A stretch of 64,000 bases of DNA from Spirosoma oryzicola (GTDB lineage Bacteria; Bacteroidota; Bacteroidia; Cytophagales; Spirosomataceae): NCBI RefSeq assembly GCF_021233055.1, contig NZ_CP089538.1, positions 4,356,501-4,420,500 of the forward strand. The letters are read 5' to 3'. Of the stretch, positions 1 through 64,000 are shown in pieces (within the stretch, counting starts at the first letter, position 1; the number at the start of each line of letters is the position of its first letter). The notes beneath the pieces were generated by a model. The model searched no databases. It saw only the letters and a list, made by a program, of their open reading frames with translations, and was not told where the DNA came from. The translations under genes and the position numbers were made by a program.

Positions 1-420
1 CATCGAGCGATTTTTAACGCGCAACTGCGAAAGCGCCAACTTATCCGCTACCAAATGATCGAGTTTACCCGCCCGCTGTATCTGTACGGTATTGTCATTG
101 TCGGCCATGAGCGTGTGCAGCTGCTCCAGTCGGCTTGGAAGCACCGTTATGGCTACCTGATAATTGTCCAGGTAAGCTGAATCGCTGGTGATAATATAGC
201 CTCGCGATCCCGTTTCAACGTCTTTGACCAACGATAAAATACTTTCCAGTGAACCGACAACCTCGTAGGTGTGGCGAACGCGTTCAGTATCTGTACGATA
301 CTGATTATAACTGTAAAATGACAAAGTGAACCCTGACGCAATGAGAACCATCGCCACGAAGAAGCCCAGCGCAATGCGTCGGTTCATAATCTTCGGGGCC
401 GATTGTTTGAGTAATTTCAT
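1..420 (-). CDS. CHASE3-domain sensor protein, N-terminal part (cut by window edge)
   Basis: An open frame starts at the ATG at 420 and runs 140 codons to the window edge without a stop, so only the N-terminus is visible. After a short cytoplasmic lead with basic residues there is one membrane segment (about residues 18-36, ALGFFVAMVLIASGF). The following extracytoplasmic stretch carries the CHASE3 hallmark DVETGSRGYIITSDSAYLDNY. CHASE3 is a ligand-sensing domain found at the N-terminus of histidine kinases, cyclases and chemoreceptors. The output domain lies outside the window, so histidine kinase is only the most likely guess. The gene is on the same strand as hslV, which begins 3' of it at 518-1057 in window coordinates, with about 97 bp between them. 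Confidence 0.75.
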   Translation of the reverse strand, partial: MKLLKQSAPKIMNRRIALGFFVAMVLIASGFTLSFYSYNQYRTDTERVRHTYEVVGSLESILSLVKDVETGSRGYIITSDSAYLDNYQVAITVLPSRLEQLHTLMADNDNTVQIQRAGKLDHLVADKLALSQLRVKNRSM

Positions 421-517
421 TACGCTAATAAAATCTATAGACTGCAAATATAAATAAAGAAATGGGCAAACTTGCCTTTGTTAAGCCGTCTATAGAGGGT
501 TGATCACCTGGCACTTT

Positions 518-1057
518 CTAGAGTGTTTCGACAACTAAATTGTGATTCGTGTAAATACACACATCAGCGGCAATGTGTAGGCTTTCGCGTACCATTTCTT
601 CGGCGGATAACGAGGACGCATGCTTCTTTAGAGCTACGGCCGCCGATTGGGCATACACCCCACCTGACCCAATGGCTGCAATCTCGTTGTCGGGCTCAAT
701 AACATCACCCGTACCTGATACCAGCAGCAAATCATCTTTGGTAGCGACAATCAACATCGCTTCCAGTTTGCGTAAATAGCGGTCTGTACGCCACTCTTTT
801 GCCAGTTCGATAGCCGCTCGCTTCAGATTACCGCCGTAAGCGTTCAGCTTTTCTTCAAATCGTTCGATTAGTGTAAAGGCGTCAGCCGTTGAACCGGCAA
901 AGCCAGCCAGCACTTTACCGCCCATTAGTACGCGAACTTTACGGACATTACTTTTGGCAACGGTATTGCCCATAGTGGCCTGGCCATCGGCGCCTAGTGC
1001 GACTTGACCATTGTGCCGGATACCGACCACCGTAGTTGCATGAATTATAGGTTGCAT
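518..1057 (-). CDS. hslV: ATP-dependent protease proteolytic subunit HslV
   Basis: A 179-residue protein matching HslV (ClpQ), the threonine peptidase that forms double hexameric rings and degrades unfolded proteins together with the HslU ATPase in the cytoplasm. Near the N-terminus [19 protein letters not shown] and TMGNTVAK are the family signature. The expected nucleophile is Thr8, so the enzyme would be made with a seven-residue leader (MQPIIHA) that must be removed; many HslV proteins expose the threonine right after Met1. [11 protein letters not shown] in the C-terminal half is also typical. No hslU lies next to it in this window, so the partner must be elsewhere. Length is normal for the family. 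Confidence 0.95.
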
Positions 1058-1153
1058 GGAATAAAATTGTTAGCTTCTATAACGCACAAAAGCCTGTTTA
1101 CGGTTCATGTAGTGCCGTTTGCTCATCTCCCATAAGGCGTCGTGATGCAGAAG

Positions 1154-1633
1154 TCATTCTTTCACTTCGGCAAATGGGATAGGCCGATTAACGCTCTCTT
1201 CCAGGGATATAAACGTTTCGGTGCGTTGAATACCAGCCACTTTTTGAATCTTGTCGTGCAATACTTCACGCAGATGCTGCGTGTCGCGGCAGACGATTTT
1301 GGCAAAAATGCTGTAGATACCCGTTGTGTAATGAACGTTAACTACCTCCGGAATTTTTTCCAGTTGTTCGGACACTTCACCATACAGTGAGCTTTTATCG
1401 AGGTAAATTCCCAGAAAGGCGCTAATGTCCCAACCCAGTTTGGCGTGATCGATCACCAGTTGCGACCCGCGAACGATACCCATCTGCTTTAACTTGTTCA
1501 TTCGAACGTGAACCGTACCTCCCGAAACAAAAATACGTTTACCGATTTCGGTGTAAGGCATGTTGGCGTCCTGCATTAATAAACTCAGTATTTTTAGATC
1601 AGTATTATCAATTTCTAAATTTTTCTCGGTCAT
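1154..1633 (-). CDS. Lrp/AsnC-family transcriptional regulator
   Basis: The product is 159 residues if started at the ATG at 1633; an upstream in-frame TTG at 1663 gives ten extra unconserved residues and is less likely. The N-terminal winged helix-turn-helix (about residues 6-55: DNTDLKILSLLMQDANMPYTEIGKRI followed by VSGGTVHVRMNKLKQMGIV) is followed by an AsnC/RAM ligand-binding domain (about 65-145). Lrp/AsnC proteins form octamers or dimers that sense amino acids and control amino-acid metabolism. The gene stands alone; it converges on nothing and faces away from the tRNA-like locus at 1808, with an AT-rich spacer between. The regulated genes cannot be read from the sequence. Confidence 0.9.
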   Translation of the reverse strand: MTEKNLEIDNTDLKILSLLMQDANMPYTEIGKRIFVSGGTVHVRMNKLKQMGIVRGSQLVIDHAKLGWDISAFLGIYLDKSSLYGEVSEQLEKIPEVVNVHYTTGIYSIFAKIVCRDTQHLREVLHDKIQKVAGIQRTETFISLEESVNRPIPFAEVKE

Positions 1634-1715
1634 TTTTAGTTTGTTTTTGATAACTGTTAACAATAATAGCCATTTTTTAAATATATTATAAATTTTGCGA
1701 ATTTTTTATATGAAA

Positions 1716-1748
1716 TTTGCAATAGAGCAATAGACTGTATTATCTTTG
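1716..1748 (+). promoter_or_regulatory. Bacteroidota-type promoter for the tRNA-like RNA
   Basis: TTTG at 1716-1719, 21 nt, then TATCTTTG at 1741-1748 match the Bacteroidota primary sigma factor consensus (TTTG / TAnnTTTG). Transcription would begin near 1755 and run into the tRNA-like element at 1808, ending at the terminator at 2004-2041. Confidence 0.6.
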
Positions 1749-1807
1749 CATTGTCAAGTTGATCGAGCGGGGTCACACGCCGGTCTTCTTGATAACTTTT
1801 CTCACAC

Positions 1808-1965
1808 TGTAGGATGTCGAAATTGGCAGACGTGCCCTCCTGTCTCGGGGGTGGTGATAAAGGATAAACGCAGCATAATGCCGCCTGCAAAGGCGACTGG
1901 GGTTGACCACCAGAGTTGTACTGTGGCTAACTGCACCGTGGGCGGTTCGAGTCCCCCTCCTACAG
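1808..1965 (+). tRNA. Unusual tRNA-like RNA, Leu-type body with an 87-nt variable region
   Basis: The sequence folds with canonical tRNA spacing. Acceptor stem: TGTAGGA (1808-1814) with TCCTACA (1958-1964), extendable by C1807-G1965. TG at positions 8-9. D arm 1817-1833 with AAATTGGCAGA, typical of leucine tRNAs. Anticodon stem CCCTC (1835-1839) with GGGGG (1847-1851), loop CTGTCTC, T33 present, anticodon GTC (1842-1844). T arm: GGCGG (1941-1945), TTCGAGT, CCCCC (1953-1957), with one C-C mismatch. Between anticodon and T arm are about 87 nt (1852-1938) instead of the usual 12-20, closed by TGGTG (1852-1856) with CACCG (1934-1938) and holding two internal hairpins. GUC is an aspartate anticodon, Leu tRNAs never carry it, and U37 is abnormal. 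It could be a specialised tRNA-like RNA, an interrupted tRNA, or a tRNA pseudogene. CCA is not encoded. Confidence 0.55.
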
Positions 1966-2003
1966 CATTTGGTTTTTAGTTTGTTGATGAAGTGTAATTG
2001 AAC

Positions 2004-2041
2004 ACGCCGGCTCCCTGATGAGTCCGGCGTTTGTTTTTTTG
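2004..2041 (+). terminator. Rho-independent terminator of the tRNA-like RNA
   Basis: ACGCCGG (2004-2010) pairs with CCGGCGT (2024-2030), followed by TTGTTTTTTT. It ends the transcript from the 1716-1748 promoter and separates it from lepA. Confidence 0.75.
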
Positions 2042-2080
2042 TGCCCGTTTAGATATAAGCGAAAGGCGGACTTTTTTAGT

Positions 2081-2088
2081 TATTTTTG
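2081..2088 (+). promoter_or_regulatory. Probable -7 element of the lepA promoter
   Basis: TATTTTTG matches TAnnTTTG and lies about 35 nt before the GTG start at 2123, downstream of the preceding terminator. No good -33 TTG is seen at the expected distance. Confidence 0.4.
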
Positions 2089-2122
2089 CCGTTTAGTAGT
2101 AAAGACTCCTCCGTTTTACAAC

Positions 2123-3910
2123 GTGAAACATATCCGTAATTTTTGCATTATTGCCCATATCGATCACGGCAAAAGCACGCTAGCTGACCGACTGCTCGAA
2201 TTTACCAAGACTGTAGGGTCCCGCGATATGCAGGCTCAGTTGCTCGACGACATGGATCTGGAGCGCGAGCGGGGCATTACCATCAAGAGCCACGCCATTC
2301 AGATGGACTATATGTACAACGGTGAGTTGTACACACTGAACCTGATTGATACGCCCGGCCACGTCGATTTTAGCTACGAAGTGTCGCGATCCATTGCTGC
2401 CTGCGAGGGTGCACTGCTACTCGTTGATGCCTCACAGGGTACGGAAGCGCAAACCATTTCCAACCTCTACCTGGCGCTCAACAACGATCTGGTCATTATT
2501 CCTGTATTGAATAAGATTGATCTGCCCGGTGCCATGCCCGAAGAAATTAAGGATGAGATGGTCGATCTGCTGGGTTGTGATCGCAATGACATTATTCCGG
2601 CATCGGGTAAAGAAGGCATTGGTGTTCCAGAAATCCTGGCGGCCATCGTCGAACGGATTCCCCCACCAAAAGGCGATCCCAACGGTCCTTTGCAAGCGCT
2701 GATTTTCGACTCGCATTTCAACTCCTACCGAGGTATCGAAGTTATTTTCCGTGTCAAGAACGGCCGCATTCGCAAGGGTGATAAGGTAAAGTTCATGAAC
2801 ACCGGTAAAGAATACTTTGCTGATGAAATCGGAACGCTACGCCTGACCCAGGAACCCAAAGACGTTATCGAGTGTGGTGACGTAGGATACCTGATCTCGG
2901 GAATTAAGGTAGCCAAAGAAGTAAAGGTGGGTGATACCGTTACAACCATCGATAACCCCGCCAGTGCCGCCATTCAGGGTTTCTCGGAAGTGAAACCGAT
3001 GGTCTTTGCCGGTATCTATCCGGTAGAAACCAGCGAGTTTGAAGACCTACGCGACGCGATGGAAAAGCTGCAACTCAATGATGCAGCTCTGGTTTGGGAG
3101 CCTGAAACATCGGCGGCTTTGGGTTTCGGATTCCGGTGCGGCTTCCTGGGAATGCTCCACATGGAGATTGTACAGGAGCGGCTGGAACGCGAATTCAATA
3201 TGACCGTTATTACCACCGTACCGTCGGTGCGGTTTGAGGTATTGACAACCAAAGGTGAAGCTATTCAGGTGTCGGCACCCGCTGACATGCCCGAACCAAA
3301 CCTAATCGATTTCATTGAAGAACCGTTTATTCGGGCGCAGATCATCAGCAAGTCCGAGTACGTCGGTGGCATCATGAGTTTGTGCATGGACAAGCGAAGC
3401 ATTCTCAGAAATCAGGTTTACTTGACCGCCGACCGGGTAGAACTTCAGTTTGAAATGCCACTAGCCGAAGTTGTCTTTGACTTTTTCGACAAATTGAAGA
3501 CGATCTCTCGTGGCTACGCGTCACTTGATTACGAATTCATGGACAACCGCGAATCGGACATGGTGAAGCTGGATGTGATGCTCAACGGCGATAAAGTCGA
3601 TGCGTTATCGGCCATTGTCCACCGGTCGAAGTCGTACGAGTGGGGTAAAAAGCTCTGCGAAAAGCTTCGCGAACTGATTCCTCGTCAACAATTCGAAATT
3701 GCCATTCAGGCCGCCATCGGTCAGAAAATTATCGCCCGCGAAACGCTGAGCGCCCTTCGGAAAGACGTACTCGCGAAGTGTTACGGCGGTGATATTTCCC
3801 GGAAACGTAAACTGCTTGATAAGCAGAAGAAAGGAAAGAAACGGATGCGTCAGGTGGGTAACGTCGAAATCCCGCAGGAAGCATTTATGGCCGTCCTTAA
3901 GATTAATTAA
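2123..3910 (+). CDS. lepA: Elongation factor 4 (LepA), ribosome back-translocating GTPase
   Basis: LepA/EF4 is a membrane-associated translational GTPase that acts on stalled or mistranslocated ribosomes. I place the start at GTG 2123, giving 595 residues, the normal family length, beginning [18 protein letters not shown]. An upstream ATG at 2018 would lie inside the terminator of the preceding RNA and before the likely promoter, and adds 35 unrelated residues. G1 [10 protein letters not shown]2 [10 protein letters not shown]3 DTPGHVDF and G4 NKIDLP are intact; the EF-G-like domains and the LepA-specific C-terminal domain (ending [20 protein letters not shown]) follow. It is monocistronic, closed by a perfect palindromic terminator. 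Confidence 0.97.
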
Positions 3911-3920
3911 AGCCGTAAAA

Positions 3921-3955
3921 AAAGCCCCGTTGATCGATCAACGGGGCTTTTTGTT
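3921..3955. terminator. Bidirectional terminator between lepA and purK
   Basis: A perfect 30-nt palindrome (15-bp arms, 3921-3950) is followed by TTGTTTTTATT on the plus strand and preceded by A-rich sequence, so it can serve convergent lepA and purK. Confidence 0.85.
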
Positions 3956-3965
3956 TTTATTAGTG

Positions 3966-5105
3966 TTACTGACTTACTACTTTGATGGCTCCCTTCACGT
4001 CGGAGACTTTCTTGCGTAGTGCTTCCAGTGAGTTGTCCATAACAGTTACGTGCCCCATTTTACGAAATGGTTTGGTAATCGCTTTTCCGTAAAAGAATGG
4101 AAACACACCAGGCATAGCCAACAGATTTTCCAATCCTTCGTACACCGCTGGTCCCGTAAATCCATCTTCGCCCAGCAGATTGACCATAGCAGCAGGTTGA
4201 TAATCCGCTGTATCGCCGAGCGGATAATTGAGAATAGCCCGCCAGTGCTGCTCGAATTGAGAGGTCACGTTGGCCCGGATGGTGTGGTGACCGCTGTTGT
4301 GCGGACGCGGGGCCACTTCGTTGATCAGCACATTGCCGGACTTATCGAGGAACAATTCAACGGCTAGCAAGCCAACGATTCCAAACGCTTCGGCCGTGCG
4401 ACGGGCAATATCCTGTGCTTGCTGGTTTATCTCCTCCAAAATTTCAGCGGGTGCAAACAGGTATTCAACCAGGTTCAATTCAGGGTGAAAAACCATTTCA
4501 ACGGTTGGGAACGTCTGCACGTCTCCCCGTTCGTTGCGAGCAACAATGACGGCTAGCTCTTTCTCAAAATCGACGGCTTTCTCCAATACACCGGGCGCGT
4601 CAAAGGCTTTACCGACATCGGCGACCGACGAAATGCGTTGCACTCCCCGTCCGTCGTACCCATCGCGGCCTAATTTGTGGAAGGCGGGAAAGAAATCAGG
4701 CTGGTGTATTTCAACCAACGCTACGTCAGCGCGGTTTTCGGTCAGGACAAAATCGGCAGTAGGCAGGTTGTGGTCGCGGTAGAACTGTTTCTGAAGCCGC
4801 TTGTCCTGAATAACCCGGATAACCGAAGGTTGCGGAAAAACTTTCTTTCCTTCGCGTTCGAGCGCTTCGAGTGCTTCCACGTTCACACGCTCGATTTCGA
4901 TGGTCAGCACGTCAACCGTTTGGCCAAACTGGTAAACCGTGTCATAATCAATCAGCGATCCCTGCGTAAATTGCGTGCAAAGGTGGCGGCAGGGTGCTTC
5001 GGCGTCGGGGTCGAGAATATTGACGCGAAGATTCCAGTCGATAGCGGCCTGCAATAGCATCAGACCGAGTTGGCCCCCGCCAAGAATACCAATGGTAGGT
5101 GTCAA
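3966..5105 (-). CDS. purK: N5-carboxyaminoimidazole ribonucleotide synthase (PurK)
   Basis: PurK is the ATP-grasp enzyme that carboxylates AIR with bicarbonate and ATP to N5-CAIR in de novo purine synthesis; PurE then acts on the product. The 379-residue protein opens with IGILGGGQLGLML, the pre-ATP-grasp nucleotide fold, has the central ATP-grasp (FHKLGRDGYDGRGV, EKAVDFEKELAVIVARN) and the catalytic stretch NEVAPRPHNSGHHTI. The only start near the conserved N-terminus is TTG at 5105; no ATG fits. purE is not adjacent. About 100 bp separate it from the head-GIN gene upstream. Confidence 0.95.
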   Translation of the reverse strand: MTPTIGILGGGQLGLMLLQAAIDWNLRVNILDPDAEAPCRHLCTQFTQGSLIDYDTVYQFGQTVDVLTIEIERVNVEALEALEREGKKVFPQPSVIRVIQDKRLQKQFYRDHNLPTADFVLTENRADVALVEIHQPDFFPAFHKLGRDGYDGRGVQRISSVADVGKAFDAPGVLEKAVDFEKELAVIVARNERGDVQTFPTVEMVFHPELNLVEYLFAPAEILEEINQQAQDIARRTAEAFGIVGLLAVELFLDKSGNVLINEVAPRPHNSGHHTIRANVTSQFEQHWRAILNYPLGDTADYQPAAMVNLLGEDGFTGPAVYEGLENLLAMPGVFPFFYGKAITKPFRKMGHVTVMDNSLEALRKKVSDVKGAIKVVSQ

Positions 5106-5205
5106 AAGAGTAATTGGTTGATTAGAAATTTATAGTGCAAAATTACCGCAATCAGCCAATTACCCTAATTACTCTGTACACACAAAGACGCTTTTAGGCG
5201 CTTTC

Positions 5206-5907
5206 TTAATTCTTTTGTGTAATATCAGATCCACCCGACTTGCTCTTTGCCAGCACTTTGGCAGACCCGTAATAGTATATATCTGAACCGCCCGATGCTT
5301 TCATACTTAACTCCCGAGAAGCATTAACGTACACGTCAGAACCACCTGACGAGATTGCATTGCAGGTTTCAACGGTCAGTTTACGCGCGTCGAGGTCAGC
5401 TCCGCCCGAGCCGTTTGCATTGAGCGTCCGCGCTGAACCCTGAATGATGGCATCGGCTCCACCCGATGCCGATACGTTCAGTTCATCGGCTTTAAGCTCT
5501 AGTTTTACGTCGGAGCCGCCCGACGCTTCCACGTTCAAATCATCAAACGACAACCTGCCTTGCCCAAATACGTCAGCCCCACCAGATGCGTGCAGATCCG
5601 TCAGCTGTTTAAACGTCAGGTGCGCTTTGACGTATGTATTCTTTCCAAAGCTCCAGTTCATCACACCTTTGCGGTCGATGTACAGTTTCAAAACGCCGTT
5701 TTTCACTTCTGACTTCACGTCCTCTTCATCAACCCCTTTGACATCAAAGGTTAGTTTTTCGGAACCGCCCTGGGAGAGATAAACATCAATACCGCTACTA
5801 ACGCTCAACCCCGTAAACCCCGACACAGTGCGATCTTTTTTCCAGTCAGTGCTAGCCGAATGCATGCCAGACGCTATAACAAACAAGGATAGTACTATTG
5901 CTTTCAT
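5206..5907 (-). CDS. Secreted head-GIN domain protein (DUF2807), Gly-Ser-Asp repeat
   Basis: A 233-residue exported protein with an N-terminal signal peptide (MKAIVLSLFVIASGMHSAS) and a head-GIN/DUF2807 domain, a right-handed beta-solenoid thought to sit at the cell envelope in Bacteroidota. Six or more copies of an SGG-(S/A)-D turn, spaced about 18-22 residues (LHASGGADVFG, VEASGGSDVKL, VSASGGADAII, NGSGGADLDA, ISSGGSDVYV, KASGGSDIYY, KSGGSDI), mark the coils. Function is unknown; adhesin-like roles have been proposed for the family. It starts at ATG 5907 and faces away from the ABC ATPase at 6186. The 278-bp spacer (5908-6185) holds no gene I can support. Confidence 0.8.
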   Translation of the reverse strand: MKAIVLSLFVIASGMHSASTDWKKDRTVSGFTGLSVSSGIDVYLSQGGSEKLTFDVKGVDEEDVKSEVKNGVLKLYIDRKGVMNWSFGKNTYVKAHLTFKQLTDLHASGGADVFGQGRLSFDDLNVEASGGSDVKLELKADELNVSASGGADAIIQGSARTLNANGSGGADLDARKLTVETCNAISSGGSDVYVNASRELSMKASGGSDIYYYGSAKVLAKSKSGGSDITQKN

Positions 5908-6185
5908 GCTTTAAGAAACGAGTTGGTTTATGTGAAGATGTAACAAAAGCGCATTAAGTTGCACAACTGCTCAGAAAATATGTCCGATTTCAAAAGTAGC
6001 TTTGTCCGCTGCCGGACGAGAAGTTAGAACGACCTAAACCTAATTTATTATTAGACAACCACTTACAAACGTGGCACGACAGTTGAGATTGAGTAAGACA
6101 GACGCAGACTTTGCAAGCGCAGGAATTATTCACGCAGGGCACCTAAATTCTCAACCTCGACTAACGCATTCAACGATAACCGATT

Positions 6186-6866
6186 ATGATTCAGCTTAAT
6201 AACGTCGCTAAATATTACCCCGCTGGCTTTGGCCGAATTTACGTACTCCGCAATATCAATCTGGAGATTGCTCAGGGTGAGTTTGTGTCTATCATGGGGC
6301 CATCGGGTTCGGGAAAGTCCACATTACTGCACATTTTGGGACTGCTCGAAGAACCGTCGGAAGGGGAATATTTATTTGATGACCAGCCGGTTCAAAAACT
6401 ATCCGAGAAGAAACGAACGGAGCTTCACCGCACGCAGATCGGGTTTGTGTTTCAGGCGTACCATTTGATCGACGAACTGACCGTTTACGAAAACATCGAA
6501 ACGCCCCTACTTTACAAAGGACTAGGTGGTTCAGAACGAAAAAGCCGGGTAGCTGAACTCCTCGACCGCTTCAATATCGTTGCAAAAAAAGACTTATTCC
6601 CCGCGCAACTATCGGGTGGCCAACAACAGTTGGTAGGTATTGCAAGGGCCTTAGCGGCTGAGCCGTCGGTAATTTTCGCCGATGAGCCAACCGGTAATTT
6701 GCACTCTGATCAGGCGCGCGACATCATGGAAATTTTCAGCGAACTGAACAAAAAGGATGGTGTTACCATCGTACAGGTAACCCACTCGGAAGCCAACGCG
6801 GCTTACGGTTCGCGGATCGTCCGGCTGAAAGATGGCTGGCTGGAACCTGAAGAAGCTAAAGTCTAG
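6186..6866 (+). CDS. ABC transporter ATP-binding protein (LolD/MacB-like)
   Basis: A 226-residue ATPase of the LolD/MacB/FtsE type. It shows Walker [10 protein letters not shown] (residues 38-46), Q-loop [19 protein letters not shown] signature [15 protein letters not shown], Walker [14 protein letters not shown] and the H-loop VTHSE. In most relatives the signature reads LSGGQQQRVA; here Arg is Leu and Ala is Gly, unusual but not expected to abolish ATP binding. Such ATPases power lipoprotein release or mechanotransmission with an FtsX-like permease. No permease lies next to it here, so it is an orphan ATPase whose partner is elsewhere. Confidence 0.88.
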
Positions 6867-6888
6867 CTTGACAAAACAGGAAGACTAC

Positions 6889-6914
6889 GGTGTCGGTTTT
6901 GAGAAACCGACACC
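6889..6914. terminator. 11-bp hairpin after the ABC ATPase gene
   Basis: GGTGTCGGTTT (6889-6899), loop TGAG, AAACCGACACC (6904-6914). There is no T-tract on either side, so it may stabilise mRNA ends or act as a weak terminator. Confidence 0.4.
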
Positions 6915-6950
6915 ATCACGATACCCGAAACTGACACGCAAGGCCGGGCT

Positions 6951-7337
6951 TTACTTTTCCGTACTTTTTAACGCCCAATAGATAAGCGCTGGCTGGAAAA
7001 GCAAACGAACAAAGCGTTTTCTGTCGGTATCTAAACCGAACGCACTTCGGTTGTTGACGTATTGAGAAATGTTTCCGGGAAAAACAGCCGCAAAGAACGC
7101 AGCCGCCACCTTACCAACCGTTTCCTGATGCTCTTCATCGGTGAAGATGAGGCTACTTCCCAGGGCGATTTCGGCGATGCCTGAATAAACAACTGTGTCA
7201 TCTACATCAAGGGGAACCCAGTCCGGGACTTGTGCCCTGAAATCTTTTCTCAAAAAGGTCAGGTGGCCTATTCCGGCAAACAGCAGGTTTGCGCCAAGCA
7301 GAAGTCTCGCTGCTTTTTTTACGTTTTTCTCGGTCAT
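6951..7337 (-). CDS. DoxX-like small membrane protein
   Basis: A 128-residue protein with about four hydrophobic segments (residues 7-27, 50-65, 75-92, 107-122). The layout and the motif ARLLLGANLLFAGIGHLTF match DoxX-family proteins, some of which take part in thiosulfate oxidation or quinone-linked redox chemistry; for short stand-alone members no specific role is known. VPDWVP before the second helix and PGNISQYVNNR before the last are typical of the subgroup. The ATG at 7337 is clear. It forms no obvious operon; the next gene on this strand (FG-GAP lipoprotein) ends 125 bp upstream. Confidence 0.65.
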   Translation of the reverse strand: MTEKNVKKAARLLLGANLLFAGIGHLTFLRKDFRAQVPDWVPLDVDDTVVYSGIAEIALGSSLIFTDEEHQETVGKVAAAFFAAVFPGNISQYVNNRSAFGLDTDRKRFVRLLFQPALIYWALKSTEK

Positions 7338-7461
7338 AACGGTGAATTGTTTAGCACTGGTATTGAGCCGGTCATGTACCTGATAAGGCTACCACAAGGC
7401 TCGGTATGTTAACCGTACACTCTTCCGATTGTTGGCAGTCTCTAATGACAGCGCAATAGGT

Positions 7462-10400
7462 TTACTTCATAGTATACGTTTGCACGGGTTGACCCGTTAC
7501 CCCTACCAAGAGCTCGGTTTGTCCAGCCACACGTACAACAGAGAGATCGCGAACATCACCGCTCCAACACAAACCCGACTGTGGCATGGGTACGTAAGCA
7601 AATAGGGGCTTTCCTGGTCGAGATCGGTTCAGAAACAGTTGCCCTCGATTGGCATCCGACCTACCCAGCCGAACCCGGTTGTACTCGCGGTTACCGCCAA
7701 TGATCAGGTCGAGCAAACCGTCCTTATTAACATCAACAGCGGCCAATGCGTAAGCCGGAGTAACCTGCGCTTCTATGGGCAACGGTTGCGCAGTAAAGCG
7801 GTTCGACTCATTGTGAAACAGCACCGTTCGTAGCTCGGCAGCCTGAAGCTTTTGCGCCCTTTTTAGCTCATCTTCCGTAAACAAATCGGTAATCGTAGCT
7901 TTTGAGTAGCTCGTATAGTCGGTGAACTTCTTGCGTAGCGCAACTACCTGATCGAGCATTTCGTCGCGGGCGTTGAAAGGAAACGGTTCTTTGGGTGATT
8001 TAGCATTTCTATCATAACCGGCCAGCACGGGTAGCTGATTTCCGGTGATGCTTTCCATTCCGTACAAGGTTAACGGGTGGTTTAGGTCGGCCCGCAGTTG
8101 GCTATTTAAACCGGCATTAGCCGCTATAATATCGGGCTTTCCATCGTTGTCGAAATCGCCCACCAGCAGCCGGTTCCAGCAACCCGTTACAGCTGACAAA
8201 CCGTTGTTCAACCGCTGCATCTGCCCTTTCTGAAACGTAAACGTCTGAATCGGTCCGAAGTCCGTCGCCACAATTAGTTCAGGTTTACCATCCGAGGTTA
8301 GATCGGCAAAAACAGCATCGGTGACCATACCAAGTTGCTTCAACGTGCCCTGTTGCGTCGTAATATCTGAGAAATTTCCTTTGCCATCGTTCAGCAACAA
8401 ATGACTCACTGGCGATTCTGGATAGCGGCCCGACACAACCCGCGCGCCAATGAACAGGTCACGGTCGCCGTCGCCATCCACGTCAGCCGTGCGCACACAC
8501 GATGCGCTAACGAGCACATCAGGGAAAGCATTAGCCTTCGTCAGTTTTCCAGTACCATCGTTCAGATACAAGCGCGCTTTCAGTCGAGCGTCATCGGCAG
8601 GCAATTCATAACCGGCGCTTGCGACAACCAGATCGAGGTCCCGGTCTCCATCCACATCTACCCATTCGGCTCCGGCATCTTCACAAGCCCGGTCTGCGAC
8701 GAGCGCGGGCTGCGAAAGAGGAATAAAACGTCCCGCGCGTTGCACGAACAATTGTCCACCCTGTCCCCGTCCCCTACCAATGAATACATCATCGAGGCCA
8801 TCGCCATTGGCATCACCAACCGCAAAACGGGGGCCTGTCTGCGACAGCATGTATGGTAATAATGGCTGAACTTTGAAATCATTGATCGTATCTTCCCGAT
8901 GCAATGCGGGTAGATTTTGCGTAACGTCCCAGTACGGTTTAAGAGTAGCCATTAAAACAGTTTCCGTAGTAGGTTTGTACGAAATAATTAATTGCGGCTT
9001 TCCGTCGGACTGAACACGCTGCGTTTTCCCATCGGCCCACCGAACCGTGACCGAATCAACGCGTGTCGTATTTCCCAGGCCAAACAACAACGGTCCATAC
9101 ATCGCCGACTGGAATCCCCGAACCGGCATGAATTCCTGCATCTGCATCCGTCCACCCGCCCAGACACTCACGCGCGATCCGATCAGCTTAGCCGGATTAG
9201 CGCCCGTCAGTTGAACCGACAAATAATGATTTGATGCGTTTTTCTCCGCGTGATTCTCGTAAACAGTAGCTTCCGCGTTGACATTGTTGATGACTAAGTC
9301 CAGGTCACCGTCGTTATCCAAGTCCGCGTATACAGCCCCATTCGATAGTGAAGGCTCTTTAAATCCCCAGTCGGTAGTTTTGTTTTCAAACGTTAGCTGT
9401 CCTGTATTTCGAAAGATGTAATTAGACTCGTCAATGCTGGGCATTTTGGCAATTACCGCCATCGGGTCGGATGACTTGCCAGTTTCGCGCGTTTTCAACT
9501 GTTCATCCATCGTGAACTTCAAAAACTCCATGTTCGTGTAATCGCGGGCGTAGCCGTTGGTAACGAACAGATCTTTCCAGCCGTCATTGTCAAAATCAGC
9601 GAAGAGGCCAGCCCAGCTCCAGTCCGTGTTTGAGACACCCGCTAATTGCCCGATTTCGCTAAAAACAGGAACAGCAGGTTTCGTTTTTCCCTCACTATTC
9701 GCTTCTGGTTGATCACCCACGTTCAGTTGAAGCATATTACGCATCGTCTGGTGGTGAAATCCAGCGCGTAGCAGTTGCTCATATTTATCGTAATTATCGT
9801 CGCCCGACGTTAGTTTGATCCGCTCGTTGTTTTCCGGCAGCATGTCGAGCGTTAGCAGATCCGTTCGGCCATCGTTGTTGATGTCAGCCGCGTCGGAGCC
9901 CATCGAATACAGTGACGTGTGCCCCATCGCATTCCGCACCACTTCCTGAAAGCTTCCGTTCTGCTGATTGATGTACAAATAATCGTTTTCGTTGTAGTCG
10001 TTGGAAACGTACAGGTCGGGCCAGCCGTCGTTGTTGAAATCGCTTACCGCTACGCCAAGACCAAAACTAAGCACGTTGGAAACCATACCCGCTGAGGCTG
10101 ATACGTCAACGAATTTACCGTTTTGATTTTGGTACAGTTTGCTTGAGTAGTTGGGGTTGTTCTGCTGTTTATAACTGCCGATCATACGACTGAATCCGGC
10201 AAACTCCTGCACCGAGTGGTTCAACAGAAAACAGTCCAGATCACCGTCGCGGTCGTAATCGAAGAAAGCGGCCTGGGTCGAATAGGCCGGATCATCTAAC
10301 CCGTACTCGGCAGCTTTTTCCGAAAACGTTAAATTTTTGTTGTTGATGAACAGTAAGTTCCGGCGCAATCGAACATCGACAGCCGCTGACCGACAAACGT

Positions 10401-10788
10401 AAATATCGAGCCAGCCATCGGCGTTGATATCGACTAGCGAAACGCCGGTGTTCCATCCGTCGGCAGCACCAACGCCCGCTTTGTCGGTAATATCCTCAAA
10501 GGTTATTTCGCCGGAATCCGGTTCCGTCTTGTTTAGATATAGTTTGTTGGCATTGAGATTTCCGGTAAAATACAGATCCGTCAGACCGTCGTTGTTGAAG
10601 TCACCAGCGGCCACCCCGCCCCCGTTGTAGAAATAACCATACTTCAGGACGTTAAACTCGGGGGCTTCATCGAGTGTATTCTTGAAGGTGACGTTCGTTT
10701 GGGATGATGACAGTTTCTCGAACAACGTATCGTTTCCCTGACAACCAGCCAGCAACAATACAAGCAAACCTAGTTGATACGTCTTCAT
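7462..10788 (-). CDS. FG-GAP/VCBS repeat lipoprotein with ASPIC/UnbV domain
   Basis: A large lipoprotein (about 1108 residues from ATG 10788; a TTG nine bases upstream is a poorer start). The lipobox LLLAGC puts the acylated Cys near residue 16. Many calcium-binding FG-GAP/VCBS repeats follow (GDFNNDGLTDLYFTGN, DINADGWLDIYV, DYDRDGDLDCFL, DFDNDGWKDLFVTNGY, DLDNDGDLDLVINN, DVDGDRDLDLVV). An ASPIC/UnbV segment (SVWAGGRMQMQEFMPVRGFQ, VTVRWADGKTQRV) lies between the two repeat blocks. Such proteins form beta-propellers at the cell surface and in Bacteroidota commonly accompany SusC/SusD pairs. This gene lies 84 bp after susD on the same strand, so it is probably the last gene of that operon and may bind the substrate. 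Substrate unknown. Confidence 0.88.
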   Translation of the reverse strand: MKTYQLGLLVLLLAGCQGNDTLFEKLSSSQTNVTFKNTLDEAPEFNVLKYGYFYNGGGVAAGDFNNDGLTDLYFTGNLNANKLYLNKTEPDSGEITFEDITDKAGVGAADGWNTGVSLVDINADGWLDIYVCRSAAVDVRLRRNLLFINNKNLTFSEKAAEYGLDDPAYSTQAAFFDYDRDGDLDCFLLNHSVQEFAGFSRMIGSYKQQNNPNYSSKLYQNQNGKFVDVSASAGMVSNVLSFGLGVAVSDFNNDGWPDLYVSNDYNENDYLYINQQNGSFQEVVRNAMGHTSLYSMGSDAADINNDGRTDLLTLDMLPENNERIKLTSGDDNYDKYEQLLRAGFHHQTMRNMLQLNVGDQPEANSEGKTKPAVPVFSEIGQLAGVSNTDWSWAGLFADFDNDGWKDLFVTNGYARDYTNMEFLKFTMDEQLKTRETGKSSDPMAVIAKMPSIDESNYIFRNTGQLTFENKTTDWGFKEPSLSNGAVYADLDNDGDLDLVINNVNAEATVYENHAEKNASNHYLSVQLTGANPAKLIGSRVSVWAGGRMQMQEFMPVRGFQSAMYGPLLFGLGNTTRVDSVTVRWADGKTQRVQSDGKPQLIISYKPTTETVLMATLKPYWDVTQNLPALHREDTINDFKVQPLLPYMLSQTGPRFAVGDANGDGLDDVFIGRGRGQGGQLFVQRAGRFIPLSQPALVADRACEDAGAEWVDVDGDRDLDLVVASAGYELPADDARLKARLYLNDGTGKLTKANAFPDVLVSASCVRTADVDGDGDRDLFIGARVVSGRYPESPVSHLLLNDGKGNFSDITTQQGTLKQLGMVTDAVFADLTSDGKPELIVATDFGPIQTFTFQKGQMQRLNNGLSAVTGCWNRLLVGDFDNDGKPDIIAANAGLNSQLRADLNHPLTLYGMESITGNQLPVLAGYDRNAKSPKEPFPFNARDEMLDQVVALRKKFTDYTSYSKATITDLFTEDELKRAQKLQAAELRTVLFHNESNRFTAQPLPIEAQVTPAYALAAVDVNKDGLLDLIIGGNREYNRVRLGRSDANRGQLFLNRSRPGKPLFAYVPMPQSGLCWSGDVRDLSVVRVAGQTELLVGVTGQPVQTYTMK

Positions 10789-10821
10789 TGAATGCAATTT
10801 ACAGTTACGGTTGGCCTTAAA

Positions 10822-10857
10822 TCGTGAAAGCGGACGAGTTACCGCCCGCTTTCACGA
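10822..10857. terminator. Intercistronic hairpin between susD-like and FG-GAP genes
   Basis: A 12-bp stem (10822-10833 with 10846-10857) lies in the gap after the susD-like stop. On the minus strand it is followed only by a weak T-run, so it may partially terminate or protect the upstream susC-susD message. Confidence 0.45.
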
Positions 10858-10881
10858 CCTATGCACTAAAGATAACGTCAA

Positions 10882-12435
10882 TTAATTTTTATCCCACCAT
10901 AATGGCGTAGTCACTTTATCGGGTCCGTTTAGCAATGACTCTGCTTTTTTGGCTTCGACGGCGTTGGTCTGCTGCTCGACGAGCAGAATAGGTATCCGGC
11001 GCAAGACACCACCCGCCGGAATATCCGGGTTGTCGGAGTTGGCGACCGGGTACAATTTCGGGAAACGCGTCCGGCGGTACTCGGCCCAGCCTTCAAACCC
11101 ATCCGGGAAAATAGCCAGCCATTTCTGCGTACCGATCTGCTCCCGCTGGATAGCTTCGGTGCTGCCCCAGGCAACCGGAATGTTGCTCAACGGACTTGAT
11201 TTCAGGTAGTCATTTGGCGCTACGGGCGTTTTGGTGCTATTCTGATAAGCTGTAATAGACGCGGCATCCGTTACACCCCACTGCTTTAAGGAGTTTTCGA
11301 TTCCTTTGTTATACAGCTCCTTCGCGGTTCCGCCCATTTTCCAGCCGTTCAGGGCTCCTTCGGCCATCAGGAAATACGCTTCGGCAGTAGCCATCACGTT
11401 TTGAGCCGTTCCCAGACCGGTTGAAGTCCAGCGCTGGCCTACGTGCGAATTGTAATCAGCGGTATTGGTTGGATCGGTCAACTGAGTCGTCGTCAAACCG
11501 TTCCGCAGCCCTTCGTAGCTATTTGTTTTCACCGCCGGTAGAAAGTAGGTCGGCAGCCGTGGGTCTTCATACCCTTTGAGCACCGACTCCATAGCCGCAC
11601 TCATCCGAAACTCGTTCCAGTCCGACATGATGGCCAAACCATTATTGTCGCCACCTTTCGTGCTACGCTGCACCAGGGCATCGTCGTCGGGGCTAGTCGT
11701 CAGGATTCCACCCGCAACGGCGGCTTCCGCTTCTGATTTAGCGCGGGTCGGATCAACTTTAGAGATCCGTAGCGCCAACCGCAACCGGAGTGTATTGGCA
11801 AACTTGATCCATTTGTTCACGTCACCGCCGTAAATCAAATCAAACGAGCCGTAGGGTTTCTCAGCTGTTTTCGCTTTCAGAACCGTTGTGGCAGCGGCTA
11901 ATCGCTTGAAGAAATCGTCGTAAATCTTGTCCTGCGCGTCGTAAGCAACCGAGGTGGCCGGTTCGCCCGCTTTGAAATACGGAATAGGTCCGACATAATC
12001 TGTCCAACGGTGGAATGAATATACCCACCAGATGCTTGCCAGCGCATTTTCCGCCGAACTGGCATCGGTACTCGACAGAATAGTTTTCAACTGCGGGACA
12101 ACCTCCGTGTACTGAGCGGTCCAGGGGCCTTGTAGCCAGTCCATGCGAATGACGAACCGATCTGATGGAAAGTACGTAGCGACGCAGGCAAAATACTGCG
12201 CGTACTGGTCAGAGAAAAGATTCTGCCCAACCTGGTAATTACCCGCCGGAAGCGTCGCTGCCGATTGCGCTTTGGAAAACAGGTAAGGAATTTCACCCGT
12301 ACCAATGATGGTTACTTTTGTTTTGTTGGTATTGATCTCGTCAAAATTGTTGGTGCAGCCAACCGCCCAGAACAAAGGGGCTGAAAGAGCAGCTGCCACA
12401 ACAGACTGACGTAGCCGTTTTTTATAGGAAGTCAT
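10882..12435 (-). CDS. SusD/RagB-family outer-membrane lipoprotein
   Basis: A 517-residue protein of the SusD-like group 2 family. The signal peptide ends in WAVGC, giving a lipidated Cys27. NFDEINTNKTKVT just after the cysteine, the TPR-like helices (ALASIWWVYSFHRWTDYVGPIPYF, WIKFANTLRLRLALRI) and the C-terminal EQIGTQKWLAIFPDGFEGWAEYRRTRFP are characteristic. SusD proteins lie on the outer face of the outer membrane and act as a lid over the SusC channel to capture glycans or peptides. It starts 20 bp after the susC-like stop on the same strand, so the two form one operon. No enzyme gene nearby reveals the substrate. Confidence 0.95.
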   Translation of the reverse strand: MTSYKKRLRQSVVAAALSAPLFWAVGCTNNFDEINTNKTKVTIIGTGEIPYLFSKAQSAATLPAGNYQVGQNLFSDQYAQYFACVATYFPSDRFVIRMDWLQGPWTAQYTEVVPQLKTILSSTDASSAENALASIWWVYSFHRWTDYVGPIPYFKAGEPATSVAYDAQDKIYDDFFKRLAAATTVLKAKTAEKPYGSFDLIYGGDVNKWIKFANTLRLRLALRISKVDPTRAKSEAEAAVAGGILTTSPDDDALVQRSTKGGDNNGLAIMSDWNEFRMSAAMESVLKGYEDPRLPTYFLPAVKTNSYEGLRNGLTTTQLTDPTNTADYNSHVGQRWTSTGLGTAQNVMATAEAYFLMAEGALNGWKMGGTAKELYNKGIENSLKQWGVTDAASITAYQNSTKTPVAPNDYLKSSPLSNIPVAWGSTEAIQREQIGTQKWLAIFPDGFEGWAEYRRTRFPKLYPVANSDNPDIPAGGVLRRIPILLVEQQTNAVEAKKAESLLNGPDKVTTPLWWDKN

Positions 12436-12454
12436 AGTGACAATAGTTTCAAGT

Positions 12455-15400
12455 TTAGAAAGAAAGTTTCAGGTTTACGCCCAGACTGCGGTTGGATGGC
12501 AGCGTACCATACTCAACGCCCTGAAAGTTTCCGTTACCGATGTTAACGTCCGGATCAAACCACATCGTACGCTTGCCAACGCCGGGGATATCCAGTAGCG
12601 ACTTACCCCGGTAAATCCAGAACAGGTTACGAGCGACAAACGACAGCTGTGCCGATTTGATGAAAATGTTCGACGGCACCGGAATTCGGTAACCCAGCGA
12701 GAGTTCGCGAACGCGGAAGTTGGTAGCATCGTAAGCGAAAAATTCACCCCAGCCGTAACGCTTACCCGATACGGTCTGCCAGAATTGCTCAGCCCGGATT
12801 GCCTGCGTGTTTTCTCTGCCGGCCCCTTCGATCGTTGTACCATCCGCACCCGTAACACCCCCTGTTACCGCTGGCAGTACCCAGTTTCCTTCCCGCTTCT
12901 GAGCGGTTGCTTCCGTGATACCGCTGAATGCGAGGTTCATTTCTGTACCCGACACCGCAATACCGCCTAACCGGCCATCGACCAGTACGCGGAGTGAAAA
13001 GCCTTTGAACGTGAAGCTATTCGTCAGACCCAGGAGCATCTTCGGGTTAAAGTTACCGATGTATTCCTGATCTTTCGTGGCAATTGGTAGTCCCGTAGAC
13101 GTAATCGACCGGCTTCCATCAGCAGCCGTTATTGATTGAGAGGCAACCACGTAGCGGCCATTCGCATCACGCTGCCAGCGGTAAGCGATCAGATCGCCGT
13201 AAGAACCGCCTTCCTGCACGATTGGCGACGCTGACCGACCAAACCCACCCGACAGGAACGCCGTTTTGATATCGGGCGACAGACTAACGATTTTGTTGCG
13301 GTTCAACCCCATGTTGAACGTCAGGTCCCACGAGAAACGGTCGTTTTTGATAGCCGTTCCGTTGATTACAACCTCAAGTCCCATGTTGCGAATATCGCCC
13401 GCGTTGATGTACTGCTCTTTGAATCCGGATGCCGGAGCCAGACCCAGTTTCAGCAATTGGTTAATCGAGTTCGTTTTGTAGGCCGTAATCGTTGCCCCCA
13501 GGCGGTTACTCAGGAAACGGGCGTCAATCCCGATCTCCAAACTTTTCGTGATCTCCGGCTTGAGGTTACCAATAGCCTGCGTTCCGTCCCGGCTGATAAA
13601 TCCAGAACCAGCCCCCTGCGAGTACGAGTAGTTTGTTTGCAGCAGGTAAGGATCTGCACTGTTACCCACTTGGGCGTACGATGCGTTTAGTTTCAGAAAC
13701 GATAATGGTCCCGATAGCTTTAACAGATCGGACAACACGACCGAAGCACCGACCGACGGATACTGGAATGAGTACGGTTTAGGCAGCGTTGATGACCAGT
13801 CATTGCGCAAACTGGCATTGACGAAAATAGCATCCCGCCAGGCCAGCGATGCCTGTCCAAACAGCGACTGCGTCTGTACGCGCGTAAAATCGTCCGTCAA
13901 GCTCTGGTTCGTACCAAAGTTCAGGTTAAACCGGTTTGGTACATTCAAGCCATCCGCCAGCGCGTATGTCGACTGATAGCGGGTGTCTTGGATAATCGCA
14001 CCAGCTTGATAATCGAGCGAAAAATCACCGCCGATTTTGTTTCTACCTTCGATCAACAAATCATACCAGCTTTGCGTATTGACAATGTTGTTGCGGGAGA
14101 ATTTACCACCGGCCTGGTTAGCCCACAGGATTGTACCCTGCGAGTAGCTTTCTTCATTTTTATCGAAGTACTTGTCGAGGTTAGCCCGTCCCTGAATACT
14201 CAAGAAATCGGTCAGTTGGTATTTCGCCAGAACGAATCCGATAACACGGTCACGATACTGGTTGATAGCGGTCTGGTTCAGCATCCAGTACGGATTCTGG
14301 TAGATCGAGTTCAGCGTAGAAGGCCAGGCCGTTGGCGTCGGCTGGTCGAAGGCGTTGGGAGCCGCGTAATTCTGGGCATTAGCCAGACTAACGTTCCGGG
14401 GAATCTGGTAGATGTCCATGACCGGCGCGTTTTCTTCGCCCGTACGGGGCTTGTTCAATACCGACTGGTTGATGTAGGTCACTTTCGCGTCGGTCGACAA
14501 CTTCGAGCTGATCTGGTTTGATAAGCGCAGGTTGATCGTGTGCCGCGTCAGGTTGTTGCCCGGTACCGTTCCCTGTAGCGCGTTGTTGGTGTACGACAAA
14601 TACGTCTGCGATTTGTCCGATCCGCCCGTGATACCAACCGAATTGTTAAGGCTTACGGCGGTCCGGAAGAAATCACGGATGTTATTTGGCTGAGCCGAAT
14701 ACGTATCCTGCTGGCCGAGATAATTCGTGTACGACTGACCCGTCATGGCTGCTCCCCAGCTGTCGCCTTTTTCGGCGTTCAGAACACCACCCACACCTTG
14801 TCCATACTGGTTTTGTACCATGGGCAGGGCAAAGGGTTTGTCAACAGAAACGCCCGAGTTCAGATCGACCGAAACCCGCCCCGATTTACCTCGTTTCGTA
14901 GTAATCAGGATTACGCCGTTGGCCGCCTGGCTACCGTACAACGCGGCAGCCGAAGCACCACGCAGCACCGTTACGTTCTCGATGTCGTCGGGGTTGATGT
15001 TCGACGCACCGTCCGAATTGGCAACGCTACCAAAGTCGCTCGTTGCTTGTCCGAACGTGCTGTTATTGATTGGAACACCATCGACGACCATCAGAGCGTT
15101 GTTCGTTCCCTGGATAGAGCGGTTACCACGCAACACAATGCGTGAACCCGAACCCGGACCACCGGACCCCTGCGTAATGTACGCGCCCGCAATTTTGCCC
15201 TGCAATGTGTTCAGGACGTTACCGTCGCGCACTTCGTTGATTTGCGCAGGTTTGATGGTCTGCGTGGCATAACTCAGCGCTTTTGATTCCCGCTTAATCC
15301 CCAAGGCCGTTACGACTACCTCGCCCAGCACCCGGTCGTCAGACACCAACGATACCGTAATCTGCGATTGGCCGGGCGTCAACGCTACATCTTTCGTTAC

Positions 15401-15634
15401 GTACCCTACCGATGAAACGGTTAACACGACATTTCCGCTCGGTACTGTCAGCCGAAAATCACCTGCCGCGTCGGTCGTTGTACCGCGTGTGGTTCCTTTG
15501 ATGACTACGTTCGCTCCGGTGATGGGTTGCGTCTGATCATCGCGAAGTGTGCCGGTTATCTGCCTGTCCTGCGCTAACGCTATGCGCGTCGTGGCAACTA
15601 TAAACAGCACACAAAAAAGTAAGTATTTTTGCAT
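12455..15634 (-). CDS. SusC/RagA-family TonB-linked outer-membrane transporter
   Basis: A 1059-residue TonB-dependent transporter. It has a signal peptide ending near residue 22 (ARIALAQ region), a carboxypeptidase-regulatory-like domain (about 24-105, ITGTLRDDQTQPITGANVVIKG), a plug with VVTALGIKRESKALSYATQ, NVLNTLQGKIAG, VDGVPINN and VLRGASAAALYGSQAANGVI, and a 22-strand barrel ending in the aromatic LGVNLKLSF. SusC takes up SusD-captured ligands across the outer membrane with TonB-ExbBD energy. It heads the operon susC-susD-FG-GAP. No sigma/anti-sigma pair or hybrid sensor is next to it, so its regulation is not visible here. The gap to the divergent gene at 15830 is 195 bp and AT-rich. 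Confidence 0.96.
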   Translation of the reverse strand: MQKYLLFCVLFIVATTRIALAQDRQITGTLRDDQTQPITGANVVIKGTTRGTTTDAAGDFRLTVPSGNVVLTVSSVGYVTKDVALTPGQSQITVSLVSDDRVLGEVVVTALGIKRESKALSYATQTIKPAQINEVRDGNVLNTLQGKIAGAYITQGSGGPGSGSRIVLRGNRSIQGTNNALMVVDGVPINNSTFGQATSDFGSVANSDGASNINPDDIENVTVLRGASAAALYGSQAANGVILITTKRGKSGRVSVDLNSGVSVDKPFALPMVQNQYGQGVGGVLNAEKGDSWGAAMTGQSYTNYLGQQDTYSAQPNNIRDFFRTAVSLNNSVGITGGSDKSQTYLSYTNNALQGTVPGNNLTRHTINLRLSNQISSKLSTDAKVTYINQSVLNKPRTGEENAPVMDIYQIPRNVSLANAQNYAAPNAFDQPTPTAWPSTLNSIYQNPYWMLNQTAINQYRDRVIGFVLAKYQLTDFLSIQGRANLDKYFDKNEESYSQGTILWANQAGGKFSRNNIVNTQSWYDLLIEGRNKIGGDFSLDYQAGAIIQDTRYQSTYALADGLNVPNRFNLNFGTNQSLTDDFTRVQTQSLFGQASLAWRDAIFVNASLRNDWSSTLPKPYSFQYPSVGASVVLSDLLKLSGPLSFLKLNASYAQVGNSADPYLLQTNYSYSQGAGSGFISRDGTQAIGNLKPEITKSLEIGIDARFLSNRLGATITAYKTNSINQLLKLGLAPASGFKEQYINAGDIRNMGLEVVINGTAIKNDRFSWDLTFNMGLNRNKIVSLSPDIKTAFLSGGFGRSASPIVQEGGSYGDLIAYRWQRDANGRYVVASQSITAADGSRSITSTGLPIATKDQEYIGNFNPKMLLGLTNSFTFKGFSLRVLVDGRLGGIAVSGTEMNLAFSGITEATAQKREGNWVLPAVTGGVTGADGTTIEGAGRENTQAIRAEQFWQTVSGKRYGWGEFFAYDATNFRVRELSLGYRIPVPSNIFIKSAQLSFVARNLFWIYRGKSLLDIPGVGKRTMWFDPDVNIGNGNFQGVEYGTLPSNRSLGVNLKLSF

Positions 15635-15775
15635 AGGACGTCAATCTGGTTTGGTTAAGTCAATATTTTAAAAAATATACAAAATGCATAGCTACAAATT
15701 TTAAAATTTTATTTTATCTGCAATCCATAAGAACCAAACTTTTTTATGCCGAAAAAAATATTTTCCATGTACTGC

Positions 15776-15807
15776 TTGACAGAGTGATATTTTCGCCCTT
15801 TACTTTG
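15776..15807 (+). promoter_or_regulatory. Possible promoter with inverted repeat before the DUF1361 gene
   Basis: TTG at 15776-15778 and TTACTTTG at 15800-15807 (one base off TAnnTTTG) are about 21 nt apart. The -7 region overlaps a 7-bp inverted repeat, TACTTTG / CAAAGTA (15801-15819), which could be an operator. Confidence 0.35.
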
Positions 15808-15829
15808 CAAAACAAAGTACTTTAAATAC

Positions 15830-16534
15830 ATGCAACAATCACTCTACCTCGCTGCTCGTCGGCCAGACGATCAGTACAGTCGCCCTAAAGTGGGTAAAGG
15901 TTTGACCGCACTAGCGGGCTTAACGGTAGCCGGTTTATGCTTAGTTGTCACGCGCGGGCTTCTCACTGGCAACTGGTGGTTTTTTATCATGCTGACCTGG
16001 AATCTGTTTCTCGCTTTTTTTCCATTAGGCGTGGTCCTTATCCTACGTGATTTGCGGTCGGCTGGCTTTACCAATCGTTGGCTACTCGGAAGTGGTTTGG
16101 CGCTCTGGCTGGCCTTCTTACCCAATGCTCCTTACATTATTACCGATCTTTTCCACATCAAACATGTGGATAACCCACTGCTTTGGTTCGACACGATGAC
16201 GCTTTTTCTGTTCGCGCAGACGGGGTTGCTAGCGGGTTTGTATTCATCTTTGGTCGTGCACCGGCTACTGCGCCCGCTCATCGGCACTCGGCTAACCTGG
16301 ATTATAGCACTATCCAGTCAGTTGCTATCCGGTTTTGGCATCTATCTGGGACGGTTTGGCCGGTGGAACAGCTGGGATGTCCTGACCAAACCATTGGCTT
16401 TGTTTGATGCGATTGCCGGGGCTGCCGATAACCACTTGAGCTTAAAATTGACAGTAGCCTATGGCTTCGTCCTGGTGGTACTGTATGTCGCTTTCTGGTG
16501 GTACGTTGACTATGAGCGCGATCAGGCCAATTGA
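15830..16534 (+). CDS. DUF1361 membrane protein
   Basis: A 234-residue integral membrane protein with about six or seven hydrophobic segments. The middle matches the DUF1361 family: MLTWNLFLAFFPLGVVLI, then LWLAFLPNAPYIITDLFHI and FDTMTLFLFAQTGLLAGLYSS. Function is unknown. It begins with ATG 15830, about 10 nt after an inverted repeat that overlaps the likely promoter, and is divergent from susC. A diacylglycerol kinase gene follows after 80 bp on the same strand, but no functional link is evident. Confidence 0.8.
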   Translation: MQQSLYLAARRPDDQYSRPKVGKGLTALAGLTVAGLCLVVTRGLLTGNWWFFIMLTWNLFLAFFPLGVVLILRDLRSAGFTNRWLLGSGLALWLAFLPNAPYIITDLFHIKHVDNPLLWFDTMTLFLFAQTGLLAGLYSSLVVHRLLRPLIGTRLTWIIALSSQLLSGFGIYLGRFGRWNSWDVLTKPLALFDAIAGAADNHLSLKLTVAYGFVLVVLYVAFWWYVDYERDQAN

Positions 16535-16614
16535 TACCGACTCATGCGTGCGTCATGTAAACCTTTTCTTGATTAGTCAACTACCACTACCCCATTTAGT
16601 ACTATGTTTGTCTC

Positions 16615-16980
16615 ATGATTAAGGTTCGTAAAGTTTGGCGTAGTTTTGGGTTTGCGGGGCAGGGTATTGTCGATTTGTTCCGTTACGAAAACAATGCTAA
16701 AGTCCATTTACTCATCGCAGCCCTGGTCGTTGTTGTTGGGTTATGCTTACAAATTAGCCGGTTGGAGTGGGCCGTTATTCTAACGCTGATCGGGCTAGTT
16801 TGGGCAGCCGAAGCCTTTAATACAGCGATTGAGAAGATTTGTGACTTTGTGTCGCCGGGTTTGCACCCTCAGATCAAAGCGATCAAGGATCTATCGTCTG
16901 GGGCGGTACTGATTCTGGCGATTACTGCTGTACTTGTCGGCTTGATTATTCTGGGCGGCAAATTGCTGACGATGCTTTGA
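16615..16980 (+). CDS. dgkA: Diacylglycerol/undecaprenol kinase family protein
   Basis: A 121-residue protein with three membrane helices. The family motif is clear: NNAKVHLLIAALV, then WAAEAFNTAIEKICDFVSPGLHPQIKAIKDLSSGAVLI, containing the catalytic Glu and the metal-binding Glu/Asp residues. DgkA-type kinases phosphorylate diacylglycerol (proteobacterial) or undecaprenol (Gram-positive) using ATP at the inner membrane, recycling lipids from envelope synthesis. Which lipid is used here cannot be decided from sequence. Length is typical. It stands between DUF1361 and an unrelated membrane protein/regulator pair. Confidence 0.9.
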   Translation: MIKVRKVWRSFGFAGQGIVDLFRYENNAKVHLLIAALVVVVGLCLQISRLEWAVILTLIGLVWAAEAFNTAIEKICDFVSPGLHPQIKAIKDLSSGAVLILAITAVLVGLIILGGKLLTML

Positions 16981-17073
16981 CGTTTATTTTTTGAGTAAGG
17001 TCTCTTTTTTTATTCCTATCAATCAGGACCTTCCATTACAACCGTACGGGCGATCCCGTAACTATTAGTTTCC

Positions 17074-17721
17074 ATGCACGAATCGCGCGAACATCTACAG
17101 ACGCTGACGGAAATCCGCAGTCTGATGGAACGCTCCTCAAAATTTCTCTCCCTAAGCGGTTTATCTGGCGTATCGGCGGGAATTATTGCGCTCATCGGGG
17201 CAGCTGTCGTTTACCTTCGTCTACAGACCGATACCTTTCAGCTGTTGAACTATCAGCGGCTTGAGCTTTACGATACAGCAGCGCACCAGTCCATCCGCGA
17301 GTTTTTATTAATCGTGGCGTTTAGCGTCTTACTCGCTGCGCTGTTAGCCGGGAGCTATTTTACAATCCGAAAAGCCCGTCGGCAGGGAGCAAGCGTCTGG
17401 AATGCGTCGTCGCAACGGCTGGTCTGGTCGCTGGCCGTGCCCTTGGCAACAGGCGGCTTCTTTTGCCTGGCGTTACTGCATTACGGGCTGATCTGGCTGG
17501 CCTTCCCGGCAACGCTTATTTTTTACGGACTGGCGTTGCTTAATGGAAGTAAATACACCATCCGTGATGTCGAGTCGCTCGGCTACTGCGAAATCGGGCT
17601 TGGCTTATTATCGTTGTTCTGGCCGGGATACAACCTGCTGGCCTGGACAGTCGGCTTTGGCGTTCTGCACATCGTGTACGGACTAGCCATGTATTTTAAA
17701 TACGAACGTAACACTGCATGA
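17074..17721 (+). CDS. Membrane protein paired with a winged-helix regulator
   Basis: A 215-residue protein with about six membrane segments after an N-terminal cytoplasmic stretch (HESREHLQTLTEIRSLMERSSKFLSLSGLSGVSAG). I do not recognise a named domain; similar proteins in Bacteroidota are simply called hypothetical membrane proteins. The stop codon overlaps the start of the regulator at 17718 (ATGA), so translation is probably coupled. That arrangement suggests the membrane protein controls, or is controlled by, the regulator. No catalytic motif is visible. Confidence 0.65.
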   Translation: MHESREHLQTLTEIRSLMERSSKFLSLSGLSGVSAGIIALIGAAVVYLRLQTDTFQLLNYQRLELYDTAAHQSIREFLLIVAFSVLLAALLAGSYFTIRKARRQGASVWNASSQRLVWSLAVPLATGGFFCLALLHYGLIWLAFPATLIFYGLALLNGSKYTIRDVESLGYCEIGLGLLSLFWPGYNLLAWTVGFGVLHIVYGLAMYFKYERNTA

Positions 17722-18014
17722 AAGATCTGCTGGCTCAGTTTAATAAAGCTTTTGAGAGTAAAGCGCGGCTGAATATCATGTCAGTACTCATGGTTAACGA
17801 CGCCATGAGTTTTAATGCGTTTAAAGAACTGCTCGGCCTAACCGACGGTAATCTGGCGACTCACCTGCGGGCGCTGGAAGAATCAGGTTATGTAGCCGTC
17901 CAGAAACAATTCATTGGCCGAAAGCCTAATACCACGTATTCGACTACCGACGCGGGCCGACAGGCTTTTGCCGATCATCTTACCGCGCTGGAGGAGTTTA
18001 TCAGGAATATGTGA
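17718..18014 (+). CDS. Winged-helix transcriptional regulator (ArsR/MarR-like, HTH_34)
   Basis: A 98-residue protein that is essentially one winged helix: SKARLNIMSVLMVNDAMSFNAFKELLGLTDGNLATHLRALEESGYVAVQKQFIGRKPNTTYSTTDAGRQAFADHLTALE. The recognition helix is TDGNLATHLRALEESGYV, and the wing holds the basic RKPNTTY. Such short proteins usually bind DNA as dimers. It shares a 4-bp overlap with the membrane-protein gene before it and lies 49 bp before a glycosyltransferase. Its targets are unknown; autoregulation of the pair is a reasonable guess. Confidence 0.85.
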   Translation: MKDLLAQFNKAFESKARLNIMSVLMVNDAMSFNAFKELLGLTDGNLATHLRALEESGYVAVQKQFIGRKPNTTYSTTDAGRQAFADHLTALEEFIRNM

Positions 18015-18063
18015 TCGTCCCGCCGTATGACTAGTATCTTTACGGCAGCGCCATTTATACATT

Positions 18064-18939
18064 ATGAAAGTAACCGGTTTCAGCATTGTCCGAAACGCCA
18101 TCAAGTTCGATTACCCCATCGTAGAAGCCATTCAATCTGTTCTGCCTCTTTGCGATGAATTTGTCGTAGCAGTCGGTCAGTCAGACGATGACACGCTCGC
18201 GTTGATCCAGCGTATTGATTCCACTAAAATCCGCATTGTCGAAACGGTTTGGGATGATTCGCTACGATCAGGCGGGCAGGTCTTAGCCGTTGAAACCAAT
18301 AAAGCCTTAGCTGCCGTTTCAGCCGATACGGACTGGGCTTTTTACATTCAGGGGGATGAGGTTCTTCATGAGCGGTATATCCCCGCTGTCCGACAGGCGA
18401 TGGAACGGTACCTTGATCAGCCTGACGTAGAAGGGCTTCTGTTTAAGTACCTGCACTTTTATGGTTCGTACCAATACATCGGTGACTCTCCGCAGTGGTA
18501 TCGCCACGAAATACGCATCATTCGCAACACGGGCAATGTGATTGCTTACCGGGATGCTCAGGGGTTCCGCACCAAAGACAATCAGAAACTGCATGTTAAG
18601 CCTGTCGATGCTTACGTTTATCACTACGGCTGGGTAAAGCCGCCTGAGGTGCAGCAGGAAAAAATAGCCGGTACGCGACGATTCTGGCACAACGACGATC
18701 AACCCGCCCAACCGCAGCAGGCCCCCGATCCGTTTGATTACAGCACGATTGATGCGCTGGCCGAATTCAAGGATTCCCATCCAGCCGTTATGCAGCCCCG
18801 CATCGATGCCCAGCACTGGCAGTTTAACTTTAACATCCGCGAAAAAAAGTATTCATTCAAAAATCGGCTCAAAATCGTCGTCGAACGGCTAACCGGCTGG
18901 CGCATGGGCGAGTATCGCAACTATAAATTGCTTCGGTAG
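18064..18939 (+). CDS. Family 2-like glycosyltransferase
   Basis: A 291-residue cytoplasmic protein with a GT-A fold. VTGFSIVRNAIKFDYPIVEAIQS at the start, CDEFVVAVGQSDDDT and the DXD-like IQGDEVLHE (about residues 97-105) fit a family 2-like transferase, of the type that begins with an IVRN motif and is often used in cell-surface glycan synthesis. VYHYGWVKPPEVQQEKI in the C-terminal part is shared by this subgroup. Donor and acceptor sugars are unknown. Neighbours (winged helix upstream, LtrA downstream) do not suggest a glycan locus. Confidence 0.8.
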   Translation: MKVTGFSIVRNAIKFDYPIVEAIQSVLPLCDEFVVAVGQSDDDTLALIQRIDSTKIRIVETVWDDSLRSGGQVLAVETNKALAAVSADTDWAFYIQGDEVLHERYIPAVRQAMERYLDQPDVEGLLFKYLHFYGSYQYIGDSPQWYRHEIRIIRNTGNVIAYRDAQGFRTKDNQKLHVKPVDAYVYHYGWVKPPEVQQEKIAGTRRFWHNDDQPAQPQQAPDPFDYSTIDALAEFKDSHPAVMQPRIDAQHWQFNFNIREKKYSFKNRLKIVVERLTGWRMGEYRNYKLLR

Positions 18940-18969
18940 TTTGATAGACAACTACTACTGAACAACTTT

Positions 18970-20193
18970 ATGGCCGACAGCCAGCAGCAAACGCCTGCCA
19001 AGCCCCAACTACGGTCGATGGACGCGGACGGAGAACGACGGGCATCCTGGGCTGAACTACTCAACGACCTGGTTTTTACGGTGATCATCATGCAGTTGGC
19101 CCAGCGGCTGTTGACTTCGCTAACGGGTGAATCACTCGCTGAATTTTTTCTACTATACGTACCTATCTGGTGGCTTTGGAATGGCGAAACCCATTATTCT
19201 ACCCGCTTCGACAATGAGCGGGACGTTGTTCATCGGGTGCTTAGCAGCCTGCAACTACTCGGTCTGATTATATTGGTGGCTTCTATTCCCAGAGCCCTTG
19301 AATCGAATCTATCCTCTGTTGTTTACGCGCTAAGCTATTCCTTTACCCGGCTGATTTTGCTGATCGAGTACGGTCGCGCCTGGTTTTACATTCCTAAAGC
19401 ACGCCCTTACATCCAGCATCTTACGACTGGTTTTGCCGCTTCAATTCTGCTTTGGGTTGCCTCGACCTTCGTCGAAGCGCCGTATCGATACATCCTTTGG
19501 GGCGTTGCGGTGCTTATTGAGCTAGGCACTCCGTTGACCACGTCGGGTAATCGACTGTACAAAGATTTACCTCCTGATGTACGTCATCTACCCGAACGCT
19601 ACGGATTATTTACGCTACTCGTTCTGGGGCAAACGGTTAGCAGCGCAGCCCAGGGTTTGATCGAAAGCGGCTTCGATCTTAAAACGATTGTCGCAACGCT
19701 GCTTGGTGGCATTATTATTATTGGGCTCTGGTGGGCCTACTTCGACCGCTTAGACGACGATGCCGTCCGCCAGGTCAGAGAAGGAGGTGATACCCGCTTG
19801 TACACAGCCTGGCTATATTTGCACCTGCCATTGACCGTTGCGTTGACGACGACAGGCGTTGGTTTAACGTTAGCTATAAAACATATCAACGCTACTGAAC
19901 TCCCTCCTTCGACACACTGGCTATTCATCGGTTCGGTATCTGCTTATTTACTAACCGAGGGATGCATCAGTTTAACGACCTTAAAGGCTGGACCACCGCA
20001 TCCAAGCTTTACGCGGGGTATTTATACACGACTTGGTATCGGTATTTTTCTACTTGTCGTTGGCGCACTAACTTCACTAAGTGCAATGCAATTATTGCTT
20101 CTTTCAGCAGTTAGTATCACAGGACTTATTTTAAGCGATCAACTTGGGCCGGAAGCTCCCGAAAGTGCCGAACGTATCGGGGGCACAACGTAA
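18970..20193 (+). CDS. Low temperature requirement protein A (LtrA) family membrane protein
   Basis: A 407-residue protein with ten or more membrane segments. The N-terminus, RRASWAELLNDLVFTVIIMQLAQRL, is the LtrA signature (usually SWLELFFDLVFVAAIAQLA), followed by WWLWNGETHYSTRFD and the basic and acidic residues of helices 2-4. LtrA was named from cold-sensitive Listeria mutants; its biochemical role is unknown. The gene ends 25 bp before a cytochrome P450 on the same strand, so they may be cotranscribed. Confidence 0.85.
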   Translation: MADSQQQTPAKPQLRSMDADGERRASWAELLNDLVFTVIIMQLAQRLLTSLTGESLAEFFLLYVPIWWLWNGETHYSTRFDNERDVVHRVLSSLQLLGLIILVASIPRALESNLSSVVYALSYSFTRLILLIEYGRAWFYIPKARPYIQHLTTGFAASILLWVASTFVEAPYRYILWGVAVLIELGTPLTTSGNRLYKDLPPDVRHLPERYGLFTLLVLGQTVSSAAQGLIESGFDLKTIVATLLGGIIIIGLWWAYFDRLDDDAVRQVREGGDTRLYTAWLYLHLPLTVALTTTGVGLTLAIKHINATELPPSTHWLFIGSVSAYLLTEGCISLTTLKAGPPHPSFTRGIYTRLGIGIFLLVVGALTSLSAMQLLLLSAVSITGLILSDQLGPEAPESAERIGGTT

Positions 20194-20218
20194 CGTCTGG
20201 CTTCGTTTTAGTTTTGCT

Positions 20219-21580
20219 ATGGAAACTACACTTTCTCCCATTCGTCCAATTCCCGTTCATCCGGGTTTACCCGTTGTAGGCAACACGCTTGAGTACCTAC
20301 GCGACCCACTAGCATTTTTTCGGCGGCTCCAACGGGATTATGGACACGAGCGCATGGTACGCATCAATGTGGGTGGTCGTGCCACAACGCTCATGCTTAA
20401 ACCCGAAGAAACCAAGCAGGTCGTTCAGGAAAATAACCGCAACTATGGACGAGGCAAATCCTTTGCGATCTTAAAAACGTTTCTGGGCAATGGATTATTA
20501 ACGAGCGAAGGCGACTTATGGCGTAAGCAGCGTCGACTGGCTCAACCCGCTTTTCACCGGCAAAAACTGGCAATCCTGGCCGAAACCATGATTGAAGAAG
20601 CGGTAGCCTGGGCCGATCGCCTAGAAAAAGTAGCGGATAATAAACCCGTCAATTTCTCCACGGCTACTACCGACGTTACTTTACGCATTGTCACAAAAAC
20701 ATTGTTTGGCAGTAGTCTGGGCGACCAGCTAGACAGTCTTTCTACTGCCCTGGCGAATCTGAATCATTTTGCAATCAATGCCGTCGTTAATCCGATTCGA
20801 GCGCCGAAATGGGTACCAACGCCCAGTAAACGCAATTTTGAACGCGCAACAACGCAGGTCAATAACCTGATTTTCGGCATCATCGAATCCCGGCGTAAAA
20901 CGGGCGAAACCCGCGACGACTTACTTGATATGCTGCTGCGCGCTACTGACGAAGAAACGGGAGAAGGCATGTCAGACGAACAGCTTCGAGACGAGATGGT
21001 AACGCTGTTTACGGCGGGCCACGAGACCACGGCCACGTCAATGGCCTGGACGCTGTACTTGCTGGCGCAACACCCTGGCATTCTTCAGCGAGCAAAAGCC
21101 GAAATTAGGGCAACACTTGGAGAGCGCAGTCAGCCGTCGGCGGACGATTTGCGGGCGATGCCTTATTTATCGCAAATCATTAATGAGTCATTACGGCTTT
21201 ATCCGCCCGGCTGGGTAATGAGCCGACTGTCGCTTGGACCGGACCGCTTCGGAGACCACGCCATAGCTGCTAACGAAGGTGTACTACTCAGCCCTTACGT
21301 GTTGCATCATGATCCGGCTAGCTGGTCCGACCCCGAACGTTTTGACCCTGAGCGATTTGCGCCTGAACTCAGTAAAGAAAGACATCCATACGCCTATATG
21401 CCTTTTGGCGGAGGGCCACGGCTGTGCATTGGTAATCAGTTTGCGCTCATGGAAATGCAGGCCCTATTAATTGTTTTACTCCATCGCTTTGAGCTACGTC
21501 CCATACCCGGTTTACAGGTTACGGCTCAACCACTTATTACTCTCCGCCCAAGGCAGGCGGTCCAGATTTATCTGTCTTAA
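20219..21580 (+). CDS. Cytochrome P450
   Basis: A 453-residue soluble P450 if started at ATG 20219 (an in-frame upstream ATG at 20144 overlaps the preceding gene and adds unconserved residues). The I-helix oxygen-binding motif is TAGHETTATS, the K-helix ExxR is in NESLRLYPPGW, and the heme loop FGGGPRLCIGNQF provides the thiolate Cys403. The N-terminal PGLPVVGNTLEYLRDPLAFF has a proline-rich hinge but no anchor. It resembles CYP102/CYP4-like bacterial hydroxylases, whose substrates are often fatty acids or terpenoids; no redox partner is encoded nearby and the substrate is unknown. Confidence 0.95.
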   Translation: METTLSPIRPIPVHPGLPVVGNTLEYLRDPLAFFRRLQRDYGHERMVRINVGGRATTLMLKPEETKQVVQENNRNYGRGKSFAILKTFLGNGLLTSEGDLWRKQRRLAQPAFHRQKLAILAETMIEEAVAWADRLEKVADNKPVNFSTATTDVTLRIVTKTLFGSSLGDQLDSLSTALANLNHFAINAVVNPIRAPKWVPTPSKRNFERATTQVNNLIFGIIESRRKTGETRDDLLDMLLRATDEETGEGMSDEQLRDEMVTLFTAGHETTATSMAWTLYLLAQHPGILQRAKAEIRATLGERSQPSADDLRAMPYLSQIINESLRLYPPGWVMSRLSLGPDRFGDHAIAANEGVLLSPYVLHHDPASWSDPERFDPERFAPELSKERHPYAYMPFGGGPRLCIGNQFALMEMQALLIVLLHRFELRPIPGLQVTAQPLITLRPRQAVQIYLS

Positions 21581-21794
21581 AAATTAAAATTATATTTTCT
21601 AAAGAATCTTAATATGTAACCGTTCCACGGCAATTGCTAAATCATTAAAAACTAAGCGGTACGGTTGCTTCTTGCTCTGGTAGCGTGAAACAGAATTGTA
21701 TCTTTCGCAGCCAGTATTGACATTGTGGTCAAGATGCCCAAACTTAGGTAGTCCATTGATGTTCTTATTTCAATTCACTTTTAAAAGCGACACA

Positions 21795-22172
21795 ATGAGA
21801 CTACAAATTAATGCAGTGCGGTTCACCGCTGATCAGAGCCTGTTAGACTTCATTCAGGCCAAGTTGAACAAGCTAGATACCTTCCACGACCGGATTATTG
21901 GTGGAGAGGTTTTCCTTAAGTTGGATGGGGCTGATTCTAACAAAGTCAAAGAGAAAGTAGTCGAAGTTCGGCTCACAATCCCCGGCAAAGAACTGTTTGT
22001 AAAAGAACACGACAAAAGCTTCGAGAGCGCAACCGACAAGGTACTTGAGGTCTTGAAAGACAAGCTTGTTCGCTGCAAACAAAAACGAAATGATATTTTC
22101 AGCCCGGCTATTACCGAAGCCAAATCCCGAATGAGCGACGAAGAAGAGGTTCTCGAACCCGATGAGTTATAA
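21795..22172 (+). CDS. hpf: Ribosome hibernation-promoting factor, short form (HPF/RaiA)
   Basis: A 125-residue protein if begun at ATG 21795, before MRLQINAVRFTADQSLLDFIQAKLNKL. The beta-alpha-beta-beta-beta-alpha S30AE fold is evident (DRIIGGEVFLKLDG, KVVEVRLTIPGKELFVKEHDKSFESATDKVLEVLKDKLVRCKQKRN). HPF binds the ribosome decoding region and promotes inactive dimers in stationary phase or stress. It lacks the C-terminal dimerisation domain of the long form and ends in an acidic tail, EEEVLEPDEL. It converges with metK and shares a strong terminator with it. Confidence 0.9.
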   Translation: MRLQINAVRFTADQSLLDFIQAKLNKLDTFHDRIIGGEVFLKLDGADSNKVKEKVVEVRLTIPGKELFVKEHDKSFESATDKVLEVLKDKLVRCKQKRNDIFSPAITEAKSRMSDEEEVLEPDEL

Positions 22173-22181
22173 AAATCCCCT

Positions 22182-22223
22182 AAAAAGCGAAAGCCACTCT
22201 GCGTAGAGTGGCTTTCGCTTTTT
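22182..22223. terminator. Shared terminator of hpf and metK
   Basis: A 19-bp perfect stem (22182-22200 with 22205-22223) with a GCGT loop; A-rich 5' arm and T-rich 3' arm give T-tracts on both strands. Confidence 0.9.
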
Positions 22224-22235
22224 AAGAACATTGTG

Positions 22236-23513
22236 TTACAGGCTAAAGGCTTCTTTTACTTTGTCAACAAAGTCAAGCTTTTCCCAGGTAAACAGTTCTA
22301 CTTCCATTTCTTTGGCGTTACCGTTCGACCCAAATTTCTTTGTTACGATCTCGTTCTTACGGCCCATGTGTCCATAAGCAGCCGTTTCTGAATAGATCGG
22401 ATTGCGAAGCTTCAGGCGTTGTTCAATGGCATACGGACGCATATCGAAGATCGCTTCAACTTTCCGGGCAATGTCGCCATCGTTCAGGTCTACTTTAGCC
22501 GTACCGTACGTGTTTACGTAAAGGCCACAAGGCTGAGCGACACCAATCGCATACGACACCTGTACCAGTACTTGGTCGCACAGACCAGCGGCTACCAGGT
22601 TCTTCGCGATGTGACGAGTCGCATACGCAGCCGAACGGTCTACTTTCGACGGATCTTTACCGGAGAAAGCCCCACCGCCGTGCGCACCTTTGCCACCGTA
22701 AGTATCAACAATGATCTTCCGTCCTGTCAGTCCCGTGTCACCATGAGGACCACCGATAACGAATTTGCCCGTTGGGTTGATGTAATACGTAATATCGTCG
22801 GTAAACAGGCTATGCAACTCAGCTTTCTGAGCGGCTTTCACCCGAGGAATTACAATATTGATGATATCCTCTTTAATTTTATTCAACATTGTCTCATCAT
22901 CCGCAAAATCGTCATGCTGCGTTGATACGACAATGGTATCAATTCGGATTGGCTGGTGATCATCCGAATATTCAATCGTTACCTGCGACTTGGCATCGGG
23001 CCGCAGATAGGGCATCAGCTGGCTTTCGTTGTTCCGGATGTTGGACATTTCACGCAGGATAGCGTGCGCCAGATCCAGCGGCAACGGCATGTAGTTGTCG
23101 GTTTCGTTGGTTGCGTAACCAAACATCATGCCCTGATCGCCTGCTCCCTGTGCGTTGGCTTTTGTTTCGAAGTCATCGTTGGCTACCTCGCGGTCAACGC
23201 CCTGATTGATATCAGCTGACTGGTCATGGAGAGCCGAGAAAATACCGCACGAGTTAGCCTCAAACATATACTCGCTCTTGGTATAACCAATTTTGCGAAT
23301 CACATCACGAGTGATCTTTTGAACGTCTAAGTACGTATCAGTCTTGATTTCACCGGCTAACACTACCTGTCCAGTCGTAACCAACGTTTCGCAAGCTACT
23401 TTACTGGACGGATCAAAGGCCAGAAAATTGTCAATTAGCGCGTCGGAGATTTGATCAGCGACTTTATCGGGGTGTCCCTCAGAAACAGATTCGGATGTGA
23501 AGAGATAAGGCAT
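22236..23513 (-). CDS. metK: S-adenosylmethionine synthetase
   Basis: MetK makes S-adenosylmethionine from methionine and ATP in the cytoplasm. The 425-residue protein has [17 protein letters not shown] at the N-terminus, [12 protein letters not shown], the phosphate-loop region [21 protein letters not shown] and [22 protein letters not shown]. Length is slightly longer than E. coli MetK, as in other Bacteroidota. A clear promoter (23545-23574) sits about 30 nt before the start; the leader is too short for a SAM riboswitch, and none of the known types is visible. Confidence 0.98.
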
Positions 23514-23544
23514 TACTACTCCGTATGAGCTTGGTTTAACTATG

Positions 23545-23574
23545 CAAATCTACGAGATATTCCATACCGAGCAA
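23545..23574 (-). promoter_or_regulatory. metK promoter
   Basis: Read on the minus strand: TTG (23574-23572), 19 nt, then TAGATTTG (23552-23545), matching TAnnTTTG. The predicted start of transcription leaves about 25 nt of leader. Confidence 0.65.
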
Positions 23575-23776
23575 GAATTCAGGACTTTGGGAGTACAACC
23601 TTATTATCCGGCTAAAATCTCACTCGCCAATTTTTATTTCTTCTCCTAATAATGCTATAACCATACCTTACCCATGCACATCGACTTTTTCATGTTCGAG
23701 TGTTCACCGAACGACTTACTCCATTCCGATGGCTAAGCAAGCAATGGGATGACAAAACAAACCAGATCGTAAGCTC

Positions 23777-23944
23777 TCAACGAATTTTGTTTCGGTTGGC
23801 CAACTGTTCTGTTTTCACGAGTGGCTTTATACGTTGGTGATCGCGCAGTAAAAAGCCAAGCAGAAAACCCGCTCCGGCGGCTAACAAAAGGCAGGCTAAC
23901 CAGACAATCAGATAGAAAGTGTCAGGCTGTAAGTAGTAGTTCAC
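23777..23944 (-). CDS. Small single-pass membrane protein (55 residues)
   Basis: A GTG at 23944 opens a 55-codon frame ending at 23777. The product has one strong membrane helix (residues 11-33, YLIVWLACLLLAAGAGFLLGFLL) followed by a basic tail (RDHQRIKPLVKTEQLANRNKIR), so it would insert with the C-terminus in the cytoplasm. An in-frame stop lies about 14 codons upstream and no ATG is available. No family is recognised. It sits alone in the 530-bp gap between crtY and metK, on their strand. The clear amphipathic membrane design favours a real gene, but the evidence is composition only. Confidence 0.5.
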   Translation of the reverse strand: MNYYLQPDTFYLIVWLACLLLAAGAGFLLGFLLRDHQRIKPLVKTEQLANRNKIR

Positions 23945-24045
23945 GGATAGTACGTTTGGCTTGAAGCGAACAACGATACGATTTGTTCAGCTAGCTGTTA
24001 GGACTCCCCTATTCACTTACGGTAACGAACCTTGTCAAACTTTCT

Positions 24046-25197
24046 TTATCGAACTATTTTTCGACGTAGTACATCAAACAAAGCCGCCGTAAATGGCCAC
24101 CACGGCATCGTTGTAAACAGTCGGATCTCATCCATTAGCCGTGTATCTTCATCCAGAAATGTAAAGACGCGGGGAGAATTTTTTGTGTAGATTTTGGTAA
24201 AAATGTCGTCGGCGGGGTGACGATGTTTCTGGAGAACGTTCAGAAAAATACTATCATAAAGCTTGAACCGTCCCTTAAACCAGGACCTCTTCCGATGAGG
24301 CTTACCCGTCTGATGTAAACTATGAACGATGTCCTGAAGATACCGTTGTGTTCGTTGGAATGTGTAGCCCGTTGACGCCTTTGTGTAACCGCCCGACGTG
24401 CCAATGCGGATAATGTGATCAGATGGGTTCTCTGTAGTCGTCTCGTCGGACATTGGAATTACGCCATACTCGGTTTCGCTGATTCGGTACGCTCCCGTAT
24501 CCAGATACCGGTCGATATACTGCCTCAAGTCAGCTTCGTACTCCTCCTGCGAGAGAAGCTTGTCGTTGAAAAGCGTAAACTCAACTAGGGCTGTTTTTTC
24601 GTTGAATGGTAAGACGTAGAGAAAACGGCAGTCGCCATGCTGCTCCACCCGAAAATCCATAATTTCGGGATAGTTAGGATCGAAACACGCCTTTTCGGTA
24701 GTGATTACCCAGCCTTTGAAGTGCTGGAGTAGGTTATGATTTTCGGGCTGATCTAACTTGAGCGCAAACGTGCTGTCAAACACGTAATCGGCAATGTATG
24801 GCTCATCATCGGCAATGACAAATCCGCCCTGTGGCGTGTCTTTTATGCGATTGATCGTTGCTATTTTGCGCTCTACTGTCGGGTATTTAGCGAGTTCAGC
24901 CTCTATAAATGCGTAGAAGTCAATGCCTCGCAACATTTTATAGTGGTAGTCCACCATATCAATCGGCCCGGAGTACGTAGTACCGTGAAAACTAACGGTC
25001 TCCCATTTACGAAATACGATGGACTCGAACGGCCCTTGTCCTTTCTCCCAAAAACACCAGGTTCGATCGTTCTGGTTTTTAACATCACGATCAATAATCA
25101 GGATCGAGCGGTCGCGCAATGAGGACTGCGTAAGATAATACGCCAGACTCAAGCCTGCCATACCTCCCCCCGCAATGATGAAGTCGTATTTTTTCAT
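24046..25197 (-). CDS. crtY: Lycopene beta-cyclase (CrtY type)
   Basis: A 383-residue FAD-dependent cyclase. The N-terminal Rossmann motif is YDFIIAGGGMAGLSLAYYL; NDRTWCFWEKG is the CrtY/CrtL signature, followed by MVDYHYKMLRGIDFYAF; RIGTSGGYTKASTGYTF is the second nucleotide-binding and substrate region. The enzyme converts lycopene to beta-carotene at the membrane, the step leading to the xanthophyll-type pigments common in coloured Cytophagales. Other crt genes are not in this window. It follows lipA on the same strand but a terminator lies between them. Confidence 0.92.
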   Translation of the reverse strand: MKKYDFIIAGGGMAGLSLAYYLTQSSLRDRSILIIDRDVKNQNDRTWCFWEKGQGPFESIVFRKWETVSFHGTTYSGPIDMVDYHYKMLRGIDFYAFIEAELAKYPTVERKIATINRIKDTPQGGFVIADDEPYIADYVFDSTFALKLDQPENHNLLQHFKGWVITTEKACFDPNYPEIMDFRVEQHGDCRFLYVLPFNEKTALVEFTLFNDKLLSQEEYEADLRQYIDRYLDTGAYRISETEYGVIPMSDETTTENPSDHIIRIGTSGGYTKASTGYTFQRTQRYLQDIVHSLHQTGKPHRKRSWFKGRFKLYDSIFLNVLQKHRHPADDIFTKIYTKNSPRVFTFLDEDTRLMDEIRLFTTMPWWPFTAALFDVLRRKIVR

Positions 25198-25209
25198 GCA
25201 CTAAACAAA

Positions 25210-25234
25210 AAGTCCGGACGAGCCGCCCGGACTT
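25210..25234 (-). terminator. Terminator after lipA
   Basis: AAGTCCGG (25210-25217) pairs with CCGGACTT (25227-25234). On the minus strand the stem is followed by TTTTTG, so it ends the lipA message before crtY. Confidence 0.75.
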
Positions 25235-25285
25235 AATTAGTAAATAACAGGAACACTGAATTGTTTGCAAACAAGTAGACAAACT

Positions 25286-26164
25286 TTATACGTTCACGTG
25301 TTTTTCGGCGTGGTAACTTGAGCGAACAAGTGGTCCTGATTCAACGTATTTGAGTCCCCGCATCAAGCCTTCTTCCTTGTACATAGCAAACGTTTCGGGA
25401 TGAATCCATTCGATTACTTCGTGGTGCATTTTGGTCGGCTGCAAGTACTGACCCAGCGTGAGAACATCCAGGCCATTAGCCGCTAAATCGTCCATCGCTT
25501 TAAAGACTTCATCGTGCGTTTCGCCCAAGCCAAGCATAATCCCCGATTTGGTACGCTGACCGTATTCTTTCGTACGCCGGATCTGCTCCAGACTACGTTC
25601 GTAGCGGGCCTGCGGCCGAACACGACGGTAGAGCCGTTCAACGGTTTCCATGTTGTGAGAAACCACTTCCTGCCCCGCTGAAATCATCCGCTCAAGCGAT
25701 TCCCAGTTGCCTTTTGTGTCAGGAATCAATGTTTCGATCGTCGTTGTAGGCGACGATTCTTTGATAAGTCGTACGGTCTGGTACCATATCTCAGCACCCC
25801 GGTCTTTCAGTTCGTCGCGATTCACCGACGTAATGACAGCGTGCTTCACTTTCATGAGCACAATGGCTTCTGCCACGCGACGAGGCTCATCGGTATCATA
25901 TTCGTTAGGCCGTCCCGTAGCTACCGCGCAGAACGTACAGCTGCGGGTACAGACGTTACCCAGAATCATGAACGTAGCCGTACCTGCGCCCCAGCACTCA
26001 CCCATATTCGGGCAGTTGCCGCTCTCGCAAATCGTGTGGAGCTTATGCTCGTCTACTAGCTTACGCACTTTGGCGTATTCTGGCCCGATCGGCAATTTCA
26101 CACGCAGCCAGTCAGGGCGTTTTTTCCGTTGTTGCTCGGAGGGTATTACTGGTAGTTCAATCAT
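25286..26164 (-). CDS. lipA: Lipoyl synthase
   Basis: LipA is a radical-SAM enzyme with two [4Fe-4S] clusters that inserts sulfur at C6 and C8 of the octanoyl group on lipoyl domains. The 292-residue protein has the auxiliary-cluster motif [12 protein letters not shown] and the radical-SAM motif [10 protein letters not shown], then [18 protein letters not shown] sequence ([15 protein letters not shown]), HNMETV and GLGETHDEV. The C-terminal [14 protein letters not shown] supplies the conserved serine. lipB and the dehydrogenase genes are not adjacent. Confidence 0.97.
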
Positions 26165-26224
26165 GGCTCCTCAATCCTTTCCAACAGAATTCGTTTTTCC
26201 GCCTTAAAGTTCAGCAAAAAAATG

Positions 26225-26302
26225 GAGAAAGCCGTAGTTAAGCAGTGAGGAAATGGCTTGCTGAACAAGAACATCATCCCTCTGCTTCACTACGGCTTTC
26301 TC
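26225..26302 (-). terminator. Long inverted repeat / terminator after the 26313 gene
   Basis: An approximately 20-bp stem with one mismatch (26225-26245 with 26282-26302) around a 36-nt loop. Read on the minus strand it is followed by TTTTTTT, fitting termination of the beta-barrel gene ending at 26313. Confidence 0.7.
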
Positions 26303-26312
26303 TACGAATCTC

Positions 26313-27098
26313 TTATTTTTTATTGCCGAAAAACAGCGTTATGTAGCCCGAAGTAAAGAAATTCCGATTCCCATCTTCACGGCTGCCGTTGGGTCCTGGA
26401 TTCGGGATAATAATGACTTTGTTCGGAAAGACTTCTGCCAGAAAGCCAATTTCAACGCCCGTAGTGTTGTTGCGAAAGGTACTTAACTCAAAGCTCATGG
26501 CAGCTTTTACGTTCAGACCAACCGTCAGCTTCGATTCGCCAAGCCCCTGAAAAAATCCACCCGATCCAATGGGTGCGCCCTGTGGACTTCCTGCACCCTG
26601 GTTCAACGAACTGAAAGCAACCGAACGGGTCTGGTTGCCTTCCTGAATTTTAACGTAGTAAGGCTTGATGATACCGATTGTCGGACCGGCAGCGAAGATA
26701 CCGCTTACGGCAATGCCGTCATCGCCACTGCGGTCGAACAGTTTGATCTCACGTCCGTACTGCCCCCGCAAGGCAAAGAGGTAGTTCTCTTTACCATAAA
26801 TGTAGCGCGAACTGGCAAAATTGCTGGTCGTCTGAAGCTCCTTTGGGTGTTTGACGTTAACGAGTTCAATGCTCAGATAACGGTACTGCGGCAGGCCAAA
26901 AAAGTCGCCCGACAGCAGCTTAGACTGTCGGAATGATAAGCCGCCCAAAATACCAGAGTTCGTATTGGACGTAATGCCATAGGTCGTAATGACTCGATAC
27001 GTTTCGTCCTCCGAGTCCGTATTTTGTGCCCATGCCTTGCCGCCAATCAACAACCAACTTGTTAAAGCGATTGCCGTCAATTTGTATATCGTTCGCAT
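26313..27098 (-). CDS. Putative outer-membrane beta-barrel protein
   Basis: A 261-residue secreted protein with a signal peptide cleaved near residue 24 (IGGKAWA-QNT). The rest alternates polar and aromatic residues in a barrel-like pattern (GILGGLSFRQSKLLSGDFF, YRYLSIELVNVKHP, YLFALRGQYGREIKLF, GVEIGFLAEVFPNKVIII) and ends FFTSGYITLFFGNKK, with an aromatic residue close to the C-terminus. No named family is recognised. Barrels of this kind are often porin-like or envelope structural proteins in Cytophagales. It is alone on its strand; a long hairpin ends the message. Confidence 0.65.
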   Translation of the reverse strand: MRTIYKLTAIALTSWLLIGGKAWAQNTDSEDETYRVITTYGITSNTNSGILGGLSFRQSKLLSGDFFGLPQYRYLSIELVNVKHPKELQTTSNFASSRYIYGKENYLFALRGQYGREIKLFDRSGDDGIAVSGIFAAGPTIGIIKPYYVKIQEGNQTRSVAFSSLNQGAGSPQGAPIGSGGFFQGLGESKLTVGLNVKAAMSFELSTFRNNTTGVEIGFLAEVFPNKVIIIPNPGPNGSREDGNRNFFTSGYITLFFGNKK

Positions 27099-27275
27099 TT
27101 TGTATAATTCTTGATTAAAACTACATAATATACATTAAATCCCGCTAAAATCATTCGGCACATTAGCGTAACCAGCTGATATTTTTTATGTTTAGGCAAA
27201 TTAGTCAGTAGATAAAGCGGATGCGTTGCGGCCCCTTTTATTGATTTACTGGCTTACAAACTTAATTATTACTTC

Positions 27276-27704
27276 ATGGCTACAATTCACATTGACTACC
27301 TGGGCGATCTGCGCACCGACTGTACCCACCTGCAATCGGGCACTCATATCAATACCGATGCACCTACCGACAACCAGGGACGGGGCGAAGCGTTTTCGCC
27401 GACTGATTTGATTGCCAACGCCCTTGGCACCTGCATTATTACAACGATGGCCATCTTCGCCCGGCGGGACGGTATCGAACTGAAAGGCAGCGAGCTTGAA
27501 GTGACGAAGATCATGAGTAGCCAGCCACCACGGCGTGTCGCTCGGATCGAAATTGATTTGACCCTCCGGGCTGAGGTTTTGCCGGACGAGGCTACTCGTG
27601 CTAATCTAGAAAAAATCGCCCATACGTGCCCCGTCGCCATTAGCCTCCACCCCGATCTCGAACAAGCAGTAACGATTCGGTGGGAAGAAGCGGTGAATGC
27701 GTAG
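27276..27704 (+). CDS. OsmC/Ohr-family peroxiredoxin-like protein
   Basis: A 142-residue protein of the OsmC superfamily, which reduces organic hydroperoxides using two cysteines. GRGEAFSPTDLIANALGTCIITTMAIFARRDGIELKGSELEV contains the first redox Cys at GTC, and HTCPVAISLHPDLEQ the second. The spacing is as in the YhfA/OsmC subgroup. It is monocistronic, bounded by a 14-bp palindromic hairpin downstream that can also serve the convergent regulator. Confidence 0.9.
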   Translation: MATIHIDYLGDLRTDCTHLQSGTHINTDAPTDNQGRGEAFSPTDLIANALGTCIITTMAIFARRDGIELKGSELEVTKIMSSQPPRRVARIEIDLTLRAEVLPDEATRANLEKIAHTCPVAISLHPDLEQAVTIRWEEAVNA

Positions 27705-27717
27705 ATTGACCGATTGT

Positions 27718-27755
27718 AAGCAGTATAATGTCCGTTTTTTTACATTATACTGCTT
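27718..27755. terminator. Palindromic hairpin between osmC-like and regulator genes
   Basis: A 14-bp stem (27718-27731 with 27742-27755). The loop itself contains the T-run, so termination is less certain than for the other convergent pairs. Confidence 0.55.
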
Positions 27756-27824
27756 AGCTACCCACACGTTACGAGCCTGCAAAAATTCACAAAAGCAGTT
27801 GATTATTCCTATTATACGTCCGCT

Positions 27825-28814
27825 TTAATTATCAGAAAATAAAGCTTCTTTATTATATTTATTTCTATACTCGATAGGCGACAAACCCGTGATTTTTTTG
27901 AATACTGTCCTGAATGATTTTGAATCGGAATAACCGACATCAAACATTACTTCATTAACATTTTTCCGGCTTATTTCTAAGTCTTTCTTGGCGGCTTCTA
28001 TCTTAACTCGCTGGATGTATTCGACAACGGTATTAGCAGTAGCACTTTTAAAACGACGTTCCAGACTCCGGCGTCCTAAAGCCAGCAAATCAGCTAATTG
28101 ATCGACGGTTATTCGATCCTGAAAATTAGTTTCTATATACTCCTGCGCTTTTTTTACGGATTCGTCTTCATGCGCTTTCTGCCCTTGAAATATAATGAAC
28201 GGAGATTGACTGTTTCGGTCGATGTCGATCATAAAAGCCTTAGCAATTAGAATAGCTACATCACGACCAGCGTGTTTCTCAATCAGGTAAACGAGCAGGT
28301 TCAGGTACGAGTAAGCACCACCACTGGTATAAATACCATCCTCCTCGGTCATGATCTTATCATCGACCAGATTTACCTCTGGGAACATCGCTCTGAACTC
28401 GTTCGCGAGTCGCCAGTGCGTCGCACACTGCTTGCCGTTCAGCAAGCCGGTAGCCGCCAGAAAAAAGGCCCCAATGCAAAAACTGGCAACTTCTGCCCCT
28501 GCTTTGTACTGTTTTACAATCCAAGGAATCAGCGCTTGATTACGGGTCAGGGCGCTGGTCTGGTCGCCGAAAAGAGCCGGGATGATAATAAGATCCGTCC
28601 TTTTTACTTCTTCAATAAGCAGGTCAGGAGCAATTGTAAACAAGCCGTTTCGCTGCCTTGCTTCACGGGACAGCCCAACCAGTTGAATAGTAAATAAAGG
28701 TGCTTTCCCCATGGCCTTCTGTGTCTCATTTACTTCGGCCAGAATTTGGTAAGTACCTTCAATATTGGTTAAGCTGGTGTGCCCACCCGGAACAAGTATC
28801 GATACGTGTTTCAT
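27825..28814 (-). CDS. GlxA-type AraC regulator with DJ-1/PfpI domain
   Basis: A 329-residue protein started at ATG 28814 (a TTG 33 bases upstream gives an unlikely extension). Residues about 3-185 form a DJ-1/PfpI amidotransferase-like fold: VSILVPGGHTSLTNIEG, LIIIPALFGD and AEVASFCIGAFFLAATGLLNGKQCATHW, with the nucleophile-elbow Cys present. Residues about 215-320 are an AraC DNA-binding domain with two helix-turn-helix motifs (DRITVDQLADLLALGRRSLERRFK and VNEVMFDVGYSDSKSFRTVFKKITGLSPIEYRNKY). GlxA-like proteins regulate small-molecule catabolism. It lies divergent from the reductase at 29117; the 300-bp gap shows a TATTTTTG near its start codon and nothing else firm. Confidence 0.9.
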   Translation of the reverse strand: MKHVSILVPGGHTSLTNIEGTYQILAEVNETQKAMGKAPLFTIQLVGLSREARQRNGLFTIAPDLLIEEVKRTDLIIIPALFGDQTSALTRNQALIPWIVKQYKAGAEVASFCIGAFFLAATGLLNGKQCATHWRLANEFRAMFPEVNLVDDKIMTEEDGIYTSGGAYSYLNLLVYLIEKHAGRDVAILIAKAFMIDIDRNSQSPFIIFQGQKAHEDESVKKAQEYIETNFQDRITVDQLADLLALGRRSLERRFKSATANTVVEYIQRVKIEAAKKDLEISRKNVNEVMFDVGYSDSKSFRTVFKKITGLSPIEYRNKYNKEALFSDN

Positions 28815-29116
28815 ATACCAAAAATAAGAAAACCCTGTCGGAATCAACCCTGCTATTGCCGGAAATCACCCCGGACACCCGAAGTATTTTCGTCTACATT
28901 TGTCTTATAAAATTAACGATTAAATCCTTGTTATTCACGAAACGAATCACACAATTACCGCTGAGTCATTATCAAAGTTTTTTCAAAAAAATCGACTTCT
29001 TACTCCTGATTTATCAGTAAAGAACGTCTGGAACATTGATGCGGGATATTTCCTGTTCAGTGCTTCACTTGAGGAGCTTTTAATTCACTTTAGAATCAAT
29101 ATTTCACGTACATCAC

Positions 29117-29695
29117 ATGAGAAAAGTAAAGTTACAAATGCAGCTATCCTTGGATGGGTTTGTCGCTGGTCCGAACGGAGAAATGGACTGGCTGGTATGG
29201 AACTGGGACGACACGCTTAATCAGTATGTAACGGACCTGACCGAATCAGTAGACTGCATCTTACTTGGTCGAAATCTGGCCCAGGGTTTTATTCCCGCCT
29301 GGGCATCGAGAGCCCAAAACCCTGAAACCGCTGACGCTGGCACACATAAGATGAACGATTTACCCAAAGTCGTTTTCTCCAAAACACTGGACACCGCTGA
29401 ATGGACGAACGTAACGCTGGCAAATGGCGACATTACGGAAGAGGTGAACCAGTTAAAACAGTTACCGGGTAAAGATTTGATCCTGTATGGTGGCGCCGAA
29501 CTAGCATCTTCCTTCATCCAGCGTGGCTTAATCGATGAGTATCACCTGTTTATCAATCCGACGGCTTTAGGCAGCGGGATGACAATATTTAAGAAATTAA
29601 CTGACAGGCTATCGTTGAACTTAATTAAAAGCCAGTCGTTCAGCTGCGGTATTGTCGCCCTACACTACGAACCCGTGCGGGATTCAATCGCCTAG
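29117..29695 (+). CDS. Dihydrofolate reductase-like / RibD C-terminal domain protein
   Basis: A 192-residue protein of the RibD_C (DHFR-like) family. The start VKLQMQLSLDGFVAGPNGEMDWL is the family opening; ILLGRNLAQGF, LPKVVFSKTLDTAEWTNV and GKDLILYGGAELASSFIQRGLIDEYHLFINPTALGSG follow. These small NADPH-binding proteins, such as YwjB and YyaP, reduce unknown substrates and do not replace true DHFR. It is divergent from the GlxA-like regulator, a common arrangement when a regulator controls the adjacent reductase, though no operator is evident. A hairpin terminator follows. Confidence 0.88.
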   Translation: MRKVKLQMQLSLDGFVAGPNGEMDWLVWNWDDTLNQYVTDLTESVDCILLGRNLAQGFIPAWASRAQNPETADAGTHKMNDLPKVVFSKTLDTAEWTNVTLANGDITEEVNQLKQLPGKDLILYGGAELASSFIQRGLIDEYHLFINPTALGSGMTIFKKLTDRLSLNLIKSQSFSCGIVALHYEPVRDSIA

Positions 29696-29746
29696 AGTAC
29701 GCTTTCCCGGCAAACTAATTGTGCGTTTGATTCGGCTTTACAGCCC

Positions 29747-29774
29747 TGACCTTCCCCGACCGGAAGGTCATTTG
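29747..29774 (+). terminator. Terminator after the reductase gene
   Basis: TGACCTTCC (29747-29755), 6-nt loop, GGAAGGTCA (29762-29770), then TTTGTTTT. Confidence 0.8.
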
Positions 29775-29829
29775 TTTTACGGCCTTTCTAAAATCATCGC
29801 TATTTTGCCGTCTGAACTACCCGTCACGA

Positions 29830-32115
29830 ATGAAATACCTGCTTTTTTGTCTGCTTTTTTCCTTCTCCGCGTTTGCCCAAACCAACAACCAATACAATCT
29901 GATCCCTTTTCCAGCGCGATTTGTCGGGCAGGATGGTCAGTTTACGCTTACCGCCAGCACCCGGATACTGGTTTCACCCGCTACCGATGCCACCGTTCGC
30001 GCTGTAGCGCAAACCTTTGCTAGTCAGGTTAAAGCCGCGAACGGTTTATCGCTGGCCGTTGCACCGACCAGTACCGCTCTGGCGAAAGGGGCTAACATTT
30101 CATTAGCAATCAACAAAAAACTAGCGCTCGGTGACGAAGGCTATAAACTAACCATCACCTCGGGTCGAGTAACGGCCGAAGCGTCTACACCAAAGGGGTT
30201 GTTTTATGCGGCCCAAACGATGCGTCAACTGCTGCCACTTAGCCAGTCGGCTCCCCTGACGATGCCAGCCTGTGCTATTACCGACAAACCCCGCTATGGT
30301 TACCGAGGATTGCATTTGGATGCATCACGGCACTTCATGCCAGTAGCCTTCGTCAAGAAGTACATTGACCTGATGGCGATGCACAAACAGAATACGTTTC
30401 ACTGGCACCTGACGGACGATCAGGGCTGGCGCATCGAGATTAAAAAATACCCGAAGTTGACGCAGATCGGTAGTAAACGCGCCGAAACGCTCATTGGCCA
30501 GTACAGCCAGAACTACCCGCAGCAATACGATGGGAAGCCACACGGTGGGTTTTATACGCAGGCCGAAATTCGGGATGTCGTACGCTATGCGCAAAGCCGG
30601 TTTGTAACGATCGTTCCCGAAATTGAAATGCCAGGTCACGCGCTGGCAGCGTTAGCGGCCTACCCCGAACTCGGTTGTGAACCTACGAAAGCCTATCAGG
30701 TAGCCACAAAATGGGGCGTTTTCGATGACGTTTTTTGCCCGTCAGACAAAACGTTCGGCTTTTTACAGGATGTACTAACCGAAGTAATGACCCTTTTTCC
30801 CGGTAAATACATTCACATTGGAGGGGACGAATGTCCTAAAACGGCCTGGAAAAATAGCGCGTTCTGTCAGGAGTTGATGAAGAAAAATAACCTCAAAGAC
30901 GAGCATGAACTGCAAAGCTACTTTATCCGGCGTATCGAGAAATTTGTCAATAGTAAAGGGCGGGCCATCATCGGCTGGGATGAAATTCTCGAAGGCGGCC
31001 TGGCTCCTAATGCGACGGTGATGAGCTGGCGCGGTACAGCGGGCGGTATTGCGGCTGCCAAGCAGAAACACGCGGTTATTATGACACCAGGCGAAACGTG
31101 CTATCTCGACCACTATCAGGGCAATCCAGCTACTGAACCACTCGCTATCGGCGGCTACCTTCCGCTCGATCAGGTATACGGCTACGAGCCGACGCCCGCT
31201 GAACTCTCCCCCGCTGAACAAAATTATGTGCTGGGTGTGCAGGGAAATGTGTGGACGGAGTACATGCCTACGTCCGAAGATGTTGAGTACATGGTATTTC
31301 CACGAGCTATTGCGCTGGCTGAAATCGCCTGGATGCCGAAGGGACCGCGTAATTTTGAAGACTTCGCCCAACGGCTCAAGAACCACTTGCCGCATTTGAA
31401 CCCGATTCCGGTCAATTACGCCAAACGTTTGTTCGACATTACCGCCACCACGCAACCCAACGAGCAGGGGCAACTACAGGTGAAACTGAGTAAACTCGAC
31501 AGCGACAGTCAGATTTTTTACACGACTAACGGCAAAGAACCTAACGAGCGCAGCAACCAGTATATTGGCCCGATTACGTTGACCAAGACAACCACTCTTC
31601 GGGCGATGACTCCTACGGGCGGCCAGTTGACACAGACGTTTACACTGCACAAAGGTAAAAACAAGTCATACACGTTTGCTACCCCAACCGGCAATAAAAG
31701 CGATCCAAACAGCACGAAGCTGACAGATGGTGTACGGGGAGAAACCCCGCGTGACCGGCGGCAGTGGGTCAACTTCTTCGGTGATATGGATGTAACGGTC
31801 GATCTGGGCGACGTAACGAGCGTAACTAAAGTATCGCTTAACTTCCTGAAAGTAATTCTAGACAAAAGTTTCCCCCCAACGTCGGTATCCATTGCCATTT
31901 CCCGCGACGGTCAGGATTATAAAGAAGCGATCGATCAACCTGTTAAGTATGAACTGACTGGCCCCTGGGACATTTTACCGGTCGTGGCTGACTTCAAAAC
32001 TGCCCGCGCGCGCTACGTTCGGATTCGGGCGAAGAATGCGGGGGTATGCCCGAACGACCATCCTAACGCAGGCGAAAAAACCTATTTTGCTACCGACGAA
32101 ATCGTTGTTGAATAA
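29830..32115 (+). CDS. Beta-N-acetylhexosaminidase, GH20
   Basis: A 761-residue secreted glycoside hydrolase. After a signal peptide (residues 1-16, ending FSAFAQ) comes the GH20b domain (about 20-150) and the TIM barrel: GLHLDASRHFMP, NTFHWHLTDDQGWRIEIKKYP, EIEMPGHALAALAAYPEL and the catalytic pair Asp333-Glu334 in HIGGDECPKTAW. It removes terminal GlcNAc or GalNAc from glycans such as chitin oligomers or host or fungal N-glycans. The C-terminus holds a chitobiase/CBM-like module (QIFYTTNGKEPNERSNQY) and a discoidin (F5/8C)-like domain. No other glycan genes flank it. Confidence 0.95.
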   Translation: MKYLLFCLLFSFSAFAQTNNQYNLIPFPARFVGQDGQFTLTASTRILVSPATDATVRAVAQTFASQVKAANGLSLAVAPTSTALAKGANISLAINKKLALGDEGYKLTITSGRVTAEASTPKGLFYAAQTMRQLLPLSQSAPLTMPACAITDKPRYGYRGLHLDASRHFMPVAFVKKYIDLMAMHKQNTFHWHLTDDQGWRIEIKKYPKLTQIGSKRAETLIGQYSQNYPQQYDGKPHGGFYTQAEIRDVVRYAQSRFVTIVPEIEMPGHALAALAAYPELGCEPTKAYQVATKWGVFDDVFCPSDKTFGFLQDVLTEVMTLFPGKYIHIGGDECPKTAWKNSAFCQELMKKNNLKDEHELQSYFIRRIEKFVNSKGRAIIGWDEILEGGLAPNATVMSWRGTAGGIAAAKQKHAVIMTPGETCYLDHYQGNPATEPLAIGGYLPLDQVYGYEPTPAELSPAEQNYVLGVQGNVWTEYMPTSEDVEYMVFPRAIALAEIAWMPKGPRNFEDFAQRLKNHLPHLNPIPVNYAKRLFDITATTQPNEQGQLQVKLSKLDSDSQIFYTTNGKEPNERSNQYIGPITLTKTTTLRAMTPTGGQLTQTFTLHKGKNKSYTFATPTGNKSDPNSTKLTDGVRGETPRDRRQWVNFFGDMDVTVDLGDVTSVTKVSLNFLKVILDKSFPPTSVSIAISRDGQDYKEAIDQPVKYELTGPWDILPVVADFKTARARYVRIRAKNAGVCPNDHPNAGEKTYFATDEIVVE

Positions 32116-32217
32116 TTCGGCTTTGATCGTCGAGTAAAAAGAGCTTCGGCGTAAATTTTGACCAAATCAAACGGGCCTTTAGTTACGCTGAAGCTTCACA
32201 GATCGACTAGTAGAAAT

Positions 32218-32925
32218 ATGGAATCACGTCAGAAAATAGTTGTTTTATCGGGTGCAGGCATCAGCGCAGAGAGCGGTATTCCCACCTTTCGTGCGTCGGA
32301 CGGGCTTTGGGAAAACCACCGGATTGAGGACGTAGCAACTCCCGAAGCCTGGCAACGTAACCCCGATCTGGTACAGGATTTTTACAACCAGCGTCGAAAA
32401 AAAGCACTAAGCGTCGAGCCAAACGCGGGTCATGTTGCGTTAGTAAAGCTGGAAGATTTTTTCGACGTAACCATCATTACGCAGAACGTCGACAACCTCC
32501 ACGAAAGGGCTGGATCCTCAAAGGTGATTCACTTACACGGCGAGTTGTTCAAATCGCGAAGCACCAAATACCCAAACCTAGTTTACGATATTGACGGTTG
32601 GGAGCTTAAGTTGGGAGATCTCTGCGAAAAAGGTTCGCAATTGCGTCCACACATTGTTTGGTTCGGTGAAGCAGTGCCGATGATGGATGTTGCTCAGGAC
32701 ATAACCGAACAGGCCGACATTTTTATCGTTGTTGGTACGTCCCTGAATGTTTATCCCGCTGCCGGTCTCGTGTACGCAGTTCGAAAAGGGGTTCCTGTCT
32801 ACGTAGTAGATCCCAACAGTCCAGCCGTTCACGGACGTTCGAACGTGACGTTCATTGCAGAGCCTGCCACAACCGGACTCACTCAACTCGCTGATCAACT
32901 GATAGCCGGTACCCTTTCATCGTAA
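32218..32925 (+). CDS. NAD-dependent protein deacylase, sirtuin (SIR2)
   Basis: A 235-residue sirtuin started at ATG 32218. It has the NAD-binding GAGISAESGIPTFRASDGLW, the catalytic His107 in TQNVDNLHERAGSSKVIHLHGEL, and FIVVGTSLNVYPAAGLV. YNQRR near residue 56 matches the Y-x-x-R pair of class III sirtuins that favour succinyl- or malonyl-lysine, so desuccinylase activity is possible. The four zinc-binding cysteines of most sirtuins are not here: the segment between the catalytic His and RPHIVWFGEAVP holds only one Cys (LCEKGSQ). A zinc-less form is known in some Bacteroidota-type sirtuins. Monocistronic. Confidence 0.92.
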   Translation: MESRQKIVVLSGAGISAESGIPTFRASDGLWENHRIEDVATPEAWQRNPDLVQDFYNQRRKKALSVEPNAGHVALVKLEDFFDVTIITQNVDNLHERAGSSKVIHLHGELFKSRSTKYPNLVYDIDGWELKLGDLCEKGSQLRPHIVWFGEAVPMMDVAQDITEQADIFIVVGTSLNVYPAAGLVYAVRKGVPVYVVDPNSPAVHGRSNVTFIAEPATTGLTQLADQLIAGTLSS

Positions 32926-33047
32926 GCGTACGAAGTCTACCAGTAAACCGGGTCATTTACAGGGCGATTGTTTTCTCCCTGCTAAAGCAGTTAGCAACAT
33001 TTCTCTTAAAAACGAGGTTCACCACGAACGCTCAACGTTTGTGATTT

Positions 33048-33773
33048 ATGGAACCCACTGCTGACTCAAGGACCCGAACATTGTCGGCACACGCCCGCCT
33101 AAACGACCTTTACGGTGAACAGGCTGTCTATGGTCGGGCTGATCCGATGCACGAACTGGTCGGAACGATTCTGTCCCATCGCACGACACATGCCAACGAA
33201 GTAACCGCTTACCGGACCATGCGCGAACGCTACCCTACCTGGGAAGCCGTTCGCGATGCTCCGCTCGCCGACTTGATCGACGCCATCAAAACAGCCAATT
33301 ACCCGGAAGTCAAAGCTCCTTACATTCAGAACCTGCTGACCCAGCTGATTGGGGAAACAGGAGCGGCCAACATTGACTTTCTGGCTGACCTATCCACGGA
33401 AGATGCAATGAGCTGGCTCACCAATCTCCCTGGAATTGGCCTTAAAACGGCAACGCTAGTCTTACTTTTCAATTTCAAAAAACCCGTGTTGCCGGTAGAC
33501 ACCCACGTTCATCGGGTGACTCAACGGCTTGGCTTAATTGGCCCCAAAGTAAGCGCAGAAAAAGCGCACACCATTCTGCTGTCTTATTTGCCGCAGGACG
33601 CTACGGTACTGTTCAATTTTCACAAGCACTTTTACTGGCACGGTCAACGAGTCTGTACGTGGTATTACCCAAAATGTAACGAATGCGTCTTACGCGATCA
33701 GTGTGACTTCTATCGATTAGGCGGCAAGATGGTGCTGAGTAGTACACCGGTCAGAAGCAAGTCGGTTAAATAA
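33048..33773 (+). CDS. Endonuclease III-like DNA glycosylase/lyase (HhH-GPD, Fe-S)
   Basis: A 241-residue base-excision repair protein. The helix-hairpin-helix LTNLPGIGLKTA carries the catalytic Lys133, and VDTHVHRVTQRLGL carries the catalytic Asp151. The [4Fe-4S] loop near the C-terminus is C-x6-C-x2-C-x5-C (CTWYYPKCNECVLRDQC). The first helix, GTILSHRTTHANE, differs from the classic ILSAQATD, so this is a divergent subfamily rather than orthologous Nth. Substrate is probably oxidised pyrimidine or another damaged base. Terminator hairpin follows. Confidence 0.9.
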   Translation: MEPTADSRTRTLSAHARLNDLYGEQAVYGRADPMHELVGTILSHRTTHANEVTAYRTMRERYPTWEAVRDAPLADLIDAIKTANYPEVKAPYIQNLLTQLIGETGAANIDFLADLSTEDAMSWLTNLPGIGLKTATLVLLFNFKKPVLPVDTHVHRVTQRLGLIGPKVSAEKAHTILLSYLPQDATVLFNFHKHFYWHGQRVCTWYYPKCNECVLRDQCDFYRLGGKMVLSSTPVRSKSVK

Positions 33774-33776
33774 CGA

Positions 33777-33812
33777 ACGGGTTGCTGAACAACTGCCAAC
33801 AACCCGTCTTTT
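33777..33812 (+). terminator. Terminator after the endonuclease III-like gene
   Basis: ACGGGTTG (33777-33784) pairs with CAACCCGT (33800-33807), followed by CTTTTC. Confidence 0.6.
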
Positions 33813-33829
33813 CGCTAAAGAAAGCTTTG

Positions 33830-34489
33830 TCAGCTGCTAGCTCCGTATTTCCGTTCGTGAAACTGTTTCGACTGTCCTACCCAATTGTCCCGTTCGATGC
33901 GACCGGGGAAGAACTCGACAATTTCATTTACTTTATCAATATCCTCTTTAGTGAAGTTCGCAATCTGACGGAATGTGTAAATGCCTAAGCTGTGTAGTTT
34001 GCGCTCTAGAAAAGGTCCGACGCCGACAATATCCTTTAAATCATCCGCTTCTACAGCAGCCGCTCGCCCGATTCGGTCAAAATTAAGTTCGTCGGCTCGG
34101 GCAGCAATGCGGCTTAATACAGCGGCTTCCGGATCTTGACTAGTTGCCGAATCATCGGCGTAGCTACCAGACAAGTCTGTTGGGTTCTCCTCTACTAATA
34201 TCTCCGGTGTATCATCGAGCGTAAGAGCGGGCAATAGCGGATCGGCATGCACGAACGAAGGGGGCGTTTCAGCCGGACGCCGAACAACCGTCCCTGGCCC
34301 ACCCGTTTCCTTCGCGCGTCGGCATTCGTCTAGTTCTTCTTTTTGCTTGGCGATAGCCGCCCGTAAGGAACTAACGCGACCACTGAGTACCAGGCGGCCA
34401 AACAGCCAGCCAACAAAAGCAATAAACGCTAACAGCAACAGGATTTCAGTAACTGCTACGGACCGACTTAAGGGATCTAATCCAAACAT
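33830..34489 (-). CDS. Membrane-anchored helix-hairpin-helix protein, paralog 2
   Basis: A 219-residue protein with one N-terminal membrane helix (about residues 12-34, AVTEILLLLAFIAFVGWLFGRLVL), a coiled segment (SLRAAIAKQKEELDECRRAKE), a variable acidic linker, and a C-terminal helix-hairpin-helix module (about 140-205): AAVEADDLKDIVGVGPFLERKLHSLGIYTFRQIANFTKEDIDKVNEIVEFFPGRIERDNWVGQ. This C-terminal module resembles the H3TH / flap endonuclease 1-like DNA-binding fold, but no nuclease catalytic residues are evident. It is a close paralog of the gene at 34560 and is the third gene of a cluster with an OmpA-family protein. Role unknown: linking envelope to DNA or protein-protein contact are both possible. 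Confidence 0.75.
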   Translation of the reverse strand: MFGLDPLSRSVAVTEILLLLAFIAFVGWLFGRLVLSGRVSSLRAAIAKQKEELDECRRAKETGGPGTVVRRPAETPPSFVHADPLLPALTLDDTPEILVEENPTDLSGSYADDSATSQDPEAAVLSRIAARADELNFDRIGRAAAVEADDLKDIVGVGPFLERKLHSLGIYTFRQIANFTKEDIDKVNEIVEFFPGRIERDNWVGQSKQFHERKYGASS

Positions 34490-34559
34490 GATAGGCTTAC
34501 GGTGTAGTTAAATCTTTACGATTAATAATGATTCTCGCGATTTCCACGGTAGGTATAAG

Positions 34560-35057
34560 TCACAAATTCGACTTTTTGGCTAACTGAGCGGCCTGACCGA
34601 CCCAATTGTCCCGTTGAATACGGCCAGGGAAAAACTCGATTATATCGTTTACCTGATCGATATCCTCCCCAGTAAAGTTTGCAATCTGACGGAATGTATA
34701 AATGCTGATTGCATGAAGCTTTTTTTCCAGAAAGGGCCCAACACCAACAATTTCTTTCAGATCATCAGCCTCTGTGAGTGAAGCGTAGCCAATACGACTG
34801 AAGTCGATTTCGTGGATACGGCTACTGATTCGGTTTAATACCGAGGCTTCATCATTGCCGCTACTAACCACGACAGCGGGTGTACGATAACAATCCTCAA
34901 CGTTGCGCTTAACGATAGCTAACTGGCTTTCAAGTTCACGGACAATGTTCTGCCGTGATGCATAGCCAATAATAAAACCTAACACCAGCGTAACGACTCC
35001 CATGACCAGGTGTTGAAGTGAAGCGTCAGGGAGATTAAGCGGATTTAACTCAAACAT
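34560..35057 (-). CDS. Membrane-anchored helix-hairpin-helix protein, paralog 1
   Basis: A 165-residue protein with one membrane helix near the N-terminus (HLVMGVVTLVLGFIIGYASRQ), a short coiled linker (ELESQLAIVKRNVEDCYRT) and a C-terminal helix-hairpin-helix module nearly the same as in its neighbour: ADDLKEIVGVGPFLEKKLHAISIYTFRQIANFTGEDIDQVNDIIEFFPGRIQRDNWVGQAAQLA. The module is the most conserved part, with the glycine-rich GVGPF hairpin. Lying 70 bp from its paralog and 78 bp from the OmpA gene, it is likely part of the same operon. The tandem arrangement points to duplication. Confidence 0.75.
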   Translation of the reverse strand: MFELNPLNLPDASLQHLVMGVVTLVLGFIIGYASRQNIVRELESQLAIVKRNVEDCYRTPAVVVSSGNDEASVLNRISSRIHEIDFSRIGYASLTEADDLKEIVGVGPFLEKKLHAISIYTFRQIANFTGEDIDQVNDIIEFFPGRIQRDNWVGQAAQLAKKSNL

Positions 35058-35135
35058 GGTTTCCGAACTTTATGATTTAGCTTCTGTTCCAAACAGGTGT
35101 TAGGATACCAAAAGCGTAAACGGTTAAAACTAAAT

Positions 35136-36122
35136 TTATTCAACCACGACCGATACCCGCCGATTTGCTTTACGACCAGATATCGTACCGTTATCGGCCT
35201 TTGGCTCACTTTCTCCTTTCGCTTTCACCGTAATTTGATCCGAATTGATACCGGACTTGCGTAACTTATTTTTTACAGCGTTGGCCCGTTCCCGGGAGAG
35301 GTTCATATTTACGTCGTCAGGACCTGAGTTGTCGGTATGACCAGTAAGGATGAGTTTTTTATCCTTGTGATCGCGTAAATACTGAACAGCTTCGTCAAAA
35401 AACTTTTTTGTTTCGGGCGTACGAATGTAGTTAGCTTCGCCAAGTAAGAAATACAGATCGATTGGCTCAAAAACCGATTTAAACTTCTCCGAAGCGGCCA
35501 GTTCTGTTTCTGTGGTAGGAGCCGTCATCGTAAGCGGAGCGGGTGTAGTAGTTGTCGCTGCCGTTAGCGGCTCAGGGCTGCTGCTTGTCTCAATCTCTCC
35601 AAATGCGAAGTCAAGACCACCCTTTAGCGAATCGCCCTCAGCGATAAAAGGAAGGTTGCGCTCGATTCCTTTCGTCGTTAGTGATGCGGCTGGAATTCCT
35701 TGCTGGATAAGATACTGCTTCATTCCTTCGGCACGGGTAAGTCCCAGGTTGGCAAATGTAGTTGTGTTGCTTTCAGTGGGCGAATAGTAGCCACTGATTT
35801 CGAGCGTACGATTCGGGTTTGTTTTCAGGTAGGTCAACAATGGTTCAAGCGATCCCCTCAGGGTATTCATGTTGGCGTCGCTACCAGATTTGGCAAAGCT
35901 GAAATTACCGGGCAGGTCAAGCCGAAAGCTATTTCCGTCCGCAATTGTATAGCCGTCGGCTCCGGGTGGCGTTGTTTCGAGAGACGGATCGACAGGGACA
36001 ACTTCGGAAGAAGGCTGGCTATCGTCAGCGCACAACTGTTTGATTTTACAGACATGCCACCACGTTGAGCCGATCATCCAGAGCACCAGCAGGACAACCC
36101 AAGGAGTTTTGTTGGCAAACAT
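35136..36122 (-). CDS. OmpA-family protein with two OmpA-like domains
   Basis: A 328-residue protein with an N-terminal membrane segment or signal anchor (WVVLLVLWMIGSTWW) and two OmpA C-like domains: a degenerate one (about residues 70-165, NRTLEISGYYSPTESNTT and GLTRAEGMKQYLIQQGIPAASLTTKG) and a clear one at the C-terminus (about 215-328, KLILTGHTDNSGPDDVNMNLSRERANAVKNKLRKSGINSDQITVKAKGESEP, then GRKANRRVSVVVE). The latter binds peptidoglycan. It heads the cluster with the two membrane-anchored helix-hairpin-helix proteins, with 78 bp between. The three may form one envelope complex. Confidence 0.85.
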   Translation of the reverse strand: MFANKTPWVVLLVLWMIGSTWWHVCKIKQLCADDSQPSSEVVPVDPSLETTPPGADGYTIADGNSFRLDLPGNFSFAKSGSDANMNTLRGSLEPLLTYLKTNPNRTLEISGYYSPTESNTTTFANLGLTRAEGMKQYLIQQGIPAASLTTKGIERNLPFIAEGDSLKGGLDFAFGEIETSSSPEPLTAATTTTPAPLTMTAPTTETELAASEKFKSVFEPIDLYFLLGEANYIRTPETKKFFDEAVQYLRDHKDKKLILTGHTDNSGPDDVNMNLSRERANAVKNKLRKSGINSDQITVKAKGESEPKADNGTISGRKANRRVSVVVE

Positions 36123-36319
36123 AAAAAATAGAGATTAAGTAAAGCGCACCTGCCAAGTGTCTTACAGAGTAGTCACTTATTTGTAAGTCCAAAAATACAG
36201 GTAAGGCACACAAATTCAAGGATATTGGCCGTTATGACGTAAATCCAAAAAAAAGTCTCCATTTGCTGTATAAATTTATACAAATTACATACAACTACCT
36301 GTAAACCAAAAAACTACGC

Positions 36320-37261
36320 TTAAAGAGCGTTTGCCAACTGTAAGGCCCCAACGGGTACTGCATCTTCGCCCAACTTTGCCAGTAAAAGAATCGGCACCGG
36401 ATGAAACGCTTTCATAACAAAGCGGGGTAACGCCTGACGAACGGCTGCCCGTAGCGGTTCACCGATCAACGATAGCCCCCCACCCAGTACAATAGCGTCT
36501 GGATGAAACAGGTGGATAATATGCGACAACCCCAACGCAGCTACTGACCCAATCTGTTCGATCAGCATACGGGCTACCGGATCGCTGGCCTCGTAGGCCG
36601 GGTGTAAAAATCGGGCTTCTCCCCCTACCTGATTAACTGCGTGCGCGTCCTGAACAAGCTTCTTTAAAACTGAATCGTCCGGCAGTTGTGGTAATAAATT
36701 ACGAATTTGCTCATCGACGGCCCAACCCGAGATTGTCTGTTCTATCGTTTGCCCGGCTGACCCTGACTCATCGGGTGGTACCAGCCACAAATGGCCAAGT
36801 TCAGCCTCGCCCGGTACAGCTCCGTGATAAATCTGTTCCTGTTGCACAAACCCTCCACCAACGCCACTACCAAGCGTTACGTAAAAGACATTGTCAAAAC
36901 CAGTGGCTACCCCCCGACGTGCTTCTCCCAAGGCGGCTACGTTAGCATCGTTATCGATCTGGACAGTTGCGCCCGGAACTCGTTCACGCAACCAACCCGC
37001 CAGATCGATGCCCGACCAACCGCCAATCTGGTGAGACGTAGCAATATGCCCTGTCTTCCAGTTGACGGGCCCTCCAAAACCGACGCCGATGGCAGTGGGT
37101 ACCTCTGTTAACTGAGCCAGTGTTGCTTCGATCTGGTTCAGAATACCCTTGGCCCCTTGAACTGGCTCAACTGTATAGCGAAACCGTTTGTCAATTTGAC
37201 CACTCGCATCATCCGTAACCAGTTGTAGCTTCGTTCCGCCTATTTCAATGCCAAGATTCAT
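36320..37261 (-). CDS. ROK-family sugar kinase (glucokinase-like)
   Basis: A 313-residue kinase started at ATG 37261 (an in-frame TTG three codons upstream is less likely). The N-terminal phosphate loop is NLGIEIGGTKLQLV; GVGFGGPVNW, the catalytic IDNDANVAALGEARRG and SGVGGGFVQ follow. ROK enzymes phosphorylate glucose or related sugars with ATP. The zinc-binding H-x11-C-x-C-G-x4-C of most bacterial glucokinases is replaced by GHLWLVPPDESGSAGQTIEQTISG, with no cysteines, so the sugar site may differ and the specificity cannot be assigned. Monocistronic. Confidence 0.88.
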   Translation of the reverse strand: MNLGIEIGGTKLQLVTDDASGQIDKRFRYTVEPVQGAKGILNQIEATLAQLTEVPTAIGVGFGGPVNWKTGHIATSHQIGGWSGIDLAGWLRERVPGATVQIDNDANVAALGEARRGVATGFDNVFYVTLGSGVGGGFVQQEQIYHGAVPGEAELGHLWLVPPDESGSAGQTIEQTISGWAVDEQIRNLLPQLPDDSVLKKLVQDAHAVNQVGGEARFLHPAYEASDPVARMLIEQIGSVAALGLSHIIHLFHPDAIVLGGGLSLIGEPLRAAVRQALPRFVMKAFHPVPILLLAKLGEDAVPVGALQLANAL

Positions 37262-37364
37262 GCTAATCAAAGTATAGTTCGTACCAGTCGGACACTAGCC
37301 GCCGATTCGTGCTTCAATAAAGTTACTGATTTAGCCAAACTACTAACCACACAACCTAATTCGT

Positions 37365-38978
37365 TTAACGACTCCCGGCACTACGACCCATCGTAGACCG
37401 GCCCAAAAAGATTTCGTCTCCTTTGAGCGAGAGCGTCGTGTAGAAATTATAGCCGTTTTGAATGTACCGCAGCATTACCTTAGTAGTTTGCTCGGGTCGG
37501 GCGTACGCTTTCGTAGCCGCTATTAGGATCTGATTTCCGTTGACGATGGCTCTTACAAAAGGTAAATCGCGTGTTTTGATCTGATTCGCGTTATAAGCGA
37601 TCCATGTTTTACCACCATCGTACGAACACTCTGTTGCCTCGTTCAGATAAATTTCTTTGCCGTTGAACAGATCGCCGTGGTGTTTGAACAACCGCCAAAG
37701 ACCATGCATGTAATGTTCATAACAAGCATAATTCCGATCGTTACCAAGTCCCTGCTGCTGTGGATCGGCGGGCGAAGGCTGATCAGGTACTAAGTCTTTG
37801 TGATCGTCCCAGAACAGCACTCCGTAGGCACCTGTAAACCAGTAAAAGACAGCCATCCCTTCGGCCACAGCGGGGGGAGCAGCATGTTCGGCTTTACCAC
37901 TCTTTGGGAAATCAGCACTCTGCGTATTGAAAACCCAATGCCAGGCAATCCGCTTCTTGGCCGATAGCTTTCGGTTAACTTCCTGTTCGGCCAATAAAGA
38001 TGCTAGCCAGTGACGATCGCCATCACCCGTGTGTTGCGCCGAATAATCAAAATCTGGATAAAGGTAGTAGGTACCCGGCATCTGAAAATCAGCGTAATCA
38101 GCATAGGATTTGCCAACTATGTCGTCGGGCATACCGCGCTGTTTACTGGTATTGGTCTGACGGGCGGGTGTGTTCCAGAGCCAGTCCGGTTTGACCATGT
38201 AATGCTCTGCTTTTGAATTACCGAAACTGTTATGCGGTACGGGCGCGATGGAGCCAACCTCAGTTTGCGGGCTAACGTTATCCTTCAGCGTTTTCATCAT
38301 GAAGGTGTACAGATTAGCCTGCTCCTGCTGGTTGCCACTGCTGGTACCTTCATTTTCAATGTCGAGAAAAATTTTACTAAACGTACTCTTCATCGTGCCC
38401 GGCGGACAGTCACCAAATCCGTAACACCCACCCGCCAGTTCCGAAGATGCCTGAAATAGCGTGTTTCGCATGGCACGAGCCCCCGGAGGTGTCCGATACG
38501 TTACGTCGCGGGCCAGTTCGCTGTTCTGCGCCCAGGGCAGGTTGAAACTGTTCGCAAAATAAGCCTGATAAACAATCAACGACCGTTGGCTCTGCTGAAG
38601 GCTACTTTTCCAGTTTCTCGGTGGATCACCATCGAGCCATATTTCAACGTTAGGAACCATCCGCGTCTGTTCGATAGCCGAAAAGCCCCGACGCAATAAT
38701 TTCGTACGATCCTGCTGAACGTGTAGATTACGACCGGCTCCGCAAAACGTAACTGTCTTTGTCGGAGGAATCGTGAAGTCGCCGACTACGTCGATGTTGT
38801 AATAACCTTTGCGCGTACTTGGCGTAAACCGCGAACGAGGAGTTGGTGTGAGTGGTGATTGATTGGGTAAAGGACCTTGCCACACTACCGCAACAGGATC
38901 GGCGGGTCTGGCAGGACGCGTGTACCAAAAGCCCAGACCAGCCAGGCTAGCTACTAAAAACGAGGCAGCTATTTTCAT
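37365..38978 (-). CDS. Secreted protein of unknown function (537 residues)
   Basis: Started at ATG 38978, the product has a signal peptide (about residues 1-18, KIAASFLVASLAGLGFW), then a proline- and threonine-rich stretch, and one large domain. Notable parts are YNIDVVGDFTIPPTKTV, an acidic IFLDIENEG, YYLYPDFDYS, IAWHWVFNTQS and AVFYWFTGAYGVLFWDDH. The aromatic-acidic pattern (FLDIENEG and YLYPDFDY) would suit a TIM-barrel glycan-active fold, but I cannot assign a family, and the cysteines in GGCYGFGDCPPG suggest a disulfide. The neighbours (ROK kinase, amidase) give no firm clue. An upstream in-frame GTG at 39035 would add 19 residues before the signal peptide. Confidence 0.6.
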   Translation of the reverse strand: MKIAASFLVASLAGLGFWYTRPARPADPVAVVWQGPLPNQSPLTPTPRSRFTPSTRKGYYNIDVVGDFTIPPTKTVTFCGAGRNLHVQQDRTKLLRRGFSAIEQTRMVPNVEIWLDGDPPRNWKSSLQQSQRSLIVYQAYFANSFNLPWAQNSELARDVTYRTPPGARAMRNTLFQASSELAGGCYGFGDCPPGTMKSTFSKIFLDIENEGTSSGNQQEQANLYTFMMKTLKDNVSPQTEVGSIAPVPHNSFGNSKAEHYMVKPDWLWNTPARQTNTSKQRGMPDDIVGKSYADYADFQMPGTYYLYPDFDYSAQHTGDGDRHWLASLLAEQEVNRKLSAKKRIAWHWVFNTQSADFPKSGKAEHAAPPAVAEGMAVFYWFTGAYGVLFWDDHKDLVPDQPSPADPQQQGLGNDRNYACYEHYMHGLWRLFKHHGDLFNGKEIYLNEATECSYDGGKTWIAYNANQIKTRDLPFVRAIVNGNQILIAATKAYARPEQTTKVMLRYIQNGYNFYTTLSLKGDEIFLGRSTMGRSAGSR

Positions 38979-39075
38979 AGTAGGCTTCACGATGGATTTG
39001 GGAGTAGGATACACAGTCGTAGTTAAGCCGCACACCCAGAACAGAGCGACTTAACCACGAACAAAAGCAAGACGA

Positions 39076-39948
39076 CTATTCGTCGATGTACCGTCTCGTA
39101 ATCGGCTGGTAGGAATCAATGCGCCGATCCCGGAAATAAGGCCAGGTTGTCCGGTATCTTTCAGACAAACTCAGATCAACCTCCTGCACGTGAACGAGTT
39201 CCTGATCGTGCGGGGCCAAATAGAGCAATGAACCGAACGGATTTGCTACGAACGAGCCACCCCAGAACTGCTGATCAGCCTCACGCCCAACCCGGTTGAC
39301 GGCTACAACGTGAACACCATTGGCAATGGCGTGACTGCGTTGAATGGTTTGCCAAGCATTGTACTGTTCGGTATTCTGAGCCGGATCGGGCTCGTTGGTA
39401 TCCCAGCCAATAGCGGTTGGATAGAACAGCACCTCGGCCCCCATCAACGCCGTAATGCGGGCAGCTTCTGGATACCACTGGTCCCAGCAGATCAAGACGC
39501 CAATACGGGCGAATTTTGTATCAAATACTTTATAACCCAGGTCGCCGGGGGTGAAATAGAACTTCTCGTAATAGCCCGGATCGTCGGGGATGTGCATCTT
39601 CCGGTACTTACCCAGATACGAGCCATCTGCATCTAAAACGGCGGTGGTATTGTGGTACAACCCCTGCGCCCGTTTTTCGAACAGCGACGCAACGATAACA
39701 ACGCCAAGCTCACCGGCTAACTTCCCTAATCGGTCGGTCGTGGGACCCGGAATAGCTTCAGCCAAACTGAAATTATGGTGGTCCTCTACATCACAGAAAT
39801 AGAGCGATGTAAATAACTCCTGTAAACAAACGATCTGAGCACCTTTCTGAGCAGCCTCGCGGATACCCTTGATCGCCTTTTGGACGTTAGCTTCGACATC
39901 GGCCGAGCAACTCATCTGCACTAAACCGATATTGACTTTTTTAGACAT
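39076..39948 (-). CDS. aguB: N-carbamoylputrescine amidase-like nitrilase
   Basis: A 290-residue carbon-nitrogen hydrolase. The triad is present: Glu44 (CLQELF), Lys117 (YRKMHIPDD) and Cys154 (LICWDQWYPE). The sequence as a whole (FTSLYFCDVEDHHNF, FYPTAIGWDTNEPDP, HVVAVNRVGRE, FWGGSFVANPFG) fits the AguB group, which hydrolyses N-carbamoylputrescine to putrescine in the agmatine pathway. The usual partner, agmatine deiminase (AguA), is not next to it in this window, so the assignment rests on the protein alone. Confidence 0.85.
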   Translation of the reverse strand: MSKKVNIGLVQMSCSADVEANVQKAIKGIREAAQKGAQIVCLQELFTSLYFCDVEDHHNFSLAEAIPGPTTDRLGKLAGELGVVIVASLFEKRAQGLYHNTTAVLDADGSYLGKYRKMHIPDDPGYYEKFYFTPGDLGYKVFDTKFARIGVLICWDQWYPEAARITALMGAEVLFYPTAIGWDTNEPDPAQNTEQYNAWQTIQRSHAIANGVHVVAVNRVGREADQQFWGGSFVANPFGSLLYLAPHDQELVHVQEVDLSLSERYRTTWPYFRDRRIDSYQPITRRYIDE

Positions 39949-40089
39949 GATGCAAAAGTAGGGCGTTCTGTGTTGTTAACGCCTAAAACCAACAAAACTC
40001 TTATCGGGTGGGTTCGGCAAAACTTGTAGTTTACAGCTCGATAGTCGTAGTTTACTCTTGAAACTCGTTATTATAACTGTTCCAATCCT

Positions 40090-41184
40090 ATGACCTCTCG
40101 TAGAAGCTTTCTACACGCGGCAACGCTGACTGCTGCCACAACGGCAATTGCCCCAAATTCCCTGTGGGCCGCTACCCGACCCGCCAAAGACAAACTCGGC
40201 GTGGCCCTGGTTGGCCTGGGGTATTACAGTACGGACTTACTGGCTCCTGCTCTGCAAAAAACAAAGAACTGTTATCTCGCCGGAATCGTGACGGGTACAC
40301 CCGAAAAGGCTGAGAAGTGGAAGAAACAGTATAATATTCCCGATAAAAACATCTACTCGTATCAAACCTTCGACCAGATTGCCAATAACCCCGATATCGA
40401 CGTCGTATACGTGGTTTTGCCTCCATCCATGCACGAAGAATACGTAATTCGGGCGGCTAAGGCTGGCAAACACGTTTGGGTTGAAAAACCGATGGCTGTA
40501 ACGGCTAAAGAGTGCCAGAACATGATTGATGCCTGCGCCAAAAATAAACGGTCACTGGCTGTTGGCTATCGGCTTCACCATGAACCCAACACGCAGGAAT
40601 ACGTAAAAACCTTACGTGACGGCAAAATTGGCAAAGTGCTAATGGTGAGCTGTGCCGCTGGTTACTACGACGCCCGGACTACGCACTGGAAGCAGAAAAA
40701 AGAAATGGGTGGCGGAGTGATGTACGACATGGGCGTTTACGTATTACAAGGAGCACGTCTGGCAACCGGCGAAGAACCGATAGCCGTAACCGCTCAGCAA
40801 TACACCACCCGACCGGATGTCTATAAAAACGGACTCGACGAAACGACGATGGCTCAACTTGTTTTTCCGAGCGGGGCGCGGGCAGCGGTACAAACCAGCT
40901 ATGGCATGAACATGAATTTTCTGGATGTAACCGGCTCAAAAGGAAAAATGCGGATAGAGCCCTATTCAGCCTACAACGGTCAGAAAGGTATTTGGAGCGG
41001 TGGCACAATTGAACACCCTTACGAGGTGCCCTACCAGCAAACGCAGCAGATGGACGATGACGCGGCAGCCATCATGAACAATAAACCGGTACTGGCCCCC
41101 GGCGAAGAAGGACTGCGCGATATCAAGATTGTTGAGGCTATTTATGCAGCAGCCCGATCAGGGCGAGAAGTCAAAATTGGTTGA
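40090..41184 (+). CDS. Tat-exported Gfo/Idh/MocA-family oxidoreductase
   Basis: A 364-residue NAD(P)-dependent oxidoreductase. The N-terminus TSRRSFLHAATLTAATTAIAP is a twin-arginine signal peptide. The Rossmann domain begins GVALVGLGYYSTDLLAPAL, with DVVYVVLPPSMHEEYVIRAAKAGKHVWVEKPMAVTA carrying the EKP catalytic lysine; the C-terminal domain includes GGGVMYDMGVYVLQGAR. It is related to glucose-fructose oxidoreductase, which also is exported with its cofactor. Substrate unknown. Monocistronic, followed by a 12-bp hairpin. Confidence 0.92.
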   Translation: MTSRRSFLHAATLTAATTAIAPNSLWAATRPAKDKLGVALVGLGYYSTDLLAPALQKTKNCYLAGIVTGTPEKAEKWKKQYNIPDKNIYSYQTFDQIANNPDIDVVYVVLPPSMHEEYVIRAAKAGKHVWVEKPMAVTAKECQNMIDACAKNKRSLAVGYRLHHEPNTQEYVKTLRDGKIGKVLMVSCAAGYYDARTTHWKQKKEMGGGVMYDMGVYVLQGARLATGEEPIAVTAQQYTTRPDVYKNGLDETTMAQLVFPSGARAAVQTSYGMNMNFLDVTGSKGKMRIEPYSAYNGQKGIWSGGTIEHPYEVPYQQTQQMDDDAAAIMNNKPVLAPGEEGLRDIKIVEAIYAAARSGREVKIG

Positions 41185-41189
41185 AAAAT

Positions 41190-41223
41190 TTTCCGGAGGC
41201 AGCTATACCGTTGCCTCCGGAAA
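41190..41223 (+). terminator. Hairpin after the oxidoreductase gene
   Basis: TTTCCGGAGGCA (41190-41201) pairs perfectly with TGCCTCCGGAAA (41212-41223). T-tract downstream is interrupted (CCTGCCTGTTTTG). Confidence 0.6.
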
Positions 41224-41365
41224 CCTGCCTGTTTTGTAGTTAGTTAGCCAAGGCACTATTTTAGTTATGCGGCAACTATGTTTCAATTGTCACATACAAA
41301 GTAAGGACGATCATTTGGCTAGGCGGCTGGTTTTTGCGTACTTCGCTTGTCAACCCCCGTATGTT

Positions 41366-41596
41366 ATGCAACCCGCTGATTTTACTAAGCTGCCCGCTCA
41401 GCAACAACTTGATACCCTTTACTTCGCCGGTGATGTACTAGCCAATCGCTACGAAGGCGACAATATATTCTTGCTCTATAACCTGCGGGATTTCTACGTC
41501 GAACTTCGCTACGACGCTTATAATAGCCATCTTCATCAGGTCACTGCCTTCCGAGATACCGATCACTTAGAGCCGTATCTGCCTTATTTGGCCTAA
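41366..41596 (+). CDS. Small conserved-looking hypothetical protein
   Basis: Started at ATG 41366, this gives 76 residues (MQPADFTKLPAQQQLDTLYF...). An in-frame ATG at 41267 would add 33 residues with several cysteines and no clear structure, so I prefer the shorter form. The core, TLYFAGDVLANRYEGDNIFLLYNLRDFYVELRYDAYNSHLHQVTAF, looks like a compact beta-rich fold. I recognise no family. It sits between the oxidoreductase and the cold-shock gene, and its aromatic, acidic composition is like the neighbouring genes, so a real gene is likely. Confidence 0.6.
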   Translation: MQPADFTKLPAQQQLDTLYFAGDVLANRYEGDNIFLLYNLRDFYVELRYDAYNSHLHQVTAFRDTDHLEPYLPYLA

Positions 41597-41707
41597 CACG
41601 GTCGGTCGTATACGACTCCTGTTTTGAATCGGATTAGTTGTCGTATCATAGGTTTATAGCTAAGGCTCAAAAACTTATAAATCGGTTTTTACGAAAAATT
41701 TTTCCAC

Positions 41708-41736
41708 TTGTGAGGGAAAAACCTCATATATATTTG
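41708..41736 (+). promoter_or_regulatory. Promoter of the cold-shock gene
   Basis: TTG (41708-41710), 18 nt, then TATATTTG (41729-41736), matching TAnnTTTG. The predicted leader before ATG 41784 is about 40 nt. Confidence 0.6.
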
Positions 41737-41783
41737 GAATTAATCTTTATTGTGCCGTCCTTCGCTTAAATTTTAAACAAGCA

Positions 41784-41975
41784 ATGCAAACAGGAACTGT
41801 AAAATTCTTTAATGAAACCAAAGGGTTTGGATTCATTAGACCCGATGAAGGTGGCGAAGACATTTTTGTACACGCTTCTGGCCTCATCGATCAAATCCGT
41901 GAAAACGACAAAGTAAAGTTCAACGTCGAGCGCGGTAAGAAAGGCTTAAACGCCGTTAACGTCGAAATAGCTTAA
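41784..41975 (+). CDS. csp: Cold-shock domain protein
   Basis: A 63-residue single cold-shock domain. RNP1 (KGFGFI) and RNP2 (DIFVHA) are intact; the fold is the five-stranded barrel that binds single-stranded RNA or DNA and melts mRNA structure. The family members are cytoplasmic chaperones for translation at low temperature and in general growth. It has its own promoter and terminator, so it is monocistronic. Only RNP sequence and length support the call; whether it is cold-induced is not shown by the sequence. Confidence 0.97.
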   Translation: MQTGTVKFFNETKGFGFIRPDEGGEDIFVHASGLIDQIRENDKVKFNVERGKKGLNAVNVEIA

Positions 41976-42002
41976 TTGTAAGATATAAAGACACCCGTAG
42001 TA

Positions 42003-42030
42003 AAAACATGCCACTCGGCATGTTTTTTTT
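42003..42030 (+). terminator. Terminator after the cold-shock gene
   Basis: AAAACATGCC (42003-42012), ACTC loop, GGCATGTTTT (42017-42026), then T-run to 42030. Confidence 0.9.
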
Positions 42031-42128
42031 TGCCCCTACAAGCCTACTTAGTGGATGAATGAGCAACCACAACACCCGTTTTTTCGCCAAATTGCCCATT
42101 CGCTTTCTTTCCATTTATTTTATTACCA

Positions 42129-44255
42129 ATGCCCCAATCACCCGAACAACGTACAGCCGTACGTCTTGGACTGAACCTCAAGTCGGTAACCGCCACGATT
42201 GACCTGCTTACTGGTGGAGCTACCGTCCCTTTTATTGCCCGATACCGAAAAGAAGCCACGGGACAACTCGACGAATTACAAATCGGACAAATCAAGGATA
42301 CCTACCAAAAAATAACAGAGCTTGATAAACGTCGGGATGCAGTTCTAAAAATCATCGACGAGCAAGGCAAACTAACCGATGATCTGCGCCGAAAGCTTGA
42401 AGCCGCCGACTCGCTAACTGAACTTGAAGATCTTTATTTACCCTACAAACAAAAACGTAAGACCAGAGCGACAATCGCGATTGAGCGGGGACTCGAGCCA
42501 TTAGCGAATCTGATCATTGCCCAGCGAGAAACAAACCTTGAACGGGCGGCTCAACGCTACCTCACCGATGCGGTATCGACCATCAGTGACGCTTTACAAG
42601 GGGCCCGCGATATTCTTGCCGAACGGATCAGCGAAGATGCCGACGCCCGGCAGCGTATTCGCAACGTGTTTGAACGCGAAGCGATTATCCGCTCCGTTGT
42701 CAAGAAAGGGAAAGAGGTCGACGGTATAAAGTTTAAAGACTATTTTGATTTTGCGGAACCGCTACGGCGTGTCCCATCCCATCGACTACTGGCGCTTCGC
42801 CGGGGCGAAGCGGAAGGATTTCTCTCGGTAAGCATCGGTCCCGACGAAGAGGTTGCTATCGAACGGCTCGACCGGCAGTTCCTGTACAATCAGTCAAATG
42901 CTCTGGATTGTCGGCAACAACTTACTCTAGCTATCCGCGATGGCTATAAACGACTCCTTAAACCATCACTCGAAACTGAATTCGCAAACCTATCGAAAGA
43001 GAAGGCGGATAGCGCTGCAATCACGATCTTCGCGGACAATCTGCGGCAGCTTCTCCTGAGCCCTCCGCTCGGTCAGCAACGCGTGCTAGCCATTGACCCC
43101 GGTTACCGCACGGGCTGCAAAACCGTTTATCTGGACGCCCAGGGAAATTTGCTAGCTGATACGGTATTATACCTTTTTCAATCAGAGAGCCAGAAACAGC
43201 AGGCGGTAAAAACCGTTCAAAGTTTATTGGAGCGCCATAAAATCGACGCCATAGCCATTGGTAACGGTACCGCCGGACGGGAGACGGAAGAATTTGTTCA
43301 AAGCCTGAATGTCGGTAAACCGATCTTTATGGTTAGCGAGCAGGGGGCTTCGGTTTACTCAGCCTCCGAAGTAGCCCGAGAGGAGTTTCCCGATCAGGAT
43401 GTTACAGTTCGGGGGGCCGTTAGCATCGGACGCCGGTTGATGGACCCGCTGGCCGAACTGGTCAAGATTGATCCAAAATCAATTGGCGTAGGGCAATACC
43501 AGCACGATGTTGACCAGACCGATTTAAAAGATAGCCTGGATACGGTCGTTGAAAGTTGTGTCAACCAGGTTGGCGTTTCCCTCAACACCGCCAGTGCTTA
43601 CTTACTCCGGTATGTATCGGGACTCGGGCCCCAGCTAGCAGGTAACATCGTTGCTTACCGCGCGCAAAACGGCGCGTTCACCTCCCGCGAACAACTCAAA
43701 AAAGTCCCCCGGCTCGGCCCGAAAGCCTTTGAACAGTGCGCGGGTTTTCTACGCATTGAAGGAGCCAAGAATCCGCTTGACAACAGCGCCGTACACCCAG
43801 AACGTTATGCGGTAGTCGAACAAATGGCGGCTGACGCGAAAAGCACGGTGATGGACCTTATCCAAAAGGCTGAATTGCGTAAACAGATTAGCCCCGAACG
43901 ATACGTAACCAACTCGGTTGGTCTACCTACCCTACGCGATATCCTGGCCGAACTCGAAAAACCTGGTCGAGACCCACGCGAGCAATTAGCAGTGTTTGAG
44001 TACGACGCCCGCATTCGGACCGTAGAGGATTTGCACGAAGGTATGGTACTAAATGGTGTAGTGACCAACATCACCGCTTTTGGAGCTTTTGTCGATATCG
44101 GTGTCAAGCAGGATGGTTTGGTTCACGTTTCTCAGTTGGCCAATCACTACGTTTCCGATCCAAAAACAGTGGTTAAGGTGTACCAGAAAGTAAAAGTTAA
44201 AGTTTTGGAAGTAGACAAGGCTCGCAAACGGATTGCGTTGTCCATGAAAATTTAA
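42129..44255 (+). CDS. tex: Tex family transcription accessory protein
   Basis: A 708-residue nucleic-acid-binding protein. It has the N-terminal Tex domain (PFIARYRKEATGQLDE, SLTELEDLYLPYKQKRKTRATIAIERGL), a YqgF/RNase H-like domain (ILAIDPGYRTGCKTVYLD, IAIGNGTAGRETE), the helix-hairpin-helix segment (LNTASAYLLRYVSGLGPQLAGNIVAYR, VPRLGPKAFEQCAGFLRI) and a C-terminal S1 domain (GMVLNGVVTNITAFGAFVDIGVKQDGLVHVSQL). Tex affects expression of virulence and toxin genes in Bordetella and is widely conserved; the molecular mechanism is unclear. The gene stands between csp and a NlpC/P60 gene. Confidence 0.96.
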   Translation: MPQSPEQRTAVRLGLNLKSVTATIDLLTGGATVPFIARYRKEATGQLDELQIGQIKDTYQKITELDKRRDAVLKIIDEQGKLTDDLRRKLEAADSLTELEDLYLPYKQKRKTRATIAIERGLEPLANLIIAQRETNLERAAQRYLTDAVSTISDALQGARDILAERISEDADARQRIRNVFEREAIIRSVVKKGKEVDGIKFKDYFDFAEPLRRVPSHRLLALRRGEAEGFLSVSIGPDEEVAIERLDRQFLYNQSNALDCRQQLTLAIRDGYKRLLKPSLETEFANLSKEKADSAAITIFADNLRQLLLSPPLGQQRVLAIDPGYRTGCKTVYLDAQGNLLADTVLYLFQSESQKQQAVKTVQSLLERHKIDAIAIGNGTAGRETEEFVQSLNVGKPIFMVSEQGASVYSASEVAREEFPDQDVTVRGAVSIGRRLMDPLAELVKIDPKSIGVGQYQHDVDQTDLKDSLDTVVESCVNQVGVSLNTASAYLLRYVSGLGPQLAGNIVAYRAQNGAFTSREQLKKVPRLGPKAFEQCAGFLRIEGAKNPLDNSAVHPERYAVVEQMAADAKSTVMDLIQKAELRKQISPERYVTNSVGLPTLRDILAELEKPGRDPREQLAVFEYDARIRTVEDLHEGMVLNGVVTNITAFGAFVDIGVKQDGLVHVSQLANHYVSDPKTVVKVYQKVKVKVLEVDKARKRIALSMKI

Positions 44256-44317
44256 TAGGTTGCACTTGTATCGTCGTTGGATGACTGCGATAAACGTGCA
44301 CTACAAATCCCATCCAT

Positions 44318-44947
44318 ATGCAACAATGCTGGTCACGGAGCTTACAGCGCTCCGTTCTCCTGAGCACTTGCCTGCTTTCATTACTTACCTCCTGCGAGGT
44401 GCTACGCTCTTCGGGACCGTCCCATTCGGTCAGTCGTCGCTCGGCTGGGTCCAGCACAGTGGCCCGCCGAACACCGACGGGTAAAACCCCGGCCCGACCG
44501 CCAGCAGTCCCTGCCAAGTCGGTCGGTAAAGTGGTCGATTCGCGAACGTACGAGAACCGGTACGTTCCGGAAGTCGTGAAGATAGCCCGAACGTATACCG
44601 GTACTCCCTATCGATCAGGTGGAAATACAACGGACGGTATCGACTGCTCAGGATTGGTATTTGCTGTTTTTAATACGGTAGGTTTGCGGATGCCCCGAAT
44701 TTCGTGGCAACAATCGGAAGTAGGCCGGGAAGTAGAAGTGACTGATATACTGCCCGGCGATCTGATCTTCTTCGTTCCCGATAAGGGGCAGGCTGGTTAT
44801 GTTTCGCACACAGGTATTGTAACGGAGGTCAACGGCAGTAGTAATATTCGGTTCATTCACGCATCATCGTCGCGGGGTGTTCGGGAAGATAATTTGTTTG
44901 CGGATTACTTCAAGGGGCGCTTTGTCAAAGCATTACGGCCATTTTAA
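44318..44947 (+). CDS. NlpC/P60-family cell-wall peptidase, lipoprotein
   Basis: A 209-residue lipoprotein. The signal ends in the lipobox LLTSC, so the acylated cysteine is about residue 26. A basic, proline-rich linker follows, then the NlpC/P60 domain (about 85-209) with the catalytic Cys in GIDCSGLVFAVF, the His in VSHTGIVTEV and the third polar residue in IHASSSRGV. These enzymes cleave gamma-D-glutamyl-diaminopimelate bonds in peptidoglycan. Monocistronic; a long palindromic terminator follows. Confidence 0.93.
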   Translation: MQQCWSRSLQRSVLLSTCLLSLLTSCEVLRSSGPSHSVSRRSAGSSTVARRTPTGKTPARPPAVPAKSVGKVVDSRTYENRYVPEVVKIARTYTGTPYRSGGNTTDGIDCSGLVFAVFNTVGLRMPRISWQQSEVGREVEVTDILPGDLIFFVPDKGQAGYVSHTGIVTEVNGSSNIRFIHASSSRGVREDNLFADYFKGRFVKALRPF

Positions 44948-44956
44948 GTCTACAAG

Positions 44957-45000
44957 ACGAAAAGAGGACGCTCATTAATGAGCGTCCTCTTTTCGTTTTA
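44957..45000 (+). terminator. Perfect palindromic terminator after NlpC/P60 gene
   Basis: A 40-nt perfect palindrome (44957-44996), 20-bp arms, then TTTTA; flanked by T-rich ends on both strands, so it may serve the convergent GIY-YIG gene too. Confidence 0.85.
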
Positions 45001-45026
45001 CAATTATTTTATCTCGCCAGCAAGAA

Positions 45027-45281
45027 CTATACGGCTGGCTGCGGATTGTTGATTAGTTCTTCCCAATAAACTCGGTCCTTGTTTTTGAGCTTCATCTCTA
45101 AGCTTAAGGCTTCATTACGCGTAGCAAACTGCCTTGTGAATTTAACTTCCCACGGCTTACCCTCGGCTGTAGCTGGGTTTGTTTTGGCATTGTGTTGCCA
45201 CAACGTGATTTTCAGGTCTTTCGACTGACCGATAAAATATTGATCAGTTGATGGGCTGTAGATGATATAAACCGTATGCAT
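45027..45281 (-). CDS. GIY-YIG domain protein (UPF0213-like)
   Basis: An 84-residue single GIY-YIG domain. The motif begins HTVYIIYSPSTDQYFIGQSKDLKITLWQHN, where YIIYS and YFIG match the GIY and YIG segments (weakened to VYI and FIG); the rest, FATRNEALSLEMKLKN, contains the conserved Glu of the active site. Small stand-alone proteins of this type (YhbQ-like) have no proven activity, though the domain is a nuclease in UvrC and homing endonucleases. The tRNA-Ala lies about 170 bp away on the other strand. Confidence 0.85.
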   Translation of the reverse strand: MHTVYIIYSPSTDQYFIGQSKDLKITLWQHNAKTNPATAEGKPWEVKFTRQFATRNEALSLEMKLKNKDRVYWEELINNPQPAV

Positions 45282-45389
45282 GAGATGTCGTATACTATTA
45301 TCAAAGCTACGTAATTGTTAACATAAAACAAACCTGGTCAAGTGTAAGCGGTTTCAGGTATCGGCCGATTTAACTTTTTTAACCAGCAA

Positions 45390-45421
45390 TTTGGGCTAGT
45401 CTATTTTTTTTCTAATCTTTG
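45390..45421 (+). promoter_or_regulatory. Promoter of tRNA-Ala
   Basis: TTTG (45390-45393), 20 nt, AATCTTTG (45414-45421), one base off TAnnTTTG. The tRNA starts 33 nt further on. Confidence 0.5.
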
Positions 45422-45453
45422 CAGCCACAAAACCGCCACCAAGTGGTTTTTGA

Positions 45454-45527
45454 GGGGGTATAGCTCAGTTGGCTAGAGCGCTACAATGGCATTGTAGAGG
45501 CCGTCGGTTCGAATCCGACTATCTCCA
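45454..45527 (+). tRNA. tRNA-Ala (anticodon GGC)
   Basis: A 74-nt class I tRNA. Acceptor GGGGGTA (45454-45460) pairs with TATCTCC (45520-45526) using two G-U pairs; D arm AGCTCAGTTGGCTAGAGC; anticodon stem CTACA/TGTAG with anticodon GGC at 45488-45490 and T33; T arm GTCGG-TTCGAAT-CCGAC; discriminator A. CCA is not encoded (ACCC). Confidence 0.95.
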
Positions 45528-45551
45528 CCCTACTGCATACTATCGGCTTTT

Positions 45552-45584
45552 AAGTCTGCTACATACCGTGGCAGACTTTTTTTA
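45552..45584 (+). terminator. Terminator after tRNA-Ala
   Basis: AAGTCTGC (45552-45559) pairs with GCAGACTT (45571-45578), followed by a long T-run. Confidence 0.75.
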
Positions 45585-45986
45585 TTGCACGTTCATTAAA
45601 TATAACTTTCTCAATATTATTTATTCATTATCAAACTATCACTGTATAAATATTTATAAGTAATAACTGCAAACTCAATATCACACTTTCATCATATTTA
45701 AAATATTATACCAACAATACTTATTTATCTAATATAAAATTACTCTACTTAAAACTATTAAAGCATAATTTTTCTCATAAGACGAAAAAGATTAAATCCG
45801 TATTAATACTCCTTCCGTATGTGTCGTCATTAGAGAAGTAGTTCCTCCCACAGACTGCAGCTGTTTACAGGTTCGCTACACGCTCCACTGAGTTGATGAA
45901 AGTCTGATTCTGTCCTACTCAACGGACGGCGTGTCTTTCATACCCGAAACCAATCGTTCCATAGTATCAATCAGCTCAATAAGCCA
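45585..45986. other. AT-rich intergenic spacer before the subtilase
   Basis: About 400 bp with no ORF, tRNA or clear promoter that I can support. A short stretch near 45860-45945 is less AT-rich and probably includes the 5' leader of the subtilase gene, but no promoter match is convincing. Confidence 0.4.
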
Positions 45987-48695
45987 ATGAAACAATTTCT
46001 AACATTGTTAGTGCTCTTTATTTTGTCTGTTCAGTCTATTTGGGCACAGGCAGTAGTCGATCCAGAGTTGCAAGACGCATTACGTACCAATCCACTGGCC
46101 CAAGTCATCGTTACGTTTAAAGGTGACGCAGCACCATTACCAACTCAGGTTGATCTTCTGCGCCAGATAGGGATTACAAAGGGCGTAACGCTTAAATCCC
46201 TTCCCATTGCGGGTATCTTGGCAACTGCTGCCCAAGTAAACGCATTATCGATGAGCGCAGAGGTCAAATCACTTTATCTCAACAAAAGACTTAATTACTA
46301 TAACTACGACGCCACTCATCTAACGGGTGTAAAGCGGTTACGGGCTGACAAAACGATGACCGCGTCGAACAAAGGACTACCTATTTCCGGAAAAGGAATT
46401 GGCGTGCTTATCAACGACAGCGGTGTTGACGGTACGCACGACGACATCAAATTTGGGACGCATCTGGTACAAAACACGCTGGGCACAACCAATTTGAACT
46501 CGCTGAATTCGCTTCTCCCGGTCAGCTATATCGAAGGCGTTCCCAATACAGATTCAAACTCAGGTCATGGAACGCATTGCGCTGGCACGGTAGGCGGGAA
46601 TGGGGCAAAATCCAACGGAAAGTACGAAGGTGTTGCTCCCGGTGCCTCTCTGCTTGGCTACGGTTCAGGGAGTGCCCTGCTGGTGCTCGACGCTATTGGC
46701 GGTTTCGATTACGCCCTGACGCATCAGTACCAGTACAATATTCGGGTGATTAGCAATTCGTTCGGGACCAGCGGGCGGTTTGATCCGAACAGCCCGATCA
46801 ACCTAGTTACTAAAAAAGCGTACGATCGCGGGATGGTCGTTGTTTTTGCCGCCGGAAACAGCGGTCCTGGCTCAGACACGCACAACCCATACGCCATCGC
46901 GCCGTGGGTTATATCGGTAGGCGCTGGCGACAAATACGGCCGATTGGCTGATTTTTCGTCACGGGGCGTAATGGGTCAGGGAGGTACGTTCAGCGTAGAT
47001 GGCGAAACGTGGACTTATAAAAACGAGCCAACGATTGTAGCACCTGGTGTAGACATTATATCAACTCGTGTGATCGGTCCGGTAGCCTCACTAGGTATTC
47101 AGACCGACATTGCACAGCTAGAGGCCGCGCATGTACCTTTCTATACGTTTATGAGCGGTACTTCTATGGCAACTCCACACGTAGCGGGTATTGTTGCTCT
47201 GATGTTGGAAGCTAAATCTTCCCTGTCTCCGGCGCAGGTCCGTCAGATTATTCAAAATACAGCGACTAATATGCCTGGCCGGCAATCCTGGGAAGTAGGA
47301 TCGGGATACGTTAACGCCTATGCCGCTGTCGATTACATTTACCGGGGTGCTAGTTTTGGGACAACGCTCAACAGCACACGAAACTTCAACAGCTCGGTTG
47401 ATTCGCAGCTTTCTACACAAGCGTTCACCGTCAACTACAACCCAGTAACCAGCAGCAGCAATCAATTTACATTTTCGGTACCTGCGGGCGTAAACAGCCT
47501 CGAAGCTAAAATAGCCGCTTTCGGATTGCTGGAGCAAACAGGTAATACGGTTGGTCTAGTGCTAGTTGATCCCAACGGTACTCAGTATCGTTCGGGAGTA
47601 CCTCTTACCTTCGCCCTGTCTACGGATCGCAATGTGGCCGTGTCATCACCCCTGGCGGGTGCCTGGACGTTGAAAGTAACCGGTATACAAGGATACGTTG
47701 GGGTGACTGAAACAATCAACGGCACGATTTCTACCCTGACGGCTAGCGGCACCAAAGGGCTAGGAGACATTGCCGGTCACGCAGCCGAAGCATCCATTAA
47801 ACTAGCGATAACCAAGCGCCTGGTCGACGGATTATACGGTGAGTTCAAACCAAACGAGTCGCTTAAGCGGATTCATTTAGCGGACTACTTGAGCATGGGC
47901 CAGGCTGTTCGTCAGTATTTTCCAACCAATGGTACAAAATCATTTTACGATGTGAACGATAGCCAGGCTTTACTAGCCGAATCGGTAACAGCACAAGGTG
48001 CATCCTTGCGGGATGGCGAACAGAAATTTATAGGCGTGATGCTGCCCCGGAGCCAGAATAATTTTGCGCCTTGGGATGATGTCAATCGGGTTTCGCTGGC
48101 TTATTCACTTGTTCAAAGTCTGGGATTACAGGAAGCAGCGCTGGCACGTTCGGGCAAACCGGTTAGTCTGACGGTTGATGGAAAAACGTTAACTCTCGAT
48201 GATGCAGCCAGCATACCGGCAGGCATGGAAGGGTACGTGAGCGTCGCGCTGGCCCTGAATCTGATCAACGCCTTCTACAGCGTTGCGCAGGGGCCGTATG
48301 ACTTAAAACCAACTCTTCGCGCCGTTTTCAAACCTTTGCAGACCGTCAGTCGCGCTGATTTCGCCGTTATTGTTACCCGCACTTTCTCGCAGTGGGAAGC
48401 CTTGGCGAAGGCGCGGGTAGCCGCCAGCCAGCCTGAATACGTATACCAGGTATCGGCGTCACCCAATCCGTTCTCGGGGCTTACAACCATCAACTACACG
48501 CTGGCGAAGGAAGAACACGTTCTGGTAGAGGTATCCAGCCTATTGGGCTATCGGCTACAAACATTGGTCAACGAGAAAAAATCAGCGGGCAGTTATCAGG
48601 TCAACTTCGACGGAAATAATCTGGTACCAGGAAGCTACATTCTGAATGTGAAAACACCAACCAGTCTGTTATCCAAACGTCTGGTTGTCAACTAA
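45987..48695 (+). CDS. Subtilisin-like serine protease with SLH-like modules and T9SS sorting signal
   Basis: A 902-residue secreted protease. Signal peptide to about residue 20 (QSIWA-QAV), an inhibitor-I9-like propeptide (about 22-105), then the S8 domain: Asp144 in VLINDSGVDGTHDD, His194 in NSGHGTHCAGTVGG, the oxyanion region FAAGNSGPG and Ser393 in FMSGTSMATPHVAGIVALML. A beta-rich domain and, from about 590 to 805, weakly conserved SLH-like stretches (DIAGHAAEASIKLAITKRLVDGLYGEFKPNESLKR; FKPLQTVSRADFAVIVTRTF) follow. The C-terminus (about 820-902) is a Por sorting domain: SPNPFSGLTTINYTL, LLGYRLQTLVNEKKSAGSYQVNFDGNNLVPGSYILNVKTP. SLH plus T9SS on one protein is uncommon. Confidence 0.92.
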   Translation: MKQFLTLLVLFILSVQSIWAQAVVDPELQDALRTNPLAQVIVTFKGDAAPLPTQVDLLRQIGITKGVTLKSLPIAGILATAAQVNALSMSAEVKSLYLNKRLNYYNYDATHLTGVKRLRADKTMTASNKGLPISGKGIGVLINDSGVDGTHDDIKFGTHLVQNTLGTTNLNSLNSLLPVSYIEGVPNTDSNSGHGTHCAGTVGGNGAKSNGKYEGVAPGASLLGYGSGSALLVLDAIGGFDYALTHQYQYNIRVISNSFGTSGRFDPNSPINLVTKKAYDRGMVVVFAAGNSGPGSDTHNPYAIAPWVISVGAGDKYGRLADFSSRGVMGQGGTFSVDGETWTYKNEPTIVAPGVDIISTRVIGPVASLGIQTDIAQLEAAHVPFYTFMSGTSMATPHVAGIVALMLEAKSSLSPAQVRQIIQNTATNMPGRQSWEVGSGYVNAYAAVDYIYRGASFGTTLNSTRNFNSSVDSQLSTQAFTVNYNPVTSSSNQFTFSVPAGVNSLEAKIAAFGLLEQTGNTVGLVLVDPNGTQYRSGVPLTFALSTDRNVAVSSPLAGAWTLKVTGIQGYVGVTETINGTISTLTASGTKGLGDIAGHAAEASIKLAITKRLVDGLYGEFKPNESLKRIHLADYLSMGQAVRQYFPTNGTKSFYDVNDSQALLAESVTAQGASLRDGEQKFIGVMLPRSQNNFAPWDDVNRVSLAYSLVQSLGLQEAALARSGKPVSLTVDGKTLTLDDAASIPAGMEGYVSVALALNLINAFYSVAQGPYDLKPTLRAVFKPLQTVSRADFAVIVTRTFSQWEALAKARVAASQPEYVYQVSASPNPFSGLTTINYTLAKEEHVLVEVSSLLGYRLQTLVNEKKSAGSYQVNFDGNNLVPGSYILNVKTPTSLLSKRLVVN

Positions 48696-48738
48696 GCGAT
48701 TCATTAAACAATTAGACAAGTAGAACAGTGATAAAAAT

Positions 48739-48775
48739 AAAAGCCCGGAAGACTATGTGTCCTCCGGGCTTTTGT
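48739..48775. terminator. Terminator hairpin at the left direct repeat
   Basis: AAAAGCCCGGA (48739-48749) pairs with TCCGGGCTTTT (48763-48773). T- and A-rich flanks allow function in both directions, for the subtilase and for the truncated gene copy. The same hairpin occurs in the right repeat (52773-52808). Confidence 0.7.
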
Positions 48776-49179
48776 ATTGACTGGTAAACTTTTTCTATTG
48801 CTCAACCATCTCGGCATCAGCCAGGATGTAGTTCAGTTCGTAGATATTGTCAGCGTTCAGCTTGAGCGTTCCATGAAAAGTCCGGCGCTCGTCCGTCTTG
48901 AACTTCTTGCCTGCTTTCTTAAACTTTAGCGACACCACCGACTCAGGACCCGCTCCTCCGCAGAAGAAACACGCGCTGTAGGGGAAAGCCGACAGTACGT
49001 ACAGGTTTGACTCCAGATCGACGGGCAACACGTAGCCGGTCAGCTCGACGGTTTTGCCGTTAAGTTTCTGGATACCTTGTCCAAATGTTGGATAAAGCAT
49101 GTATACTGATTCTTCAGCGTACCATTTCTTTTTGAACGTAACATCGCGTAAGACCTCCCACGACAGTTTCACTGGCTCA
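48740..49179. repeat. Left 440-bp direct repeat
   Basis: Identical to 52773-53212 apart from two substitutions that I can see (G/A in GCCGTTAAG versus GCCATTAAG, A/G in TGTCCAAATG versus TGTCCGAATG). It covers the terminator and the 3' part of the gene at 52828-53328. Identity stops abruptly at both ends. Confidence 0.9.
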
Positions 49180-49196
49180 TCCTTCTTACTGAGCAA
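48795..49196 (-). pseudogene. Truncated copy of the 52828-53328 gene
   Basis: The last about 127 codons match the intact gene at 52828 almost exactly (EPVKLSWEVLRDVTFKKKWY onward), but the N-terminal signal peptide is missing. Homology ends at 49179, replaced by six unrelated codons from a TTG start. Without export signal and with a poor start codon it is probably non-functional. It lies at the left end of the AT-rich island. Confidence 0.8.
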
Positions 49197-50033
49197 CGAT
49201 ATCAGCTAGTACTAAAATAAGTAACGGTTATAATCGAAACAAACGATCCACGATCTGGCTATTCAGATTATAAACCAGACTCAAGGCATTTATAAGAAAA
49301 AGATAAGTTCTCATTTCAATAGAACACTGGAAGTGCGAAACCAAGTTGTTTGGCAGCTAAATCACATATCTCGCATAATATTAAAAAAATATTATAAATA
49401 GAGTAAGAAATAGAATATAAATGCCTCATTATAAGAAGGCCATATCTATATAGAAAACTTACCAGGTTTTAGTTAAATTATTGACCTAGTTGAATTTATG
49501 TAAAAACATCTGAAACATGTCCTAAAAAATCAAGTCTTCTTAATCCTCTAAGAATTAGAACAAGCGTTATTAGACTAGCGGATATCTCATAAGTCAGCTC
49601 GAAGTCAGTCTATAATTTTCCAGAAAAGGCATTATATTATTTAAAGAATAAATTATTAAAAATTAATTTAATTATAGGATAGAACTTCGGCATTTTATAA
49701 CATTGAATAGTCTGACTATAACTGTTCTATAGCAGAACGTTATATGTATATAAAGAGCACAAAGGTATTATTTTACCAAAAACACCTTACCTATTTTGTT
49801 AATTCTATAATTAATAAAGATTATAAACTTTTACAAACTCAATTACTTCACTAAATATCAAGAGATAAACAGCATAAGAACTATTCTGCAAACTAAATAA
49901 AATTCTGCTGCTCAATTTTCGGATATATAGTTAACCAGTTATTGATGTAGCGTTAGTAAAGTCTGTATATACATGACACTACCTACTGATTTACGCCAAA
50001 ATTATAGGGACAGCAAAACACGTTTATAAGCAA
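49197..50033. other. AT-rich non-coding stretch of the island, possible gene remnant
   Basis: About 840 bp with no intact gene. Conceptual translation of the minus strand at about 49501-49615 yields, between stop codons, LRRLDFLGHVSDVFT, which resembles a stretch of family-4 glycosyltransferases (FLGHVSDV). This is only a hint of a decayed glycosyltransferase gene next to the polymerase at 50034. I see no repeats or RNA genes here. Confidence 0.3.
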
Positions 50034-51284
50034 CTATCTAAACAAATTCAGCTTATAAACAAACTTATTTTTTGGGTAATAGTATCCAATCGTAAGAAAC
50101 AAGAAGGCCATGCATTTGTAGGACATGTGAATATCAATCATAAGCATATTAATTGAGATTGTTATAACAATCATTCTGATGGCTTGATTGACTCTGGATA
50201 TCTCAAGCAATAGTGATACATAAATTAGTAATCCTAGTAGCCCGCTTTCGGTTAATATTCTTAGCCAAGATCCATCTAAAGCAGGACCCCACATACCTGG
50301 CCCTAATCCAATAATATAAGATATATATGATTCAGACCAATACTTAATAGCATACGACCATTTAGAAGCTCTGATTGACCAGCTTATATCTGAAGTATAA
50401 TAGTCAATTGGCATTTCAGGAAACTCAATGTGTATAGGGTCAATGTATGTATTATCGTAATACTCAAAAAATTGATCAACGTTATTATAATTAAACAAAT
50501 TAGAAGACCTAGCAAGTATTGGGTTCTCTAGTTGAACTATCAAAGTAAAAGATAGAGGAATAATGATAATAGCACTTACTAGTACTAATAATTTATTTTT
50601 AATCTCTTTATAAAAATAAGCAACCACAACTATAAAATAAGCTAGAGTTGGCATACGAGCACCGGTAAGTATAAGCAGAAAGAATACTACTATTAATATT
50701 ATGTGTTGATATATTTTATAAGTAAATGATGTATTATATATAATAATACAAAGGGCACACACAAGAATAGTTCCTACCTCCCATGGACCACCAGTAATTC
50801 CAATAGCTCGATTCGAAACGTCTTCATCATATCCCTCAGATGAAAACCCACCAACGATTTGCATTCTCTGCAATATAATTATCACGAAGTTTATTACTAT
50901 ATACCAGTAAGATATTTTTACTAGAGAAAATTTAGTTTTTGCAAGATAACCAATGTAAAAAAAGCTAAAGTATTCTATAAGCCTTAACGAATATAATATA
51001 TTAGATCGCCCGTATAATCCTATATTAGCTAAGTTTGACAAAGCGCCAAGGCTTATAAAGCTAAATAATAATATTTCTATCTTTGAGAAATACGTGTATT
51101 TTTTGATTGCATATATAGCTAATATAAGTAATATAACATAACTAATGAAAATGTCATCCAGACGAATACCTGTGGATTTTTCTTGCACAGGTATAATATT
51201 TATTTTAGGTATAAATAATAAAACTACCCCTATCCAGTAAATATTATCTACTAGGTTTATTCTACTTTCCTTAAAAGGTTTCAT
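50034..51284 (-). CDS. O-antigen polymerase/ligase-like membrane protein (Wzy-type)
   Basis: A 416-residue protein with about ten or eleven membrane helices and unusually AT-rich codons. The region SYIIGLGPGMWGPALDGSWLRILTESGLLGLLIYVSLLLEISR near the C-terminus has the GLG and the glycine-rich end of the O-antigen ligase/Wzy_C fold, with a large periplasmic loop before it. Such proteins polymerise or attach cell-surface polysaccharide repeats at the periplasmic face of the inner membrane. It is alone here, without transferases or flippase, and base use differs strongly from the neighbours, so horizontal acquisition is likely. Confidence 0.75.
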   Translation of the reverse strand: MKPFKESRINLVDNIYWIGVVLLFIPKINIIPVQEKSTGIRLDDIFISYVILLILAIYAIKKYTYFSKIEILLFSFISLGALSNLANIGLYGRSNILYSLRLIEYFSFFYIGYLAKTKFSLVKISYWYIVINFVIIILQRMQIVGGFSSEGYDEDVSNRAIGITGGPWEVGTILVCALCIIIYNTSFTYKIYQHIILIVVFFLLILTGARMPTLAYFIVVVAYFYKEIKNKLLVLVSAIIIIPLSFTLIVQLENPILARSSNLFNYNNVDQFFEYYDNTYIDPIHIEFPEMPIDYYTSDISWSIRASKWSYAIKYWSESYISYIIGLGPGMWGPALDGSWLRILTESGLLGLLIYVSLLLEISRVNQAIRMIVITISINMLMIDIHMSYKCMAFLFLTIGYYYPKNKFVYKLNLFR

Positions 51285-51663
51285 TACTAGAAATGTTTGT
51301 CTTGATGTGGATATGTGTTGGCGATAGGTATAGCACGAATTAATTTTTGCTATACCTATTGTATTTCCCTTAATATCGGGTTTGTATAAGATAGAAGGGA
51401 CAAATAGTTTATATTCAATCAGCTAAAGGTAGTAAAGCATAAATTAAAATAAACAAATAGAGATAAACAATAATAAATATATCACTATTCAATATCATTG
51501 ACACAACACTCCCACATTTTTTAACTATTTTACCTATATTATGAAATTTATTTTTGTTTTTTGTAACCTTAATTATTTATAAGTATACAAATTAGGTTGA
51601 AGTAGAAACGACCAGCCAATAGCCGGGCGTTTCTATCAATCAACTCTAAAATGAAGTGATTAA
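51285..51663. other. AT-rich spacer within the island
   Basis: About 380 bp without an ORF or recognisable element; strongly AT-rich. I see nothing specific in it. Confidence 0.3.
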
Positions 51664-52485
51664 TTAAGACTCGTAAGTAAAACTAGTTACTTGACCTATC
51701 ACAATGTAACCTCCTGTTTTCTTCCCCGTAATACCACCTTTGGTAGTTACACTGATAGGTAAACCACGGTTGTCACACTGGTATATGAGGTCTACTACAG
51801 ATGTACCACTACCTTCTTCCGTTGTAATCTTGGTGATGTTATTGCGACTAAACTGGTGTCCTATGCCAGGCAGCATTTGCAGACGAGTTGCGTAGTAGGG
51901 GTTATCATCACGGAATAGCAGACCATAAAAAGGGTTCAGCTTAGAATCGTGTTCATACAGCACTGTAGCGTGATTGATGTTACCTATTGACGATGACTTA
52001 ATTCTGAAAATATTATCGTTACTATACTCATATAATACATAGTCATAATCAACAACTCTCACATAACCGCTAGATGTAGAAATTGGCCGCCCTTGTATGT
52101 CCAAGTTACAGATAAACAAGGTATTTGGTGTGTATAACACGCTATCAATCTATTGGTAATAGTAAGCGTCACTCGGCTTACCGTTCGTGTAATAGTTAAA
52201 AATGGTGGCACTCCCGACTCTGTCACCCGGAGAAAGGTAATAGTCTAAACATTGGTATTGGCCATTTGGGCTATATTTTACTAAACCAACAGAGTTGTTC
52301 ATCAACCTGAAAGAAGATAACCGATTATTTAAATCGTAAGAAAATGAAATGCTGCTAACTGGATTACTAACAGTTTTCAGTCTTACCCGAAGTGGCGACA
52401 ATGTATTCATCCTATGATCTATACAAGACCATGTAAAAGCTGACAAACGTAATACTAGTAGCGTGTTTCGAAGAAAAAGTTGCAT
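51664..52485 (-). pseudogene. Lipoprotein gene interrupted by an in-frame TAG
   Basis: Two stretches in the same frame are joined by a single TAG (52152-52150): the upstream part begins at ATG 52485 with a lipobox-like end LRLSAFTWSC and ends DAYYYQ, and the downstream part reads IDSVLYTPNTLFICNLDIQGRPIS to the stop at 51664. The only in-frame start in the second part is GTG, three codons after the TAG. The whole would be a 273-residue secreted lipoprotein with YDLNNRLSSFRLM and YQCDNRGLPISVTTKGG, resembling Cytophagales proteins with repeated NNR turns. Loss by nonsense mutation is the simplest reading; sequencing error or readthrough are alternatives. Confidence 0.7.
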
Positions 52486-52772
52486 AAGTGGATATGATAA
52501 AAGATTTGTTGGCAAATCTGTGTGAAGCACTTTCCGGAAGATATAGAATAGCTACCTACGTTTGTTTCAGTTTTTCGATTTATTATTTTTTCTTTCAGTA
52601 ACCCAATCGACGATCGACGTTATCCTATGCAACTTTATTCTTATTACAATTAATGAGGTTCTGTACTTAATTTCATATGTGATATTAATTCAACTGTATG
52701 TTTGAATAGAGATCTAGTAAATATAGTTGGTTGTAGAATTCAGCTACCCCATCAATCAGCCATTAAAATATG

Positions 52773-53212
52773 AAAGCCCGGAAGACTATGTGTCCTCCGG
52801 GCTTTTGTATTGACTGGTAAACTTTTTCTATTGCTCAACCATCTCGGCATCAGCCAGGATGTAGTTCAGTTCGTAGATATTGTCAGCGTTCAGCTTGAGC
52901 GTTCCATGAAAAGTCCGGCGCTCGTCCGTCTTGAACTTCTTGCCTGCTTTCTTAAACTTTAGCGACACCACCGACTCAGGACCCGCTCCTCCGCAGAAGA
53001 AACACGCGCTGTAGGGGAAAGCCGACAGTACGTACAGGTTTGACTCCAGATCGACGGGCAACACGTAGCCGGTCAGCTCGACGGTTTTGCCATTAAGTTT
53101 CTGGATACCTTGTCCGAATGTTGGATAAAGCATGTATACTGATTCTTCAGCGTACCATTTCTTTTTGAACGTAACATCGCGTAAGACCTCCCACGACAGT
53201 TTCACTGGCTCA
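52773..53212. repeat. Right 440-bp direct repeat
   Basis: Partner of 48740-49179, offset 4033 bp, two visible differences. It contains the terminator hairpin (52773-52808) and the last about 128 codons of the intact gene below. The AT-rich island lies between the two copies. Confidence 0.9.
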
Positions 53213-53328
53213 GCAGCCGCAGCAACGGTCTTTGAAGTGACTCCACGGCCTGGGGTGACGGGTTCCAGCGGCCGGAAAGAAAATGCAACAAAACTGGCGA
53301 ATAGCAGAGCAACGAGTAAGCGGTTCAT
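52828..53328 (-). CDS. Secreted protein with CFFCGG motif, DUF3299-like
   Basis: A 166-residue protein started at ATG 53328 (an upstream TTG at 53391 would add 21 residues). The signal peptide MNRLLVALLFASFVAFSF leads to a mature protein with KLNGKTVELTGYVLPVDLESNLYVLSAFPYSACFFCGGAGPESVVSLKF, which resembles DUF3299-type periplasmic proteins, where a similar strand and cysteine or histidine cluster may bind metal. Function unknown. The 3' part is duplicated in the truncated copy at 48795. It is divergent from the sensor kinase at 53416. Confidence 0.75.
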   Translation of the reverse strand: MNRLLVALLFASFVAFSFRPLEPVTPGRGVTSKTVAAAAEPVKLSWEVLRDVTFKKKWYAEESVYMLYPTFGQGIQKLNGKTVELTGYVLPVDLESNLYVLSAFPYSACFFCGGAGPESVVSLKFKKAGKKFKTDERRTFHGTLKLNADNIYELNYILADAEMVEQ

Positions 53329-53415
53329 GGCGTTATACACAGTATGTGACAAGTGTGAAGTAAAATTACGAAATTTACTACATTTACTCAATTATTTGCT
53401 TCGATCCAACTGACG

Positions 53416-54957
53416 GTGTCCGAACTACTCAACGATAACACAAAAAACGACCAGGCAATTCCATTTCGGTTTACGCGCCTGTATGTAACTTTATTTGTTG
53501 TCCTCGCTGTGCTGCTTACCGGGGGGCAAATTCTCACGCAGTGGCGTCTTGGTACGGTACAGGATGAACTGTGGATTATTCGGTACACCGCTTTACAACG
53601 ACATCAAAGTCAGCAGATTGTCAAGCAGGCACTTCAGGTAACTGATATCAACGAACGGGCTAACTTCGACCAGAACCTTTCGGAATTACGTCATGTATTC
53701 ACCACGTTTGAACGGTACCATCTGCAAAGTCGTGAAGGTAAAGTAAGCGATCACAATGTAACGATTCCCAATTCGGCTAATGTACAGGTACTCTACAATG
53801 AGATCAATCCTGAATTCACGGCCTTTCAGCGCAGCATTAGGCGCTTGATAAACCTCCGTAGCCCAGACGAAGTGGTACAGCCTGACGTACAGGCCAGTTT
53901 AAAATTGCTTCTGGCCAACGAGAAACCATTTCTGGAAGAGATTGACGCTATCGTACGTCAACATACGGGGGATCTTCGCAATCAGCTTACGCGACTCGAA
54001 TCGATTGAGCTTTATCTGTATATAGTTTCAATCCTGGTACTGCTAGGTATTGGGGTACTTATCTTCCGTCCTGCCACACGCCGTCTAAAGCAGACCATTG
54101 CCCAACTAATTGAAGCAGAACAACAGGCTAGTATAGCCAATAAACAGTTATTGAGCGTAAACAAATCGCTCAGCGAAACGCGGCAGAAACTGTTCGAAGC
54201 GACCCGGCTTCAATACCAGCAGGAAATGGACGAACAAAAATTACGCACGTCGTATTTAATGGCTGGCCAGGAAGATGAGCGGAAACGGTTATCGCGGGAA
54301 TTACACGATGGATTGGGCCAGATGCTAACGGCGATCAAACTTCAGATTGAGGGTTTGGAAGCGGGTCTCAAGCGGGCGGCTCAACAGGGAACAAGTGATC
54401 TAACGGCCCACTCTAAAAATATTAGTAACCTTAAGAAACTGGTTACCCAAACTATTCAAGAAACCCGTACGATCTCTAATAATTTGATGCCGACGGTTTT
54501 AAGCGATTTTGGGGTTATTCCAGCCATCAAAATGCTGGCCGAAAATGATCGTAGTGAAACAATAGATGTAACTTTCGAATCGAACCTTACAGCCGATGAT
54601 CCGCGTTTAGATAAAAATGTGGAGATTATGTTGTACCGCATTACGCAGGAAGCCATAAGTAATGCAGTACGTCACGCACATCCTTCACATATTCATATTG
54701 AGTTGATCGAACGCCAGAACTATGTACACCTGATCGTCAGCGATGATGGGCGGGGATTTCGTCCGGAGAACCAGCGTTCGAAGCTTTCGCACCAAACCCA
54801 AGATGGCCGTGCTCCATCGCAAGGTTTACACAACATGCAGGAACGGGCAAAACTGCTCAACGGCAAGTTGAAAATTAATTCGGTACCCGGAAAAGGTACA
54901 AAAGTACAAGTTAGTATACCGTACAAGATGCAATCTGCGCACTATGACGCCAATTAA
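53416..54957 (+). CDS. Sensor histidine kinase, NarX/DesK type
   Basis: A 513-residue membrane kinase with a GTG start at 53416. Two membrane helices (about residues 20-42 and 198-216) flank an extracytoplasmic PilJ/NarX-like four-helix bundle (about 45-195). After a coiled coil, the HisKA_3 dimerisation domain has His297 in DERKRLSRELHDGLGQMLTAIKLQ; the ATPase domain has the N box ITQEAISNAVRHAH, G1 VSDDGRGF and G2 QGLHNMQERA. It autophosphorylates and passes phosphate to the NarL-type regulator encoded directly after it (14-bp overlap). The sensed signal is unknown. Confidence 0.93.
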   Translation: MSELLNDNTKNDQAIPFRFTRLYVTLFVVLAVLLTGGQILTQWRLGTVQDELWIIRYTALQRHQSQQIVKQALQVTDINERANFDQNLSELRHVFTTFERYHLQSREGKVSDHNVTIPNSANVQVLYNEINPEFTAFQRSIRRLINLRSPDEVVQPDVQASLKLLLANEKPFLEEIDAIVRQHTGDLRNQLTRLESIELYLYIVSILVLLGIGVLIFRPATRRLKQTIAQLIEAEQQASIANKQLLSVNKSLSETRQKLFEATRLQYQQEMDEQKLRTSYLMAGQEDERKRLSRELHDGLGQMLTAIKLQIEGLEAGLKRAAQQGTSDLTAHSKNISNLKKLVTQTIQETRTISNNLMPTVLSDFGVIPAIKMLAENDRSETIDVTFESNLTADDPRLDKNVEIMLYRITQEAISNAVRHAHPSHIHIELIERQNYVHLIVSDDGRGFRPENQRSKLSHQTQDGRAPSQGLHNMQERAKLLNGKLKINSVPGKGTKVQVSIPYKMQSAHYDAN

Positions 54958-55600
54958 ATTAATGCTTGTGGATGATCATTCGATTGTCCGCGATGGGATT
55001 CGGCTGTTGTTGGAACAGGCCGATGGCTTGGAAATTATCGATGAAGCCAACGATGGCGAAGAAGCGTTAGAAAAGCTCAAAACGCATCAGCCCGATCTGG
55101 TCCTTATGGACATTTCTCTGCCCGGTATGTCGGGTATTCAAACAACACAAGTTATCAGCCGACTGTATAAGAGCGTGCGGGTCTTAATGCTGTCGATGCA
55201 CAACAATGAAGATTACATCCTGCGCTCGGTAGAAGCCGGAGCCTATGGCTATATCCTCAAAGACTCTTCCTCGGACGAAATGATCAAAGCGATACGCATG
55301 ATCGCTGGTGGCGAAAAGTACTACAGCTCGCCGGTGGCTTCCATTATATTAAGCGGCTACATGCAGCAACTTAAGAAAGGCAGTAAACAAGGCCGGGAGG
55401 TTCAACCCTCCCGCTTATCGAACAAGGAGAAGGAGATTCTACAATTCCTGGTCGATGGGATGAGCAGCCGGGAAATTGCGGAACGACTCCAGTTGAGCGT
55501 TCGTACGGTCGACAACCACCGCGCCAACATGATGCGTCGCTTACAGGTTCGCAATGCTGCCGAGCTGGTTCGAATTGCGGTTGAGGAAAAACTTATTTGA
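54944..55600 (+). CDS. NarL/LuxR-family response regulator
   Basis: A 218-residue regulator. Receiver domain: Asp10 and Asp11 metal site, phosphoacceptor Asp56 (DLVLMDISLPGMSG), Thr/Ser switch (MLSMH) and Lys in YILKDSS. The GerE/LuxR helix-turn-helix (about 150-218) reads LSNKEKEILQFLVDGMSSREIAERLQLSVRTVDNHRANMMRRL. Its start overlaps the kinase gene by 14 bp, so the two form a cotranslated pair. Targets are not visible. Confidence 0.95.
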   Translation: MTPIKLMLVDDHSIVRDGIRLLLEQADGLEIIDEANDGEEALEKLKTHQPDLVLMDISLPGMSGIQTTQVISRLYKSVRVLMLSMHNNEDYILRSVEAGAYGYILKDSSSDEMIKAIRMIAGGEKYYSSPVASIILSGYMQQLKKGSKQGREVQPSRLSNKEKEILQFLVDGMSSREIAERLQLSVRTVDNHRANMMRRLQVRNAAELVRIAVEEKLI

Positions 55601-55758
55601 AAATGCTCCGCGCTTTTCGAATGAGATGAATCAACGCATTGCGAACTAGGAAAATCTTTTCTACGTTTACATCGAGAAACCGGTCGTATAAGCCGGTTTT
55701 TCCATTTCATTACTACTATATTAAGTATATCGAGTTAATCAATAAAACCATCTCAACT

Positions 55759-56394
55759 ATGTCACTTCGTTTAGGAGACATTGCCCCCGATTTTGAGGCC
55801 GATACAACCCAAGGTCACATTCAATTTCATGAGTGGCTCGGTAATTCATGGGGAATGCTTTTCTCGCACCCCGCCGATTTTACTCCTGTTTGCACCACTG
55901 AGCTGGGCAGAACAGCGTTATTAAAGGATGAATTTGGTAAGCGTAACGTGAAGGTCATCGCTGTTTCGGTAGACGATCTGGAGTCACATAACCGCTGGAC
56001 GCCTGACATTAAGGATGTAACAGGGTCAGAGGTAAACTTCCCAATTATTGCCGATGCGGACCGTCAAGTGGCAACGCTTTACGATATGATTCACCCGAAT
56101 GCCAGCGAAAAAGCAACGGTTCGTTCGGTGTTTGTGATTGGCCCCGATAAGAAAATCAAGTTAACGCTGACCTACCCGGCATCAACGGGCCGTAACTTCA
56201 ATGAACTGCTGCGCGTTATCGACTCGTTGCAGCTGACGGCTAACTACCAGGTAGCTACCCCCGCCGATTGGCAGGAAGGTGACGACGTTATTGTTACGCC
56301 AGCGGTAACGAACGATCAGCTGGAAGAAAAATTTCCCAAAGGCGTAACGTTTGTGAAACCTTACCTGCGCACAACGCCACAGCCGAATAAATAA
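55759..56394 (+). CDS. 1-Cys peroxiredoxin (Prx6 subfamily)
   Basis: A 211-residue peroxiredoxin started at ATG 55759. The peroxidatic Cys45 lies in SHPADFTPVCTTELG, with conserved Thr and Arg further on (NFPIIADADRQVATLYDMIHP, RSVFVIGPDKKIKLTLTYPASTGRNFNELLRVID). There is no resolving cysteine, so it is a 1-Cys enzyme that reduces peroxides using an outside thiol. It is monocistronic: a promoterless-looking leader precedes it and a long compound hairpin follows. Confidence 0.94.
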   Translation: MSLRLGDIAPDFEADTTQGHIQFHEWLGNSWGMLFSHPADFTPVCTTELGRTALLKDEFGKRNVKVIAVSVDDLESHNRWTPDIKDVTGSEVNFPIIADADRQVATLYDMIHPNASEKATVRSVFVIGPDKKIKLTLTYPASTGRNFNELLRVIDSLQLTANYQVATPADWQEGDDVIVTPAVTNDQLEEKFPKGVTFVKPYLRTTPQPNK

Positions 56395-56407
56395 ATTTCT
56401 TTAAACG

Positions 56408-56480
56408 AAAAGTCGTTGGGTATCGTCAAGAAGTACTGTTGTTGGGACAGTATCTGGCCGATGCCTAACGACTTTTGTTT
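56408..56480 (+). terminator. Compound hairpin terminator after the peroxiredoxin gene
   Basis: An 18-bp stem including two G-U pairs (56408-56425 with 56459-56476) encloses a second small hairpin (TACTGT/ACAGTA), followed by GTTTTATT. Unusually long for a terminator. Confidence 0.65.
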
Positions 56481-56565
56481 TATTGCTCAAAGACTAACCC
56501 CCGATTCAAACAAACCTTTTTGCTTGCTGGTTAAGCCTTCGTTATCAACCAAACATATCAACGTT

Positions 56566-56811
56566 ATGTCTAAGTTACAAAACTCCAATCCAGAACATAA
56601 AGAAGGTCCAGTAGCCACTGCCATCGAGGAACAAACCGCTAAATTACCATCTGACCTGTTCCTATGGTCGGCACTGGGTTCAATGGCCGTGTCTTTGTTT
56701 TTGCAATACCAAGGTGATCAGAAGCGTAGCCTCTTTGTTGGACAATGGGCAGCACCGTTCCTACTTTTGGGCTTGTATAACAAACTGGTTAAACTTGAAG
56801 GCCACGACTAA
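56566..56811 (+). CDS. Small membrane protein (81 residues)
   Basis: Started at ATG 56566; upstream in-frame codons to 56416 lie inside the terminator hairpin of the previous gene. The product has a soluble N-terminus (MSKLQNSNPEHKEGPVATAIEE) and two short hydrophobic stretches (LFLWSALGSMAVSLFLQY and WAAPFLLLGLYNKLVKL). Similar short proteins are common in Cytophagales but have no assigned function. A clear terminator follows. Confidence 0.7.
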   Translation: MSKLQNSNPEHKEGPVATAIEEQTAKLPSDLFLWSALGSMAVSLFLQYQGDQKRSLFVGQWAAPFLLLGLYNKLVKLEGHD

Positions 56812-56840
56812 TCCAGGTCTAGCCATTCCATATGATTCGG

Positions 56841-56869
56841 CCTCCTGCAAACTTGCAGGAGGTTTTTTT
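56841..56869 (+). terminator. Terminator after the small membrane protein gene
   Basis: CCTCCTGC (56841-56848), AAACTT, GCAGGAGG (56855-56862), then seven T. Confidence 0.9.
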
Positions 56870-56927
56870 ATGTTCGCTCATTCAATTGTAAACCTGTAAT
56901 TTCGTCCAAAAAAGTAAGTACCTCTTC

Positions 56928-57701
56928 ATGAAGATACGCGTTTTGATCAGCATCATTTTTCGGCGGTATAGTCTCTGGATAGCGGCCTTCATGGTGTTGC
57001 TCTTGGGCTATCTGATCTTTAGAGCCTATCGGCGAGAGGACATGGACTGGCGTTTTGTTCAGGCTTTTGGTATTCGCTTGCCCATGCGCTACGGCATTCA
57101 CGGTATCGATGTATCGCGGCATAATGATCGGATCAACTGGAAGCGAGTGCGGCAGATGGAAGCCGAGGGCGTACGTTTGCAGTTCGTTTTTGTCAAGGCG
57201 ACGGAAGGTGCTACAATGACGGATAAACACTTCGATAAAAATTGGCGCGAGGCTAAAAAATCAGCACTGCGCCGGGGAGCCTACCATTTTTACCACCCCA
57301 CCCGTGACCCGCTTAAACAGGCTCAGAATTTTATCCGTCACGTCGAACTAGCCACTGGTGACTTTGCACCCGTCGTCGATTTTGAGGTTACCAATGGTCA
57401 ATCCGACGAAACGATTATTAATGGTCTACGCCAATGGCTGGCTACAATTGAAGAACACTACAAGGCTAGGCCGATTATTTACACTAATGGCAATCTTTAT
57501 AAGCGATACATCAAAGGTAATCTGGACGACTATCCCCTCTGGATTGCCGATTATTCAACCAAACATCTTCGATCTTACGATCCCGACTATTTATATCTCT
57601 GGCAGCACAGTCAAAACGGCTGGGTGCAGGGCATTCGCGGACAAGTAGATTTCAACGTCTTTGTGATGGACGAAGACCGCCTGGCCGAGATCTGTTTGTG
57701 A
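56928..57701 (+). CDS. GH25 lysozyme-like protein with membrane anchor
   Basis: A 257-residue protein with an N-terminal membrane helix (about 15-33, LWIAAFMVLLLGYLIFRAY) and a GH25 catalytic domain. GIHGIDVSRHNDRINW holds the first catalytic Asp, APVVDFEVTNG the DxE pair, and PIIYTNGNLYKRYI and PLWIADYS the conserved barrel strands. GH25 enzymes cleave beta-1,4 bonds between N-acetylmuramic acid and GlcNAc. The anchored form would act at the cell's own peptidoglycan, not on prey. The next gene is a small lipoprotein, 78 bp downstream. Confidence 0.93.
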   Translation: MKIRVLISIIFRRYSLWIAAFMVLLLGYLIFRAYRREDMDWRFVQAFGIRLPMRYGIHGIDVSRHNDRINWKRVRQMEAEGVRLQFVFVKATEGATMTDKHFDKNWREAKKSALRRGAYHFYHPTRDPLKQAQNFIRHVELATGDFAPVVDFEVTNGQSDETIINGLRQWLATIEEHYKARPIIYTNGNLYKRYIKGNLDDYPLWIADYSTKHLRSYDPDYLYLWQHSQNGWVQGIRGQVDFNVFVMDEDRLAEICL

Positions 57702-57779
57702 CTTATATGTTAATTCTGCTACCTACCCGAAAACAAAATAAAAAGTTGACGGTTATTAGGCTGTAACAATCTAACAATA

Positions 57780-58022
57780 ATGAAAAGCAAACAATTTATA
57801 CTGGCAGTGGGCTTTGCCTTCTTGAGTGCTACATCGCTAATGAGCTGTGATTCGAAAAAAGAAAACAAGGCTGAAGAAGTTCAAGATCAGAAAGAAGACG
57901 TTATCGAAGCCCAGAACGAAGGTGACACGGCTAAAGTAATGGAAGAACAAAGCGAACTAGACTCAGCTCGCAAAGACTACCGCGAAGCCGTTCGTGATTC
58001 TGTTAAGAGCGCAAACAACTAG
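57780..58022 (+). CDS. Small acidic lipoprotein
   Basis: An 80-residue lipoprotein: the signal ends SATSLMSC, acylated Cys at about residue 23. The mature part (DSKKENKAEEVQDQKEDVIEAQNEGDTAKVMEEQSELDSARKDYREAVRDSVKSANN) is charged and helical with a heptad-like pattern, and may form a coiled coil. No family is recognised. A terminator hairpin follows directly. Confidence 0.75.
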   Translation: MKSKQFILAVGFAFLSATSLMSCDSKKENKAEEVQDQKEDVIEAQNEGDTAKVMEEQSELDSARKDYREAVRDSVKSANN

Positions 58023-58044
58023 TCACTTCATATTTATACAAACG

Positions 58045-58074
58045 AAAGAGCCAGTTTTATGCTGGCTCTTTTGC
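58045..58074. terminator. Terminator after the lipoprotein gene
   Basis: AAAGAGCCAG (58045-58054), loop, CTGGCTCTTT (58062-58071). It lies between convergent genes and may serve both. Confidence 0.85.
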
Positions 58075-58082
58075 TTATGTAC

Positions 58083-59750
58083 CTAGGGCTTGTGCCTTCT
58101 TATGTAGAATACAAATCCGTTTTCTTCACCCGTCTTCTTGATGTCTGGCAAGGAATCAAGCGGGGTCTGAGTTTCGACGTTCTTCTTGATGAACCACACG
58201 TCTTTGTCAATCTTGCCGCGTAACAGCCAGTTTTCGTCATAATAATTAGGGTTCGTGACGGCCGGTTTCTGTGTGTAAAAAAATGGTCCATAACTCCGAT
58301 ACCCATAGGTTTTTACGTAAACGTCCTGCCCCTGCGCCCGCTCAAAAAAGCGCATAGCCGCATCCTGCGAAATACCTTCGATGCGACCGATAAAAAACCA
58401 TAACGTGAGGGTGATGAACACGGCCATTCCGCCAAACAAAACGACAATGGCCCGGTCTGTCTGCCGCTGGTTGAACCAGGTTAGACTCAATACCAGTACA
58501 ACAAGCAACCACACACCCGGTATTACCTCCCAGCCTGTCCAATTGATTTTTGCGTTCAAATTTGCCTGTGTGAACGCATCCTGATCAGCCACGGATTTAA
58601 CGATGTCCATGTGATGAGCCAAAATCGGTAAGCCAATTGTCGCCAGGACATAAATTCCACCAATCACAATGAGGCCCGCCCGAAGCCAGTTGTTGAACCG
58701 GATCTTATTTGTTTCGAGGTGGATCAGTGTCAACGTCGCTATGTACGTCAGCGGGAAGTAACACATCGACGAGTAGTGAACAATCTTGGACTGTACAATG
58801 CTGAAAAGAATCAACACGACCCAGAACAAAATGAGCATCCACCGTCGGAACTCGCGCTGGTAGTTTCGTTCAATCATCAGTGAGCCAAACCCCCGAATGG
58901 CAAAAATCGACGCTGGAAAGCAGCCAACCAACAGGATAATGAAGTGGTAAGCCGGAAAACCAGCGTGACCGGCGTCAGGGGTGCTGAACAGGCGGAAGTT
59001 ATATTTGATAAACTCGGTGATGAAAACCGGACCGTGCAAAAACGTCTCAAGACCGTACCAGGCCACTGATACAAGCGTTGCCGACAGCGAATAAAACAAA
59101 AACTGGACGGGTGTAATAAACCAGCGAAAACGGCTCAGTATCCAATAAACGCCTAACGTCAGACACACGATCAGGTAGGCGACTGGCCCCTTTGTATTTA
59201 CGCCCATCCCCAACACGAAGCCGCCAATAAACAAGTAGCCCCACACGCCCCTTGGCAACAGCAGATTACTGGCGGTTCCTTCCCGCTTCCAGGAGGCAAA
59301 GATCAGATTGACTAATCCGATAAAAATAAACAGGTTGAAGAATGGGTCGATGATACCGGACCGAAAATACAAGTGTGGTGTAACCGAGCCTAAGTACGTC
59401 AGCGCCCAGATCAATCCAAACCGATGACCATGCAGTTTTGCACCCAAATTATATAAATAGATGAGTGAAATAATCCCGCAGATAGCATTCGGCAAACGAG
59501 CGGCAAACTCATTGGTACCAAACAAATTCATCATCAGCGATTGGCACCAGAAGAAAAACGGTGGTTTCTCGTAAAACGGCTTAAAATCGACGTGCACCCG
59601 CAGGTAGTCGCCTAGCACAACCATTTCGCGCGAGCATTCTGCGAAATTAATTTCGTCCCAATCGAAAAGCCGGACACCTCCCAGAAAGGGAATAAACAAC
59701 AACGCGCCCGCCACCGCAAATAGCAGCGAGTAAAACAGTTTTTGATTCAT
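58083..59750 (-). CDS. GT39-type dolichyl-phosphate/lipid-linked sugar transferase (ArnT-like)
   Basis: A 555-residue polytopic membrane protein with about eleven helices. The first periplasmic loop has the acidic catalytic pair in RLFDWDEINFAECSREM and the helix-2 loop contains KPFYEKPPFFFWCQSL, both hallmarks of the GT39/PMT/ArnT family. Such enzymes transfer a sugar from polyprenyl phosphate to lipid A or protein at the periplasmic face. No lipid A or glycan biosynthesis genes are adjacent, so the acceptor is unknown. Confidence 0.85.
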   Translation of the reverse strand: MNQKLFYSLLFAVAGALLFIPFLGGVRLFDWDEINFAECSREMVVLGDYLRVHVDFKPFYEKPPFFFWCQSLMMNLFGTNEFAARLPNAICGIISLIYLYNLGAKLHGHRFGLIWALTYLGSVTPHLYFRSGIIDPFFNLFIFIGLVNLIFASWKREGTASNLLLPRGVWGYLFIGGFVLGMGVNTKGPVAYLIVCLTLGVYWILSRFRWFITPVQFLFYSLSATLVSVAWYGLETFLHGPVFITEFIKYNFRLFSTPDAGHAGFPAYHFIILLVGCFPASIFAIRGFGSLMIERNYQREFRRWMLILFWVVLILFSIVQSKIVHYSSMCYFPLTYIATLTLIHLETNKIRFNNWLRAGLIVIGGIYVLATIGLPILAHHMDIVKSVADQDAFTQANLNAKINWTGWEVIPGVWLLVVLVLSLTWFNQRQTDRAIVVLFGGMAVFITLTLWFFIGRIEGISQDAAMRFFERAQGQDVYVKTYGYRSYGPFFYTQKPAVTNPNYYDENWLLRGKIDKDVWFIKKNVETQTPLDSLPDIKKTGEENGFVFYIRRHKP

Positions 59751-59764
59751 ACGCTACACAAAAA

Positions 59765-59792
59765 AGCCCTGTCCACGTGGGTGAACAGGGCT
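59765..59792 (-). terminator. Terminator after the 2OG-Fe(II) oxygenase gene
   Basis: AGCCCTGT (59765-59772) pairs with ACAGGGCT (59785-59792). Read on the minus strand it is followed by TTTTTT. Confidence 0.8.
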
Positions 59793-59881
59793 GTAAAAGT
59801 AAGTAAAAATGTTTGAGGCATCACCTCCATAGAGTTTGTTCGAACCAGTTTTGTTGACCAATAGCTACTAATCAACACGGC

Positions 59882-60730
59882 TTACTTCTTGCCACTCAGC
59901 CGGTTAAGGATATTACTAACAAATGCGTCATCGATACCCAGCGCCCGTTTGACCGTCGTATAAGTAGCCACCAGCTTTTTATCCAACCAGATCAAAATCG
60001 CTTTCGCACCATCTTCCGGGCGGGCTTTGTAATTGGTAGCACGCAGCGTCGGCGTTACCGATTCTTCCGTAAAATAGTAGAGCGCGATAGATTTGCGGGT
60101 CATATTTTCCGGACACAGAATCGGATCGGGCAGACCGTGGTACGAATCTTCGTCGGTATTAAAAACAACGCACCGGTTAAAGATAGGTGCTATCTTTTGC
60201 ACTACTCCCTTCATCTGTCGGTCCCACAATTCAAGATCACCCCGGTATTCGGGTTTCCAGTCGTGATTGAGGTAGATAAGCAGATTTACGCGCCGACGCC
60301 AATTACGCTTGTGCGGGTGAACCGTAAAGTCGGCGTGCACATTCAGAAAGCCATTTCGCTTCGATTGGTGTAACCCTCCTCCTTCAAGCGAATCGTCCGG
60401 AAGCAGGTTTGGAATACCCGTGAGTTTGCTCAAATAAGCAACAAAGCGGGGCGAGTTCATTTCACGAATAACGTCCTGAATGGCAGATGGCAGCAAGTCC
60501 ATCTTGTTTAGACCGTGCTTTTTCTCATTTACATGAACGTAATGAATCCAGCCCGCGTCACCGACGGCAGGAAAAGACGCGAGTGCTCGTTCGGCTGCCG
60601 CAGGTTCCAGAAAATTCTCTAGCGCAATATGCGGGTAAGGTTGGTTCTGTTGATACCGTTGAGCGTCAGCGGGCAGCGAAACCTGCCAGCGGTCGTAGTC
60701 GAAGAGCGTATCGGTCGAGATAGTATTCAT
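59882..60730 (-). CDS. 2-oxoglutarate/Fe(II)-dependent oxygenase, prolyl 4-hydroxylase-like
   Basis: A 282-residue protein with a double-stranded beta-helix core. The iron ligands His132 and Asp134 (VHADFTVHPH) and His198 (SYHGLP) are spaced as in the family, and Arg in MTRKSIALYYF binds 2-oxoglutarate. The N-terminal NQPYPHIALENFLEPAAAERALASFP is typical of 2OG-FeII_Oxy_3 proteins that hydroxylate small molecules or peptides. Substrate unknown. The gene faces away from pgi; the 226-bp gap holds nothing I can support. Confidence 0.88.
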   Translation of the reverse strand: MNTISTDTLFDYDRWQVSLPADAQRYQQNQPYPHIALENFLEPAAAERALASFPAVGDAGWIHYVHVNEKKHGLNKMDLLPSAIQDVIREMNSPRFVAYLSKLTGIPNLLPDDSLEGGGLHQSKRNGFLNVHADFTVHPHKRNWRRRVNLLIYLNHDWKPEYRGDLELWDRQMKGVVQKIAPIFNRCVVFNTDEDSYHGLPDPILCPENMTRKSIALYYFTEESVTPTLRATNYKARPEDGAKAILIWLDKKLVATYTTVKRALGIDDAFVSNILNRLSGKK

Positions 60731-60929
60731 ACCGTAAAGGTAATTCGATAATTAGACCAGTTTACAAGGAAACCGATTTATCCGGAAAAAGATTGCGTGG
60801 GAAATACGATATTCGCGCCGACAAAATGAGTTTGCTGGTTGACGTTGTCGTTTTCAATGGGTTGCTAGCCAGGCTGGACTATTTTGTAAAAATCCGGACC
60901 GGGCATCGCACCAGAAACTATAATCGTAA

Positions 60930-62612
<1,683 letters not shown>

Positions 62613-62891
62613 AAAAAAATTGGCTGTAAGCGTCAAAAAAGCATTTTCTCAAAAAACAGGTCAAAAATATTGTTTATCCTCCTATGAGAAGATGATCAAA
62701 CTGCCAGATTTATTTCTTTGTGTATTTTATACAGATTAAAGTTTCCAGTTCATCATAAAATTTAGAAACCTAACGGTCCGTAATCCGAACAAATTGGAAA
62801 AATCTAAAAACATTGTTTGTAACAGGGCTGTTAATGGGGTGTAATACAAATTACACCCTTTTTTTATACAACTCAACGCTGTAGAAAAATT
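62613..62891. other. Spacer with a terminator-like hairpin in the leader of the barrel gene
   Basis: About 280 bp without a gene. At 62837-62865, GGGTGTAAT (62837-62845), ACAA, ATTACACCC (62850-62858), then seven T, forms a strong terminator-shaped hairpin only 27 nt before the start codon at 62892. It may be an attenuator for that gene or end a transcript from upstream. Confidence 0.55.
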
Positions 62892-63755
62892 ATGAAAGCT
62901 CAAATTACACTACTCGCAGCTGGTCTGCTATGTGCTGGTCTGGCGAACGGACAAAGCACTACAAATGCTTATTCGACGACTACATCATCTTACAATTCGT
63001 CTCCAACGACCGAGACAAACAGTACCTATTCGACGACGCCCACCACAACGTCATCGGAGAACACGTCGGACATGAATGCCAACAGTACCTATTCAACGAC
63101 ACCTTCGACGAACAGCTACAACAACACGGGTGCTACAACAACAACTACGACTGACACCTACACGACCACGGCGCGCGACAAAAAAACCAACGATTACAAA
63201 AACTTCGTGTTTGGTATCTACGCGGGTCTGAACACAACCAAATTTAAAGGTGAGTCAATCAATACCGGTGGTGGCAGCGAAAATCTGACAGGTCGTTTGG
63301 GTTATCAGGCTGGTTTCTTCGTGCGGGGTGGTGGTCGTCTTTACGGTCAGATCGGTGCTGAGTATTTCGCATCTAGCTCGAACTACTTCGTAGCAGGCTC
63401 AGGTCAATCGCCAGCGGATATTAGAGACCAAATCAACCTCAAATACATCCAGGTTCCAGTTTATATCGGTTACAAACTGGTTGAATCAGATCGTGGTATT
63501 TCGGCAGTACGTCTGCAAGTGGGTGTTGAATACGCGAACCAGATTGGATCGAGCAGCAACTCATTCGGTAACCTGAACAACCTAGAGTTCAAAAACGGTA
63601 CGTTCAACGGCTTAGGTCAGTTAGGTTTTGATGCAGGTCCTGTCTTCCTTGATCTAACGTATCACCACGGCTTCAGCGACGTTATCAACCGCAACACAGG
63701 ATTTGCAGGATCGCAGCGCCGGATTCTGAGCGCAAGCGTAGGCTTCAAATTCTAA
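62892..63755 (+). CDS. Outer-membrane beta-barrel protein with Ser/Thr/Asn-rich N-terminus
   Basis: A 287-residue protein. Signal peptide to about residue 20 (LLCAGLANGQ), then about 75 residues of low-complexity Thr/Ser/Asn/Tyr sequence with two copies of NSTYSTTP, and from about residue 98 a PorT/outer-membrane-beta-barrel-type domain: YKNFVFGIYAGLNTTKFKGESI, GRLGYQAGFFVRGGGRLYGQIGAEYF, IQVPVYIGYKLV, LGQLGFDAGPVFLDLTYHHGF, ending ILSASVGFKF. The low-complexity part is probably surface-exposed or periplasmic. A second signal-peptide gene begins at 63931, perhaps a paralog. Confidence 0.85.
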   Translation: MKAQITLLAAGLLCAGLANGQSTTNAYSTTTSSYNSSPTTETNSTYSTTPTTTSSENTSDMNANSTYSTTPSTNSYNNTGATTTTTTDTYTTTARDKKTNDYKNFVFGIYAGLNTTKFKGESINTGGGSENLTGRLGYQAGFFVRGGGRLYGQIGAEYFASSSNYFVAGSGQSPADIRDQINLKYIQVPVYIGYKLVESDRGISAVRLQVGVEYANQIGSSSNSFGNLNNLEFKNGTFNGLGQLGFDAGPVFLDLTYHHGFSDVINRNTGFAGSQRRILSASVGFKF

Positions 63756-63778
63756 TCATAGGTTCTTCATCAACAGAC

Positions 63779-63809
63779 AAAGCCGTCTCTTTCAGGGGCG
63801 GCTTTTTTA
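63779..63809 (+). terminator. Terminator after the barrel gene
   Basis: AAAGCCG (63779-63785) pairs with CGGCTTT (63799-63805), followed by TTTT. Confidence 0.8.
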
Positions 63810-63930
63810 TGACTAGTATCGCTGGTTTACGACCTCATCCGTGACGAACCACAAATAAGCCAAACATTCAATAAGGCGACATAGTTGTAAGAAAACATAG
63901 GTATGTACCTTTTGCTCAACTCAACACGTT

Positions 63931-64000
63931 ATGAAAAAATCACTAAATGCAGCATTGCTACTGGCAGGAGTGTGCAGTGCAGGCTTGGCTTTAGGCCAGC
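63931..64000 (+). CDS. Start of a secreted protein gene, cut by window edge
   Basis: ATG at 63931 opens MKKSLNAALLLAGVCSAGLALGQ, a signal peptide very like the one of the preceding barrel gene. Only 23 codons are visible. A weak promoter-like pair (TTG 63885-63887, TACCTTTTG 63906-63914, 18 nt apart) precedes it. The signal-peptide similarity suggests another envelope protein, possibly a tandem paralog. Confidence 0.6.
   Translation, partial: MKKSLNAALLLAGVCSAGLALGQ

Follow-up and report, generated by a model that had tools for sequence, protein, structure and literature searches.

A 64,000-nt stretch of Spirosoma oryzicola DNA (hereafter the window) contains a sequence that reads as a tRNA with GUC at the anticodon position and a very long variable region. 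What is this sequence, and what would it be for? A tRNA-like RNA was confirmed here as real and conserved, and it is an unrecognised RNA carried by many Bacteroidota. As to its role, we propose, with a probability of about 0.6, that it is a dedicated, probably non-decoding tRNA that serves as an RNA scaffold for asparagine synthesis.

Anatomy and comparative evidence for the structure

The features of the locus are as follows (positions are those of the window).

1154-1633, minus strand: gene of an AsnC-like transcription regulator that diverges from the RNA gene (ORF 1154-1663 from TTG, likely ATG at 1633)
1716-1748, plus strand: Bacteroidota-type promoter (TTTG 1716-1719, N21, TATCTTTG 1741-1748)
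1753-1793, plus strand: 5′ leader hairpin (z -3.6, 0/200 shuffles folding equally well, for the window sequence)
1808-1965, plus strand: tRNA-like RNA, 158 nt (131.9 bits with covariance model R1, which was itself built from this RNA and 11 others)
1808-1814/1958-1964, plus strand: acceptor stem, 7 bp
1817-1819/1831-1833, plus strand: D stem, 3 bp
1835-1839/1847-1851, plus strand: anticodon stem, 5 bp, with loop CTGTCTC
1842-1844, plus strand: GUC at the anticodon position, within loop CUGUCUC, with U37
1852-1939, plus strand: structured variable domain, 88 nt, separating the anticodon arm from the T arm
1853-1856/1934-1937, plus strand: V stem, GGTG with CACC, 4 conserved pairs by comparative pair counts
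1862-1868 facing 1927-1931, plus strand: internal loop of the variable domain, GGAUAAA facing CUAAC
1869-1873/1921-1925, plus strand: P3 stem, its start backed by comparative pair counts
1882-1895 and 1897-1913, plus strand: two apical hairpins of the minimum-energy fold
1940-1942 with 1944-1945/1953-1957, plus strand: T stem, with a bulged C at 1943
1965, plus strand: G73, read from the sequence
1973-1997, plus strand: conserved 25-nt trailer box, TTTTTAGTTTGTTGATGAAGTGTAA
2000-2040, plus strand: intrinsic terminator (hairpin of -17.6 kcal/mol, z -3.8, then a T run)
2123-3910, plus strand: lepA (elongation factor 4), which follows the RNA at this locus (TIGR01393, 981 bits)

An initial annotation, made from the sequence alone, had described exact tRNA geometry. 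The four arms are indeed present, but the outermost D-stem pair is a non-standard U10 with U25 and the T stem carries the bulged C1943. GUC and U37 were found as described, and so was a leucine-type D arm: the D loop has 11 nt and is Leu-type, with CAG and no U after GG, and the best-scoring partner of the body in a simple alignment is the genome's own tRNA-Leu(UAG). The variable region, estimated at about 87 nt, measures 88 nt by coordinates. Its supposed 5-bp closing stem comes down to the four conserved pairs, and a second hairpin pairing CCAC with GTGG had to be given up, as same-genus members reading GTAG break the pairing and the minimum-energy fold gives CTGG/CCAG (1897-1900/1910-1913). 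The apical part of the domain folds with z -1.8 (11/200 shuffles as good). The RNA's own promoter lies where it had been placed; TTTG-N21-TATCTTTG fits the Bacteroidota-type consensus, and TTTG-N17-21-TAnnTTTG is found in 70 of 183 distinct member upstream regions, where 50 shuffled sets average 1 and never exceed 4. The terminator is likewise present, its hairpin beginning some 35 nt, not 40 nt, beyond the 3′ end of the RNA. The trailer box TTTTTAGTTTGTTGATGAAGTGTAA recurs 7-112 nt past the RNA in 16/211 downstream flanks, and is identical in 12 of them amid divergent surrounding DNA.

The case for the structure rests on comparison and not on energy, because the single-sequence minimum-energy fold of the RNA is no better than that of shuffles (z 0.31). 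We tested 26 pairs in an alignment of 12 diverse members. Pairing holds in 97.8% of cells and falls to 53-64% if the partner is slid; 12 of the pairs are altered on both sides, which 0/500 shuffles match, and on the count of further pair types, the weakest of the measures, 8/500 do as well. An alignment of 92 distinct rows, fitted to the covariance model and including one short partial match, again gave 97.8% paired (53-62% when slid), with both-side change at 15/26 pairs (1/500 shuffles) and in 245 cells (0/500), and further pair types equalled by 36/500. Compensatory changes, proposed earlier as a check, appear in each of the six helices; the V stem alone reads GGTG/CACC, GATG/CATC, GGAG/CTCC, GGGG/CCCC, GAAG/CTTC or GAGG/CCTC. 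The internal loop GGAUAAA opposite CUAAC is kept in most members, the second pair of the stem beyond it fails in 37/91 rows, and the apical hairpin region is highly variable in length. T-stem bulges also occur in some other members. Members span 108-210 nt and their variable domains about 38-140 nt, the shortest (L038) ending in a GAAA tetraloop atop two pairs. The longest (L323 2450-2659, 210 nt) carries additional sequence in its variable domain.

The RNA has the four stems of a cloverleaf tRNA together with its core bases (U8, A14, A15-U48 and T54-A58 in 91/91). As in a class II tRNA the variable region has a stem, but the variable arm of such tRNAs has roughly 10-24 nt, against 88 nt here. 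The group I intron and tmRNA readings had been judged poor fits, and both judgements hold: the 88-nt extra domain sits in the variable region, as opposed to more than 200 nt in the anticodon loop, and a D stem and anticodon arm are present with no Rfam tmRNA match. The intron idea finds no backing in comparison either, as a compact 76-nt relative (below) simply lacks the domain and has the same kind of anticodon loop.

Distribution and genomic neighbourhood

The RNA gene escapes both annotation tools that were run. ARAGORN made no call at the window RNA, and Rfam release 15 gave no match above gathering score there. Two other outputs were set aside, namely a nearby Rfam AsrC match, which is antisense to lepA and below gathering score, and the single tRNA-Arg call in 48 loci (L039) by ARAGORN with introns, which was judged spurious. 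Titles and abstract openings from the literature, covering few subscription papers or preprints, contained no report of the RNA.

The search for the element in related genomes, another check put forward at the outset, returned a blastn match in 47/59 genomes, own genome counted. Within the genus the figure is 35/36 (own genome included), the sole exception being G025. A pattern search recovered 44 copies, but none of those in 6/48 loci. Using the covariance model, with a best E below 1e-19 defining RNA-positive genomes, the RNA was counted by hand in 212/291 sampled genomes of its own order, including a weak match in G086 (E 2.6e-20), and in 31/296 genomes of a phylum sample that overlaps the first in this order. 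Weaker matches of about 75-90 nt, whose length and score suggest ordinary class II tRNAs and of which few were inspected, were left uncounted, and four genomes of intermediate score (G047, G038, G271, G309; only G047 inspected) were set apart. The RNA also occurs in other orders of the same class. In the phylum sample, family f66 (2 genomes) is the only one outside the class to carry it, and families f25, f26 and f28-f30 of the class are without it. A genome-wide pattern scan gave at least 120 stretches; of the 80 listed, the covariance model confirmed 78, the two unconfirmed among these matches being actinobacterial. Confirmed records among the matches listed belong to Spirosoma, Dyadobacter, Hymenobacter, Pontibacter, Algoriphagus, Echinicola, Cyclobacterium, Chitinophaga, Pedobacter, Mucilaginibacter and Saprospiraceae, and the closest named relative among them is the Spirosoma luteum RNA (96.8%). 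Approximately 45 of 150 member loci, some of them overlapping, hold two to five copies. Plasmid and phage records gave no match at E 1e-5.

Several single loci stand somewhat apart. One member (L255 3131-3240, 121.5 bits) lies on a contig labelled as an Ignavibacteriales MAG, reflecting either wider spread or mis-binning. The compact 76-nt relative, in G047 (L180 1039-1114), is without the whole variable domain and keeps U1-A72, G2-C71, U3-A70, G73 and a loop CUAUCUC; no asnC-like ORF was found in its listed 1-kb flanks, and its genome has AsnA. Matches in G252, G260, G271, G306 and G309 score like this relative. Lastly, L093 163-263 (G000:C1:4201362-4201462) is a 101-nt tRNA-like sequence, with extra bases inserted close to the anticodon arm, which scores 41.6 bits to RF00005 and receives no ARAGORN call.

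The divergent gene upstream of the window RNA encodes a regulator that, within the Lrp family, appears to be nearest to AsnC. Its best PDB match is E. coli AsnC (2cg4, 116.6 bits; next 85.3), and its best NCBIfam match is AsnC PRK11179, at 161.8 bits under a cut-off of 227. A divergent AsnC-like homologue was found in 48/72 loci, or 43/64 distinct loci once eight repeated places had been removed by hand, where 90-229 bp separate the aligned ends, and in 46/78 named loci among the matches listed. In neither the 64 distinct nor the 78 named loci did such a neighbour take any other orientation. The flank read held no asnC in 21/64 and 32/78 loci respectively; some of these upstream flanks are shorter than 300 bp (7 of the 32 named loci). 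On the other side, lepA was dropped as a functional link, lepA-like sequence occurring in 5/150 member loci, many with flanks of only 1.5 kb.

Identity bases and co-occurring enzymes

Among 91 distinct members, U1-A72, G2-C71, U3-A70, G73, U35, C36 and C38 are invariant. Position 34 is G in 81, A in 8 and C in 2, and the full set of G73, G34, U35, C36 and C38 is thus present in 81/91. The counts for U35, C36 and C38 are limited to these 91 members because the genome-wide pattern fixes those bases. In 183 distinct sequences U1 is found in 182, and A72, G2, C71 and G73 in all; two show A3-U70, a compensatory change. One copy (L265) among 99 further members has A1. G73, G34, U35, C36 and C38 are described as the main aspartate identity elements (PMC9976931), and U1-A72 as the amidation signal (PMC9976931; PMC4206432). 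The pairs G1-C72 and G2-C71 are called conserved and crucial for bacterial aspartate identity, and G1-C72 and U20a are described as blocking amidation in tRNA-Asp (PMC9976931). With U1-A72 in 91/91, only G2-C71 of the two crucial pairs is present. From the base counts, therefore, the RNA combines the main aspartate loading set with the amidation signal and loses one aspartate-favouring pair. G10 is present in only 8/91. In its own genome, tRNA-Asn has U1-A72 and G73, and tRNA-Asp has G1-C72.

In the anticodon loop, U33 is kept in 76/91 members, and position 37 is U in 82, C in 7 and G in 2, never A. In decoding tRNAs U33 and a purine at 37 are near-universal. Since these are not kept and an ordinary tRNA-Asp(GUC) is present in the same genome, the RNA probably does not read codons. 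The initial annotation had suggested a specialised tRNA-like small RNA, or an unusual tRNA whose role is not decoding, and this suggestion is supported.

Eighty genomes, picked by hand and not at random among those of known RNA status, were scored for relevant enzymes, with gatB as the marker for GatCAB (40 RNA-positive, 36 RNA-negative, 4 intermediate). The gene was found in 40/40, 25/36 and 4/4, respectively (Fisher p 1e-4, shared ancestry ignored), and all 11 tested genomes without gatB are also without the RNA. AsnRS is over cut-off in 79/80, including every RNA-positive genome, and GlnRS in 43/80. Of genomes with both, gatB is present in 28/28 RNA-positive versus 4/15 RNA-negative (p 2e-7, ancestry ignored), the four being G025, G302 (with gatB only as a fusion to AspRS), G346 and G494. 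Given GlnRS and AsnRS, GatCAB looks spare in the 28 RNA-positive genomes. Least open to the objection of shared ancestry are the genomes of families f23 and f24 that lack RNA and gatB alike; in these families the two are co-present or co-absent in 10/10 tested genomes (17 sampled): G393, G412, G567, G323, G349 and G461 have both, and G318, G434, G333 and G427 neither.

AsnA and E. coli-type AsnB are scarce in genomes with the RNA. AsnA was found in 4/40 RNA-positive genomes (one just under cut-off), 7/36 RNA-negative and 2/4 intermediate; E. coli-type AsnB passes its cut-off in 0/40 versus 9/36, and one or the other is present in 4/40 versus 15/36. At least one AsnB-like protein passes the broad TIGR01536 cut-off in 33/40 RNA-positive genomes. 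A representative (L177) scores slightly higher against a polysaccharide-type amidotransferase; because that score is itself below the model's cut-off, some TIGR01536 matches may be real asparagine synthetases. Seven RNA-positive genomes (G000, G014, G059, G106, G223, G240 and G461), that of the window among them, have no AsnA or AsnB at three cut-offs, and all seven have GlnRS, AsnRS and gatB. AsnRS requires free asparagine.

Each RNA-positive genome has one AspRS over cut-off. We examined the AspRS site at which His presumably sets relaxed enzymes apart from strict ones. It is K, L or F, and never His, in the 25 of 40 RNA-positive genomes examined, and K, L, F or M in 8 examined genomes without gatB, where mischarging could therefore not be repaired; the row for G346 was left out of this alignment. 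Moreover, 3/291 genomes of the order (G302, G086 and G102) encode a complete GatB-AspRS fusion of about 1,110 aa (L221 2043-6770; L222 1635-6424; L241), apparently a transamidation enzyme in one piece; in G126 a fusion-type GatB is cut off by the contig end. A gatA-like gene directly precedes the fusion in G302 and G102, the two loci scanned. The AspRS part of all three complete fusions has His at the site. G302, G102 and G126 are without the RNA, the fusion loci of the first two included, and G086 has only its weak match. The fusion might have taken over from the RNA route at the protein level, though the numbers are small.

Proposed function and relation to known systems

We infer four biochemical steps: charging, amidation, release and AsnC switching. 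AspRS would recognise G73, G34-U35-C36, C38 and G2-C71 and load aspartate; GatCAB would then recognise U1-A72 and convert the bound aspartate to asparagine. In the third and weakest step, asparagine would be freed by hydrolysis or by a further factor and so supply AsnRS. Finally, the adjoining AsnC-like regulator would turn the RNA on at asparagine scarcity, much as E. coli AsnC switches asnA on when asparagine is scarce. Whether the RNA stands in for asparagine synthetase in much of Bacteroidota, under its own amino-acid-sensing regulator and with the extra domain serving product release or the docking of AspRS, GatCAB or AsnRS, is a more tentative proposal, to which we would give slightly less than even odds.

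The scaffold proposal draws on how little the aspartate set and amidation signal vary, on the signs that the RNA does not decode, on the company of gatB, including the joint absences in f23 and f24, on the divergent AsnC-like neighbour and on the scarcity of AsnA and E. coli-type AsnB. It also draws on the seven genomes without either synthetase whose AsnRS needs free asparagine, and on an AspRS site free of His. The fusions, which read His and of which two of three lie in genomes without the RNA, point weakly in the expected direction. Several findings count against it. The missing G1-C72 is called crucial for bacterial aspartate identity, and A34 or C34 in 10/91 and G10 in 8/91 make for a weaker aspartate set. 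A small D loop is described as a determinant for GatCAB-type enzymes, and the long, Leu-like loop here may tell against amidation. TIGR01536 proteins in 33/40 RNA-positive genomes, and AsnA in four, might make asparagine, and gatB is present in 25/36 RNA-negative genomes. Moreover, as tRNA-Asn has U1-A72, a relaxed AspRS could make asparagine on tRNA-Asn without the RNA. This could also explain the kept GatCAB, but would leave unaccounted for the bases of the RNA, the gene next to it and the genomes that lack both it and gatB.

The alternative that survives best, though we consider it unlikely, is that the charged and amidated RNA is a signal, of aspartate/asparagine or GatCAB state, or an asparagine donor to a lipid, peptide or wall precursor. 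The same bases and the same gatB co-occurrence speak for it, and a partner protein could dock on the structured variable domain; however, the asnC-like neighbour and the scarce synthetases point to biosynthesis, and in the loci listed no conserved ligase-like gene was noticed by eye beside the RNA. It is more unlikely still that the RNA accepts aspartate (or aspartate and glutamate) without amidation, for example as an AspRS sink or regulator, with GatCAB kept for tRNA-Asn under a relaxed AspRS and its link to the RNA a phylogenetic coincidence. U1 in 182/183 distinct sequences, although the genome's own tRNA-Asp has G1-C72, argues against this, as do the genomes of two families that lack RNA and gatB together and the 25 RNA-positive genomes without His at the AspRS site. 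On its side are the nearly invariant aspartate set, a tRNA-Asn with U1-A72, Fisher counts that ignore ancestry, and a relaxed-AspRS route shown in Bdellovibrio (PMC4206432).

A decoding tRNA-Asp, unusual in its long variable arm, would account for the GUC anticodon and for core bases kept in 91/91, but is very improbable in view of the loop at positions 33 and 37, the A34 and C34 variants, the T-stem bulges of some members, a locus with up to 5 copies and the ordinary tRNA-Asp. A decayed tRNA, the main rival in the initial annotation, or a chance resemblance would suit the silence of ARAGORN and Rfam, but is refuted by compensatory change, invariant bases and conservation across families, and its probability is negligible.

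GatCAB is reported to be kept beside AsnRS and GlnRS in 18 bacterial genera, Bacteroidetes included, for which asparagine synthesis on tRNA-Asn was proposed (PMC4206432). If the scaffold proposal is true, it explains this retention in Bacteroidota with both synthetases, some of them without a recognised asparagine synthetase; it also means that amino-acid biosynthesis has an RNA among its components, and provides a tRNA maintained for chemistry and not for decoding.

The nearest known system is tRNA-dependent asparagine synthesis by a non-discriminating AspRS and GatCAB, with which our proposal shares both enzymes, the U1-A72 signal and the replacement of AsnA/AsnB. There, however, the substrate is a decoding tRNA-Asn and the AspRS is necessarily relaxed, whereas a separate RNA with an aspartate anticodon would allow AspRS to stay strict and would not need to decode. 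The regulator recalls E. coli, where asnC is divergent from asnA; an AsnC-like gene is likewise divergent here, but its target would be an RNA and not a synthetase. Use outside translation has precedent in the Staphylococcus tRNA-Gly that serves the cell wall and the tRNA-Glu that serves tetrapyrrole synthesis. Those are class I tRNAs, and we know of no non-decoding or dual-role tRNA that has an 88-nt domain or serves free amino acid synthesis. With class II tRNAs (Leu, Ser, Tyr) the RNA shares a Leu-type D loop and an extended variable region with a closing stem; it differs in its domain of about 38-140 nt, its conserved internal loop, its aspartate-type bases and G73. Finally, tmRNA, about twice as long, also embeds a tRNA-like domain in a longer RNA, but a D stem and an anticodon arm set the RNA described here apart.
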